Positions 1 to 56,781 of a stretch of 56,781 bases of DNA are shown here, one piece after another. This DNA comes from Acholeplasmatales bacterium (lineage in GTDB: Bacteria; Bacillota_I; Bacilli_A; Acholeplasmatales; Anaeroplasmataceae). Position 1 is the first letter of the stretch; each line of letters opens with the position of its first letter. The stretch spans positions 1 to 56,781 of the forward strand of contig JAILRQ010000005.1 in the NCBI GenBank assembly GCA_024698125.1, given 5' to 3'. The notes beneath the pieces were generated by a model. It ran no database searches and was not told the DNA's origin. It saw only the letters and a list, made by a program, of their open reading frames with translations. A program made the translations under genes and the position numbers.

Positions 1-111
1 TTTTTTGTATTTTGTATAATTAACATATTTTTTATAATATTTAAGCAATATTCTAGACTTTAAATATTTTTATGCTAAAATTAAGATATAAGTTATAAAT
101 AGGAGATTGAA

Positions 112-687
112 TTGCGTATGAAAATAACAGGAAATGAGGACTTAAGAGTCCAAAGAACAATGTCTTCAATTAGGGAGGCTTTTGAAAAGCTTATTGTTGA
201 CACTGATTTTGAAAGAATGGATGTTAAGGTTTTATGTCAAGAGGCCATGATTAACCCTAAAACATTCTACCGTTATTATAATGGGCTAGATGATCTATTA
301 ATCGAGATTCAACAGGAAATGGCTGAGGAGTTTATAAAGCTTGTATCTAAACATAAGCTTCCAGAGGAGTTTGACAAGCTTAATAGAGATTTCTTTACTG
401 CATTATCTTTAATGGGAATTACTTATGAAAGAATTCTTATGTCTGGTAATTTTGGGTATACTAGATTTAAGGCTATTTCTAAGGTGTTAGATGCTGTTTT
501 TAAGGATAATAATCAATACAATGCCTTAGATACATTTAAGAAGGAAGTACTAATTAACTTTATGAATACTACGTCTCTTGATATTTATCGTAAGTGGGTT
601 GATGAGGGAAAGAAGATTCCACTTAAGGATATTATTGATATGTCAAATGCCTTAATGCAATCAGGTATGAAGGGATTTATTGAGTAA
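112..687 (+). CDS. TetR/AcrR family transcriptional regulator
   Basis: N-terminal TetR-like HTH (TMSSIREAFEKLIVDTDFERMDVKVLCQEAMINPKTFYRYYNGLDDLL); terminator hairpin follows. Confidence 0.8.
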   Translation: MRMKITGNEDLRVQRTMSSIREAFEKLIVDTDFERMDVKVLCQEAMINPKTFYRYYNGLDDLLIEIQQEMAEEFIKLVSKHKLPEEFDKLNRDFFTALSLMGITYERILMSGNFGYTRFKAISKVLDAVFKDNNQYNALDTFKKEVLINFMNTTSLDIYRKWVDEGKKIPLKDIIDMSNALMQSGMKGFIE

Positions 688-712
688 GAGGATTTATATC
701 CTCTTTTCTTTA
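686..712 (+). terminator. Rho-independent terminator (AGAGGAT-ttat-ATCCTCT-TTTC)
   Basis: Inverted repeat followed by T-rich tract just after the TetR gene. Confidence 0.7.
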
Positions 713-760
713 TTGCTTTTTTTATTTAATTTTGATATATTAAAACTCGGGTGAAAATAA

Positions 761-2314
761 ATGAGCGTATTAAAGGTTACAGATGTTTCCCATGGATTTG
801 GTGAAAGAACAATTCTAGAGCATGCATCATTCGTTATGCAAAAGGGTGAGCACATTGGACTTGTTGGAGCTAATGGAGAGGGAAAATCTACATTTATTAA
901 TATCATTATGGGAAATATTACCCCAGATGATGGAAAAATTGAATGGAACAAAAGAATAACTAAGGGTTATCTTGATCAATATACAAAGCTTACAGAAGGA
1001 CTTACTATAAAGGAATTCTTAAAGACTGCTTTTTCTCATATGTTTGAGATGGAGCAGGAGATGTATGCCATGTATGATAAAATGGCTACAGCTACTGAAG
1101 AAGAGACAGCAAGTATGCTTGAAGAGATTGGAGAGATTCAATCAGAGCTTGACACCTCAGGATTCTATACAATAGATTCTAAGATTGAAGAGGTTGGTAA
1201 CGGACTTGGTCTTGGTGATATTGGATATGATAAGGATGTAACAGAGCTTTCTGGAGGACAGCGTAGTAAGGTTTTACTTACTAAGCTAATTCTTGAAAAT
1301 CCTATGATTTTAATCCTAGACGAGCCTACTAACTTCCTAGATGAGTCTCATATTAGATGGTTAACTAACTATCTACAAAACTATGAGAATGCCTTCCTTC
1401 TAGTATCTCATGATATTCCTTTCCTTAACAATGTAGTAAATGTTATTTACCACCTTGAGGATGGAAAGCTTACAAGATATAGTGGAAACTATGACTTATT
1501 CCAAAAGCTTCATGCAATAGAGATTGAGCATCAAAATATCGCATATGAGAAGCAACAAAAGGAAATTCAACGTCTTGAAACATTTATTGCTAAGAATAAG
1601 GCTAGAGTTGCCACTACAAATATGGCAAAGTCTAGACAGCGTCAGCTTGATAAAATGGTTATTATAGATAAGGCTTCAGAAAAGGTAAAGCCAAACTTTA
1701 GCTTCAAGGAGGCTAGAGCCTCTGGTAGGTTTGTCATTACCTGTCGTGATCTTGTTATTGGATATGATACACCATTATCAAAGCCACTTAACCTTGTAAT
1801 TGAGCGTGGTCATAAGTATGCTATTCGTGGAGCTAACGGAATTGGAAAGTCTACACTTTTAAAGACAATGCTTGGACTTCAAAAGCCAATTAGTGGTAAG
1901 GTAGAGCTTGATTATAATATTGAGTATGGATATTTCGTACAAGAGGAGAAGTATGATAGAACTACAGCTCATGAGGAGGTATGGAATATGTACCCTTCAA
2001 TGACTAATGCTGAGGTTCGTGGAGCATTAGCTGCTTGTGGACTTACAAAGGATAAGATTGAGTCATTAATGGTTGTATTATCTGGAGGAGAGGCTGCGAA
2101 GGTAAGACTATGTAAGCTTATGCTTAAGGAATGTAATACATTAATCCTAGATGAGCCTACAAACCATCTTGATGTTTTAGCAAAGGAAGCCTTAAAGGAG
2201 GCTGTACAAAACTTCAAGGGAACAGTAATTTTAGTATCACATGAGCCTGAATTCTATGAGGGAGTAGTAGATACAATTCTTAATGCTGAGGAATGGACAA
2301 CTAAGATTGTTTAA
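761..2314 (+). CDS. ABC-F family ATP-binding protein (two ATPase domains)
   Basis: Two Walker A (GANGEGKST, GANGIGKST), two LSGG (ELSGGQRSK, VLSGGEAAK), two LILDEPTN motifs, no TM segments. Confidence 0.95.
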   Translation: MSVLKVTDVSHGFGERTILEHASFVMQKGEHIGLVGANGEGKSTFINIIMGNITPDDGKIEWNKRITKGYLDQYTKLTEGLTIKEFLKTAFSHMFEMEQEMYAMYDKMATATEEETASMLEEIGEIQSELDTSGFYTIDSKIEEVGNGLGLGDIGYDKDVTELSGGQRSKVLLTKLILENPMILILDEPTNFLDESHIRWLTNYLQNYENAFLLVSHDIPFLNNVVNVIYHLEDGKLTRYSGNYDLFQKLHAIEIEHQNIAYEKQQKEIQRLETFIAKNKARVATTNMAKSRQRQLDKMVIIDKASEKVKPNFSFKEARASGRFVITCRDLVIGYDTPLSKPLNLVIERGHKYAIRGANGIGKSTLLKTMLGLQKPISGKVELDYNIEYGYFVQEEKYDRTTAHEEVWNMYPSMTNAEVRGALAACGLTKDKIESLMVVLSGGEAAKVRLCKLMLKECNTLILDEPTNHLDVLAKEALKEAVQNFKGTVILVSHEPEFYEGVVDTILNAEEWTTKIV

Positions 2315-2321
2315 ATAAAAT

Positions 2322-2353
2322 GCGGGGAATTTTAATAATTCCTCGTTTTTTTG
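2322..2353 (+). terminator. Rho-independent terminator
   Basis: CGGGGAATT-ttaat-AATTCCTCG followed by TTTTTTT. Confidence 0.75.
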
Positions 2354-2425
2354 TATAAAAGTAAAGCGCTATCTTGAATTATTTTGACAAAATTTATATA
2401 ATAGGTTATATATATTTTTTAAGGA

Positions 2426-3439
2426 GTGGAAAAGAAAATGAATAAAAGAAAATTATTAGGTTGTGCTGCAATGGCAGCTCTTGCAACCGTAGCATTAGCA
2501 TCATGTGGATCAAATGCAGATTATGAGGTTGGTATTCTTCAATACGCAACACATACAGCCCTAGGAAAGGCAACAGATGGATTTAAGCAAGCATTAAAGG
2601 ATAAACTTCCTGAAGGAGATACTATTAAGTTTACTGTAAAGAATCCAGAGGGAGACGCTTCAACTATGCTTACAATGGCAAATACACTTGTAAGAAATAG
2701 TGATTTAGTCCTTGGAAATGCAACACCAGCTGCAACTCAGCTAGTATCAAGTGCTGCAACAGAAGGAAAGACTGATTTACCTATTTTATTTACATCAGTT
2801 ACTGATCCAGTTTCAGCTGGTCTTGTTACTGCATGGAGTGGTTCAACTCATACTGAGAATGTAACAGGTACATCAGATATTAACCCAATTGAGGCTCAAG
2901 CTGATTTAATCTTTGATTATGATTCAACTGTTGATAAGATTGGATTCTTATATAATATATCAGAGACTAACTCACAGGTTCAATGTGAGGCATTCACTGA
3001 GTATCTAACTGCAAATTATCAATCTTGCACAACTGAGACTGAAACAGTATCAGAGCAATCTCAAATTTCATCAGCAGTAACTAAGCTTATTAATGATGGA
3101 TGTGATGCAATTTATCTTCCAACAGATAACCTAATGGCATCAAATATTACAACTATTACAAATGTAACTAACCCAGCAAAGGTTCCAGTTTACTGTGGAG
3201 AAAGTGGAATGGTTGAAAATGGAGGAACTATGTCTCTTTCAATTTCATACTATGAGCTTGGATATACAACAGGAGAGCAAGCAGCAGAGATTCTATTTAA
3301 TGGAAAGTCTGCAAAGGATGTAGATGTAGTTGCTCAAACTGATGCATCTAAGATGGAGTTTGCTTATAATAGTGATGCAATGACTGCAATGAGTCTAACA
3401 TTCACTTCTGATTTTAAGACAAAGTATAACATTGCATAA
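2426..3439 (+). CDS. ABC transporter substrate-binding lipoprotein (COG2984/TrpX-like)
   Basis: Signal peptide with lipobox (LASC), family-like motif VGILQYATHTALGKATDGFKQAL; adjacent permease/ATPase gene. Confidence 0.85.
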   Translation: MEKKMNKRKLLGCAAMAALATVALASCGSNADYEVGILQYATHTALGKATDGFKQALKDKLPEGDTIKFTVKNPEGDASTMLTMANTLVRNSDLVLGNATPAATQLVSSAATEGKTDLPILFTSVTDPVSAGLVTAWSGSTHTENVTGTSDINPIEAQADLIFDYDSTVDKIGFLYNISETNSQVQCEAFTEYLTANYQSCTTETETVSEQSQISSAVTKLINDGCDAIYLPTDNLMASNITTITNVTNPAKVPVYCGESGMVENGGTMSLSISYYELGYTTGEQAAEILFNGKSAKDVDVVAQTDASKMEFAYNSDAMTAMSLTFTSDFKTKYNIA

Positions 3440-3456
3440 TTAAAGGAGTAATTTTT

Positions 3457-5331
3457 ATGGATATTATATTAGATACTCTAATGTATGGTATTCCATATGC
3501 AATTCTTGCACTTGGAGTATTCATATCTTATAGAGTACTAGATTTTGCTGACCTATCATGTGAGGGAACTTACGTTTTAGGTGCTGCAACATCACTTGTT
3601 ATGATAGCTAATGGTAACAATGCGATTATTGCCACAATAGTAGGAGTAATTGCAGGAGCCCTTGGTGGACTCATAACCGGACTATTAAATACAAAGCTTA
3701 AGATAAATGGACTTCTTGCAGGTATTATTACCTTAACAGCATGCTTCTCAATAAATCTAGTTATCTTTGGTATAACTAAGGGAGAATCATTCTCTTGGTC
3801 TGATACATATAACTCATTTAGAACATTAAAGGTATCAACTGGAGATGATCCTACTATATTTAGCTTCTTTGGTGGGCTATTTAGTATAAGAAAGTATGGA
3901 TTAATATTAGAACTTGCAATAATCCTTGCAGCTATAATTGGAATTTTATACGCATTCTTTGGTACTGAGGTTGGAATGAGTATGCGTGCTGCTGGAATGA
4001 ATAAGAAGATGGCACGTACACAAGGAATCAATACAGATTTCTATGTTATTATTGGACTTATGATTTCTAATGGATTAATTGCCCTTGCGGGTTCACTTGG
4101 AGCACAGCGTGACTATACAGTATCATCTGTATCAGGAACTGGTATGATTGTCATTGGACTTGCATCAATTATCATTGGAGAGGCTTTATTTGGAAAGAGA
4201 TCATTTATAAATTGGTTAATTTCTGTAGCCTTTGGAGCAATTGTTTATTACCTAATCATTGCAGTTGCTCTATATTTAGGATTCCCATCACATCTATTAA
4301 AGGTATTATATGCAATTTTAATTGTAATAATTCTTGCAATTGGATTTGTTAAGGAAAAATATCATTTTGAGTTTAATATATTTGGAAGAATTAAGAACGC
4401 TATATTTAAGAAGAAGAACACTGACACAGCTATCGAAGAGATGCGTGAAAGTGAGGATATAACTCTTGATACTGCTGAGGTTGCACAAGAGCTATCTCAA
4501 ATAGCAGTTGCTCCTGAGGCAGAAGCTAATACTGGTGCTTCAATGCTTGAGGTAAGAAATGCTACTAAGGTATTTAACCGTAGTGGAAATAAGGAAGATG
4601 TTAAGGTTGCCTTAAATGATATGTCTATTGATATCAAGGATGGTGAGTTTGTCACTATTATTGGAGGAAATGGATCTGGTAAGTCAACTTTCTTCAACTG
4701 CGTTTCTGGAGTATATAAGCTTGAAGAGGGACAAATATTTATTAATGGTAAGGATGTAACAAAGACTCCTGAATATCTAAGAGCTCGTTACATTGGACGT
4801 GTTGCACAGGATCCATATCAAGGAACTGCTCAAAACATGTCAATTCTTGAAAACCTATCTATTGCCTCTCGTCGTAATAGAATGAAGACCTTAAAGTGGG
4901 GATTTAATGCTAAGAATACTGAAAAGTATAAGGATTTATTAAAGCCATTAAATCTTGGTCTTGAGCGAAGAATGGGAACTAAGATTGGATTACTATCTGG
5001 AGGACAAAGACAAGCAGTTACTCTACTAATGGCAACTCTTGAGCGTCCTGATGTATTATTCCTTGATGAGCATACCGCAGCCCTAGACCCTAAGACAGCA
5101 AAGACTGTACTAGAGCTTACTGAGCATATTGTAAGAACTAATCGTCTAACTACAGTTATGGTTACACATAACATGAAGGATGCCATTAAGTATGGTGATA
5201 GACTATTAATGTTTAATAATGGTAAGTGTATATATGATGTTTCTGGTGAGGAAAAGAAGAACCTTACAGTTGAGGCATTATTAAAGAAGTTTGAAAACGT
5301 TGAGTTTACAGACAAGGATATTTTAGGATAA
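3457..5331 (+). CDS. ABC transporter permease-ATPase fusion protein
   Basis: N-terminal ~300 aa multi-TM branched-chain-aa-type permease; C-terminal ATPase with GGNGSGKST, LSGGQRQAVTLLMA, VLFLDEHTAALDP. Confidence 0.9.
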   Translation: MDIILDTLMYGIPYAILALGVFISYRVLDFADLSCEGTYVLGAATSLVMIANGNNAIIATIVGVIAGALGGLITGLLNTKLKINGLLAGIITLTACFSINLVIFGITKGESFSWSDTYNSFRTLKVSTGDDPTIFSFFGGLFSIRKYGLILELAIILAAIIGILYAFFGTEVGMSMRAAGMNKKMARTQGINTDFYVIIGLMISNGLIALAGSLGAQRDYTVSSVSGTGMIVIGLASIIIGEALFGKRSFINWLISVAFGAIVYYLIIAVALYLGFPSHLLKVLYAILIVIILAIGFVKEKYHFEFNIFGRIKNAIFKKKNTDTAIEEMRESEDITLDTAEVAQELSQIAVAPEAEANTGASMLEVRNATKVFNRSGNKEDVKVALNDMSIDIKDGEFVTIIGGNGSGKSTFFNCVSGVYKLEEGQIFINGKDVTKTPEYLRARYIGRVAQDPYQGTAQNMSILENLSIASRRNRMKTLKWGFNAKNTEKYKDLLKPLNLGLERRMGTKIGLLSGGQRQAVTLLMATLERPDVLFLDEHTAALDPKTAKTVLELTEHIVRTNRLTTVMVTHNMKDAIKYGDRLLMFNNGKCIYDVSGEEKKNLTVEALLKKFENVEFTDKDILG

Positions 5332-5336
5332 GAATT

Positions 5337-5366
5337 AAGGATGTACTAAGTACATCCTTTTCTTTA
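5337..5366 (+). terminator. Rho-independent terminator
   Basis: AAGGATGTAC-taa-GTACATCCTTTTC. Confidence 0.75.
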
Positions 5367-5448
5367 ATAATAAAAAATAATTAAAAATAATTATTGCAAT
5401 ATAATATATTATGGAGTATGATTATAGTAGCAGAGGAGAGGTTAGTAT

Positions 5449-6153
5449 ATGCTAGAAATTAAGGATTTAAATCACACATACCAGGATGGTAAGGTTGCTA
5501 TTAAGAATATCAATCTTACTGTTGAAAATGGGGACATCTTTGGATTTGTTGGTCCAAATGGTGCAGGTAAGTCAACAACAATCAAGGCTATTGTAGGAAT
5601 TCTTCCTTATACTTCAGGTTCTATTTTGGTAAATGGTAAGGATGTATTAAGGGATTCACTAGAGGTTAAAAAGGAAATAGCCTATATTCCTGATAATCCA
5701 GATTTATATGAAGGATTAACAGGTATTCAATATTTAAACTTTATAGCTGATGTCTATAACGTAGGTGAGGTAAGAGAGGAGCTTATTAATAAATACGCAT
5801 CTTTATTTGAAATAAAGGATGACCTATTAAAGCTTATAAAATCTTATTCTCATGGAATGAGACAAAAGCTTGCAATAATTTCAGCCCTAATTCATAAGCC
5901 AAAGCTTATAATTATGGATGAGCCATTTGTAGGACTAGATCCAAAGGCTACATTCCAAATTAAGGAATTATTAAAGGAGCTATCAGAGGAAGGTTGCTCA
6001 ATATTCTTCTCAAGCCACGTACTTGAGGTAGTAGAAAAGCTATGTAATAAGGTTGCTATTATAAGCAATGGAGAAATAAAGGTAAATGGAAGAGTTGAGG
6101 ATATAATTGGAAATGAATCCCTTGAGGATCTATTTATGGAGATTGCAGGATAA
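5449..6153 (+). CDS. ABC transporter ATP-binding protein
   Basis: GPNGAGKSTT, YSHGMRQKLAI, LIIMDEPFVGLDP. Confidence 0.93.
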   Translation: MLEIKDLNHTYQDGKVAIKNINLTVENGDIFGFVGPNGAGKSTTIKAIVGILPYTSGSILVNGKDVLRDSLEVKKEIAYIPDNPDLYEGLTGIQYLNFIADVYNVGEVREELINKYASLFEIKDDLLKLIKSYSHGMRQKLAIISALIHKPKLIIMDEPFVGLDPKATFQIKELLKELSEEGCSIFFSSHVLEVVEKLCNKVAIISNGEIKVNGRVEDIIGNESLEDLFMEIAG

Positions 6154-7730
6154 TGAAGGAATTTCTATTATTATGTAAGATTCAATTCCTACAGCAAATA
6201 AATCAGGTAAGAAGAAATAAGGTATCAGCTACTGGAAATATTATATTTACAGTATTTATTGCACTTTTATTCATTGCCGTATCTGTTATTTTTAATATAG
6301 GAATATATGATGTAATGGCAGTTACTGGAATGCTTGATAAGTTCCTGCTTGTTGTCTCATCACTTGCATTAATCCTTATAATCTCAACATCAGCCCTTAG
6401 AGTAAAGGGAACCCTTTATGGAAATAAGGATTATAATTTATTAAAAACTCTTCCAATTAAAAATAAATCAATTATATCATTTAAGCTCTTAGATATTTAT
6501 GTGGCAGAGGTTAAGTTCTCACTTGTATTTATCCTACCTGCCCTAGGAGTATTAATTTATCATGATGCTTATACAATATATAGTATTTTAGGTGGAATAG
6601 AATTAGCCTTCCTTCTACCAATACTTCCAATCCTATTCTTTGCAGTAGTAGGATTACTTTTAAGCCTTATATTTGATAGAATGCGTTTCTCACAGATTAT
6701 TACTGTAATATTAAACCTAGCATTAATCATAGGTATTTATCTTTTAATTTACCTTCCAGGTAATGATACCCAAAAGAGTAATACATACATAAGAATATAT
6801 GATGCAGTTAAATATGTAGATCCAGTATTATTCATTTCATCAAAGGGACTTGAGGGAAGCCTTCTTTATACATTTGGCTTTTTAGGAATTAATATTTTAT
6901 TAATTATAATATCAATTGTATTGTTTGCCTTAACATATGATAAGGTAAATATGGCTATTGAATCAAGAACTGCCAAGAAGGCAGGTCATATGGAATATAA
7001 GTCATCAAATGCCTTTAAGGGATTATTTAAGATTCAAATGAGAAGAATTACATCATCTCATAATATCTTACTTAATCTATTAATGGGACCAGTAATGGCA
7101 GTCCTTGTTATGGTTATAATGTATTTCTCATTCCAAAATGGAGCAGAGGAAGCAGGAGGAGAAGTTCCAGCTATTTCAGGGATTCTTGCGACAATCTTCT
7201 TGATGTATCCAGTCTTGCTTTTAGGAATTACTCCATATTCATCATTTTCAATATCTATTGAGGGTGAATCATTCTGGATTCTAAAGGTTTTACCACTATC
7301 TACTTCAGATATCTTTAAGTCAAAGATTATACCTTCTCTAATATTTTCAATTCCTGGTGCTATTTTAGCGCCAATTGTTGGAGGATTTATTTATGATGTA
7401 GGATATCCTGAAATTGGTTGTGCCATAACAGTATATGTCTTATATACAATATTATTTGTATACCTAGGATTACTATTTAATCTACAAAAGGCTAATATTC
7501 ATTATAAGAATGAAACAGAGGCTATAAAGAAGGGATCTAGTGCTATTAAGTGCCTTGGATTTGGATTTATTATTTTAATCCTAATGCTAGTCCTTCTTGG
7601 AGTATTTGAGTATTTCTTAAGCGTTTATTATGCCTACATAATTATTGATGTATGCCTGCTTGCAGGAATACTATTAATTAAATATTTCCTAGATAAAAAT
7701 GGTGAAAGATATTTAAAGGCCGTATTTTAA
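6153..7730 (+). CDS. ABC-2 type transporter permease
   Basis: 525 aa multi-TM protein, 1-nt overlap with preceding ATPase gene. Confidence 0.85.
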   Translation: MKEFLLLCKIQFLQQINQVRRNKVSATGNIIFTVFIALLFIAVSVIFNIGIYDVMAVTGMLDKFLLVVSSLALILIISTSALRVKGTLYGNKDYNLLKTLPIKNKSIISFKLLDIYVAEVKFSLVFILPALGVLIYHDAYTIYSILGGIELAFLLPILPILFFAVVGLLLSLIFDRMRFSQIITVILNLALIIGIYLLIYLPGNDTQKSNTYIRIYDAVKYVDPVLFISSKGLEGSLLYTFGFLGINILLIIISIVLFALTYDKVNMAIESRTAKKAGHMEYKSSNAFKGLFKIQMRRITSSHNILLNLLMGPVMAVLVMVIMYFSFQNGAEEAGGEVPAISGILATIFLMYPVLLLGITPYSSFSISIEGESFWILKVLPLSTSDIFKSKIIPSLIFSIPGAILAPIVGGFIYDVGYPEIGCAITVYVLYTILFVYLGLLFNLQKANIHYKNETEAIKKGSSAIKCLGFGFIILILMLVLLGVFEYFLSVYYAYIIIDVCLLAGILLIKYFLDKNGERYLKAVF

Positions 7731-7760
7731 GATAGAGATTTTTTCTCTATCTTTTTTTAT
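7731..7760 (+). terminator. Rho-independent terminator
   Basis: AGATAGAGA-ttttt-TCTCTATCT-TTTTTT. Confidence 0.75.
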
Positions 7761-7792
7761 TAAATAATAATATAATAGAAAAAGGTGATATT

Positions 7793-9127
7793 ATGTTAGA
7801 GCTAAAATGTATTAGAGAAGATTTTTTTGGAAATGGAATAGTAATCTATAAGGATGAGGAAAAGAAGATACCAGGTCTTATGGAAGGTGAGATTGGTCTT
7901 TTTGAGGCTGTAAAAAATGGTAAGTATACAAACCTACATCTTTTAGAGATTAAGAAGGTATCACCTGATAGAGTAGAGCCTAAGTGCCCTATCTATAAGG
8001 AGTGTGGAGGATGTCAATTCCTTCATACTACATATAATCATGAGCTAAAGATTAAAACAGATTACCTTAAGGACCTCTTTAAAACATCAAGAACTGTAAA
8101 GATATCTGATGTAATCCCAATAGATAGTCCCTTCTCATATAGAGATAAATGTCAGATGACATATAAGCTTTCTAAATCTAAGAAGGTTGTATGTGGATTC
8201 TATGAGGAAAAGAGCCATAAGGTTGTGCCTATTACAAACTGTATGATTCAGTCTGATAAGGCTACTGCCGTAATTGAAGGTATTAATAAGGCCCTAACTA
8301 AGAATAAGATTCAGCCATATGATGAGCATACAGGACGTGGTGTTGTACGTCATGTAGTTATTCGTATTGGTGAGTTTACAAATGAAATAATGGTCTCTCT
8401 TGTAACAAATGGAGAGATGTTCCCAGGAAGAAAGAATGTTGTAACTGACATTCTTAAGCAAAATCTTGGAATTACTACAATCGTTCAAAACTATAACGAT
8501 AGAGATACCTCTATTGTTATGGGAGATAGAGAAAGAGTATTATATGGTCCTGGATTTATTTATGATAAGATTGATGAGTATAAGTTTAAGCTTTCATCAA
8601 AGTCATTCTATCAGGTAAATCCTAATGGAATGAAGAAGCTTTATAAAAAGGCCATAGAAAGCCTTGGAATTAAAAAGACTGATATTGTACTAGATGCCTA
8701 TAGTGGAGTTGGTACAATCGGTATTTTAATGTCTAAGATGGCACGTGAGGTTTATTCAGTGGAGCTTAATAAGGATGCCTATAAGGATGCGATTATTAAT
8801 GCTAAGCTTAATAACATTAAAAATATTAAGTTCTTCAATGAGGACTCTACAAGATTTATTCAAAATCTTGCAAAGAATAGAGTCCATATTGATCTATTAG
8901 TCCTAGATCCTCCAAGAGAGGGATCTACTAAGGAGTTTATTAACGCAGTAGGAGCATTAAAGCCTAAGAAGGTAGTTTATGTTTCATGTGAGCCAAAATC
9001 ACTTCAAAGAGATCTTTATGATTTTACTAAGAATGATTATAAAATAGTATCTATTGACTCTGTAGATATGTTCCCAAGAACATCTAACCTTGAGACCATC
9101 TGTTTACTAAATCGAAAAAACGGCTAG
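7793..9127 (+). CDS. rlmD: 23S rRNA (uracil-5-)-methyltransferase RlmD/RumA family
   Basis: CPIYKECGGCQFLH iron-sulfur motif, DAYSGVGTIGI SAM motif, LDPPREGS and VYVSCEPKSLQRDL motifs. Confidence 0.93.
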   Translation: MLELKCIREDFFGNGIVIYKDEEKKIPGLMEGEIGLFEAVKNGKYTNLHLLEIKKVSPDRVEPKCPIYKECGGCQFLHTTYNHELKIKTDYLKDLFKTSRTVKISDVIPIDSPFSYRDKCQMTYKLSKSKKVVCGFYEEKSHKVVPITNCMIQSDKATAVIEGINKALTKNKIQPYDEHTGRGVVRHVVIRIGEFTNEIMVSLVTNGEMFPGRKNVVTDILKQNLGITTIVQNYNDRDTSIVMGDRERVLYGPGFIYDKIDEYKFKLSSKSFYQVNPNGMKKLYKKAIESLGIKKTDIVLDAYSGVGTIGILMSKMAREVYSVELNKDAYKDAIINAKLNNIKNIKFFNEDSTRFIQNLAKNRVHIDLLVLDPPREGSTKEFINAVGALKPKKVVYVSCEPKSLQRDLYDFTKNDYKIVSIDSVDMFPRTSNLETICLLNRKNG

Positions 9128-9340
9128 AAATAGCAAAAAATACCCAAAAAATGATGATTTTTACCTGGTTTTGAGTAAAGTCATCATTTTTATTTTGCCC
9201 AAATTAAATTGTGCAAAATTAAAAATTTTTGAGAATAGATGGTGTCGTAACCGAACGTGGTAGCAGTATACAAATCAATAAACAAATCAAGTACCTAAGT
9301 TTTAGGGTGCACTTTGATTTGATAAAATATATTTTTATAT

Positions 9341-9369
9341 TTGACAAAATGTTTTATTAATGTTATTAT
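9341..9369 (+). promoter_or_regulatory. Sigma70-type promoter for the XRE/ImmA pair
   Basis: TTGACA (9341-9346), 17 nt, TATTAT (9364-9369). Confidence 0.65.
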
Positions 9370-9389
9370 GTAAGCGTGGTAGCGAACAA

Positions 9390-9414
9390 GATAACGATAA
9401 CGATAACGATAACG
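9390..9414 (+). repeat. GATAAC x4 tandem repeat in the 5' leader of the XRE gene
   Basis: gataacgataacgataacgataacg read directly. Confidence 0.95.
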
Positions 9415-9426
9415 AGGACAGAAACT

Positions 9427-9780
9427 ATGACATTCGCAGAATATTTAAAAGAAAAAAGACAACAAAAAGGATTTACACTACGTGGTTTTGCAGATAAGGT
9501 AGGTATCGCTCCATCATATATGAGTGATATTGAAAAATCTAAGCGTAATGCACCTACTCAAGATATTCTTAATAAAATTGCTGATGTTTTAGAACTTACA
9601 AATGATGAGCAGAATATGCTATTAGATTTAGCTGCCACAGACAAAGATGCAATAGCACAAGATTTAACTAACTATGTAAGTGAAAATTCAGCAGTTAGAG
9701 TAGCTTTAAGAAAGGCTAAAGAGTTAAAGCTCGGAGAGGAAGAGTGGTTGCAGATAATAGAAGAAATGGAAAAGAAGTAA
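9427..9780 (+). CDS. XRE/Cro-family HTH transcriptional regulator (start corrected to internal ATG)
   Basis: MTFAEYLKEKRQQKGFTLRGFADKVGIAPSYMSDIEKSKRNAP HTH; upstream 17 codons are translated tandem repeat. Confidence 0.9.
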   Translation: MTFAEYLKEKRQQKGFTLRGFADKVGIAPSYMSDIEKSKRNAPTQDILNKIADVLELTNDEQNMLLDLAATDKDAIAQDLTNYVSENSAVRVALRKAKELKLGEEEWLQIIEEMEKK

Positions 9781-9794
9781 AAAGGAGATAAAAA

Positions 9795-10490
9795 ATGCGT
9801 TACGTTTATTCAAGAGAGTATTTAGAAGAACAAGCCGAAAAAATCAATATGAAGTATTATCCTGAAAGACTTAAAGAGGTAATACCACTAGATCCATATG
9901 ATTTATTAGAAAGACTAGGACTAGATGTTGAATGGAAGTATATTTCACCAAATGATAGTATATTAGGAATGATATTTTTTGAGGATGGCTACTGGTACGT
10001 ATGGCCATCAGGAAAATATAAGAAAGGCGATATACCTAAATATGAATTTTTCAAAAAAGGGACTGTTGTTATAAATCAAATTCTATTGGATAAAAAAAGT
10101 AATGCGAAAAAAGAAGTCTTTGTATGTAATCATGAAAATATGCATTGGATTAAAGATAAAGATTTCTTTAAAACTAAGGATGCTTCTCCATTACATATTT
10201 GTAATGATGATGCAATGAACAAAACATATTGGAATAATACTATGAGCGATGTAGATATAATTGAAAGACAAAATAACTACTTAAATGCTGCGGTATTAAT
10301 GCCAAGAAATGTAATTAAAAGAGAGTTTTTCAAGAGATTGAGATTTAAGACGATACCATCTGAGCCAATAAACTATGAAGTATATATGAAAAAACACATT
10401 AAAAGCTTGGCGGATGATTATGGATTGAATTTTAGTCCAATCTTATTTAGATTATATGATCTTGGAATTCTAAAAAGAGAAAATAAATAA
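9795..10490 (+). CDS. ImmA/IrrE family metallopeptidase
   Basis: HExxH motif (CNHENMHW) in a ~230 aa protein directly downstream of an XRE regulator. Confidence 0.8.
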   Translation: MRYVYSREYLEEQAEKINMKYYPERLKEVIPLDPYDLLERLGLDVEWKYISPNDSILGMIFFEDGYWYVWPSGKYKKGDIPKYEFFKKGTVVINQILLDKKSNAKKEVFVCNHENMHWIKDKDFFKTKDASPLHICNDDAMNKTYWNNTMSDVDIIERQNNYLNAAVLMPRNVIKREFFKRLRFKTIPSEPINYEVYMKKHIKSLADDYGLNFSPILFRLYDLGILKRENK

Positions 10491-10546
10491 AGTGCTGGTA
10501 ACACTTATTTATAAAAATGGTATGTTATAAGGTATCATCAACGCAA
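10490..10546 (+). repeat. Composite structured motif copy 1: hairpin AAGTG-CTGGTAA-CACTT plus 30-nt box
   Basis: Hairpin 10490-10506; box ATGGTATGTTATAAGGTATCATCAACGCAA at 10517-10546. Confidence 0.85.
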
Positions 10547-10634
10547 ACGATAATAACATACCTGAAAAAATATTTAATGAAACGAGGATTAAGAAAATGT
10601 TTAAAAATTATAATATTATGAGGTGTATGTTATT

Positions 10635-11168
10635 ATGGGAAGACCAGGTATTTTAGGAGTTCGTAGTGGAACTCGAGGCAGCGGACAGCTTGCTTTAGCA
10701 AATTTCAAATCTGATATTATTGCTAAATCTTTAGCAGATGAAGTAAAAAACAGCAATAATAACAATAATAATTCAAACACTAGAACTGCAAAAAAAAGAA
10801 AGTCACCAATCTTTGATTCTAATGGACACGTTAGTTTAGAAAGTATTTCAGAAAGAAGAGAGTTCTTTTTAGGTAAATCAATAGCTAGAATTGAACATGA
10901 GCTTCATAAAAATGGATATACAACTGAAAGAAAGAAATCAAATCGTAAAGATTCAAAAGCAAAAATTACGATTGTAATTAATAGTAGTAAGGAAAGAAAT
11001 ATTGGTCAAATTCAAGTGTCTCCAGGTTCTAAAAGGCATGGTGATGTTCCTTATGTAAAAATAAGTACAAAGGACATAGGTAAAATTAAGATAATAGGAG
11101 CAACTGAAAATCAATATAAGACAGATGGAAGAGAAAAAGCAACTTTACTATTTAGGAGGTATCATTAA
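10635..11168 (+). CDS. Putative polymorphic-toxin-like C-terminal domain protein (no secretion domain)
   Basis: Asn-run linker; C-terminus ...KAKITIVINSSKERNIGQIQVSPGSKRHGDVPYVKISTKDIGKIKII...YKTDGREKATLLF resembles toxin tips of LXG/Rhs-type proteins (from memory); followed by an immunity-like ORF. Confidence 0.5.
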   Translation: MGRPGILGVRSGTRGSGQLALANFKSDIIAKSLADEVKNSNNNNNNSNTRTAKKRKSPIFDSNGHVSLESISERREFFLGKSIARIEHELHKNGYTTERKKSNRKDSKAKITIVINSSKERNIGQIQVSPGSKRHGDVPYVKISTKDIGKIKIIGATENQYKTDGREKATLLFRRYH

Positions 11169-11641
11169 TGTATTATGATGATTTAAATTTAATTCCTGGT
11201 GTAGGAATTGGAAGAATCAAATTTGGAATGAAATTTGATGAAGTAAAAAAAATTTTAAAAGAGGATGGTATTGTTTATTCAACGGGTATCGATTCTAATA
11301 AAGGATGTACTCCTCAAAAGGAATGGGAAACTATCTATGTTAAGGATTATATGACATTTTGCTTTGTTGAAAATGTATTATGGCAAATTAATGCTGAAAA
11401 GGAGTATAAAGGAATGCTAGAAAATGGTATTTGTATTGGAGATAGCATTCAAAATGCAGAAAAAGTAGATCCCGACTTACAATACGATGATTGGAATGAA
11501 AATTTTGTATCAGCTAAAGGATACTGGTTATTTGATACAGTTGAATCTGGAAATAAAATATATAGGATGACAATTAATTTATTAGAGTGTATGGATGATG
11601 ATATATTTTATTCATATGAGTGGTTAAAAAAATACCAATAA
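11168..11641 (+). CDS. Putative immunity-like protein
   Basis: 157 aa acidic protein (GVGIGRIKFGMKFDEVKKIL), start overlaps preceding stop by 1 nt, no signal or TM. Confidence 0.45.
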   Translation: MYYDDLNLIPGVGIGRIKFGMKFDEVKKILKEDGIVYSTGIDSNKGCTPQKEWETIYVKDYMTFCFVENVLWQINAEKEYKGMLENGICIGDSIQNAEKVDPDLQYDDWNENFVSAKGYWLFDTVESGNKIYRMTINLLECMDDDIFYSYEWLKKYQ

Positions 11642-11645
11642 AAAA

Positions 11646-11710
11646 AGCGTAGATTGCTGGTAACAATCTACGCTAAATTAATGGTATGTTATAACATATC
11701 ATCAACGCAA
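11646..11710 (+). repeat. Composite structured motif copy 2: hairpin AGCGTAGATTG-CTGGTAA-CAATCTACGCT plus 30-nt box
   Basis: Hairpin 11646-11674; box ATGGTATGTTATAACATATCATCAACGCAA at 11681-11710. Confidence 0.88.
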
Positions 11711-11760
11711 TTTGTATTTTATAATATTTAAATAAAAAAGTCAAGGAGGGAGGCTTACGC

Positions 11761-12486
11761 ATGACTGATGATGAGAAGGTAAAAAAATATAGGGTTTCTT
11801 ATACAAAAGTAACAAATAATTCGATGGTTGATGGCAATGATGAATTTCCTGTTGTTCCATGTTATTTAGATATAGCACCAGATTATTTATGCTTATATGG
11901 AGATCCAAAGGATTATAATAAAACAAATATGACATGTGTTTGCTTTTATGAATTTGACTCTGAATTCGATGGTATTAATGGATTATTTAATGCAATATAT
12001 TATGAAAATGAAAAGCTATTAAATTTTTATAAGAATAGATTTAAAGATGTTAAGGTGATCATTGAACCTGATTACTCACAAATTAGGGATATTGAATTGA
12101 TAGAGAATAAATATAGGCAATTTAAGGCAAGAGTTGTTTCTCTATGGTTTATAAATGAAATGAATATCCCAGTAATTCCTAATTTGAATTATGCTGGAGA
12201 GTATAGTATGGAATATATGTTAGATGGTATTAAAGAAACTACAATGATTTCGGTATCTTTAAAAGGAATTATGGATAAGAAAATTGAAGAAGAATTGCTA
12301 ATGATGGCGATAAAGAAATCTGTAGATAATTTGCCTAATCTTAAGAAGATAATTTGTTTTTCTACAAGTCCTAATGACGAGAAGAATAATATGTATTTTG
12401 AATATGCTAAGAATAAAGGTATTGATGTTATAATCCCGGACAATTCAATGAGATTAAGAAATATAGAAATATCTATCAAGAATTAG
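11761..12486 (+). CDS. DUF4417-like protein
   Basis: Domain-like pattern: YEFDSEFDG...VSLWFINEMNIPVIPNLNYAGEYSMEYMLDGIKETTMISVSLKGIM. Confidence 0.55.
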   Translation: MTDDEKVKKYRVSYTKVTNNSMVDGNDEFPVVPCYLDIAPDYLCLYGDPKDYNKTNMTCVCFYEFDSEFDGINGLFNAIYYENEKLLNFYKNRFKDVKVIIEPDYSQIRDIELIENKYRQFKARVVSLWFINEMNIPVIPNLNYAGEYSMEYMLDGIKETTMISVSLKGIMDKKIEEELLMMAIKKSVDNLPNLKKIICFSTSPNDEKNNMYFEYAKNKGIDVIIPDNSMRLRNIEISIKN

Positions 12487-12732
12487 AACTATAGATTGCT
12501 ATTGTGATAGTGATGAACGATTTGATTTATACCATGATGATAGATTAATGGATATGTTAAAAATATATCCTTATTTAGATGCTAAAGCAGTTTCATTTTT
12601 GGTTAATACATTATCATTATGTTTTAATTTGGCTGATATTATAATGGTATCTTTAATTGTGGTTTTATCATTGACAATAATTCTATCATCTTTTAAAATA
12701 TCCTCGTAAGGATTATAATTATTAATAAGTAT

Positions 12733-12796
12733 TACCTTCCTTTCTATAATGTTTTCTTGACAATTCTATTATAATGGAAGGTAATACTTTTTTTAT
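12733..12796 (+). terminator. Long hairpin / probable bidirectional terminator
   Basis: AAGTATTACCTTCC ... GGAAGGTAATACTT followed by TTTTTTT. Confidence 0.75.
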
Positions 12797-12822
12797 TTGA
12801 TAATTGTGATTTATCTATCTAC

Positions 12823-12882
12823 CTATCTATCAACTGTTAAATTTAAGGGAATCTATCTATCAACTGATTTATTTAAAGAAGC
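12823..12882 (+). repeat. Imperfect tandem repeat, 30-bp period, upstream of AbiE operon
   Basis: CTATCTATCAACTG at 12823-12836 and 12853-12866, similarity continuing through ~30 bp. Confidence 0.75.
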
Positions 12883-12925
12883 TAGAAAATTGCTTGCTTT
12901 TATTTTTAGTCGCTTTATCTTTCAT

Positions 12926-12954
12926 TTGACATACAGTGTAAAGTGAAGTATAAT
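12926..12954 (+). promoter_or_regulatory. Consensus sigma70 promoter of AbiE operon
   Basis: TTGACA (12926-12931), 17 nt, TATAAT (12949-12954). Confidence 0.8.
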
Positions 12955-12977
12955 GTTAATGGATAGGAGGTATAAAT

Positions 12978-13586
12978 ATGACTCTTTATGATGTATTATT
13001 AAGCAAATATGGGTATAGTAATCCATTTTCACTTGAAGAAATAAAATTTAATAATTATTCATTACCATGGATAAAAAAAGAATTAAACAAGCTTGTTAAT
13101 TCTAATACGGTTGTTAGATATGAAAGAGGTATATATTATATCCCCGAAAAAACTATTTTTGGTAATAGCTCTTTAAATCCTCAAAAGATAATAGAAAAGA
13201 AATATTTGTCTAATAATTCTGGATATTATTCTGGCTTATCTTTTGCAAATAAGGTTGGTATAACTACACAAATGCCTAATGTTATAGAAATATATACAAA
13301 TAATGAAAAGAGTAGAGTAAGGGAAATTACAATTAATAATTTAAAGGTGATATTAAGAAAAGGTAGAGTTAATATTACAAATGATAATATTTATGTTTTA
13401 TCTTTTTTAGAATTAATGAATTCTTTTTCAATTGATTATTTTAATGCTGAAAGAAAAGAACTAATTATTAATTATATTAAAGAAAGAGGCATCAATAGAA
13501 AAGCAATTACAAAATATTCTCCTTATTTTCCAGATAAGGTTATGAGAAATTTAGTAGAAAGTGAGATTATATATGATATTGCATAA
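12978..13586 (+). CDS. AbiEi-like type IV antitoxin / transcriptional regulator
   Basis: N-terminal winged-helix (ELNKLVNSNTVVRYERGIYYIPEK), followed by overlapping AbiEii-type gene. Confidence 0.75.
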   Translation: MTLYDVLLSKYGYSNPFSLEEIKFNNYSLPWIKKELNKLVNSNTVVRYERGIYYIPEKTIFGNSSLNPQKIIEKKYLSNNSGYYSGLSFANKVGITTQMPNVIEIYTNNEKSRVREITINNLKVILRKGRVNITNDNIYVLSFLELMNSFSIDYFNAERKELIINYIKERGINRKAITKYSPYFPDKVMRNLVESEIIYDIA

Positions 13587-14475
13587 TGATAGAAAATCAT
13601 TTGAAGAAATAATTATTCAAACAGCAAATTATTATAATATTGATGTATCAATTATTGAAAAAGATTATTATGTAACAATAATGCTAAAGGAGTTATCAAA
13701 AAGAATTGATAATATGATATTTAAAGGTGGAACATCACTTTCTAAATGTTACCATTTAATTGAAAGATTTTCTGAAGATATTGATTTAAATATCGAAACT
13801 ATGAAACACCCAACTGATTCAGAAAGAAAAAAATTATGTAATTCAATTAAAGACTCAATTACTGAATTAAATTTTGAATTATTAAATCCTGATAATATAA
13901 GAAGTAGAAGAGATTTTAATAGATTTATAATAGATTATAATTCTATATTTAAAAGTGATAGTTTAAAATCAAATTTAATAATTGAGACAGCAGTTTTTAT
14001 AAGATCGTTTCCATGCGTAGAAAAAGAAGTTTCATCATATATTTATGAATATATGATATTAAGAGGCTATGATAAAATTATTGCTGAATGTAACCTTGAA
14101 CCATTTAAAATTAGAGTTCAATCATTAGAAAGAACATTTATTGATAAACTATTTGCCCTTGCTGATTATTATCTTGCAAATGAAAAATCAGAACATTCTA
14201 GACATTTATATGATTTATATAAAATAAAGAATAATATTATTTTTAATGATGCCTTTTATAAACTTTTTAATGAGATTAAAAACGAAAGAAAGATTCATGA
14301 AAAATGTTTATCAGCTATGGACGATATTTCGTTAGCTGAAGTGTTAAAGGAAATTGTAGAAAAAGATTATTATAAATCTGATTATGAAGATATTACATGT
14401 AATTTGTTATTTGAAATAGTAGATTATAAGACTGTAAAAGATTCTTTAATAGATATTATTGAAAAAATTAAATAA
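13573..14475 (+). CDS. AbiEii/AbiGii-family nucleotidyltransferase toxin
   Basis: FKGGTSLSKCYHLIERFSEDIDLNI nucleotidyltransferase signature. Confidence 0.92.
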   Translation: MILHNDRKSFEEIIIQTANYYNIDVSIIEKDYYVTIMLKELSKRIDNMIFKGGTSLSKCYHLIERFSEDIDLNIETMKHPTDSERKKLCNSIKDSITELNFELLNPDNIRSRRDFNRFIIDYNSIFKSDSLKSNLIIETAVFIRSFPCVEKEVSSYIYEYMILRGYDKIIAECNLEPFKIRVQSLERTFIDKLFALADYYLANEKSEHSRHLYDLYKIKNNIIFNDAFYKLFNEIKNERKIHEKCLSAMDDISLAEVLKEIVEKDYYKSDYEDITCNLLFEIVDYKTVKDSLIDIIEKIK

Positions 14476-14500
14476 TAATATTTACTTTAAATTGTGGAGC

Positions 14501-14560
14501 ACTTCTAAAAACTTCGATGTTCACGTTGAAACAATTTGCCTACTAGAATTAATGAAGTAG
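14501..14560 (+). pseudogene. 3'-terminal fragment of an RlmD/RumA-like methyltransferase gene
   Basis: Reading frame TSKNFDVHVETICLLELMK* resembles the RlmD C-terminus; intact rlmD upstream ends ..TSNLETICLLNRKNG*. Confidence 0.55.
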
Positions 14561-14565
14561 AAGAT

Positions 14566-14598
14566 AACTCAAAGTTTTTGACTTTGAGTTTTCTTGTT
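14566..14598 (+). terminator. Rho-independent terminator
   Basis: AACTCAAAGT-ttttg-ACTTTGAGTTTTC. Confidence 0.75.
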
Positions 14599-14697
14599 AT
14601 TAAAATAATATTCGTCAATTTATTAATAATTAGATAAAAAATGGTATTTTAAAATAAATGGTGCTATAATTAATTCGTGTTTAAAGGAGATAATACT

Positions 14698-15489
14698 ATG
14701 TATAAAATTGGTTTATTAGGATATGGTAAGATGGGTGGAGCCATTATTGGTGGGCTTATCGAATCAAAGAAATATAAAAAGAGTGATGTTTTAATTTATT
14801 CCTTAAATAAGGATGATATCACTCGTGATGGCTTTACTGCTGCAGAGGATGAGGCATATGTTTATGAAAATGTAGAGACTTTAATCCTTGCAATTAAGCC
14901 TCAGCAATTTGAAGAGGTTATGGCAAAGCTTAAGGATTGTAAGAATAAGCCAGAGCTTATTATCACAATTGCGGCTGGTATTACTATTTCATATATTGAA
15001 AAATCACTAGGAAGTGATTTAAAGGTAGTAAGAGTTATGCCTAACCTTGGAGCTGCAATCAAGATGGCAGTTACAACTATGGCACATAATAAGAATGTAG
15101 ATGATAGAAGCCTTGCTAGCGCAAAGGCTATCTTTGAGTCAATTGGAAGTGTTACATTAGTAGATGAGGATAAGATTAATACCTTATTACCTCTTAATGG
15201 TTCATATCCAGCATATATTTGGTATTTCATTCGTTCATTTGTAAGATATGCAGAGAAGAATGGTGTAGATCCAATGGATGCTAGAAAGATGCTTGCGGAT
15301 GCTACAATTGGATGTGCTAAGATGCTAAATGAATCACCTAAGGATTTAGATACATTAATTAATGATGTATGCTCATACAAGGGAACTACAATTGAAGGAG
15401 TTTATGTATTTGATGATATGAAGCTTGATGAAATTGTAGATAAGGCTTCAGCTGCATGTGCTAAGCGTGGAGATGAGCTTGCAAAGTAG
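14698..15489 (+). CDS. proC: Pyrroline-5-carboxylate reductase
   Basis: YKIGLLGYGKMGGAIIGGL, VRVMPNLGAAI, and conserved C-terminal helices. Confidence 0.92.
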   Translation: MYKIGLLGYGKMGGAIIGGLIESKKYKKSDVLIYSLNKDDITRDGFTAAEDEAYVYENVETLILAIKPQQFEEVMAKLKDCKNKPELIITIAAGITISYIEKSLGSDLKVVRVMPNLGAAIKMAVTTMAHNKNVDDRSLASAKAIFESIGSVTLVDEDKINTLLPLNGSYPAYIWYFIRSFVRYAEKNGVDPMDARKMLADATIGCAKMLNESPKDLDTLINDVCSYKGTTIEGVYVFDDMKLDEIVDKASAACAKRGDELAK

Positions 15490-15564
15490 AAGTGCCAATG
15501 GCACTTTTATTTTTTTATTTATAAAAAGAAAAAAGAGGTCCTAAGACCTCTAATTATTATCAAG

Positions 15565-15641
15565 TGGCGGTTCGTAAGCGATTCGAACGCTTGACAACAC
15601 GCTTAGAAGGCGTGTGCTCTATCCAGCTGAGCTAACGAACC
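15565..15641 (-). tRNA. tRNA-Arg (UCU), CCA encoded
   Basis: Reverse complement GGTTCGTTAGCTCAGCTGGATAGAGCACACGCCTTCTAAGCGTGTTGTCAAGCGTTCGAATCGCTTACGAACCGCCA folds as cloverleaf, anticodon TCT. Confidence 0.95.
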
Positions 15642-15696
15642 ATCTCAACAACGATTAGTATTATAAACTATAAAACCTCAAAAGTAAAGGATTTTT

Positions 15697-16077
15697 TTAG
15701 TTATTTTCGTTGTTTTTGTTATCATCTTCGATAATATCCTCATATTTGTCGCGCTCAGGTGTGATATGTCTATTCTTACCATGACCTGTAGCCTTATATT
15801 TGATATATTTCTTACCCTTCTTATCAAGAAGTACTGTAATAAGTAGGAATATCGCAAGAATTACTATAAGAGCACCTGTACAGAATAATCTCCACCAAGA
15901 TGTAAACTTAAATATAAGAAGGATTCCAAATGCTATTGTAAGGATAGAGGCTACAAAATATGATATAAGCTCATATTTAACCTTAGCTCTATTAGCCTTC
16001 TCTGTAATAAATAGCGCTATAAATGATCCTAATAGGAAAACACCCATAACTATTGCTAGTACTGCAAATAATGTCAT
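15697..16077 (-). CDS. Hypothetical membrane protein
   Basis: Multiple hydrophobic segments, charged C-terminal tail. Confidence 0.65.
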   Translation of the reverse strand: MTLFAVLAIVMGVFLLGSFIALFITEKANRAKVKYELISYFVASILTIAFGILLIFKFTSWWRLFCTGALIVILAIFLLITVLLDKKGKKYIKYKATGHGKNRHITPERDKYEDIIEDDNKNNENN

Positions 16078-16148
16078 ATTTAATCACCTTCTATATAATA
16101 GCATAAGTTTTTTAAAATTAAAATACTATTAAAATTTAGTGTGAAATC

Positions 16149-16206
16149 ATTTTAGTTAAAATAAAATTAAAGCTTTTGAAATAAAAGACTAATTTTTAAC
16201 TAAAAT
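16149..16206. repeat. 13-bp perfect inverted repeat upstream of ilvE
   Basis: ATTTTAGTTAAAA (16149-16161) / TTTTAACTAAAAT (16194-16206). Confidence 0.85.
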
Positions 16207-16281
16207 ACCTCTTTTTGACTTGTTTTACATACTAAATTGTACTAAAATAGAAGTTAGTAAATCAAAGTGAGGTAATAAGTA

Positions 16282-17364
16282 ATGTTAAACATTAGATTTG
16301 AAAAAGCAGATAAGCTTAAAGAAAAGCCAGATCAAAATAATTTAGGATTTGGAAAGTATTATACAGACTATATGTTTGTAATGGATTGGTTCAAGGGAAA
16401 GGGATTCACAGATCCAAGAATTGTTCCATATGCACCTATTCCATTTGATCCTGCATGTCTTGTACTACACTATGCACAAGAGACATTCGAAGGAATGAAG
16501 GCATATAAGACTGAAGATGGAAGAACTTTATTATTCCGTCCAGAGATGAACGCAAGAAGATTCCAAACTTCAAATGAGCGTCTATGTATGCCACAGGTAC
16601 CAGTTGATGACTTCGTACAAGCTGTAACTGAGCTTGTAAAGGTTGAGAAGGACTGGGTACCAACTGCACCTAACACTTCATTATATATTAGACCATTTAT
16701 GTTCGCATACCAGCCTAAGCTTGGAGTTCATGATGCTGAGCACTATCTATTCATGGTAATCCTTTCACCAGTTGGATCTTACTATCCAGAAGGATTAAAG
16801 CCAGTTAAGATTTATGTTGAGGAGGATATGGTTCGTGCCGTTACAGGAGGAACTGGATTCACTAAGTGTGGTGGAAACTACGCTTCATCAATTCTTGCTC
16901 AAATCGAGGCTGAGAAGAAGGGATATTCTCAAGTTCTATGGCTTGACGGTGTACACAAGAAGTACATTGAAGAGGTTGGAACTATGAACGTTATGTTTAA
17001 GATTGACGGAGAAATCTATACTGCACCAGCAGAGCTTGGAAAGGGATCAGTACTTCCAGGTGTAACTCGTGACTCTATGATTAAGCTACTTCGTTCTAAG
17101 GGATATAAGGTACATGATACTGAGGAAGAGAGATTATCAATTGATGATCTATTAAAGGCTGCTAAGGAAGGAAAGCTTGAGGAAGCATTCGGAACTGGTA
17201 CTGCCGCAGTTATCTCTCCTATCGGAGTACTTGCATACAAAGATAAGGTATTCTTCAACAATGAGAAGATTGGACCTGTATCACAAATGCTATTCGATAC
17301 ATTAACAGGAATTCAATGGGGTCGTCTAAAGGACGAGTTCGGATGGACTGTTGAGGTTAAGTAA
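16282..17364 (+). CDS. ilvE: Branched-chain amino acid aminotransferase
   Basis: ETFEGMKAYKTEDGRTLLFRPEMN, GGTGFTKCGGNYASS, EEVGTMNVMF. Confidence 0.95.
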   Translation: MLNIRFEKADKLKEKPDQNNLGFGKYYTDYMFVMDWFKGKGFTDPRIVPYAPIPFDPACLVLHYAQETFEGMKAYKTEDGRTLLFRPEMNARRFQTSNERLCMPQVPVDDFVQAVTELVKVEKDWVPTAPNTSLYIRPFMFAYQPKLGVHDAEHYLFMVILSPVGSYYPEGLKPVKIYVEEDMVRAVTGGTGFTKCGGNYASSILAQIEAEKKGYSQVLWLDGVHKKYIEEVGTMNVMFKIDGEIYTAPAELGKGSVLPGVTRDSMIKLLRSKGYKVHDTEEERLSIDDLLKAAKEGKLEEAFGTGTAAVISPIGVLAYKDKVFFNNEKIGPVSQMLFDTLTGIQWGRLKDEFGWTVEVK

Positions 17365-17385
17365 TAAATTACTTACAAAAGATAC

Positions 17386-17413
17386 AAAAGGGACTTCGTG
17401 TCCCTTTTTTTTC
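17386..17413 (+). terminator. Rho-independent terminator
   Basis: AAGGGAC-ttcgt-GTCCCTT-TTTTTT. Confidence 0.75.
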
Positions 17414-17441
17414 TCACCAATTTGTATTATAATTATAATAG

Positions 17442-18428
17442 GTGATAATATTGAAAACTAATGAAAAGAATAAGCTAAGAATAGTTGAGATAATTGAATA
17501 CCTAATGATTGAATCTGATGAGGATCATCCTGTAAGTGTTGTAATGATTCAGGATTACCTAAAGGATAAGGATATTACTGCTGATAGAAAGACAATATAT
17601 TCTGACATTGCAGTAATTAATGAATACTTTATGTCTGTTGTGACATTAAAGAAGTCACAAAACTGGTATTACTGCAATGATAGAAAGTTTGATTTTTCTG
17701 AGATACAGGTAATTGTATCAGCAATTGTATCAGCAGGCTTTATTGATCCAAAAACATCTGATGAGCTTATAGAAAAGCTATACTCACAAACATCAAGATA
17801 TATATCAAAGGAAATTAAGGGAAATATTACTATTAAGAATCCTTCAAAGCATTCTAATAGAGATACCCTAAACTCTATTGATACAATAATTGATGCTATA
17901 AGAAAAAAGAAGCAAATATCATATCAATATATTAAGCATGATATAAATGGTAAGCTTGTTACTAAAAATCATAAGTTTACACCAGTAGATCTTATCTATA
18001 ATGATAATTATTATTATTGTGTAATGGCTGGAGTAAGAGAGGATTCTATCAAGTTTTATCATATAAGAATTGATAGAATGAAGAATGTTTTAATATCTGA
18101 TGATCAAGCTATTGCTCATAATTATAATTCAAATAATTATGTTACAAAGCATTTTCAAATGTGGGATGGAGAGCTTTCTTGGGTAGAACTTTTAATTACA
18201 AATGATGTAGTAGATTCTATGATGGATAAGTTTGGTGAAAAGCTTCTTATCCAGCCAGTAGATGAAAATCACGCAAGGATACACGTCCAGGTTGCGGTAT
18301 CTAAGGCATTCTTTTCTTGGATTGTAACATTTGGTGATAATGTTAAAATCATTACAAAGGATGTAAAGGCTCAGTTTATAGGGTATATTGCTGAGATAGT
18401 AAATCAATACAGAAACGATGAGGAATAA
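17442..18428 (+). CDS. WYL-domain HTH transcriptional regulator
   Basis: N-terminal HTH, WYL-type core (KKKQISYQYIKHDINGK...FTPVDLIYNDNYYYCVMAG). Confidence 0.85.
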   Translation: MIILKTNEKNKLRIVEIIEYLMIESDEDHPVSVVMIQDYLKDKDITADRKTIYSDIAVINEYFMSVVTLKKSQNWYYCNDRKFDFSEIQVIVSAIVSAGFIDPKTSDELIEKLYSQTSRYISKEIKGNITIKNPSKHSNRDTLNSIDTIIDAIRKKKQISYQYIKHDINGKLVTKNHKFTPVDLIYNDNYYYCVMAGVREDSIKFYHIRIDRMKNVLISDDQAIAHNYNSNNYVTKHFQMWDGELSWVELLITNDVVDSMMDKFGEKLLIQPVDENHARIHVQVAVSKAFFSWIVTFGDNVKIITKDVKAQFIGYIAEIVNQYRNDEE

Positions 18429-18431
18429 TAT

Positions 18432-19628
18432 ATGTACGTATTTAATAATATAATTTATAAAGAGGTTTATGATTCAATTAAAAAAAGAGATGAATCAATG
18501 ATTTCATATCTAATAGATTTCGCCCTAAGACATCATTATGTAGGAAATATAATTCATATCTACATTGCCTATATGCTTGCATATAATGAGAATCCATTCT
18601 CAGTATCATGCGAGAATAAGGGTGAAATGCTTGGAGACCATACAATAATTTTAGAGGATTTCAAGGAATTCTATGATATTTATCATGATGATTTTTCAGA
18701 TGTTTTACATATAGATCAAATAAAGGACTTCCAAATGATTCGTCATGAGGAGGAATATTATGACACTGAGGTTCAAAGTGTTGTAAATATGTTTAACTCA
18801 CTTCTTGAGAATTGTAAGAATGTTGAGGAATTCTATGAGACAACACTTAAGTTCTATCAGGATTATGGTGTAGGTGAGTTTGCCTTCCATAAGGCTTTTA
18901 GAATCTCTGATGAGGGAGATTTAATTCCTGTAAAGAATGTTCTTAATGTTAAATTTGATGATTTAATTGGATATGAGTGGCAGAAGCAAAAGCTTATAGA
19001 AAATACTAAGGCCTTCTGTGATGGTAAGATGGCAAATAACGCCTTATTATATGGAGATGCTGGAACTGGTAAGTCTACATCAATTAAGGCTGTATTAAAT
19101 ATGTTCTTCCATGAAGGGCTTCGTATGATAGAGGTTTATAAGCATCAAATGAATGATGTAGCAAACCTAATTGCTACATTTAAGAAGAGACATTATAAGT
19201 TCATCATTTATATGGATGACCTATCATTTGAGCCTCAGGAGATTGAGTATAAGCAGCTTAAGTCTATTATTGAGGGAGGTTTAGAGGCAAAGCCTCAAAA
19301 CGTACTTGTATATGCTACATCTAATAGACGTCATATAATAGCAGAAACAACTGCTGATAACCTAGGTACTGACCTACACCGTAAGGAGACAGAGGCTGAA
19401 AAGCTAAGCCTATCTAATAGATTTGGATTACAAATATACTATATGTCTTTAAATAATATTGAGTTTAAGAATATGGTATTAGAGCTTGCAAAGCGTAAGG
19501 ATGTTACTATGCCTATGGAGGAGCTTTTAGCTAAGGCTACTCAGTGGGAGATTAGGTATGGTAATTTATCAGGAAGAACTGCTGAGCAATTTATAAACTA
19601 TATATCAAATGGAGGGAAGGATATTTAA
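18432..19628 (+). CDS. DUF815 family AAA+ ATPase
   Basis: NALLYGDAGTGKSTSIKAVLN Walker A, KFIIYMDDLSFE Walker B, SNRRHI sensor motif. Confidence 0.85.
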   Translation: MYVFNNIIYKEVYDSIKKRDESMISYLIDFALRHHYVGNIIHIYIAYMLAYNENPFSVSCENKGEMLGDHTIILEDFKEFYDIYHDDFSDVLHIDQIKDFQMIRHEEEYYDTEVQSVVNMFNSLLENCKNVEEFYETTLKFYQDYGVGEFAFHKAFRISDEGDLIPVKNVLNVKFDDLIGYEWQKQKLIENTKAFCDGKMANNALLYGDAGTGKSTSIKAVLNMFFHEGLRMIEVYKHQMNDVANLIATFKKRHYKFIIYMDDLSFEPQEIEYKQLKSIIEGGLEAKPQNVLVYATSNRRHIIAETTADNLGTDLHRKETEAEKLSLSNRFGLQIYYMSLNNIEFKNMVLELAKRKDVTMPMEELLAKATQWEIRYGNLSGRTAEQFINYISNGGKDI

Positions 19629-20482
19629 TGAGACCAGTAAAGATTATAAGCGATTCAACATGTGATCTAAGCCCAGAGCAAATCAAGGACCTAGACATTG
19701 AAATAATGCCACTATATATAAATATCAAGGATAAGTCATTTAAGGATAATGTAGATATTACAGTACCAGATTTATATAGATATGTTGAGGAGGACAAGGT
19801 CCTACCTAAAACATCAGCTATAGGAATTCAGGACTACATTGATACCTTTAAGGCTTGGATTGATAGAGGATATGATATTGTGTTTACAGGAATATCTGGA
19901 GGACTATCATCTTCACATAATAACTCACGTCTTGCAATAGAGGAGCTTGGAGCAGAGGATAAGGTATTTTCAGTAGATTCTAAAAATCTATCAACAGGTA
20001 TTGGATTATTACTATTAAAGGCTTGCGAGAAAAGAGATATGGGAGCTAGTGCCTCTATGGTTGCAGAATATATGAAGTCCTTTGTAGAAAGAGTAAAGAG
20101 TCAATTTGTAATTGATAGATTTGACTATCTATACAAGGGTGGAAGATGCTCATCTATGGCACGTATCTTTGGTACAATGCTTAAAATCAAGCCACTTATT
20201 ACAGTTCGTGACGGTAAGATGACTGTTGCAGAAAAGCCTCATGGTAAAAAGATTAAGGGGCTAGATGCCTTATTAAGATTTTTAGAGCGTGATAAGGATA
20301 AGCTTGACCTAGACCATGTCTTTGTAACTCATACCTATGCAGATGAGGATGCAAAGTATTTAGTAGAAAAGATTAAAGCAGGATACAATTTTAAAAATAT
20401 TTATGTCACAAATGCAGGTTCAACTATCGCATCACACTGTGGACCTGGAACAATTGGAATATTATATATCGTAAATGAATAA
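19628..20482 (+). CDS. DegV family fatty acid-binding protein
   Basis: VKIISDSTCDLSPEQ, FTGISGGLSSSHNNS, IDRFDYLYKGGRCS. Confidence 0.93.
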   Translation: MRPVKIISDSTCDLSPEQIKDLDIEIMPLYINIKDKSFKDNVDITVPDLYRYVEEDKVLPKTSAIGIQDYIDTFKAWIDRGYDIVFTGISGGLSSSHNNSRLAIEELGAEDKVFSVDSKNLSTGIGLLLLKACEKRDMGASASMVAEYMKSFVERVKSQFVIDRFDYLYKGGRCSSMARIFGTMLKIKPLITVRDGKMTVAEKPHGKKIKGLDALLRFLERDKDKLDLDHVFVTHTYADEDAKYLVEKIKAGYNFKNIYVTNAGSTIASHCGPGTIGILYIVNE

Positions 20483-20541
20483 AAAGTGATATAATATAAA
20501 GTACAAGGAAAAAAGAAACAAGATAAGGAAGGGATAGAAAT

Positions 20542-20880
20542 ATGGCTACAGCAACAAAAAAGACAACAGCTACAAAAGCAACTACAGCAAAGACTACAAC
20601 AGCAAAGGCAGCGCCTGCAAAGGCTTCTAAGCCAAAGGCTACAGTAGAGAAGGCTAAGGCTAAGGAGACTAAGTCAACAGGAAAGACAATTTATCATGTA
20701 TCTAAGAGAACTGATGATAAGAATAACCGTGAGTGGAAGGTATTTATTCAGGGATCAGATAAGGTAATTAAAATCTTTAAGACACAGCAGGAGGCCCTTG
20801 ACTATGCGACAAACCTTCGTAAGGACAAGGATACTACTGTAATGCTACATGGTCTTGACGGTAAGATTAGAAAGTACTAA
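20542..20880 (+). CDS. DUF2188-like protein with Lys/Ala/Thr-rich histone-H1-like N-terminal tail
   Basis: N-term ATKKTTATKATTAKTTTAKAAPAKASKPKATVEKAKAKE; C-term YHVSKRTDDKNNREWKVFIQGSDKVIKIFKTQQEALDYA. Confidence 0.8.
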   Translation: MATATKKTTATKATTAKTTTAKAAPAKASKPKATVEKAKAKETKSTGKTIYHVSKRTDDKNNREWKVFIQGSDKVIKIFKTQQEALDYATNLRKDKDTTVMLHGLDGKIRKY

Positions 20881-20942
20881 AAAGGGTGAATTAATTCACC
20901 TTTTTTTCTATCTTTATGATAAAATAAGAATAGGTGATAATC

Positions 20943-21497
20943 TTGAACATAGTATATGGAGGATCCTTTAATCCACCAACAATTGCCCATGAGGGAATTA
21001 TTAGTGAATTAAAAAAGGAATTTAAGCCAGAAAATATAATAATAATTCCAGCAGGGAATTCCTATAACCGTAAGGAGCTTTTAGATTTTAGGCATAGGTA
21101 TAATATGCTTAAGCTTGTATCAGATGATATAATCTCTGATATTGAAAACAAGAACCAAGAATATAAGGGAACCCTATATACCCTAGATTTATTATCTAAG
21201 GATTATTCCAACCTATACTTTGTAATGGGTGCTGATAATCTTATAGATATTAAAAGCTGGATAAGATATGAGGAGCTTTTAAGTAAATATAATTTCATTA
21301 TCATCACACGTGATGATATTGATATAAAAGCCTTCATAGATAATAATTTAAGAGCTTATAAATCTCATTTTAGCTTTATAAGCCTAAAGTACAAGGTATC
21401 ATCAACTGCTATAAGAAATAATATAGAAGAGCATAAGAATATGCTAAACCCTAAGGTTTATGAATATATAAAAAAGAATCATTTATATGAGGAGTGA
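20943..21497 (+). CDS. nadD: Nicotinate-nucleotide adenylyltransferase (probable TTG start)
   Basis: YGGSFNPPTIAHEGI nucleotidyltransferase motif, VSSTAIRNNIEE. Confidence 0.9.
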   Translation: MNIVYGGSFNPPTIAHEGIISELKKEFKPENIIIIPAGNSYNRKELLDFRHRYNMLKLVSDDIISDIENKNQEYKGTLYTLDLLSKDYSNLYFVMGADNLIDIKSWIRYEELLSKYNFIIITRDDIDIKAFIDNNLRAYKSHFSFISLKYKVSSTAIRNNIEEHKNMLNPKVYEYIKKNHLYEE

Positions 21498-23353
21498 TTA
21501 AAATGATTAATAATGGATTTTTAAAGGTAGCATGTGCAACTCCAATTCTAAAGGTTGGAAATCCTAAATTTAATATTGATGAAATACTTAATATGCTAAA
21601 GGATAATAAGGCCTCTGTGGTTGTGTTCCCAGAGCTTTCTATTACTGGATATACATGTCAGGATTTATTCTATTCTGAGGAGCTTTTAAATGAAACTCTT
21701 GAGGCATTAGAGTATTTTTTAAATAACAATCCATTCGATGGAATTGTAGCCCTAGGGCTTCCATTACTTAATGAGGGTTCACTTTATAACTGTGCTGTAG
21801 TTATAAAGGGGGATAAGATTTTAGGCGTAGTTCCAAAAAGATCACTTCCATCATCACATGAATTCCAGGAGAAGAGATGGTTTAAGCCTGCCTATAACAA
21901 GAATAGTGATACTATTAGAGTTTTAGGTAAGAGCTATCCATTTGGGAATATTATTTTTCATGATTATAAAAATGATATACACCTTGGTGTTGAGATTTGT
22001 GAGGATATGTGGTCTACAATCTCACCAGGAAATATTTTAGCTCTTAATGGATGTAATATGATTTTAAACCTAAGCGCATCTAATGAGACTTTGGGAAAGA
22101 GTGATATTAGAAGAGCTTCTGTTATTGAATCATCAAGAAAGAATAATGGAGCCTATGTATACGCCTCATCTGGAGTATATGAGTCTACTGCTGATACAGT
22201 ATTTTCAGGACATGATATTATAGCCTCTTGTGGTGAAATTATTAAGGAGGGTGAAAGCTTTAATCTTCATTCTCAAATGATTTATGGAGATATTGATATT
22301 AAGGCTATAAATTATAAGAGAAGATCTAATACAAACTTCCATGATAATATCCATATTGATTTCCCTCATGTAGATATTGAGTTTAGCTTTGAGAATACTG
22401 ATTATGTATTTGAAAATAATATTTGTGCTGAGGCATTCATTCCATCAAATGAGGTAGAGGCATTTGAAAAGATTAAGGCCTTACAGGAGTACGCCTTAAT
22501 AAAGAGAATCAAGTCATCACATTCTAAATCACTAATTATTGGTGTTTCTGGAGGACTTGACTCTACCCTTGCACTTTTAGTCGCAATGAACGCGTTTAAG
22601 ACATTAGAAATGGATTTAAAGAATATTATTGCTGTAACTATGCCAGGCTTTGGTACATCAAAGCGTACTAAGTCTAATGCTTTAACTATGATGGAATCTT
22701 TAGGTATTACAGTCCTTGAGATGCCAATAGCAGAGGATGTTACATCACATCTAAAGCTTATTGGACATGATATGAAGGTACATGATGTAACATATGAGAA
22801 TGCCCAGGCGAGATACCGTACAATGATTTTGATGGATTTAGCTAATAAGTACAATGGATTTGTTCTTGGTACAGGAGATTTATCAGAGCTTGCACTTGGT
22901 TGGTGTACCTATAATGGAGATCAAATGAGTATGTATGGTATAAACGCAGGAATCCCTAAGACACTTGTTCGTTTTATGGTTCGTATGCATGCCCAGTTTG
23001 ATTTTAAGGATATAAGTGATACCTTAATTGATATTTGTAATACTCCAATCTCTCCTGAGCTTACTGATGAGAATCAGCATACTGAGGATAGTGTTGGAAA
23101 GTATGAGATTAATGATTTTATACTTTATAGATATCTTACATGTGGTGATGATAGAGCCCGTATTATCTATCTATTAGGCCTAGCATTTAATCTTACAAAT
23201 ACTGAAGCTAAGGCTTATACTGATAAATTCTTCTTTAGATTTATACATCAGCAATTTAAGCGTCAGGCACTTCCTGATGGTCCAAAGATTTTAGATGTAT
23301 CCCTAAATCCTAGAGGAGATTATAGAATGCCATCTGATATAGAAAGAGATTGA
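21494..23353 (+). CDS. nadE: NAD+ synthase, glutamine-hydrolysing
   Basis: N-terminal nitrilase (VVFPELSITGYTCQDLF), C-terminal synthetase (IGVSGGLDSTLALLV). Confidence 0.95.
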   Translation: MIKMINNGFLKVACATPILKVGNPKFNIDEILNMLKDNKASVVVFPELSITGYTCQDLFYSEELLNETLEALEYFLNNNPFDGIVALGLPLLNEGSLYNCAVVIKGDKILGVVPKRSLPSSHEFQEKRWFKPAYNKNSDTIRVLGKSYPFGNIIFHDYKNDIHLGVEICEDMWSTISPGNILALNGCNMILNLSASNETLGKSDIRRASVIESSRKNNGAYVYASSGVYESTADTVFSGHDIIASCGEIIKEGESFNLHSQMIYGDIDIKAINYKRRSNTNFHDNIHIDFPHVDIEFSFENTDYVFENNICAEAFIPSNEVEAFEKIKALQEYALIKRIKSSHSKSLIIGVSGGLDSTLALLVAMNAFKTLEMDLKNIIAVTMPGFGTSKRTKSNALTMMESLGITVLEMPIAEDVTSHLKLIGHDMKVHDVTYENAQARYRTMILMDLANKYNGFVLGTGDLSELALGWCTYNGDQMSMYGINAGIPKTLVRFMVRMHAQFDFKDISDTLIDICNTPISPELTDENQHTEDSVGKYEINDFILYRYLTCGDDRARIIYLLGLAFNLTNTEAKAYTDKFFFRFIHQQFKRQALPDGPKILDVSLNPRGDYRMPSDIERD

Positions 23354-23359
23354 TAGCTT

Positions 23360-25660
23360 ATGAGTGAGGAATTAGTCGCAAAGCCAAAAAGTAAAATATT
23401 TGAGTCTGATGACTCACTTTATAAGGTTATTAAAGCCAAAACAAAATCCGATGAGGACATTGTCCTTGTTGGATTTTTCCCATCTTTAACACTAGATATT
23501 TTCTACCGCTTTGAGGGAGAAAAGACTATAAATCCTAAGTATGGTGTACAGTTTAAGGTTACAACCTATAAAAGAGAGGATTTAAATGATAGAGATGGTA
23601 TTATTGGTTATTTATCATCAGGGCTTATAAAGGGTATTGGTGTTAAGAGCGCTGAAAAGATTTATGAGCTTTTAGGTGATGATGCGATTAATAAAATAAT
23701 TAATGATAAGAATGTATTAAAGGGTATTAAGGGCTTTAGCCAAGAAAAGATTAATACCGTATATGATTCACTTATTTTAAATCAAAAGCTTGAGAAGGCT
23801 TATGTAGAGCTTTATTCCTATGGTCTTACTCCAAACATGGTTGGAAAGCTTTATCAGGAGTATGGTGATAATACTCTAGCCTTAATTAAGCAAAATCCAT
23901 ACCGCTTAATCTATGAGGTAGTAGGCTTTGGATTTAGTAAGGCTGATAATCTAGCCCTATCCTTTGGATTTTCAAGGCATAGTAAGAAGAGGCTTGAGGA
24001 GGGTGTTTTATATACCCTTTATGAGGTTTGCCAGCAAAAGGGCTTTACCTTCCTTACAGATACACAGCTTTTAAATAGCTCTCTTCAAATCCTTAATAAG
24101 GGAGCAGTAGAGGTTGATTTAATTGAGGCAAATGAAATTATAGATACAATTACCTCCCTTATTAAGCAGGATAAGTTTATGAAGGAGGAAAATAGGTATT
24201 ATCCAAAGGCCTTATATGAGGCTGAGGTAAAGGTAGCTAAGGATATTTTAAGAATTAAGGGATATGATAAGAATAAAATATATTCCCTAGATCTTTTAAC
24301 AGAAAGGCTTAGAGATGTAGAGGCTACATATAATATTCGATATACTGAAGGTCAAAAGGATGCTATATTTAATGCGATAAATAATAATATTTCAATTATT
24401 ACAGGAGGTCCTGGTACAGGTAAAACTACTATTGTTAAGGGAATCCTTAACCTTTTAGCTGTCCTAAATAATAAGTCTATTACAGATGATAAGTTTAGAC
24501 ATAGGCTAGTTCTATGTGCTCCAACAGGGCGTGCAGCTCTTCGTCTTGGTAAGGATTGCCAGGTTGAGGCAGGAACAATTCACAAAACACTAGGATATAA
24601 TTATGCTATGGAGTTTGAGTATAACGAAGGGCATAAGATTCCAGGAGATATTATTGTAATAGATGAGTTTTCAATGGTTGATATCGAGCTTTGTGCATCA
24701 CTTTTTGAGGCTATTAAAACTGAGGCTAAGGTTATAATTGTAGGAGATTCTAATCAACTTCCATCAGTAGGCCCTGGAAATGTGCTATATGATTTAATTG
24801 AATCTAATGTTATAAATGTAACAAGGCTTACAGATATTATGAGACAGGATAGTGATTCATCAATTATTGAGGTATGTCAGGGTGTTAATAAGAGCTTTGT
24901 TCCATATAATATGTTTAATAAGAAGAGTGATCTATATTTTTATCCAGCTGATTCAACTGGAACGCTTGAAAAGATTTTAATCTTTGTTCAAGCCTTCCTA
25001 AATAAGGGAGGGTCACTTCAAAATGACCTACAAATACTTGTTCCTATGTATGCAGGGCCTTGTGGTATTAACGCTATAAATAAGGCTATCCAGGAAAAGT
25101 TTAATGATGAGACAGTATCTCTTACAAGAGGGTCTAGGGTATTTAAGAGGCTTGATAAGGTCCTACAGCTTAAAAATGATCCTGAAAAGGGTATTATGAA
25201 TGGTGATATAGGATATATTGATTCAATCTCTCATACAGATGATGGAGATTATCTTATGATAAGATTTGATAATCTCTTAGTAAAATATCCTGCAAAGGAT
25301 TTAGATGATTTAACACTAGCGTACGCTATATCTATTCATAAGTCTCAGGGTAGTGAGTATAAGAATGTTATTATGCCTATTTTAAGTGATTACTATGTAA
25401 TGATGAAAAGAAAGCTTATTTATACAGCATTCTCAAGAGCAAAGGAGAAGCTTATTTTAATAGGTGACTATAAGATGCTTGCGCAATCTATTAAAAGGCT
25501 TGATGATGAAAGACAAACAACCCTTTATAATAGATTATTTAGTAAGTCTTTGATGACAAAAAGGGTCATCTATATCGATGACCCAGATATTCCATTTGAT
25601 ACCCTTGGCGAAGAGGGTATGGAGGGAATAACTCCATATACCTTTATGAATAAATCATAG
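23360..25660 (+). CDS. recD2: SF1B DNA helicase RecD2
   Basis: ITGGPGTGKTTIVKG, VIDEFSMVDIEL, VGDSNQLPSVGPGNVL, AYAISIHKSQGSEY. Confidence 0.93.
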   Translation: MSEELVAKPKSKIFESDDSLYKVIKAKTKSDEDIVLVGFFPSLTLDIFYRFEGEKTINPKYGVQFKVTTYKREDLNDRDGIIGYLSSGLIKGIGVKSAEKIYELLGDDAINKIINDKNVLKGIKGFSQEKINTVYDSLILNQKLEKAYVELYSYGLTPNMVGKLYQEYGDNTLALIKQNPYRLIYEVVGFGFSKADNLALSFGFSRHSKKRLEEGVLYTLYEVCQQKGFTFLTDTQLLNSSLQILNKGAVEVDLIEANEIIDTITSLIKQDKFMKEENRYYPKALYEAEVKVAKDILRIKGYDKNKIYSLDLLTERLRDVEATYNIRYTEGQKDAIFNAINNNISIITGGPGTGKTTIVKGILNLLAVLNNKSITDDKFRHRLVLCAPTGRAALRLGKDCQVEAGTIHKTLGYNYAMEFEYNEGHKIPGDIIVIDEFSMVDIELCASLFEAIKTEAKVIIVGDSNQLPSVGPGNVLYDLIESNVINVTRLTDIMRQDSDSSIIEVCQGVNKSFVPYNMFNKKSDLYFYPADSTGTLEKILIFVQAFLNKGGSLQNDLQILVPMYAGPCGINAINKAIQEKFNDETVSLTRGSRVFKRLDKVLQLKNDPEKGIMNGDIGYIDSISHTDDGDYLMIRFDNLLVKYPAKDLDDLTLAYAISIHKSQGSEYKNVIMPILSDYYVMMKRKLIYTAFSRAKEKLILIGDYKMLAQSIKRLDDERQTTLYNRLFSKSLMTKRVIYIDDPDIPFDTLGEEGMEGITPYTFMNKS

Positions 25661-25906
25661 CTTTTTCTTAAGATTTTGTGATTCTATGTTATATTCGTGT
25701 GAGTTATATATACTATCTAAAAGCTCATCTATTGAAAAATCAAGCTCCTTAGATAGCCTATATAGGCTTTCAACAGAGGGCTCAATTAAATCGCCTTCAA
25801 TTCTTGAATAAGATGATTGTGATATGCCAAGCTTATCTGCCATATCCCACTGAGTTAGATTTTTATTTAACCTATAGCTTTTAATAGTAGTACCTAATGT
25901 TTTCAT
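25655..25906 (-). CDS. XRE-family HTH regulator
   Basis: LGTTIKSYRLNKNLTQWDMADKLGISQSSYSRIEGDLIEPS; convergent with recD2. Confidence 0.85.
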   Translation of the reverse strand: MKTLGTTIKSYRLNKNLTQWDMADKLGISQSSYSRIEGDLIEPSVESLYRLSKELDFSIDELLDSIYNSHEYNIESQNLKKKL

Positions 25907-25984
25907 AAATACACCTCACATAAAATATTATAGCAAGTTTTAAAACATTTTACTTTAATTTTTTAAATATTATGTTATAATACG

Positions 25985-26196
25985 TTATGTGATATGATGA
26001 AATAGATGAGTAAAGATGTAATTCATTAAAGAGAGCAGCAGATGGTGGAAGGCTGTATGATAGCATTTTGAAGGCTACTATGGAGTATTATGCCTAATCA
26101 GCTTTAAATGATTTCGAGTGCAAGATTTTATCTTGAACTAAGGTGGTAACACGGTAATTCGTCCTTAGATTTTATGTCTAAGGGCTTTTTTTATTT
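25985..26196 (+). promoter_or_regulatory. T-box leader of alaS with intrinsic terminator
   Basis: T-box sequence AAGGTGGTAACACGG (26140-26154); terminator CCTTAGA-ttttatg-TCTAAGG-gcTTTTTTT; directly upstream of alaS. Confidence 0.88.
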
Positions 26197-26214
26197 TTAG
26201 GAGGATATTACATT

Positions 26215-28830
26215 ATGAAAAGTATGAAGTCTTATGAAATCAGACAAATGTGGTTAGATTTCTTTGCATCTAAGGGTCACTCAGTTGAGCCTAGTGCATC
26301 TTTAGTACCACAAAATGACCCAACACTTTTATGGACTAACGCTGGAGTTACTCCATTAAAGAAGTATTTTGATGGATCAGTAATTCCTGCAAACCCAAGA
26401 ATTACTAATGCTCAAAAGTGTATTCGTACAAACGATATCGAGAATGTTGGAAAGACTGCTCGTCACCATACATTCTTCGAAATGCTTGGAAACTTCTCAA
26501 TTGGAGATTATTTCCGTGATGAGGTTCTTCCTTGGGCATTTGAGCTTTTAACATCAGATAAGTGGTTTGGTTTCGATAAGAATAGATTATATATTACATT
26601 CTATCCAGATGATTTTAAGACAAGAGATTTATGGATTAAGTGTGGTATGGAGCCATCTCATATGATTCCACTTGAAGGAAACTTCTGGGAGATTGGAGAA
26701 GGACCATGTGGACCTGATACTGAGATTTTCTTTGATCGTGGTGAGGAGTATGACAAGCGTGGTATTGTCTGCCTAGAGCAGGATTTAGAGAATGATCGTT
26801 ATATTGAGATTTGGAATATCGTATTCTCTCAATTTAACTCTAAGGAGGGAGTAGACCGTAAGGATTATAAGGAGCTTCCTCATAAAAACATTGATACAGG
26901 ATGTGGACTTGAGCGTCTATGCTGTGTAATGCAAGGAGTTAATACTAACTATGATACTGACCTATTTATGCCAATCATTAAGGAAATTGAGCGTATTTCA
27001 GGTGTTAAGTATGATGGTCAGATGGCATTTAAGGTTATTGCAGACCATGTAAGAACTGTAACATTTGCCGTAGCTGATGGTGCAACTCTATCTAATGAAG
27101 GAAGAGGATATGTACTTCGTCGTGTTCTAAGACGTGCTACAAAGTATGGTCATCAGCTTGGAATCAACAAGCCATTTATGGCATCCTTAGTTGATAAGGT
27201 TATTGAGATTATGGGAATGTTCTACCCATACCTTTCTGAGAAGGAGCAAATCGTTAAGGAGGTCATCACTCGTGAGGAGGAGAAGTTCCTTCAAACCCTT
27301 GGAGTTGGTGAAAAGAAGTTTGCTCAAATCGCAGAGGCTACAAAGGGTGGAGTAATTTCTGGTGAGGATGCATTCCTATTATATGATACATTTGGATTCC
27401 CATATGAGCTTACTGTTGAGTATGCTGAGGAGAAGGGTCTTACAGTAGACCACGATGGATTTAAGGCTGCTATGCAGGCTCAAAAGGATCGTGCTCGTGC
27501 AGCTCGTAAGGATGTAGCTTCTATGAAGGGACAAAATAAGGAGTTTATGGAGTTCAAGGAGCCATCAGAGTTCGTTGGATATGATACACTTATGACTCAA
27601 TCAAAGGTTATTAAGGTATTTGGAGATTCAGTAGTATTAGATAAGACTCCATTCTACGCATTTAGTGGAGGACAGCTATGCGATAAGGGAACTATTAATG
27701 ATATCGAGGTACTTGATGTATCTAAGATGCCTAATGGTCAATATCTACATAAGCTTGCTGATAATACTCTTGTAGAGGGAGATATCGTTTCTTGTATCGT
27801 TGATGAAGAAAATCGTAATCTTACTCGTAAGAACCACTCTGCAGCTCACCTATTCCAGGCTGCATTACAGCATGTAATTGGAGAGCATGCACATCAACAG
27901 GGTTCTCAGGTTTGTGCTGATTATTCTCGTTTTGATTTCAATAACTATCAAAACCTTACTGATGAGCAAATTATAGAGGTTGAGGATTTAGTTAATAAGT
28001 ATATCTCTGAGGGACATGAGGTTATAACTCACGTTCTTCCTATTGAAGAGGCTAAGAAGCTTGGAGCTATGGCATTATTCGATGAGAAGTATGGAGATAA
28101 GGTTAGAGTTGTTGATATGACAATTTCTAAGGAATTCTGTGCAGGAACTCACGTAGCAAATACAGCTGATGTTAAGGATTATGAGATTAACTATATTGAG
28201 TCAATTGGATCTGGAGTATTTAGAGTACTTGCGACAACAGGAGATTGTGCTAAGGATTTACTTAAGAAGAATCTTTCAAACCAATTCGATACAATTGATA
28301 CATTAAATAAGAAGGCTTTAAATATTATTCAAGAGGCTAAGAAGGATAATATTGAGCTTAAGTATAGTGAGGTATCACTTGATACACCTTTAAAGGGATA
28401 TAGATATGTTCTATTCGTTAAGAAGGCAGTAGAGGATACTAAAAATAACCTACATACTCTTGAGGTAGAGTATCAAAATAAGAAGAGTCAATCTGCATTA
28501 AAGTCACTTGATTCATATAAGTCACAAATTGTAAACAATACTATTGTTACAAAGTGTGATGTCTTAGATTCTAATCTATTAAAGGACATGGCAAATGCAA
28601 TGGTTAATAACTTTAGCCTAGACCTAGTATTACTTGCATCAACTGATGGTGCAAAGGTAACATTTGTCTGCGCAACAAATGGAAAGTACAATGCTGGTCA
28701 GGTAGTTAAGGCTGCAGCACAGGCTTGTGGTGGAAATGGTGGAGGAAAGCCTACACTTGCCCAAGCTGGAGGTAAGGACCCATCTCATATTGATGAGGCC
28801 TTAGAGGCTGCAAAGGCATTAATTAAGTAA
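26215..28830 (+). CDS. alaS: Alanine--tRNA ligase
   Basis: FFASKGHSVEPSASLVPQNDPTLLWTNAGVTPLKKYFDG, NHSAAHLFQAAL, EFCAGTHV. Confidence 0.97.
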   Translation: MKSMKSYEIRQMWLDFFASKGHSVEPSASLVPQNDPTLLWTNAGVTPLKKYFDGSVIPANPRITNAQKCIRTNDIENVGKTARHHTFFEMLGNFSIGDYFRDEVLPWAFELLTSDKWFGFDKNRLYITFYPDDFKTRDLWIKCGMEPSHMIPLEGNFWEIGEGPCGPDTEIFFDRGEEYDKRGIVCLEQDLENDRYIEIWNIVFSQFNSKEGVDRKDYKELPHKNIDTGCGLERLCCVMQGVNTNYDTDLFMPIIKEIERISGVKYDGQMAFKVIADHVRTVTFAVADGATLSNEGRGYVLRRVLRRATKYGHQLGINKPFMASLVDKVIEIMGMFYPYLSEKEQIVKEVITREEEKFLQTLGVGEKKFAQIAEATKGGVISGEDAFLLYDTFGFPYELTVEYAEEKGLTVDHDGFKAAMQAQKDRARAARKDVASMKGQNKEFMEFKEPSEFVGYDTLMTQSKVIKVFGDSVVLDKTPFYAFSGGQLCDKGTINDIEVLDVSKMPNGQYLHKLADNTLVEGDIVSCIVDEENRNLTRKNHSAAHLFQAALQHVIGEHAHQQGSQVCADYSRFDFNNYQNLTDEQIIEVEDLVNKYISEGHEVITHVLPIEEAKKLGAMALFDEKYGDKVRVVDMTISKEFCAGTHVANTADVKDYEINYIESIGSGVFRVLATTGDCAKDLLKKNLSNQFDTIDTLNKKALNIIQEAKKDNIELKYSEVSLDTPLKGYRYVLFVKKAVEDTKNNLHTLEVEYQNKKSQSALKSLDSYKSQIVNNTIVTKCDVLDSNLLKDMANAMVNNFSLDLVLLASTDGAKVTFVCATNGKYNAGQVVKAAAQACGGNGGGKPTLAQAGGKDPSHIDEALEAAKALIK

Positions 28831-29243
28831 TGAAATATCTAGGACTTGATCTCGGAAGTAGAACCTGTGGGGTTGCTATTTCCGATGCCTTAGGTATGCT
28901 TGCAAGAACATATACTACTCTAAGATTTAAGGAAGATGATTACACCTATGCCGCAAATGAGGTAAAAAGGATTTGTAAGACTGAGGGAGTATCTGTTATA
29001 GTTTTAGGCTACCCTAAGCATATGAATGGTGATGAGGGTATTAGAGCGCAAATATCTCAAAGCTTTAAATCCCTTCTTGAGGAGGGAACTAATCTTAAGG
29101 TCGTTTTATGGGACGAGCGTCTTACAACTGTTGTTGTAGACCGTGCTATGATAGAAGGAAACCTTAGCCGAGAAAAGCGTCATCAAAAGAAGGATGAGCT
29201 TGCGGCAGTCGTAATCCTAGAGGATTACCTACAATCTTTATAA
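28830..29243 (+). CDS. ruvX: Holliday junction resolvase-like RuvX/YqgF
   Basis: YLGLDLGSRTCGVAISDALGMLA, VVLWDERLTTV. Confidence 0.93.
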   Translation: MKYLGLDLGSRTCGVAISDALGMLARTYTTLRFKEDDYTYAANEVKRICKTEGVSVIVLGYPKHMNGDEGIRAQISQSFKSLLEEGTNLKVVLWDERLTTVVVDRAMIEGNLSREKRHQKKDELAAVVILEDYLQSL

Positions 29244-29258
29244 AAGGAGGAATAATAT

Positions 29259-29591
29259 ATGAAGGATAATATGATTACTATTACTACTGAGGATGGAAGA
29301 GAAATTGAATGTGTAATTTTATTTACATATCATTCAGATGATTTCGGACATGATTATGTAGTATTTAAGGATCCAAACAGCAACACTGCAGGTGCCTGCA
29401 TCTATATCCCACAGGAGGATGGACGTGGAACACTTTCTGATATTGAGTCAGATGAGGAGTGGGAAATGCTTCAGGATGCCCTAAATGAGTGGCTTGAGAA
29501 GAACCAGGATAAGTATGAGGAGTCTTGCGGAGGATGCGGATCTTGCTCATGCGGTGGAGACTGCTCATGCAATGGATGTGACGAGAACTAA
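29259..29591 (+). CDS. DUF1292 family protein with Cys-rich C-terminal tail
   Basis: ITITTEDGREIECVILFTY...; tail CGGCGSCSCGGDCSCNGCDEN; alaS-ruvX-DUF1292 gene order. Confidence 0.88.
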   Translation: MKDNMITITTEDGREIECVILFTYHSDDFGHDYVVFKDPNSNTAGACIYIPQEDGRGTLSDIESDEEWEMLQDALNEWLEKNQDKYEESCGGCGSCSCGGDCSCNGCDEN

Positions 29592-30226
29592 TGGGAATTA
29601 ATATTTCACATGATATAGATAAATCCCTTAATCTTTCGTTTAATGAATATGAAATGAAGATGAGAGATTATGCTATAGAAAATAGTGTACCAATTATAAC
29701 TGATGAGGGGCTTAGGTTCCTTGAGGATACTATAAAGAAATATAATGTTAAAACTATTCTTGAAATAGGTACTGCAATAGGCTATAGCGCAGAGCGTATT
29801 TCAAGAGCTAATGATGTATGTGTTTATACAATAGAGCGTGTAGATAGTATGTATAATGAAGCCCTAAAGAATATAAAGGCCTTAGGACTTAGTGATAAGA
29901 TACACGTAATATTTAAGGATGCCCTAGAGGCATACCCTGATGTTGAAAACGTAATGTTTGACGCCCTATTTATTGATGCGGCTAAGGGACAGTATAAGCA
30001 TTTCTTTGAGCTATATGAGAAGAATCTTAAAAAGGGTGGAATAGTTATTTGTGATAACATGAGCTTCCACGGATTTTTAGATAAGGATCCTTCTTTAATG
30101 TCACGTTCACTAAGAGGATTAGTGCGTAAGCTTCGTGACTTCCATGATTTTTTAAACAATAATCCAAATTATGATACTACATACTATGAAATTGGAGACG
30201 GTATGAGTATTTCCATTAAAAAATAA
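29591..30226 (+). CDS. O-methyltransferase (TrmR/YrrM-like)
   Basis: ILEIGTAIGYSAERIS, DALFIDAAKGQYKHFFE. Confidence 0.88.
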   Translation: MGINISHDIDKSLNLSFNEYEMKMRDYAIENSVPIITDEGLRFLEDTIKKYNVKTILEIGTAIGYSAERISRANDVCVYTIERVDSMYNEALKNIKALGLSDKIHVIFKDALEAYPDVENVMFDALFIDAAKGQYKHFFELYEKNLKKGGIVICDNMSFHGFLDKDPSLMSRSLRGLVRKLRDFHDFLNNNPNYDTTYYEIGDGMSISIKK

Positions 30227-30291
30227 ATCTCACCTATAAGGTGAGGTTTTTTTATGCTATAATTAAGATAGTAATGAATGGGTGTGATAAT

Positions 30292-30984
30292 ATGAATAAT
30301 GAAACATTTAATTTAACTGTAACTCCAGAGCTTAGAATTGAGTTTTTAGAGCGTATTACTAGGGCTAAGGAGCTTATGGCATACTATGAATGTGCCATAA
30401 TGGAGGTTGAAACTAAATTTAAGGTATTGAATAAGCAGTTTTCACTAATGGCTGATAGAAATCCAATTGATTCAATTCAATCTCGTTTAAAGAGCCCTGA
30501 ATCAATTTTAAATAAGCTTATAAAAAGAAATCTACCACTTACAATAGATGCGATAGAAAATAATCTTACAGATATTGCAGGAGTTAGAGTTATCTGCTCC
30601 TTTATTGAAGATATTTATACTCTAAAGGAAGCTATTGAGAAGCAGGATGATATAAAGGTTTTAGAGATTAAGGATTATATTAAAAATCCTAAGCCAAATG
30701 GATATCGTTCACTACATATGATAGTTGAGATTCCTATCTTCCTTTTAAAGGAGAAAAGACCTATGAAGGTAGAAATACAGCTTAGAACTATAGCCATGCA
30801 GACATGGGCATCCTTGGAGCATCAAATATTCTATAAGAAAAAATATCCAGAGGATATTATAACAAAATATAGAGCAAAGCTTTTAGATGCGGCTAACCTA
30901 AGCTATAAGCTAGATCAGGAGATGCAATCTATAAAGAAGGAAACACAGGAGAAGATTATATCTACTGAGCCAGAGCTAGATTAA
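30292..30984 (+). CDS. Small alarmone synthetase / GTP pyrophosphokinase (RelQ-like)
   Basis: DIAGVRVICSFIEDIY, KPNGYRSLHMIVEIP, VEIQLRTIAMQTWASLEHQ. Confidence 0.92.
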   Translation: MNNETFNLTVTPELRIEFLERITRAKELMAYYECAIMEVETKFKVLNKQFSLMADRNPIDSIQSRLKSPESILNKLIKRNLPLTIDAIENNLTDIAGVRVICSFIEDIYTLKEAIEKQDDIKVLEIKDYIKNPKPNGYRSLHMIVEIPIFLLKEKRPMKVEIQLRTIAMQTWASLEHQIFYKKKYPEDIITKYRAKLLDAANLSYKLDQEMQSIKKETQEKIISTEPELD

Positions 30985-31016
30985 AAATAAAGGCAGGATT
31001 AAATCCTGCCATTTTT

Positions 31017-31859
31017 TTATCTATAGTATTTATAAACACACTCAATTGAAGAATCAATGTCCTCAGGCTTAATACCCTCAAATGTAAGGTATGCGTTAGG
31101 ACATTCCTTCTTGATGATAGGGAAGAAGATATCCCATCTCATAAGCCCTTGTCCAAGACCTACCTGAACAAGCTTATTGTTTTCCTTATCAACTACGAAA
31201 TCCTTTAGGTGGAAGATTACTGTATCATTTTTGAATAGCTCAATTGCTCTTTTAAATATTTCAACCTGCTCAGTGTAGTTTGAAATATCAAGATAATTGT
31301 AGATATCAATAGTAATCTTTACATGTCCGTTATTGATTGCGTCAAATAATCTCTTTAATTGATCTGGAGAATACATACAATGTCCATATGCACCCTCAAT
31401 AGCAAGGCATGCGTCATTTTCCTTTGCACACTCTGCAAGATCCTTAAATATTCTAATATCCTCAGCTAAGGCTTCCTCAGTTCTATTAAGAGGATTATAT
31501 GTCCACTTATCATCGTTAAATGAACCAGTCTCAGTACCTACATACTTACAGTTGAAGTATTTAGCATACTTTAAATGCTCCTTAAACTTTGCAATCATTT
31601 GCTCAACCTTATTCTTATCTGAATGAACTGGGTTGAAGTAGGCTCCAAGTAGAGAAATCTCAAGACCCTCATCAGCAAATGCCTTATAGAATGCCTTACA
31701 CTTTTCAGGATTTAAGGTTCCTGCAAGTCCACTTTCTCCTTCAATACACTTATTAATTACAAGCTGTACTGCTGTAAGCTTATGAGAAGCAACCTTCTTG
31801 GCAACACTCTCTGCAGTACCTTTTCCATAATCATGTGCTCTATAGCTAATTTTAATCAT
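31017..31859 (-). CDS. Sugar phosphate isomerase/epimerase (xylose-isomerase-like TIM barrel)
   Basis: FNCKYVGTETGSF, ACLAIEGAYGHCMYSPDQL, FHLKDFVVD. Confidence 0.85.
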   Translation of the reverse strand: MIKISYRAHDYGKGTAESVAKKVASHKLTAVQLVINKCIEGESGLAGTLNPEKCKAFYKAFADEGLEISLLGAYFNPVHSDKNKVEQMIAKFKEHLKYAKYFNCKYVGTETGSFNDDKWTYNPLNRTEEALAEDIRIFKDLAECAKENDACLAIEGAYGHCMYSPDQLKRLFDAINNGHVKITIDIYNYLDISNYTEQVEIFKRAIELFKNDTVIFHLKDFVVDKENNKLVQVGLGQGLMRWDIFFPIIKKECPNAYLTFEGIKPEDIDSSIECVYKYYR

Positions 31860-31981
31860 AATTCTAACACCTCATAGATTAATTATATTATATTTTTCAT
31901 TTATTTTAAATAAATAAATGTTTTTAATGTAAAAAGGTTTTATTTTTGTTATAATTAAAAATGTATAATGAGGTGTTATTT

Positions 31982-32866
31982 GTGAAGATATCAGAAATAT
32001 TAAAAAAGAAGAAAACTTTATCATTTGAGGTATTCCCTCCAAAGAAGGGAAGAGAGGATGATCTTGAAAATCTATTTAGAACAATAGATATGGTTAAAAA
32101 GTTCAATCCAGACTTTATATCAGTTACCTATGGTGCTGGTGGTAATAATAGTAAGAATACAGCAGTTATTGCAGATTACTTAAAGAATACTGCTCATATT
32201 GAACCACTTGCCCACCTTACAGGTGGTCCTTCAACACCAGAGGAAATCCTTAATGTCTTAAAGGATTTAAAGGGTAAGGGTATTGAAAATATCCTAGCCC
32301 TAAGAGGAGATAAGCCAAAGGATTTAGATATTGAGTATTGTAAGGATTTCCCACATGCAACAGATTTAATGGATTATATTAAGAAGAATAAATATAATTT
32401 CTGTCTTGCAGGTGCCTGCTACCCAGAGGGTCATACAGAGTGTGACACTCTATATGAGGATTTATTAAATCTTAAGAAGAAGCAAGATAGTGGAGCTGAG
32501 TTCTTAATTACTCAGGTATTCTATGATAATAATTATTTCTATCGTTTAATAAGAGAGGCTAGAAAGATTGGTATTACAGTACCTATTATTCCAGGTATTA
32601 TGCCACTTACTACAAAGGCCTCTGTTGAGCGTACTGTAAAGCTTACAGGAGCTGCAGTACCTCTAACACTTAGAGCTATGATAGAGCGTTTTAAGGATGA
32701 TAAGGAGGCTATTCGTGAGATTGGTATTAATTATGCCGTATCTCAGATTCTAGACCTTCTTGCCAACGATGTAGATGGAATTCATATCTATATCTTAAAT
32801 AATTTTAACAATGCCAAGGAAATATATGACAAGATGGCACATGTGTTTGAAAAGGAAATGAAGTAG
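31982..32866 (+). CDS. metF: Methylenetetrahydrofolate reductase
   Basis: LSFEVFPPKKGREDDLE, FISVTYGAGG, PLAHLTGGPSTPEEI, LALRGDKPKD. Confidence 0.95.
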   Translation: MKISEILKKKKTLSFEVFPPKKGREDDLENLFRTIDMVKKFNPDFISVTYGAGGNNSKNTAVIADYLKNTAHIEPLAHLTGGPSTPEEILNVLKDLKGKGIENILALRGDKPKDLDIEYCKDFPHATDLMDYIKKNKYNFCLAGACYPEGHTECDTLYEDLLNLKKKQDSGAEFLITQVFYDNNYFYRLIREARKIGITVPIIPGIMPLTTKASVERTVKLTGAAVPLTLRAMIERFKDDKEAIREIGINYAVSQILDLLANDVDGIHIYILNNFNNAKEIYDKMAHVFEKEMK

Positions 32867-32867
32867 A

Positions 32868-33476
32868 TTGAACAAGGACTTAATCTTTAAATATCTGGGA
32901 TATCGTAATGTAGAGCCAGATCCAAAAACATTAAAGTTAATAGATGAATGTATAGAAGAGGTTAAGTCACTTGCAAGCTTCAAATACATCTATCAGGAAT
33001 ATAGTGAGCCACTTCCATTCTTATTAAAGAATGAGGCCTATATGAAGTATCTTAGTGGTGCATCATCATATCTTTTAGTCGCAACCACTCTTGGTATTGC
33101 GGTTGATAGAAGGCTATCACTATATGAAAAGACTGATATGACTAAGTCAGTTATTTTTGACTGCACTGCATCTGCCTATATTGAAGAGATGGCAGATATG
33201 TATGAGAAAACAAAGCTTCAATATGAGAAGCTTTCATTTAGATTTTGCCCAGGATATTCTGGTACATCATTTCTTGATAACCAGGAGGCCGCAAAATATC
33301 TAAATGTTACTAAATATTTAGGAATAAACTTCCTATCAAGTGGTCTTATGGTACCACTTAAGAGTATGATTGGAATTGTAGCTATTGGAAATAATGCTCG
33401 TAAGAGCTGCAGTGGCTGCGTTAGAATGGGAAAATGTGAGTATAGAAGGGATGGGACAACATGCTACAAGGAGTAG
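32868..33476 (+). CDS. Methionine synthase reactivation-domain-like protein (separate polypeptide)
   Basis: ~200 aa between metF and metH; FRFCPGYSGTSFLDNQEAAKYLN motif typical of the MetH activation domain; Cys-rich C-term. Confidence 0.8.
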   Translation: MNKDLIFKYLGYRNVEPDPKTLKLIDECIEEVKSLASFKYIYQEYSEPLPFLLKNEAYMKYLSGASSYLLVATTLGIAVDRRLSLYEKTDMTKSVIFDCTASAYIEEMADMYEKTKLQYEKLSFRFCPGYSGTSFLDNQEAAKYLNVTKYLGINFLSSGLMVPLKSMIGIVAIGNNARKSCSGCVRMGKCEYRRDGTTCYKE

Positions 33477-35794
33477 AAATATTTGATGGTGGATTTGGTT
33501 CAGAGCTTCAAAAGCGTGGTATGAAGGCTGGAGAGGTTCCTGAAGAATTAAATATTACACATCCAGAAATTATTACAGATATTCATAAGGCTTATGTAGA
33601 GGCTGGATGTGATTACATTACTTGTAATTCATTTGGTTTAAATCCAATAAAGATGAAGGACTCTAAATATAGCGTAAAGGAAATGGCAGAGGCTGCCATA
33701 GCCTGTGCTAGGGCCGCAGCTAAGGGTCAAAAGATTATGTTTGATATTGGTCCTATTGGAAGACTATTACAGCCACTTGGTGACCTATCCTTTGATGAGG
33801 CATATGAGTGCTTTAAGGAAATAGTTTTAGTAACTAAGGATTTAGTAGATGGATATATTATTGAAACATTTAGTGATCTTTATGAAATTAAGGCTTGTAT
33901 ACTTGCTGTAAAGGAAAACTCAGAGGGTAAGCTTATATATGCAACTATGACCTTTGATGAAAGTGGAAGAACCCTTACAGGTTCAACTCCTGAGATTATG
34001 ACATATACCCTTGAAGGACTTGGAGTTGACGCCCTTGGTGTTAACTGCTCACTTGGTCCTTGGGATTTAATGCCTATTGTAAGAAAGATTTTAGAGACAT
34101 CTCATACACCTGTAATTGTTCAGGCTAACCGTGGACTTCCACGAATCCTTAAGGGAGTTACTATCTATGATTTAAAGCTTACTGACTTTACATCTGCATA
34201 TGATAAGTTCTATGAGATGGGAGTGGCTATTATGGGTGGATGCTGTGGAACAGATCCAGAGTTTATCCACGCCCTAACAGAGCATAAGGGAAAGCCTATT
34301 TTAATGAAGGAAAATCCTTATAAGACTATTTGCTGCTCCGCAACAAATCTTGTAGAGATAAAGGATGTTCAGGTCTGTGGAGAAAGATTAAACCCAACAG
34401 GAAAGAAAAAGCTTAAGGAGGCACTAGCTGCAGGAAACTATGATTATCTTTTACAAGAAGGTATTAAGCAGGTTAATGCAGGTGCTGATTTATTAGACTT
34501 AAATGTTGGAGTTCCTATGATTGATGAGCCAAAGACTATGAAGGAGGCTTTAACTAAGCTTTTAGAGGTTATAAACCTTCCATTCCAAATTGACTCATCT
34601 AATAAGGATGCAATGGAGATTGGTGCTCGTTATGCTAATGGACTTCCTATCCTAAACTCTGTAAATGGAGAGATGGAGGTAATGGATAGAGTATTCCCTA
34701 TTGCTAAAAAGTATGGATGTACTGTTTTAGGACTAGCACTAGATTCTGCAGGAATTCCTCAAACAGCAGAGGATAGATATAAGATTGCTAAGCGTATTGT
34801 TGATTATGCAAAGGATAAGTATGGTATAGAAAAGAATAGAATTATTATTGATACACTTACTCTTACAGCATCATCAGAGCAAAAGCTTGTAAAGGAAACC
34901 GTAGAGGCGCTAGAGCTTGTAACAACAAGGCTTGGAGTAAGAACTGCTCTTGGAGTTTCAAACTGCTCATTTGGTCTTCCAAATAGACCACTGCTTAATA
35001 GAACATTCTTAGCTCTTGCAATGCAAAAGGGATTAAATATGCCAATTATTAATCCAAATGATACAGAGATGATGAATACAATATATGCCTATAAGGTTTT
35101 ATATAACATTGATGAAAACTCTGTAGACTATATTTCAAAGCAATCAAATGTAGAGGCACAGCCTCAAGCTCAGGCCTCATCTATGAGTCTTGCTGAGGTT
35201 GTAAGAATTGGATTAAAGGATGAAATCAAGGCTAAAACTCTTGAAACATTAAAGACAACAGATCCAATGTCTATAATAAATGATATCCTAATACCTACCC
35301 TAAATGAGGTTGGAGTATTATTTGATAAGCAAAAGATTTATCTTCCACAGCTTATGATGTCTGCTGAGGCTGCAAAGATGGCCTTTGCAGTTATTGAGGA
35401 TAATTTCCCTAAAAAGGAAACTGATTCAAGACCAATGATTATGGCAACAGTTAGAGGAGATATTCATGATATTGGAAAGAATATCGTTTGTGTAATCCTT
35501 CAGTCATATGGATATAATGTAATTGATTTAGGAAAGGATGTACCAACAGAAGCTATCCTTGAGGCCTATAAGAAATATAATCCAATGGCAATTGGATTAA
35601 GTGCCTTAATGACTACAACAGTTACAAATATGGCAGAGACTATTAAGGAGCTTAAAAAGATAGATGGAATGTGCCCTATTTTTGTAGGAGGAGCTGTAAT
35701 GACTCTAGATATAGCACATGACATAAATGCTGATTATTATTCAAAGGATCCATTGGAGCTAATTGAAATAATTAGAAGGGACGGAATTAAATAA
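33461..35794 (+). CDS. metH: Cobalamin-dependent methionine synthase lacking the activation domain
   Basis: Hcy-binding (IFDGGFGSELQKRG...GGCCGTDPEFI), pterin-binding, B12-binding (DIHDIGKNIVCVILQSYGYNVIDLGKDVP). Confidence 0.95.
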   Translation: MLQGVEIFDGGFGSELQKRGMKAGEVPEELNITHPEIITDIHKAYVEAGCDYITCNSFGLNPIKMKDSKYSVKEMAEAAIACARAAAKGQKIMFDIGPIGRLLQPLGDLSFDEAYECFKEIVLVTKDLVDGYIIETFSDLYEIKACILAVKENSEGKLIYATMTFDESGRTLTGSTPEIMTYTLEGLGVDALGVNCSLGPWDLMPIVRKILETSHTPVIVQANRGLPRILKGVTIYDLKLTDFTSAYDKFYEMGVAIMGGCCGTDPEFIHALTEHKGKPILMKENPYKTICCSATNLVEIKDVQVCGERLNPTGKKKLKEALAAGNYDYLLQEGIKQVNAGADLLDLNVGVPMIDEPKTMKEALTKLLEVINLPFQIDSSNKDAMEIGARYANGLPILNSVNGEMEVMDRVFPIAKKYGCTVLGLALDSAGIPQTAEDRYKIAKRIVDYAKDKYGIEKNRIIIDTLTLTASSEQKLVKETVEALELVTTRLGVRTALGVSNCSFGLPNRPLLNRTFLALAMQKGLNMPIINPNDTEMMNTIYAYKVLYNIDENSVDYISKQSNVEAQPQAQASSMSLAEVVRIGLKDEIKAKTLETLKTTDPMSIINDILIPTLNEVGVLFDKQKIYLPQLMMSAEAAKMAFAVIEDNFPKKETDSRPMIMATVRGDIHDIGKNIVCVILQSYGYNVIDLGKDVPTEAILEAYKKYNPMAIGLSALMTTTVTNMAETIKELKKIDGMCPIFVGGAVMTLDIAHDINADYYSKDPLELIEIIRRDGIK

Positions 35795-36234
35795 TGGAAA
35801 AAATAACAAGCTTTACCGTAGATCATATGACTCTACTTCCTGGACTTTATGTATCAAGAATGGATACAATGGATGGATTTAAGTTCACAACCTTTGACTT
35901 AAGAGTTACAAGACCTAACTTTGAGCCAGTTATGAATACTGCAGAGATTCACACCATAGAGCATCTAGCAGCTACATACTTTAGAAACTATCATAAGGAT
36001 AAGACAATGTATTTTGGACCTATGGGATGTAGAACTGGATTTTATCTAATCTATAAGGGTGAGCTTACAGCAGATGATGTTAAAAAGGATGTAATTGATT
36101 GCTTCCGCTTTATAAGAGATTTTGAAGGAGAAATTCCTGGTGCTAAGCCTGAGGAATGTGGAAACTATCTTGATCAAAATCTTCCAATGGCAAAGTATCT
36201 TGCCAAGAAATATTTAAAGGCTTTAGGTGATTAA
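35794..36234 (+). CDS. luxS: S-ribosylhomocysteine lyase
   Basis: SFTVDHMTLLPGLYVSR, EIHTIEHLAATYFRN, GPMGCRTGFYL. Confidence 0.97.
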   Translation: MEKITSFTVDHMTLLPGLYVSRMDTMDGFKFTTFDLRVTRPNFEPVMNTAEIHTIEHLAATYFRNYHKDKTMYFGPMGCRTGFYLIYKGELTADDVKKDVIDCFRFIRDFEGEIPGAKPEECGNYLDQNLPMAKYLAKKYLKALGD

Positions 36235-36883
36235 ATTGTATATTGAGGAAAATCCTAATTTAACAATTAATAAGGATAAAATTAAATCTCTTCTAAATGA
36301 GGTAGGTAATGTAGAAATCGTTGCTGCCACTAAGTATATCTCAGAGGACGCAATGAAGGATTTATATAACGCAGGTATTACCTCATTTGGTGAAAATAGA
36401 GTAGAGCCCTTTATTCGTAAGCACCAAAATCTTAAGGGTTTAGGTGCAAGATGGCATTTCATTGGTCATCTACAGCGTAATAAGGCTAAAAAAATTATAA
36501 ATGATATTGATGTTCTTCATTCTCTAGATTCCATAGAGCTTGCAAAAATCATCAATAATAAAAGAGAGACTCCACTTGATTGCTATATCGAGCTTAAGCT
36601 TGTAGATAATCCTTTAAAGGATGGAGTTCTTGAAAAGGATTTAGACCAATTTATAAACGAGATTAGAACAAATTATCCTAAAATAAATATCATAGGTCTT
36701 ATGGCTATGACTGAGCCAGATATGACAGATAATGAAAAGAAGGCCTTATTTAAAAGAGTTGTTGAAATAGGTCATCATTATAATCTTTCTAAGTTTTCAA
36801 TGGGAATGAGTGAGGATTATATGGACGCCATTTCTTCAGGATCTACATGTATAAGGCTTGGAAGAATACTTTTTAATATGTGA
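36227..36883 (+). CDS. YggS-family pyridoxal phosphate homeostasis protein
   Basis: VEIVAATKYISEDAMKDLYNAGITSFGENRV, RWHFIGHLQRNK, SMGMSEDYMDAI. Confidence 0.93.
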   Translation: MIKLYIEENPNLTINKDKIKSLLNEVGNVEIVAATKYISEDAMKDLYNAGITSFGENRVEPFIRKHQNLKGLGARWHFIGHLQRNKAKKIINDIDVLHSLDSIELAKIINNKRETPLDCYIELKLVDNPLKDGVLEKDLDQFINEIRTNYPKINIIGLMAMTEPDMTDNEKKALFKRVVEIGHHYNLSKFSMGMSEDYMDAISSGSTCIRLGRILFNM

Positions 36884-36891
36884 GGTGAATT

Positions 36892-38370
36892 GTGATGGAC
36901 GCACTTACATCAGATGAAATTAGAAGAATTGATAATAATACCTGTATAAAGAAGGGTTCAATTAATTTAATGGAGGATGCTGGATGTAAGATGGCATCCA
37001 TCATTTTATCCTATTACACACCAAAAAATGTCTTACTTCTTGTAGGAAGTGGAGGAAATGGTGGAGATGCCCTAGTTGTTGGAAGATATCTTCTAGATAA
37101 GGGTATAAATGTATCAGCCTTTATAATTTCAGAGGTCAAAAATGAGGATTCTAAAATAAACCTTAAAAGATTTAAGGGAAATATTATAAAAAATCCTATA
37201 TTTAAGGACTATGATTTAATAATTGATGGAATACTTGGAAATAATCAAAAAACGCCTTTAAAGGATGATTTAATACCTTTAATAAAGGAAATAAACGAAT
37301 TAGATATAAGAGTTGTCTCACTTGATATGCCAACAGGTATAAATACAGATAATGGACTACATTTGGGTGAGTTTATAAGAAGTGATTTATTAATCACTGT
37401 TGAATACCCAAAGCTTGGGCTATTCCTTCAGGATGGTCTTGATTCATATAAAAGACTTGAGACCATTAAGATTGGAATGGATGAGCCAAAGGATATTATA
37501 CATATAAATGAAGAAGCAGATTTTAAGGGAATACTTAAAAAAAGAGATAGAAACAGCAATAAATCAAGCTTTGGTAGAGCTTCAATTATTGCAGGCTCTA
37601 GGGATTATGCTGGTGCCTCATATATTTCATATAATGCCTTAAATCAGTTTATGATGGGTGTAGGATATTCATATTTATATGTACCAAAATCATTATATGA
37701 ATTATACGCTCTAAGATTTCCAGAGCTTATAGTATCACAGCTTAGTGATAAGGATGGATTTATTAAGTATAATCCTAGTGAATTAGATAAAATAATCGCA
37801 TCAAGTGATGCTATATCTATTGGTATGGGTATGGGAGTATCAGAAGATTTATATAAGACCCTTGATTATCTAATTCATAATTATGATAAAACCTTAATTA
37901 TTGATGCGGACGCATTAAATACCATATCAAAATATGGTGTAGATATTCTTTTAAATCATAAGCCAAATATTATACTTACTCCTCATCCAAAGGAGGCAGA
38001 AAGATTATCTGGTGTATTGGTTAAGGATATATTTGATAATCCAATAGATTTTGCTAAAGCTTTTGCAAAGAAATATAATATAACCCTTTTATTAAAGGGA
38101 GCCTCAACTATTATTACTGATGGCACACATTTAATGATATCTAGCTTTGGTAATACTGGCCTTGCAAAGGGAGGATCAGGAGATGCATTATCTGGAATAC
38201 TTGCTGGTGCTATCGCATCAAATGGACTTGATATTAAAAATGTAGGTCTTTCATCATTTATTCTTGGAAGAGCCTCAGAGCTTGCATCAAAAGATGAAAG
38301 CCAAAGAAGCCTTACTATATCAAAGATATCTTCAAATATAGGTAAGGTTATAAAAGAAATTGAAGATTAG
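36892..38370 (+). CDS. nnr: Bifunctional NAD(P)H-hydrate epimerase/dehydratase
   Basis: N-term VLLVGSGGNGGDALVVGRYL; C-term LTPHPKEAERLSG, GSGDALSGILAG. Confidence 0.93.
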   Translation: MMDALTSDEIRRIDNNTCIKKGSINLMEDAGCKMASIILSYYTPKNVLLLVGSGGNGGDALVVGRYLLDKGINVSAFIISEVKNEDSKINLKRFKGNIIKNPIFKDYDLIIDGILGNNQKTPLKDDLIPLIKEINELDIRVVSLDMPTGINTDNGLHLGEFIRSDLLITVEYPKLGLFLQDGLDSYKRLETIKIGMDEPKDIIHINEEADFKGILKKRDRNSNKSSFGRASIIAGSRDYAGASYISYNALNQFMMGVGYSYLYVPKSLYELYALRFPELIVSQLSDKDGFIKYNPSELDKIIASSDAISIGMGMGVSEDLYKTLDYLIHNYDKTLIIDADALNTISKYGVDILLNHKPNIILTPHPKEAERLSGVLVKDIFDNPIDFAKAFAKKYNITLLLKGASTIITDGTHLMISSFGNTGLAKGGSGDALSGILAGAIASNGLDIKNVGLSSFILGRASELASKDESQRSLTISKISSNIGKVIKEIED

Positions 38371-38440
38371 TCTTTTATAAAAGCTAAATATCTTGTATAA
38401 TTTAGTTATATTTTTTAAAAAGAAAAGAGGTTATTTTTAA

Positions 38441-38770
38441 ATGAAAACATGTTCAAGATGTGGATGTAGCTGTGATGATAACGAGAAGTTCTGCCATAAC
38501 TGTGGTAATGAGTTCGTTACAGGACAGCCTTATAATAATATGAATAACAATCCTTATGGAAATCCATACGGAAATCCTAATGGAGCTCAGCCAGTTGATA
38601 ATGGTACCTTAGTAGGAGGATTTGTATTAGGATTCCTTTTAGGGCTAATTGGACTTATTATTGCTCTTGTTGTAGGAAAATCTGATACAAAGAAGGGTGC
38701 TATCTTTGGATTTGTAATTCAAGCAATCCTTGGAGTAATACTTGTTGCAAGTGGATATTCATCATACTAA
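38441..38770 (+). CDS. Zinc-ribbon protein with C-terminal 2-TM module
   Basis: CSRCGCSCDDNEKFCHNCG; hydrophobic C-terminus. Confidence 0.85.
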   Translation: MKTCSRCGCSCDDNEKFCHNCGNEFVTGQPYNNMNNNPYGNPYGNPNGAQPVDNGTLVGGFVLGFLLGLIGLIIALVVGKSDTKKGAIFGFVIQAILGVILVASGYSSY

Positions 38771-38794
38771 GACTCAATATTGAGTCTTTTTTTT
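38768..38794 (+). terminator. Rho-independent terminator
   Basis: AAGACTCAATATTGAGTCTTTTTTTT. Confidence 0.8.
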
Positions 38795-38870
38795 ACATAA
38801 TTTCACATAGTATATTTCTTGAAATAAGCGATAATTATTTATATAATAAATATCAAAGGTAGGTGTTTTT

Positions 38871-39416
38871 ATGAGCAAGAATTATTATAGTATACTTGGT
38901 GTAGATAAAAATGCAACTGATGAAGATATAAAGAAGGCCTATAGAGCACTTGCTAAGAAGTATCATCCAGATGTTTCTACTGAGCCAGATGCTGAACAAA
39001 GGTTTAAGGATATAAATGAAGCTTATCAAACTCTTGGAGACAAGGATAAAAGAGCTATGTATGATATGTCATATAATAACCCAGGACAAGCAAGCCAAGG
39101 CTATAATTATAGACAAAATCCATATGCTAACAATACATACTTTTATGGAAAGATATGTCCACAGTGCCATTCTATAAATAATGTTACTAATGGAGCATGT
39201 CCTAGATGTGGTTATATTTTTAGAACAGCGCGTGAGCCTGAGTTTAACTATACAACCTCATATCCAGGTGGATCTATTGTTCATGGATTTTTATTAGGAT
39301 TTATCTTTAATTTCTTTGGACTTATAATTGCAACCCTATTTGGAGGTAAGAGAACAAGAGCTGGAGCTATCTGGGGATTTTTAACTCTTGTAATTGTTGC
39401 GGGATTAATAATGTAA
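38871..39416 (+). CDS. J-domain protein with zinc ribbon and C-terminal 2-TM module
   Basis: [52 protein letters not shown]-terminal TM pair. Confidence 0.92.
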
Positions 39417-39421
39417 TATAT

Positions 39422-39452
39422 AGGTATCATGCTTTGTCATGATACCTTTTTT
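39422..39452 (+). terminator. Rho-independent terminator
   Basis: AGGTATCATG-ctttgt-CATGATACCTTTTTT. Confidence 0.8.
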
Positions 39453-39481
39453 ATTTTTATTTAGTAAAAGTATATAATTTC

Positions 39482-40180
39482 TTGCAATATTATATATGGG
39501 TGATTAATTTGAAAATAAAGGATATAAATAAAAATGAGCGTCCAAGAGAGAAGCTCATTAAAAATGGAGTAGAGGCTTTAACTAATAGCGAGCTACTTGC
39601 CATACTTTTAAGATGTGGAGATAAGAATAGAAGTGCAATTGATATCGCAAATGAGGTTTTAAAGGACGAGGAAGGCCTTAAAAGGCTTCTTAATATCTCA
39701 TATGATGAAATTACAAGGATTGATGGAATAAAGGAATCTAAGGCCTGTATAATACTATCTGCCTTTGAGCTTTGTAAAAGAGCTATGGCATATGAGGGAG
39801 ATAATACCTCATATGATTCATCACAAAAGCTTTATAAGCATATAAGGCCTATAATGGAGAATAAGTGCTTCGAGGAGGTTTATGTAATATATTTAAATGC
39901 TAAGCTTAGAATCATAAAGGAGAAGCTTTATCAGGTAGGTGGAGTTAGAGATGTTATTGTACCAAAGGAAAGGATTATAAGGGATGCTGTAATGTGTGGT
40001 GCATATGCAGTAGCTATCGCTCATAATCATCCATCAGGAGACTCTAAGCCATCAAAGTCAGATATAGGTATGACGATGAGTCTTAGGGATGCGCTTATGA
40101 CATTAGATATTATACTAATTGATCATATAATTATAGGTAAGAATAACTTTTATTCATTCTCAAATGATAATATTTTATAG
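39482..40180 (+). CDS. radC: RadC/JAB-domain DNA repair protein
   Basis: RPREKLIKNGVEALTNSELLAILLRCG, AHNHPSGDSKPSKSD. Confidence 0.93.
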   Translation: MQYYIWVINLKIKDINKNERPREKLIKNGVEALTNSELLAILLRCGDKNRSAIDIANEVLKDEEGLKRLLNISYDEITRIDGIKESKACIILSAFELCKRAMAYEGDNTSYDSSQKLYKHIRPIMENKCFEEVYVIYLNAKLRIIKEKLYQVGGVRDVIVPKERIIRDAVMCGAYAVAIAHNHPSGDSKPSKSDIGMTMSLRDALMTLDIILIDHIIIGKNNFYSFSNDNIL

Positions 40181-40221
40181 CATGAAAAAAGGTATGCAAA
40201 TGCATACCTTCTTTACAAAAA

Positions 40222-40392
40222 TTATTCCTCAGAAATTGCTCCTACTGGACATGCAGCCTCACAAGCACCACAGTCGATGCATTGGTCAGGATTTACATGA
40301 GCAGTACTCTCTAAAGTGATAGCTCCTACTGGACACTCTCCAGTACAAGTTCCACAAGAGATGCAAGCTGATTCATCTACTTTTCTTGGCAT
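40222..40392 (-). CDS. 2[4Fe-4S] ferredoxin
   Basis: CISCGTCTGECP and CIDCGACEAACP motifs; start trimmed to MPRKVDES. Confidence 0.95.
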   Translation of the reverse strand: MPRKVDESACISCGTCTGECPVGAITLESTAHVNPDQCIDCGACEAACPVGAISEE

Positions 40393-40538
40393 AAGCAAAT
40401 ATCCTCCTTTTGCTAATTTTATTATAACAAAACATACAAATAAAGTAAAGATATCCATTTAAAAATTAAATATTTAATAAAGATATTGATTAAAGCGTTT
40501 TTTTAAAGTAAAATATGTTTTGTTAGGAGTGTTATAAG

Positions 40539-40781
40539 ATGACATTATTTATTATTTTATCTGGAATGAAGGTATGGCAAGGAATCGTTGGTATGATTGT
40601 TTGCTTATTGATTGGAGCTATTGCAGGATTCTTTATTTCTCGTAAGGTTTTCAAGAATTATTTAAAGAAGAATCCACCTATTAATGAGAATCAAATTCGT
40701 GCTATGTTTAAGCAAATGGGAAGAACAGCTTCAGAGAAGCAGGTTCGTGCCGTTATGAAGTCATTCGAGGACAATAAGTAA
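40539..40781 (+). CDS. YneF-family membrane protein
   Basis: LLIGAIAGFFISRKVFKNYLKKNPPINENQIRAMFKQMGR. Confidence 0.9.
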   Translation: MTLFIILSGMKVWQGIVGMIVCLLIGAIAGFFISRKVFKNYLKKNPPINENQIRAMFKQMGRTASEKQVRAVMKSFEDNK

Positions 40782-40866
40782 AAGAAGAGTAGACTTAAGG
40801 TCTACTTGGGGATGCATGTGCATCCCTTTTTTCTTTTTTGACAAATAAAAAAGCCATATAAATGGC

Positions 40867-41136
40867 TTAATTACTAGATTCCTTGGCCATTTCTAATAGC
40901 TCATCGTAATCCTTCCAGCAGTCAGGCATACCATATACCTTTGTGCACTTAAACCTTGATGAAGTCTCTGTTTCTTCATCAATCTCTAATACATTCCACT
41001 TAACTACCTTATAGGTTAAGGCGCTATATTCCTTAGTTCCTCCGTCCTTATAGGTTTTAGGAATTGGAATAAATAAAATTGCTAAAACTAAAATAATTGC
41101 TGAAATAATAATTAAAACTTTTTTCTTCATGTTGTC
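40867..41136 (-). CDS. Hypothetical small membrane-anchored protein (start trimmed to MKKKVLIIISAI)
   Basis: N-terminal TM/signal segment, downstream of plsY. Confidence 0.6.
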   Translation of the reverse strand, partial: DNMKKKVLIIISAIILVLAILFIPIPKTYKDGGTKEYSALTYKVVKWNVLEIDEETETSSRFKCTKVYGMPDCWKDYDELLEMAKESSN

Positions 41137-41164
41137 CTCCCTTTTAAACATTTTTTTAATTTTA

Positions 41165-41899
41165 TTAATTCTTGTTATCTGTATTATTTTGTGTTTCAGT
41201 AGGCTCTGAAACCTCTTGAGTTTTATTCTTTTTCTTTTTGAAGCAGTTTTCTGTACCATGATATAGTCTTATAAAGTTTGACTTATGCTTATAAATTAAG
41301 AAGCATGCGACAACTGAATATACTATACATAAATATAGAGGTGGTTGTTCAAGTATCCATCCGCTATCCATTCCGAAGAAGTGAAGGATCCATACAGTTA
41401 CAACTACAGCAATAGCTGCTGCAGATGAGCATAGGCATACATATCCTGTTAAAAGTAATACTATTCCAAATACTATTAAGCATGCTAATGCAGGTATTGG
41501 TGTTAGTATTATTACAACTCCAAGGGATGCAGCTACGCTCTTTCCTCCCTTGAACTTTAAGAATATTGAGAATGCATGTCCAAATATTGAGCATAAACCA
41601 TATATTATATATGGTACCTTAGAGTCCATAACTCCACAAGGCTCTAAGATAAACTCTACTATAAATATTGCAAGCATTCCCTTTAATACATCAAGGAAGA
41701 AGACAAAGAATCCTAGCTTCTTTCCTAATACTCTAATTGAGTTTGTGGTACCGATATTTCCAGATCCATAATCTCTAATATCAATTCCTTTAAATTTCTT
41801 TCCTACCCATAATCCATTAGGAATTGCTCCTATGAAATATGCAAACACACACATTAAAATTGTGAGTGTAAGGCTTTGGGCAAATGAAGTAAGTAGCAT
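41165..41899 (-). CDS. plsY: Glycerol-3-phosphate acyltransferase PlsY
   Basis: FAYFIGAIPNGLWVGKKFKGIDIRDYGSGNIGTTNSIRVLG, FLKFKGGKSVAASLG; divergent from parE. Confidence 0.93.
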   Translation of the reverse strand: MLLTSFAQSLTLTILMCVFAYFIGAIPNGLWVGKKFKGIDIRDYGSGNIGTTNSIRVLGKKLGFFVFFLDVLKGMLAIFIVEFILEPCGVMDSKVPYIIYGLCSIFGHAFSIFLKFKGGKSVAASLGVVIILTPIPALACLIVFGIVLLLTGYVCLCSSAAAIAVVVTVWILHFFGMDSGWILEQPPLYLCIVYSVVACFLIYKHKSNFIRLYHGTENCFKKKKNKTQEVSEPTETQNNTDNKN

Positions 41900-42062
41900 A
41901 AAAATTACCCCGCTATCATATTATTACGACTTAATTATACTTTAAACTTACTACAATATCAATTTAATTGATGAATTTTTTTACCTTTTTCATCCTCTTT
42001 ACTTATTGAGTAAAAGGCGGTTTTATGTTAAGATAATTATGTATTTTTAATTTTTTTAAAGG

Positions 42063-43988
42063 GTGATAAATATGGCTCAAAAGTATGATGACAGTTCGAT
42101 ACAAATATTAGAGGGACTCGAGGCTGTTAGAAAAAGACCAGGTATGTACATTGGTTCAACTGATGCAAGAGGATTACATCACTTGGTTTGGGAGATTGTT
42201 GATAATGCTATTGATGAGGCATTAGCAGGTTACGGAAGAGAGATTACAGTTCAAATTAATAAGGACAATTCCATTACAGTAATTGATAACGGACGTGGAG
42301 TGCCTTGTGGTATGCACGCATCTGGTAAGAATACTATGGAGGTTATCTATACTCAGCTACATGCTGGAGGTAAGTTCTCTGAGGATGGTGGATATAAGGT
42401 TTCAGGAGGTCTACATGGAGTAGGTTCATCTGTTGTTAATGCCTTATCTACATATATGGAGGTTATGTCTTACCGTGATGGAGAGATTCATGAGATTGAG
42501 TTTGAAAAGGGTGGTCATGTAAAGACTCCTGCTAAGGTTTTAGGTAATACTAGAAGAACAGGAACTACTGTTACATTTAAGCCTGATGAGGCTATCTTTA
42601 CTACAACTATCTTCTCATATGATACAATTCGTGAAAGAGTAAGAGAAAGTGCCTTTTTAATTAAGGGACTTAAGATGATTTTAATTGATTTAAGATCATC
42701 AAAGAAGGAGGAGTTCCATTATGAGAATGGAATTAGTGAGTATGTATCCTTCTTAAATCAAAATAAGCACAGTGCCTTCCCAGTAGCCTTCTTTGAGGGT
42801 AAGGCTGATGGTATTGAGGTTGAATGTGCCTTCCAATTCATTGAAGAATATGATGAAACCTTAGTTTCATTTGCAAATAACGTCCGTACTCGTGATGGAG
42901 GAACTCATGAGGTTGGATTTAAGACTGCCTTAACTAAGGCATTCAATGATTATGCTCGTAAGTTTAATCTACTTAAGGATAAGGATCCTAATCTAGATGG
43001 AGCAGATCTTAGATGCTCAACTACAACAGTTTTAAATGTAAGAATTAATGAGGAGCTATTAGAGTTTGAGGGACAAACAAAGGGTAAGCTTGGTACACCT
43101 TCTGCAAAGGTTGTTGTAGACCAGGTTTTATATGAGAAGTTCTCATTCTACCTACTTGAAAATAAGTCATTTGCTGAGGCAGTTATTAATCGTGCCCTTC
43201 TTAATTCACGTGCTCGTGAGGCTGCACGTAAGGCTAGAAAAGATGCCTTAAATCTTAAGAAGGATAAGAAGGAAGTAAACCTTTCTGGTAAGCTTGCTCC
43301 TGCACAGGCTAAGAATAAGGAAATAAATGAGCTATTCCTAGTAGAGGGAGATTCTGCCGGAGGTTCTGCAAAGAATGGAAGAGATAGAAGATTCCAAGCA
43401 ATCCTTCCACTTCGTGGTAAGGTTTTAAATACTGAGAAAAAGGCACAGGAGGCAGCTTTACAAAACCAAGAGCTTGCAACAATGATTTATACAATTGGTG
43501 CAGAGTATGGAGATGCCTTTGATATTAAGAAGAGTAATTATAATAAAATTATAATCATGACCGACGCCGATGATGACGGAGCTCATATTCAGGTTCTATT
43601 ATTAACATTCTTCTTTAGATATATGAAGCCTATGATTGAGGCAGGTAGAGTATTTATTGCTAGACCACCTCTATTTAAGATTACAAAGCGTGGTAAAAAG
43701 GAAGAAATTATCTACGCATGGACTAATGAGGAGCTTGCCTCAATTACTAAGGGATGCCAGAACTATATGGTTCAACGCTTCAAGGGACTTGGTGAGATGA
43801 GTGCAGAGCAGCTATGGGAAACTACTATGAACCCAGAGACAAGAAGCTTAATTAAGGTTGGAATTGAAAACGAGGATGAGGCTGAGTCTCAAGTAGAGAT
43901 TCTAATGGGTGATGATGCTGAAAGACGTCGTAACTGGCTTGAAAATCACGTATCATTCACATTAGAGGAAAGCGATAGTGAGGAGTAG
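42063..43988 (+). CDS. parE: DNA topoisomerase IV subunit B
   Basis: EGLEAVRKRPGMYIGST, GGLHGVGSSVVNALS, VEGDSAGGSAKNGRDR; plsY-parE-parC context. Confidence 0.93.
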   Translation: MINMAQKYDDSSIQILEGLEAVRKRPGMYIGSTDARGLHHLVWEIVDNAIDEALAGYGREITVQINKDNSITVIDNGRGVPCGMHASGKNTMEVIYTQLHAGGKFSEDGGYKVSGGLHGVGSSVVNALSTYMEVMSYRDGEIHEIEFEKGGHVKTPAKVLGNTRRTGTTVTFKPDEAIFTTTIFSYDTIRERVRESAFLIKGLKMILIDLRSSKKEEFHYENGISEYVSFLNQNKHSAFPVAFFEGKADGIEVECAFQFIEEYDETLVSFANNVRTRDGGTHEVGFKTALTKAFNDYARKFNLLKDKDPNLDGADLRCSTTTVLNVRINEELLEFEGQTKGKLGTPSAKVVVDQVLYEKFSFYLLENKSFAEAVINRALLNSRAREAARKARKDALNLKKDKKEVNLSGKLAPAQAKNKEINELFLVEGDSAGGSAKNGRDRRFQAILPLRGKVLNTEKKAQEAALQNQELATMIYTIGAEYGDAFDIKKSNYNKIIIMTDADDDGAHIQVLLLTFFFRYMKPMIEAGRVFIARPPLFKITKRGKKEEIIYAWTNEELASITKGCQNYMVQRFKGLGEMSAEQLWETTMNPETRSLIKVGIENEDEAESQVEILMGDDAERRRNWLENHVSFTLEESDSEE

Positions 43989-43994
43989 TAGGCC

Positions 43995-46772
43995 ATGGCA
44001 GATATTAAAAAGAAACTAGATAAATATATTAATGAAACATTTGAATATGAAAAGCTAGAGGATGTCATTGGAGATAGATTTGGACGTTATTCTAAATATA
44101 TCATCCAGGACCGTGCTATTCCAGATGTACGTGATGGTTTAAAGCCAGTTCAAAGACGTATTTTATATGGAATGAATAAGATGGGTATTACATCTAAGTC
44201 TCCATATAAGAAGTCTGCGCGTATTGTAGGAGAGGTTATGGGTAAGTATCACCCACACGGAGACTCTTCAATTTATGACGCAATGGTTCACCTTTCACAA
44301 AATTGGAAGATGGGAGTTACCTTAATTGATATGCATGGTAACAACGGTTCTATTGATGGTGATGGAGCTGCCGCAATGCGTTATACTGAGGCAAGATTAT
44401 CTAAAAATGCCGACTATCTATTAAAGGATATTGATAAGAATACTGTACCTTTTGTACCAAACTTTGATGAGGAGGAAATGGAGCCAACTGTTTTACCAGG
44501 TCTATTCCCAAATCTATTAGTTAATGGTGCTATGGGTATTTCATCAGGATTTGCTACATATATCCCAACTCATAACCTTAGTGAGGTTATAAATGCGACT
44601 ATTGCTCGTATTGAAAATCCTAATATGACACTAGATGATTTACTTGAAATTATGCCAGGACCAGACTTCCCTACAGGAGGTATTATTGAGGGTCTTGATG
44701 GTATAAGAGAGGCCTTCAATACAGGTAGTGGATCTGTTATTGTAAGATGTAAGTATGAGTTCGAGGAAATGGGTAAGGATCAGCAAAGAATTGTTATTAC
44801 TGAAATCCCATATGATACTAACAAGGCTAAGACTGTTGAAAAAATTGATCAAATGCGTATTGATCATAAAATAGAGGATGTGCTTGAGGTAAGAGATGAG
44901 TCAGATAGATCAGGACTAAGAATTGCAATTGACCTTAAGAAGGGTGCAAATGCACAGGCTAATATGAACTATCTATTAAAGAATACTGACCTTCAGGTAA
45001 ACCTTAAATACAACATGGTTGTAATTAACAACCGTAGACCTGAGCGTATAGGAGTTTTAAGAATCCTTGATGCCTATATCGATCACCAAAAGGAAGTATT
45101 TACTAATAAAACTCAATATGATAAGGCCAAGGCTGAGGCAAGGCTTGAGGTTGTTGATGGACTTATAAGAATGGTATCTATTCTTGATGAGGTAATTGCA
45201 ACAATTCGTAAGTCTGCAAATAGAGCCGATGCAAAGCAAAACCTAATTGATAAGTTCCAGTTTACTGAGCGTCAATCAGAGGCCATCATTACAATGCAAT
45301 TATATAGATTATCTAATACCGACGTTGTAGCATTACAGGAGGAGCATGACACATTAGTTTCAAATATCGCAAGATATGAGGAAATCCTTGGCTCTGAAAA
45401 GAAGCTATTAAAGGAAATTAAGCATGATCTTATTGAAATGGGTAAGGATATCAATCAAGAAAGAAGAACAGCTATTAATGCTGATGTAACTGATCTTAAG
45501 ATTGATGAGACTGACCTAATTTCTAAGGAAACTGTTCACGTAGTTGTAACTCGTGATGGATATATCAAGAGAATATCACTTAAGGCTTGGTCAATGTCTA
45601 CAAATAATAACATTAAGCCAAATGATTCAGTAGTATTTAGCGAGGATGTATCAACACTAGATACCCTACTATTATTTAGCGATGGTGGAAACTATTGTAG
45701 CCTTCCAGTTTATAAGATTGATGAATGTAAGGCTAAGGACGCTGGAATGTTTATAAATAACATTATCACAATCGTTCCAAAGGAGAAGTTCATCCAGGTA
45801 TTTAAGATTGAATCATTTACAGATAATAAGACATTATTACTAGCCACAGCTGACGGAGCAATCAAGCAAACAGCACTTGCGTCCTTTGAGCTTAAGAGAT
45901 GGACTAAGGCTGTTAAGTGTATGAAGATAGGTGCAAATGATGCCCTAGTTTCAGTTGATATGATAACTAAGCCTATGGAAATCATTTGTGCTACAAAGAA
46001 CTGTGAGTGTATCCGTTATAGAGCCCTTGATGTACCAATGTATGGTACAGCAGCATCTGGACTTAAGTCATTAAAGCTTAAGCCAAATGATAAGGTAGTA
46101 TCTTCATTCTATGCAAATAAGGATGATGATATCCTCCTACTTACATCAAGAGGATTTATTAAGAGAATGAAGGTTGAGGAATTAAATCTATCTGCAAGAG
46201 GACGTAGCTCATCTGCAGTAATAAAGAAGATTAAGTCTAACCCTCATGTGCTAGTTGATGCTAAAAAGCTTACACCAAACCAATATAAGGAAAATGTAGA
46301 TTTAAATGTATGCTACACAAACGGAAATGATACACTAAAGGTATTTGACTTTAAGTATAATGTAGCAGATGCTGGTAAGCAGGTTCTAAATAAGGAGCTT
46401 GGAGTACCAACCCTTATGTTTGTTGCAAGCCCTGAGGTAATGGATGCTGATGTAGATGACGCATACCTACTACAAAATGAGAATCCAATGGATCTATTCT
46501 CAAATGACTTTGTACAGGATGAGCCAAAGATTAAGGCTAATACTAAATCAACTAAATCAGTAATCTCAGATTTAGACGCAATTCTTGCATCAGTAAGCAC
46601 TGAAGCAGAAAAGCCAGAAATCATTGAGACAAATGATTCAGTAGTAAAGAAGAGCTCATCATCAACTATCGTTCGTAAGAAGATGAATGATTTTGAGCCT
46701 AAGAAGAAAAATGATGGAGACATTCCGTTTAAAACAGTAAACCTATTTGGAGATGATAACGATGAGGAATAA
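43995..46772 (+). CDS. parC: DNA topoisomerase IV subunit A
   Basis: IQDRAIPDVRDGLKPVQRRILYGM, GKYHPHGDSSIYDAMV, AAMRYTEARLS. Confidence 0.93.
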   Translation: MADIKKKLDKYINETFEYEKLEDVIGDRFGRYSKYIIQDRAIPDVRDGLKPVQRRILYGMNKMGITSKSPYKKSARIVGEVMGKYHPHGDSSIYDAMVHLSQNWKMGVTLIDMHGNNGSIDGDGAAAMRYTEARLSKNADYLLKDIDKNTVPFVPNFDEEEMEPTVLPGLFPNLLVNGAMGISSGFATYIPTHNLSEVINATIARIENPNMTLDDLLEIMPGPDFPTGGIIEGLDGIREAFNTGSGSVIVRCKYEFEEMGKDQQRIVITEIPYDTNKAKTVEKIDQMRIDHKIEDVLEVRDESDRSGLRIAIDLKKGANAQANMNYLLKNTDLQVNLKYNMVVINNRRPERIGVLRILDAYIDHQKEVFTNKTQYDKAKAEARLEVVDGLIRMVSILDEVIATIRKSANRADAKQNLIDKFQFTERQSEAIITMQLYRLSNTDVVALQEEHDTLVSNIARYEEILGSEKKLLKEIKHDLIEMGKDINQERRTAINADVTDLKIDETDLISKETVHVVVTRDGYIKRISLKAWSMSTNNNIKPNDSVVFSEDVSTLDTLLLFSDGGNYCSLPVYKIDECKAKDAGMFINNIITIVPKEKFIQVFKIESFTDNKTLLLATADGAIKQTALASFELKRWTKAVKCMKIGANDALVSVDMITKPMEIICATKNCECIRYRALDVPMYGTAASGLKSLKLKPNDKVVSSFYANKDDDILLLTSRGFIKRMKVEELNLSARGRSSSAVIKKIKSNPHVLVDAKKLTPNQYKENVDLNVCYTNGNDTLKVFDFKYNVADAGKQVLNKELGVPTLMFVASPEVMDADVDDAYLLQNENPMDLFSNDFVQDEPKIKANTKSTKSVISDLDAILASVSTEAEKPEIIETNDSVVKKSSSSTIVRKKMNDFEPKKKNDGDIPFKTVNLFGDDNDEE

Positions 46773-46995
46773 GATTTGGACAGTATTAAGATATGTAATA
46801 GTTGCTATAGTCATGGCCTATGGTATTTATAATATCGTTCGTTACGCAAGAAAGCTTATAGATGGCTATGAGGTTGCCTATGTACTAGGAGTTAGTGTTT
46901 ATTCACTAGTAGAAATCGTATCTATAATTTGTTTAATTCTTTGTATCAAAAAGGATATCTATCGTTCAAAGTTTACTCATAATACCTTTGAATAA
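46747..46995 (+). CDS. Small hypothetical membrane protein
   Basis: Two predicted TM segments, overlaps parC 3' end, good start context. Confidence 0.6.
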   Translation: MEMITMRNKIWTVLRYVIVAIVMAYGIYNIVRYARKLIDGYEVAYVLGVSVYSLVEIVSIICLILCIKKDIYRSKFTHNTFE

Positions 46996-47006
46996 CAGAA
47001 GGTAGC

Positions 47007-47068
47007 TTTGAAGAGTACCCCTAAAGTTGGACTAGAGTAAATCTAGAAAGACTTAGGGGTATTTTTTT
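47007..47068 (+). terminator. Rho-independent terminator
   Basis: TACCCCTAAAGT ... AGACTTAGGGGTATTTTTTT. Confidence 0.7.
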
Positions 47069-47134
47069 ATGAATTTTATTAAGAAACTGATTTAATTATG
47101 TGCTACAATCATATTAGGCAGTGAGGTGGTAATT

Positions 47135-48805
47135 ATGTCAGAAATAACTTATGATAATTATAAAGAATTTGAAATCTCAAAGAATAATGAACTAAAAACT
47201 TCAAATGTTCAAAATGTTAGTGTTATGGAAAGTTATGAAAGCAATGTTGGCTATATTTCTGACATTCATCTTCAATCAAGATATAAGAATAACGGATGCA
47301 CTACGATAGATGATATTATGAATGTTAATCACATTATTTCGGAAAATATTTATAAAAATCCTATCAAAATTGCTCTTATAACTGGCGATATTTCTAATAA
47401 TTATTATCATTATGAATATTTTATTCGATCATTATTACAAGCTAAAAAAACTAAAAATACAATATGTGATATGTTTGTAACTTTAGGTAATCATGAGCTT
47501 TGGCCTTTTTCAGATTTAACACTTGATCAAATTGTAAATAAATATAATTTGTTACTAAGTTGCAACGGAATACATTTAGTACATAATAATTTGTACTTTT
47601 ATCAAGAATATAGATTTCATGAAATAACATATAATAATTTGAAGACATATTCTGTTGCAACAATTCGTAATAAACTAAAAAATGCTCAGTTAATTATATT
47701 TGGTGGAATAGGCTTTTCTGGAAGAAACCCTATTTTTAATGCAAATAAAGGAATATATCAAAATGTAATCACGAGAGATGAAGAGATTTTAGAAAGTGAA
47801 AAAATTGATTTTTTATATCAAAAAGTAAAACAAGCCTTATATGATAAAAATGTGATTATCATGACACACATGCCGTTACAGGACTGGTCTAATGATAAAG
47901 AGCCATTTGATAGATTTTATTATGTAAGTGGACATAATCATAATAATTTTATATTAAACAAAGATAATAAGCATTATTTTTCAGATAATCAGATTGGTTA
48001 TTATGGGAAAAATATATATTTAAAATATTTTTATATAAATGACACATCAGATTTTTTTTCTGAATATAAAGATGGTATATATGAAATTTCAAAAATGGAA
48101 TATTTAATGTTTTATAATGGTAAATCCTTAAGAATAAACTTTAATAGGCCGTTCAAAAAAATTTATATGATTAAAAAAATGGGCGCATATATGTTTATGG
48201 TTAAAAGAAATAATGATAATATTTTGTTACTAAATGGTGGAAGAATGAAAAAAATAGGGCAACATTCACTTGAGTACTTTTATGAAAATTTAGATAAATA
48301 TGTAAAAAGCGTTAATGATTATTTAAAAAAATATGCAGATTACCTAAAGACCATTTCAAAAGAGGTATCTAAAATCGGAGGGCACGGAAGAATTCATGGA
48401 AGTATAGTAGATATTGATGAATTGAATCACCTTTATGTAAACCCACTTGATGGTACAATAACACCATACTATGCAAATTCTATGAAGGATAAGTATGTAT
48501 ATGATAATTTTGAAAGTTTGTTGTTTAATAAACTTCCATCAATATATAATAACCTAAACAACTACTTAGATGCTAACAGAAATCAAAGCTCAGTAATATT
48601 AAAAAATGAAATAATAACTAACCATAGAGAATTAGTAGAAGATACTAGCATATACAAAATATCAGGAATAATAAAAAGTCTTCAATACACAACGGAAAAT
48701 AGAATTGTAAGATTATGGAACGATAAATTATTAAATGATGATTTAACAGATACCGCAAAATACATATTATCTGATATACTAGCATATGAATTAGAAGAAA
48801 AATAA
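47135..48805 (+). CDS. Calcineurin-like metallophosphoesterase, accessory gene
   Basis: GYISDIHLQ, GDISNN, LGNHELW, IMTHMPLQ, VSGHNHNN; strongly AT-rich codon usage. Confidence 0.8.
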   Translation: MSEITYDNYKEFEISKNNELKTSNVQNVSVMESYESNVGYISDIHLQSRYKNNGCTTIDDIMNVNHIISENIYKNPIKIALITGDISNNYYHYEYFIRSLLQAKKTKNTICDMFVTLGNHELWPFSDLTLDQIVNKYNLLLSCNGIHLVHNNLYFYQEYRFHEITYNNLKTYSVATIRNKLKNAQLIIFGGIGFSGRNPIFNANKGIYQNVITRDEEILESEKIDFLYQKVKQALYDKNVIIMTHMPLQDWSNDKEPFDRFYYVSGHNHNNFILNKDNKHYFSDNQIGYYGKNIYLKYFYINDTSDFFSEYKDGIYEISKMEYLMFYNGKSLRINFNRPFKKIYMIKKMGAYMFMVKRNNDNILLLNGGRMKKIGQHSLEYFYENLDKYVKSVNDYLKKYADYLKTISKEVSKIGGHGRIHGSIVDIDELNHLYVNPLDGTITPYYANSMKDKYVYDNFESLLFNKLPSIYNNLNNYLDANRNQSSVILKNEIITNHRELVEDTSIYKISGIIKSLQYTTENRIVRLWNDKLLNDDLTDTAKYILSDILAYELEEK

Positions 48806-48893
48806 TTTCAAAACCTATCTAGTTTATATTACTAGGTTATAGATTATAAATAAATGTTAAATCTAATTTAATTAAAAAGATATAATTTGAAAT
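48805..48893. repeat. 89-nt palindromic repeat, copy 1
   Basis: ATTTCAAA (48805-48812), CTAGTTTATATTACTAG (48819-48835) ... TTTGAAAT (48886-48893). Confidence 0.9.
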
Positions 48894-48959
48894 GATCAAA
48901 ATATAAAAATTCATGAGTATTGCATCAAAGTAGCCTAAAAATGCCCGGATTTAAGGGCC

Positions 48960-49024
48960 ATTTTAGGCGTTTTTCATGTTTTTTCGTGTTCTTGTTAGCG
49001 CTGCATCTAAAACGCCTCTAAAAT
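48960..49024. repeat. Hairpin between 89-nt repeat copies 1 and 2
   Basis: ATTTTAGGCGTTTT (48960-48973) / AAAACGCC-TC-TAAAAT (49009-49024). Confidence 0.75.
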
Positions 49025-49109
49025 AGGCCGTATTTTAAATATTTTTCTAAAAAACACCCTTTTTAACCTCTAAAAAGCTTTATATGGTATAATAAAGGCA
49101 GAAAATAAT

Positions 49110-49198
49110 ATTTCAAAAGGTATCTTGTTTTAATAACTAGATAATTTATATTTATAAAATAGATTTTATTATTTATATAACTAGATATGATTTGAAAT
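49110..49198. repeat. 89-nt palindromic repeat, copy 2
   Basis: ATTTCAAA (49110-49117), CTTGTTTTAATAACTAG (49124-49140) ... ATTATTTATATAACTAG (49168-49184), TTTGAAAT (49191-49198). Confidence 0.92.
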
Positions 49199-49213
49199 GA
49201 GGAGTTGATTTAA

Positions 49214-50863
49214 ATGATTATTGAAGCATTCGGAGAGAAAAAGGAATTTAAGAATTATGAAACAGTTCTTAATATCTTAAAGGAGTTTAAGCCCTACGAA
49301 TATAAAAACTATATGTGTGCAGTTGTTAATAATAAGCTTTTTGAGCTTACATTTGTAGTTAAGGGAGATTCAAAGATTGAGTTCTTAGATTTGAAGAACT
49401 CTGATGCTTGCTTTGTATATCAGGCATCCCTTCGATATTTATTCTCATATGCCCTACATGAGCTATTCCCAGACAGTAAGGTAATTTATAATTACTCTAT
49501 ATCAAGATCACTATTTGCACAGCCTGTTGGTATTAAGCATCCAGTAGATTTTGATTTAATTAGAATGATTGAGAATAAGATGAATGAGCTTATAGCTAAG
49601 GATTTAGTGATTAATAGGGTTGTTTTAAGCCATGAGAAGGCCAAGAAAATATATGAGGCTGAGGGGCTTAAGACTAAGCATGATCTTATAGATTATAGAG
49701 AAAGTGATAATGTTAATTCCTATGAGCTTAATGGATACTATAATTACATGCATAATTACCTAGTTCCATCTACAGGATTTATTGATAAGTTTAAGCTAAA
49801 TCTATACACACCAGGAATCATTATCCAATACCCTCGTGCAGAGCTTAATGGAGAGATTCCACGCTTTGTTAATGAGACAGTACTTGGTAAGTATTTAAAG
49901 GATGCAAATAAGTGGGGAAATATCACAGGTGCGGCATATATATCTGAGTTCAATAAAATCGTCGAAAATGGGGATTCTGGTGAGCTTATCAACCTTTGCG
50001 AGACAAAGCATAACAACCTACTTGCAGAGCTTGGTAAAAATATTTTCCAGGATATTGAAAATATTAAGCTTATTTGTGTTGCAGGACCTTCATCAAGTGG
50101 TAAGACTACATTTACAAATAGACTTAGAATCGAGCTTACATCTCTTGGTATAAAGCCTTTAATGATATCTTTAGACAATTATTATAAGACAAGTGGTAAT
50201 TATCCTCTGGATGAGGATGGAAAGCCTGATTATGAGCATATTGAGGCTTTAGATATTGATCTATTTAACGAGCAAATATTTAAGCTAATTGAGGGTGAGG
50301 AGGTTTCGCTTCCAATATTTAACTTCAAGACTCACGAGCGTGAGTTTGGAAGTCCTATAAGGCTTGAAAAGAATCAACCTATAATGATCGAAGGAATTCA
50401 TGCGTTAAACGATGATCTATCTCGTTCAATTCCAGCTGACAATAAATATAGAATATATATTGCTCCTCAGTCACAGCTTCATATTGATGCTGAAACACCT
50501 ATTTCAATGACTGATGTAAGATTACTTAGAAGGCTTGTACGTGACTTTAGAGATAGAAACAGTGATCCAAGAAAGACCATCGAAATGTGGCCTTCAGTAA
50601 GAAGGGGAGAATTCCGTTGGATTTATCCATACCAAGAGCAGGCAGACTTTGTATTTAACTCAGAGCTATCTTATGAGCTTGGAGTATTAAAGGAGCCAGC
50701 TATGAAGGTGCTTAGTAAGGTATCAAAGGATTATAAGGAATATTTCGTTGCACATAGACTTTTAAATATTTTAAAGTATATAAAGCCAATAGATCCAAAA
50801 TGGGTTCCTTGTAATTCCATTTTAAGAGAATTTATAGGGGGTTCAATCTTCTACGAAAAATAA
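49214..50863 (+). CDS. Uridine kinase-like nucleoside kinase with ThrRS-like N-terminal region
   Basis: VAGPSSSGKTTFTNRLRIEL, ISLDNYYKTSGNYPLDEDGKPDYEHIEALD. Confidence 0.9.
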   Translation: MIIEAFGEKKEFKNYETVLNILKEFKPYEYKNYMCAVVNNKLFELTFVVKGDSKIEFLDLKNSDACFVYQASLRYLFSYALHELFPDSKVIYNYSISRSLFAQPVGIKHPVDFDLIRMIENKMNELIAKDLVINRVVLSHEKAKKIYEAEGLKTKHDLIDYRESDNVNSYELNGYYNYMHNYLVPSTGFIDKFKLNLYTPGIIIQYPRAELNGEIPRFVNETVLGKYLKDANKWGNITGAAYISEFNKIVENGDSGELINLCETKHNNLLAELGKNIFQDIENIKLICVAGPSSSGKTTFTNRLRIELTSLGIKPLMISLDNYYKTSGNYPLDEDGKPDYEHIEALDIDLFNEQIFKLIEGEEVSLPIFNFKTHEREFGSPIRLEKNQPIMIEGIHALNDDLSRSIPADNKYRIYIAPQSQLHIDAETPISMTDVRLLRRLVRDFRDRNSDPRKTIEMWPSVRRGEFRWIYPYQEQADFVFNSELSYELGVLKEPAMKVLSKVSKDYKEYFVAHRLLNILKYIKPIDPKWVPCNSILREFIGGSIFYEK

Positions 50864-50886
50864 GCCATTTTTATGGCTTTTTTTCT
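50860..50886 (+). terminator. Rho-independent terminator
   Basis: AAGCCATTTTTATGGCTTTTTTT. Confidence 0.75.
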
Positions 50887-50949
50887 TGTTTAAAAAGTGT
50901 TTTTAAACTATAATTAAAGATGTAGAAATTGAGGTGATATTAAACGATT

Positions 50950-52047
50950 ATGAACGCATTAAACAATGTTGATAGTATAAAGATAGACCAATCTGAGGTT
51001 AAGGATGTCACAAACCTTTATGAGCATAAGGGTAAGGATTTCTACTATAAGGAAACCTTAAAGAAGGAAATGCAAGGCTTAACTAATATGATAATTCTGC
51101 AAAACATAAAGGTGCTTGCAGAAATCAGAGAGCTTAAGGTTGCAGAATCTAGATATAAGATTCTTATAAAGCCAGAGGCTAAGCCTAAGAATAAAGAGGA
51201 GCAAATGATTAAGAATATAGCAGATGTTTTAAGAACGTTTGCTGAGCATATTGATCAGTTTGATTTACTATCTAATCAGTTCTTAAATCTAGCAAAATCT
51301 TTATTTAAAGACATTAAAGGAATAGAGTTTACTAAGAAGAAAAAGCTTGAGCAAATCAATCTAATAACTACTGAAAAAACAATTAACACAAGAAATTTAT
51401 TAGATGAAATGCTTATAAAATATTCATCATTATTAAAGAGCCGCAAGTATGAAATAGTATCACTTGTAGCCTCATTTTTAATTGATTTTATCATGGAAGG
51501 TATCTTCAATGATGAGAATGAATTCATAGCTTTATTCGTTGTGTATGCCTTATTATTCAAGGAAGATTTTGAATTATTTAGGTTTAATCCTTTCTTTGAA
51601 GCATACCACAACAATATGGATGAATATAAGGATTCACTTGCTAAATCAGAGTTTGGGTGGGCTGGAGGATATCCAAATGCCTCATACATAACTAAGACCT
51701 TAAGAAAGATTATGATTGAATCCTACAGTAGAATTGACATCATGATTAAGGGTAGAACAATTACTCAATCTAACCAAAAAACTAATATGATTGAGTCAAC
51801 AATTCTAAAGCGATTACCTGAAGTATTTACTAAGGCAGACATCGCTGCATACCATCCAGAAGCGTCAAAAACTACAATTGACCGTACACTTGCCCGTTTG
51901 CGAGACGAAAACAAAATCAAACCAAACGGTACAGGTAGATCAGCTTCATGGGTTAAGATTTATAAGGAAGATAAGTTTAATAAGGATCAATTGATGAAGC
52001 AATTCACAATTGCAGATTATGTTCCAGAAGAAGACGAGGACCGCTAG
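50950..52047 (+). CDS. Fic-like/HTH protein of unknown function without a recognisable Fic motif
   Basis: C-terminal winged-HTH FTKADIAAYHPEASKTTIDRTLARLRDENKIKPNGTGRSASWVKIY, as in C-termini of Fic-family proteins; no HPFxxGNGR. Confidence 0.5.
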   Translation: MNALNNVDSIKIDQSEVKDVTNLYEHKGKDFYYKETLKKEMQGLTNMIILQNIKVLAEIRELKVAESRYKILIKPEAKPKNKEEQMIKNIADVLRTFAEHIDQFDLLSNQFLNLAKSLFKDIKGIEFTKKKKLEQINLITTEKTINTRNLLDEMLIKYSSLLKSRKYEIVSLVASFLIDFIMEGIFNDENEFIALFVVYALLFKEDFELFRFNPFFEAYHNNMDEYKDSLAKSEFGWAGGYPNASYITKTLRKIMIESYSRIDIMIKGRTITQSNQKTNMIESTILKRLPEVFTKADIAAYHPEASKTTIDRTLARLRDENKIKPNGTGRSASWVKIYKEDKFNKDQLMKQFTIADYVPEEDEDR

Positions 52048-52068
52048 AGAGCTAGCAGGTCCTTTTTC
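52036..52068 (+). terminator. Rho-independent terminator
   Basis: AGGACCGCTAG-agag-CTAGCaGGTCCTTTTTC. Confidence 0.75.
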
Positions 52069-52081
52069 TTTACTTTTAAAT

Positions 52082-52148
52082 ATTTCAAAAGTCAACTAGT
52101 TTTAAAAACTAGTTTTATTTTTGCTTAAAACTAGCAAACACGAAAGTT
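52082..52148. repeat. Partial or shortened copy of the 89-nt repeat
   Basis: ATTTCAAA (52082-52089), +14 CTAGTTTTAAAAACTAG (52096-52112), AAAACTAG at 52127-52134; right terminus not conserved. Confidence 0.65.
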
Positions 52149-52326
52149 ATAAAAGTCAAAACCGATAGTTGTAAAAGAAAAGTGATAGTTCTTGCCATCA
52201 TCAGATGAATATGATCAGTAAAATAGAAGAAGCTACACTAAAGAATCCATGTATAAATGCTCGATTTGAGCCATCGAGAGCTAAAAATACGGGTAAATGC
52301 CCGCAACGACGGGCTAAAATGCTCCT

Positions 52327-52355
52327 TATATACGCGTACGCGCGCGTGTACGCGC
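52327..52355. other. 29-nt alternating pyrimidine/purine tract (Z-DNA/cruciform-prone)
   Basis: TATATACGCGTACGCGCGCGTGTACGCGC; contains inverted repeat CGCGTAC (52333-52339)/GTACGCG (52348-52354). Confidence 0.9.
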
Positions 52356-53140
52356 TCTATATATATAAAATAAAGAGAAGCTGCTGAACAATATCTGGAC
52401 ACCATGTAGATCAGAGAAGAAGTATAATTTAGACAGTAAGATTTCGCACGTTACACTCGCGATTAATAAGTGCCAATGATTTTTTAGGGTACACATACAG
52501 GCAGTAAAAGAAGAAGAGGAGTCCCAAAATGCTGGGTAAATAATTTCTCACCAAAAAGATATGGCAAAATGGGGAAACGAGCCTGAATAAATATCCGTTT
52601 TGGACCTTTTGGATGGTCATTTTCGTTAGAATCAAACTCCAATCATACTCAAACAAAGCCCTACTGACTATGTTTACAGAAGAAGAAATAGCCTAAAACG
52701 GCACTCAATCATATTCATGAGGTCGATTGAATATCTTCTTTTGAGAGTTTTGAGTCTTTTTATTATATTTACATAACTTCCTATAATGTATATTATGTAA
52801 ACCAATTAAATATACGTCAACCACGCCGAATATCAATGATTTGTGGGTAATGTTGAAAAAGAAAATTACACTCAATTCGAAAAAATCCAAAAAAGCCCGT
52901 GGTTATGGGCTAAACGACTGGTCGAGTTTTGGAGAATTCACTAAAAAAATAATCCACAATCAGAAAATCGAGTCCCCAGCTGGAAATCTTAAAATGGCGA
53001 ATTCGTGGAACCCCTTGTAACCATGGCTTTTCTACGCTTCCTCATATATACCTACTATAAATATCACGAATCGAGAATTCTTTCTGCGGGTGAATCTTCA
53101 GCTCGATCTCTGATTTTGCATCAGGTGAGTATGTTCAAAT

Positions 53141-53229
53141 ATTTCATCATTTTGCTAGTCTATTGCTTTCTATAATCTTTTATATAAATCTCTATTAGGT
53201 AGTTTTAAAAACTAGATACCTATTGAAAT
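53141..53229. repeat. 89-nt palindromic repeat, copy 3 (diverged left end)
   Basis: ATTTCATC (53141), CTAG at +14 (53155), GTAGTTTTAAAAACTAG (53199-53215), ATTGAAAT (53222-53229). Confidence 0.8.
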
Positions 53230-53461
53230 ATCCTCTCATGCCTCTTTTGAAGTAGCTCTATATATTTATATAAGGATGAGAGATTTTTGGGCTTCGAGAC
53301 GCATAAATACCCATAAATTGGATTCTCGATCGCTCATAGCTCTCTATATAGAATCCATACAATAGTTATAATTATATGAAAACGCTTTAGATAGGTTTCA
53401 TATATATAGTTAATGATATGATTTCCCTTCTTAAAGATAATTTATTCACACTTTTTATATA

Positions 53462-53533
53462 AACCTACAATCAATGAAAATGAATATCGTTATTTTCATA
53501 AATAGTTTTCATAACTCCAAACACTTGTAGGTT
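53462..53533. repeat. Nested hairpin between repeat copies 3 and 4
   Basis: Outer AACCTACAA (53462-53470)/TTGTAGGTT (53525-53533); inner ATGAAAAT (53474-53481)/ATTTTCAT (53492-53499). Confidence 0.8.
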
Positions 53534-53607
53534 CTTTCTATCTGATGACGATTCTTCCGTAGATGATCTAAATATAGTCAAAATAATGGTGTCTTTAATT
53601 CGCGGAC

Positions 53608-53696
53608 ATTTCAAAAACAACATACTTTTAATTATCTTAATTTCTAAATTGCAATAATCTATTTTCTAGTTTTAAATACTAGATATATTTTGAAAT
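53608..53696. repeat. 89-nt palindromic repeat, copy 4
   Basis: ATTTCAAA (53608-53615) ... CTAGTTTTAAATACTAG (53666-53682), TTTGAAAT (53689-53696). Confidence 0.9.
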
Positions 53697-53945
53697 GTTT
53701 TTAGCCCCCTTTTTTAGAGATACTTCCATGAGACAGTCAGGCGAATTTCTTTCACAGATATAACACAAGATAAGTCTCTCTATTTTTAAATGATCAAGCC
53801 AAATTAAGTTCTCTAAAATCTTCCTATTCTTCTCATACTTCTACCATCTTCTCTTCTAGGATTCTTTAATCACTCTATCTCCTAAAAACTCCTTAAAATC
53901 TACCTCTAAAATCCCATTTACATATATACCCCTTCTAAAACGCAA

Positions 53946-53969
53946 AAAACGGCCATTTTTAGCCGTTTT
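53946..53969. repeat. Hairpin between repeat copies 4 and 5
   Basis: AAAACGGC-cattttta-GCCGTTTT. Confidence 0.8.
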
Positions 53970-54058
53970 AATAATTTGTACCGATAAATACTCATCTTTT
54001 ATACAATATCATTATTTAAGGGTATCCTCGTTAGTCATTTTTTACTAAAATTTGAATT

Positions 54059-54147
54059 TTTTTACATCCTAACTAATTTTATAAATTAATTTAACTTTTA
54101 TCATTTATTCTTTTATCTAGTTTATAATACTAGGTATGATTTGAAAT
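54059..54147. repeat. 89-nt palindromic repeat, copy 5 (diverged left end)
   Basis: CTAATTTTATAAATTAA (54073-54089) ... CTAGTTTATAATACTAG (54117-54133), TTTGAAAT (54140-54147). Confidence 0.8.
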
Positions 54148-54153
54148 ATTTAA

Positions 54154-54181
54154 AAAAGGAGGTCCACTTTTAGGACCTCCC
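54154..54181 (-). terminator. Rho-independent terminator of the Fe-ADH gene
   Basis: On minus strand GGAGGTCC-taaaagt-GGACCTCC-TTTTTT. Confidence 0.8.
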
Positions 54182-54185
54182 ATAA

Positions 54186-55364
54186 CTACTTTGCAAGCTC
54201 TAGAATTGCTAGTGCTTCATCATATCCAATTTTAACTCTATCAGGAATTTCTCTTGTACCCTTGAAGGTATAGTTGTATGCAAGATCCTTAAAGCTTTCT
54301 TCATAAATATCAAGCTCTGATAATCTTGTTGGCATTCCAATACTCTTATAGAACTCCTCAAGAGCAATTATTCCATTAAAGGCTATCTCTTCATCACTAC
54401 CCTTATTTTCTACATCCATTACCTCAAGGGCAAATCTTTTAAATCTTTCTATATCTGATTTATAGACATATTTTGCCCAAGCAGGGAATAGGACTGATAG
54501 ACCAGCTCCATGAGCTACTCTATCAAACATTCCTGAAACCTCATGCTCAATTTGATGAACTGGCATAAAATATTTCTTTCCAGATCCTGTTAGTCCATTA
54601 TGTGATAAGGATGATGCCCACATTAAATCAGCTCTTGCGTTATAGTCATTTGGATTATCTATAACCACTCTTCCAGCCTTAACTACACTCTTTAATAATC
54701 CTAAGGCAATATTATCAGTTAATTCTGTCTCATCATTAACTGAATAATATCTTTCCATTGTATGCATCATTATATCTACAATTCCACATCCAGTTTGGAA
54801 TTTATTTACTGAATATGTAAGCTCTGGATTTTCAATTGTAAATAGTGGTCTATGAGCTTCGTTTGAGCATCCTCTTTTTTCTAATGTCTCATCATTTGTG
54901 ATTACACATGAATCACTCATTTCAGATCCTGCAGCTGAAATTGTAAGAATTGCTCCAAAGGGAACTCTTTTTTTAACATTTGGTGTCTTAGTCTTTATTT
55001 GGAACTCCCAAGGGTCAATATCTGTTCTTGCACTGTCACAAATAGATTTAGTACTATCAAGAACTGATCCTCCACCTACCGCAAGCACAAAATCAATATT
55101 ATTTTCCTTTACAAGCTTAACTCCCTTTCTTACAAGCGAAAGCTTAGGATTCGCTTCAACACCAGGAAGCTCTATAAAGTTAATGTCATTATCCTTAAGA
55201 GATTTTACAACTCTATCATATAATCCATTCTTTTTTATAGAACCCATTCCATAATGAAGTAATATATTTTTAAATCCATAGGACTTAATAATATCACCAA
55301 TCATATTTTCTTTATCCCTACCAAAGAAAACCTTTGTAGGAGTGTAGTACTCAAAATCAATCAT
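54186..55364 (-). CDS. Iron-containing alcohol dehydrogenase
   Basis: FDYYTP-like N-term, LAVGGGSVLDSTKSIC, MPVHQIEHEVSGMFDRVAHGAGLSVLFPAW. Confidence 0.93.
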   Translation of the reverse strand: MIDFEYYTPTKVFFGRDKENMIGDIIKSYGFKNILLHYGMGSIKKNGLYDRVVKSLKDNDINFIELPGVEANPKLSLVRKGVKLVKENNIDFVLAVGGGSVLDSTKSICDSARTDIDPWEFQIKTKTPNVKKRVPFGAILTISAAGSEMSDSCVITNDETLEKRGCSNEAHRPLFTIENPELTYSVNKFQTGCGIVDIMMHTMERYYSVNDETELTDNIALGLLKSVVKAGRVVIDNPNDYNARADLMWASSLSHNGLTGSGKKYFMPVHQIEHEVSGMFDRVAHGAGLSVLFPAWAKYVYKSDIERFKRFALEVMDVENKGSDEEIAFNGIIALEEFYKSIGMPTRLSELDIYEESFKDLAYNYTFKGTREIPDRVKIGYDEALAILELAK

Positions 55365-56301
55365 CTTTCTTATCCTCCATTGCTAGTGGGTGCGTATCAT
55401 TATACGTCTCCCTCATATATTTGTTTGTGATGTTAGTATATATCTGAGTTGTAGATATATCCTCATGACCTAGAAGATCCTGAACTATTCTTAAATCCAT
55501 TCCATTCTCTAAAAGATGGGTTGCGAAGGAATGACGAAGGGTATGAGGAGATATTTCCTTCTCTATACCATTTTCCTTTGCAAGTGTCTTTATATATTTA
55601 AAAATTGCCTGTCTTGTGATTCTATCTCCCTTATAATTCATAAATAAAACATTTCCTGTATGCAAAGATAGATAAGATCTTTCCTGCTCTATATATTCTC
55701 TTACGGCACTAACTACAGTATCTCCCATAGGAACAATTCTTTCCTTATCTCCCTTACCAATGACTGTAAGATATTTTGCAGTCATATGAAGATTTGTTAC
55801 ATCAAGGCTTACAAGCTCAGATACACGAAGCCCACATCCATATAAAAGCTCCATCATAGCCCTATTTCTTTTTCCTAGGGGCTTTGTGGTATCAATTGAG
55901 TCAATCATAGTGTTAACCTCATCAACTGTTAAAATTACAGGCAGTGGCTTTGAAAGCTTAGGTGGCTCTACCATCTTAGCTGGATTATCTCTTACATCCC
56001 TGTAATTTTCACATAAAAACTTATGGAAGTCCTTTATTGCGGTAAGCTTACGCGAAATTGACTGAGGAGACATTCCTGCTCTTTTAAGATGGACAATATA
56101 TTTTTTAACCATATCCTCTGTAATATCTCGTACGTCATAGCAATCCTCATAGGTTCTTAAAAACTTTCCATACTTATCAAGATCTGACATATATGCATTT
56201 ATTGAGTTTTCACTTAGTCTTTTATCTCCAGATAGATAGTATTTAAAGTCCTGAAGCTCATAAAATACTACTCCATCCTCTTCTACATTTAGCTTTCTCA
56301 T
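55357..56301 (-). CDS. Site-specific tyrosine recombinase, XerD-like
   Basis: LLYGCGLRVSELVSL, ISPHTLRHSFATHLLENGMDLRIVQDLLGHEDISTTQIYTN. Confidence 0.92.
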   Translation of the reverse strand: MRKLNVEEDGVVFYELQDFKYYLSGDKRLSENSINAYMSDLDKYGKFLRTYEDCYDVRDITEDMVKKYIVHLKRAGMSPQSISRKLTAIKDFHKFLCENYRDVRDNPAKMVEPPKLSKPLPVILTVDEVNTMIDSIDTTKPLGKRNRAMMELLYGCGLRVSELVSLDVTNLHMTAKYLTVIGKGDKERIVPMGDTVVSAVREYIEQERSYLSLHTGNVLFMNYKGDRITRQAIFKYIKTLAKENGIEKEISPHTLRHSFATHLLENGMDLRIVQDLLGHEDISTTQIYTNITNKYMRETYNDTHPLAMEDKKDD

Positions 56302-56774
56302 TAAATAAACTCCTCAAACACAACATTTCCAAGCTTATAGCCCTTATAAGACATTTTTATAATATCTCCACTAATTTCTATAAGCTCATATTTTAAAAGC
56401 CTTTCAAGGCTAAAATCATCCTCTATATTTGTACCAAATAATTCCTTATATTTACTCCTTGATACTCCATCAAGTAATCTTAGACCTAAAATCATATACT
56501 CGCTCTTTTTATCATCTATAGATAAAGGATTTTCTTCCATTTTAAAAGTATTCATATAATTCTTTAAAAGTCTATTATTGTCATATCTTATAGAATCAAG
56601 ATATCCAGAGGCTCCCATACCTATTCCAATGTATTCCATAGATTTCCAATAAATACTATTATGAATTGATTCAAACCCAGGCTTTGAATAATTTGATATC
56701 TCATAATGATGATAATCCTTAAGCCTTTCGTTTACTACATCCATAAGATTTGATGTAGTATCCTCATCAAGCAT
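56301..56774 (-). CDS. HemW-like radical SAM protein, C-terminal part (may extend past window end)
   Basis: HYEISNYSKPGFESIHNSIYWKSMEYIGIGMGASGY. Confidence 0.75.
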   Translation of the reverse strand: MLDEDTTSNLMDVVNERLKDYHHYEISNYSKPGFESIHNSIYWKSMEYIGIGMGASGYLDSIRYDNNRLLKNYMNTFKMEENPLSIDDKKSEYMILGLRLLDGVSRSKYKELFGTNIEDDFSLERLLKYELIEISGDIIKMSYKGYKLGNVVFEEFI

Positions 56775-56781
56775 CTTTACC

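What the first reader, a model, noticed from the sequence alone, without database searches (positions are those of the whole stretch)
48805..54147. Apparently undescribed family of 89-nt imperfect palindromes with fixed internal geometry
Five elements are each exactly 89 nt: 48805-48893, 49110-49198, 53141-53229, 53608-53696 and 54059-54147. Each starts ATTTCAAA (or a diverged form) and ends TTTGAAAT. Each half is a 31-bp unit: an 8-bp terminal block, 6 nt, then a 17-bp palindrome approximating CTAGTTTTAAAAACTAG. The two halves are inverted around a ~27-nt AT-rich centre. Cores vary while length and spacing stay fixed, which suggests selection on symmetric protein binding or RNA/DNA folding, or a family of MITE-like elements mobilised in trans. 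All copies are intergenic and lie in the two low-coding accessory segments.
Basis: seen in the sequence. Interest (0 to 1): 0.8.

Follow-up and report, generated by a model that had tools for sequence, protein, structure and literature searches.

The report
Mirror-image DNA sites flanking chromosome terminus
The five repeats belong to a family of DNA sites that, throughout one bacterial family of the class Bacilli, sit almost only around the spot where chromosome replication ends (dif) and face outward on both sides, which suggests an undescribed system for managing replication termination or terminus segregation rather than mobile DNA.

Summary
The MITE and "accessory segment" readings do not hold. 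A canonical dif site (52776-52803) lies inside the cluster and GC skew flips there, so this is the replication terminus. Across the taxonomic family (7 genera) the sites cluster within about 4.5 kb of dif. The conserved ATTTCAAA-N6-CTAGTTTTAAAAACTAG half faces away from dif on both arms (102 of 116 oriented cores); a weaker partner half lies on the dif side. Lengths fall into two classes, 87-91 and 108-111 nt, about two helical turns apart. A sequence model found them in 50/55 family genomes and, class-wide, in 11/12 family genomes and 0/284 others. Tus and MatP are absent; no RTP hit reached cut-off. Best reading: terminus-specific protein-binding sites, probably a polar fork barrier working like RTP-Ter (0.45), otherwise a matS-like organiser (0.30). 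A candidate binder is the catalytically degenerate Fic-fold winged-helix protein encoded beside dif (50950-52047), but it also sits there in families lacking the sites. New variant of a known kind.

The parts
48805..48893 (+). 89-nt element e1, left of dif; strong (outward) half 48805-48835
49110..49198 (+). 89-nt element e2, left of dif, directly upstream of the kinase-like gene; strong half 49110-49140
   Evidence: exact match to the half pattern; best R1 score in the window
52776..52803 (+). dif (XerC/XerD chromosome dimer resolution site) ACTTCCTATAATGTATATTATGTAAACC
   Evidence: exact match to the pattern, one copy in the genome; GC skew changes sign here
53141..53229 (-). 89-nt element e3, right of dif; strong half 53199-53229 (outward)
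53608..53696 (-). 89-nt element e4, right of dif; strong half 53666-53696 (outward)
54059..54147 (-). 89-nt element e5, right of dif; strong half 54117-54147 (outward), inner end diverged
50950..52047 (+). candidate trans-acting protein: Fic/Fido fold with degenerate catalytic motif and C-terminal winged helix, 365 aa (P0001)
   Evidence: HMM match to PDB 8uqu E=1.3e-29; AlphaFold pLDDT 83 and Foldseek match to 8uqu E=1.8e-10; adjacent to dif in families f1, f2, f4, f5; role as binder inferred only
49214..50863 (+). phosphoribulokinase/uridine-kinase-like protein (549 aa), upstream neighbour of the Fic-like gene
   Evidence: Pfam PF00485 E=5.8e-18
55357..56301 (-). Xer-type tyrosine recombinase, conserved dif neighbour
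   Evidence: Pfam PF00589 E=6.4e-54; present in 28 of 32 loci

Best explanation
These are terminus-specific, direction-bearing protein-binding sites arranged in mirror image around dif. Each site is a near-consensus 31-bp half (8-bp block plus 17-bp palindrome) facing the origin and, in about half of the sites, a degraded inverted copy on the dif side, 42-44 or 64-66 bp away. Inferred mechanism: each palindrome binds one protein dimer; the strong half is filled first and the weak half cooperatively, making an asymmetric complex that gives the site a direction. The most likely use is a polar barrier that keeps the two replication forks meeting near dif, as RTP-Ter does in Bacillus. The binder may be the Fic-derived winged-helix protein encoded beside dif. 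Shown: geometry, dif-centring, orientation, conservation, taxonomic restriction. Inferred: protein binding, identity of the binder, fork arrest. Probabilities: terminus-specific site system 0.92; polar fork barrier 0.45; the Fic-like protein as binder 0.40.
For: dif is single-copy and lies inside the cluster. GC skew changes sign at dif in the family loci (a few very short contigs are uninformative). 102 of 116 oriented cores face outward, outward being the majority in each of the 7 genera. Partner halves of strong outward cores occur only inward, at 42-44 or 65-66; without selecting on the block, 36 inward vs 9 outward. Two length classes about 22 bp apart. Model hits in 50/55 family genomes and in 11/12 family genomes against 0/284 other genomes of the class. 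Flanking stretches 10-30 kb from dif in G001, G006, G014, G017 and G018 carry no site. In G031 sites still flank dif although an NRPS insertion separates it from the usual left-hand genes. No Tus or MatP, and no RTP hit over the cut-off, so no known system already accounts for this role.
Against: No binding or fork-arrest data. If the RTP rule applied (blocked when the strong half is met first, PMC10331603), forks would be blocked on entering the terminus, so a trap would need the opposite polarity. The cluster is very tight (about 4.5 kb either side) for a fork trap. Outward orientation is confounded with gene direction, since genes on both arms mostly point to dif. The Fic-like gene is next to dif in families f2, f4 and f5 that lack these sites, and away from dif in f3, so it need not be the binder.
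Confidence: 0.45

Rival explanations
1. matS-like terminus organiser: a protein bound to the clustered sites holds or pairs the dif region, excludes SMC, or recruits topoisomerase IV or the divisome. Orientation would set the direction of spreading or of FtsK/SMC arrival rather than fork arrest.
For: Tight clustering around dif; MatP absent in this order; topoisomerase IV genes are near dif in g1, g5 and g7; spacing in two classes about two turns apart suits side-by-side dimers.
Against: matS is a 13-bp target repeated 23 times over 800 kb (PMC3330122), unlike a handful of long sites within about 9 kb; a pure organiser needs no outward orientation.
Confidence: 0.3
2. Accessory sites that help Xer recombination at dif or stop FtsK there, like accessory sequences of plasmid Xer sites but on both sides.
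For: Centred on dif; FtsK gamma domain is present but scores lower in this family (mostly 47-66 bits) than in the rest of the order (mostly 69-82 bits).
Against: The distance from dif to the nearest sites varies from about 0.2 to 0.9 kb and more between genera; accessory sites usually need fixed close spacing (own knowledge).
Confidence: 0.12
3. Operators for transcription of the kinase-like/Fic-like gene pair and neighbours.
For: One site is directly upstream of the kinase-like gene in several genera; rtp of B. subtilis is likewise autoregulated through its sites (own knowledge).
Against: Many sites are downstream of convergent genes; both sides of dif carry sites in mirror orientation; in G031 the gene pair is separated from dif but sites remain at dif.
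Confidence: 0.08
4. MITE-like mobile elements or a structured RNA/DNA palindrome.
For: Inverted-repeat architecture; within-element complementarity slightly above between-element (0.614 vs 0.595, p=0.0065).
Against: Confined to the dif cluster; matching positions between congeners; no hit in plasmids and only a weak partial hit in phages; RNA folding near shuffles in four of five; inner half degenerates freely.
Confidence: 0.03

Closest known systems
RTP-Ter replication fork trap of Bacillus subtilis
   Same: Polar sites around the terminus made of a strong and a weak half-site, each binding a winged-helix dimer; the candidate protein here also ends in a winged helix and is encoded at the terminus.
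   Different: No hit to the RTP family over its cut-off in 60 genomes; sites are 87-111 bp with two separated palindromes, whereas RTP half-sites are adjoining and shorter (own knowledge); the strong half faces the origin.
Tus-Ter fork trap of Escherichia coli and relatives
   Same: Polar terminus sites in mirror image around dif.
   Different: No Tus homologue; Ter is non-palindromic (PMC6549158) and spread widely.
MatP-matS Ter macrodomain system
   Same: Repeated palindromic sites marking the terminus region.
   Different: No MatP; matS is 13 bp, spread over 800 kb (PMC3330122).
KOPS (FtsK-orienting sequences)
   Same: Orientation switches at dif.
   Different: KOPS are 8-bp motifs oriented along each chromosome arm (PMC2680272); these sites are long and confined to the dif region.

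Membership tests
RTP-Ter fork trap | RTP protein (PF02334) present | tested here: not met
   0 of 60 genomes over cut-off; B. subtilis control positive
RTP-Ter fork trap | Sites arranged in mirror image around the terminus | tested here: met
   102 of 116 oriented cores face away from dif
RTP-Ter fork trap | Each site has a strong and a weak half-site | tested here: met
   By sequence only: outer half scores higher in 53 of 53 paired sites, partly by selection; unselected test 36 inward vs 9 outward partners; affinities not measured
RTP-Ter fork trap | Polar arrest of replication forks | not testable with these tools
   needs replication assays
Tus-Ter fork trap | Tus protein (PF05472) present | tested here: not met
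   0 of 60 genomes, E. coli control positive
MatP-matS | MatP (PF06303) present | tested here: not met
   0 of 60 genomes, E. coli control positive
MatP-matS | Short sites spread over a large terminus domain | tested here: not met
   sites are 87-111 bp and within about 4.5 kb of dif, a few g6 copies at 15-18 kb
MITE / BOX / ERIC-like dispersed repeats | Dispersed over the genome | tested here: not met
   own genome: 6 hits in the cluster and one 3-mismatch hit elsewhere
MITE / BOX / ERIC-like dispersed repeats | Target-site duplications or empty sites | tested here: inconclusive
   no empty orthologous site seen between window and G001; copies sit at matching distances from dif in both; duplications not searched systematically
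Fic/Fido protein (candidate binder) | Fido fold | tested here: met
Fic/Fido protein (candidate binder) | HPFx[D/E]GN[G/K]R catalytic motif (motif as in PMC2686095) | tested here: not met
   aligned region reads like FNxxNEFxxL; motif His and Arg not conserved

The most novel reading that the evidence does not exclude
A third, independently evolved replication fork trap, using long two-palindrome Ter sites and a terminator protein recruited from a catalytically degenerate Fic fold, in a family of Bacilli where none is known.
Probability: 0.22. Interest if true: 0.88.

Novelty: new variant of a known kind. Interest (0 to 1): 0.72.

Why it matters
Only two unrelated fork-trap systems had been described, with tus and rtp restricted to four clades (PMC6549158), and why they exist is still debated. 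A lineage-wide, mirror-image set of sites centred on dif in small-genome Bacilli offers an independent case of marking the terminus. It makes the question of whether terminus site systems arise repeatedly, and from which proteins, directly testable by binding and marker-frequency experiments.

Tried and rejected
Rfam scan: only a T-box leader and a tRNA, both elsewhere. RNA hairpin: z-scores not notable in four of five. Mobile element: no plasmid match, one weak partial phage match. Same element in other families of the order: the pattern and the R1 model give no credible clusters, and de novo repeat counts around dif in f5 and in two of three f3 loci are at shuffle level. Fic-like protein as a proven partner: weakened because it is order-wide and beside dif without these sites in f2, f4 and f5. 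Literature searches for a terminus site system in this order or for a Fic-fold terminus protein found nothing relevant in the held library.

Full report
Observation. The five 89-nt elements are present exactly as described. In a common orientation they share 27 invariant columns. In the whole genome (120 contigs) there is only one further hit, with three mismatches, on another contig.

Location. The cluster surrounds a canonical dif sequence, ACTTCCTATAATGTATATTATGTAAACC at 52776-52803, which occurs once in the genome. GC skew is positive to the left and negative to the right. Neighbours include topoisomerase IV genes, a Xer-type recombinase, and a kinase-like gene followed by an unannotated 365-aa protein. 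This is the replication terminus, not an accessory island.

Relatives. I fetched dif or cluster regions of 31 other genomes of the same family; dif was found in 30 of them. The skew flips sign at dif in nearly all loci with enough sequence on both sides. Sites lie mostly within 4.5 kb of dif and nearly always outside long ORFs. 102 of 116 oriented cores have the ATTTCAAA block away from dif: 47 left and 55 right, against 9 and 5; outward is the majority in every genus. The binomial p is 1e-17, but sites are not independent; the cautious statement is 7 of 7 genera. A partner half is enriched only on the dif side of strong outward cores, at 42-44 or 65-66 bp. Without selecting on the block the ratio is 36 inward to 9 outward, with genus g6 showing no preference (5:5) in that weaker test. 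Total lengths fall at 87-91 and 108-111 nt, so 89 nt is one of two classes about two helical turns apart. All six window copies have counterparts in the congener G001 (MAG UBA3206, L008/L045) at distances from dif within about 11 bp.

Range. A sequence model of the half (R1) hit 50 of 55 genomes of the family; those without hits are mostly incomplete. In a sample of 296 genomes of the class it hit 11 of 12 family members and none of 284 others at E of 1e-4 or better (stricter filters apply at that scale). Stretches flanking the dif regions in G001, G006, G014, G017 and G018 held no site. Genus g6 has an extra copy 15-18 kb from dif in G023 and G033, still outward. In G031 a non-ribosomal peptide synthetase insertion separates the kinase/Fic-like pair from dif, yet sites remain at dif; that the two contigs are joined by this insertion is inferred from synthetase genes at both contig ends.

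Candidate protein. The 365-aa protein is conserved order-wide (107 of 150 genomes) and absent from most of the very small genomes of genus g23. Its profile matches a Fido protein, PDB 8uqu, at E=1.3e-29. The AlphaFold model (pLDDT 83) matches Fic structures. The catalytic motif is degenerate and the C-terminal winged helix is among the most conserved parts. It sits directly beside dif in families f1, f2, f4 and f5. Only f1 has the sites, and in f3 the gene is far from dif (for example G054: dif at 716,563, gene at 402,835). It is therefore a candidate by position and domain only.

Mechanism. Two palindromes per site, one strong and one weak, with spacings about two turns apart, fit two cooperating dimers. 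Constant outward orientation fits a polar function. Known polar terminus systems are fork traps, in which forks leaving dif are blocked (PMC6549158). RTP uses strong and weak half-sites and blocks forks that meet the strong one first (PMC10331603); here the strong half faces the origin, so a trap would need the opposite rule. A matS-like organiser is the main rival. Tus and MatP homologues are absent from all 60 relatives tested, and RTP gives no hit over its cut-off. FtsK gamma is present.

Limits. All genomes of this family that I used are draft assemblies; at least some are MAGs. Orientation relative to dif is confounded with transcription direction. Several thresholds (core score, block score) were chosen by eye. 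Neither protein binding nor fork arrest has been shown.

Noticed in passing
window 52328-52356: Alternating purine-pyrimidine, CG-rich tract TATATACGCGTACGCGCGCGTGTACGCGC 463 bp left of dif, identical in congener G001; similar tracts within 2 kb of dif in five other loci, including family f5. Possibly Z-DNA-forming.
   Followed up: partly
window 52048-54185: About 2 kb of non-coding DNA around dif with strongly conserved blocks between window and G001 outside the elements; f5 has about 1 kb or less.
   Followed up: partly
family f1 loci, both arms: The 108-111-nt class lies mostly on the left arm (17 long, 8 short) and the 87-91-nt class mostly on the right (2 long, 18 short); shared ancestry of sites may explain it.
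   Followed up: partly
FtsK gamma, 60 relatives: FtsK gamma domain scores lower in family f1 than in the other families of the order, coinciding with the presence of the sites.
   Followed up: no
L076, L091 (family f2) near dif: A different direct repeat, TCGATTGCTCATTTTT-like, recurs around dif in L076; direct repeats also exceed shuffles in L091.
   Followed up: no
window 47126-48805: 559-aa ORF with no Pfam match in a roughly 25% GC stretch between the topoisomerase IV and kinase-like genes, absent at that place in G001.
   Followed up: no
L071, L093 (G031): Non-ribosomal peptide synthetase genes apparently inserted between the kinase/Fic-like pair and dif.
   Followed up: partly
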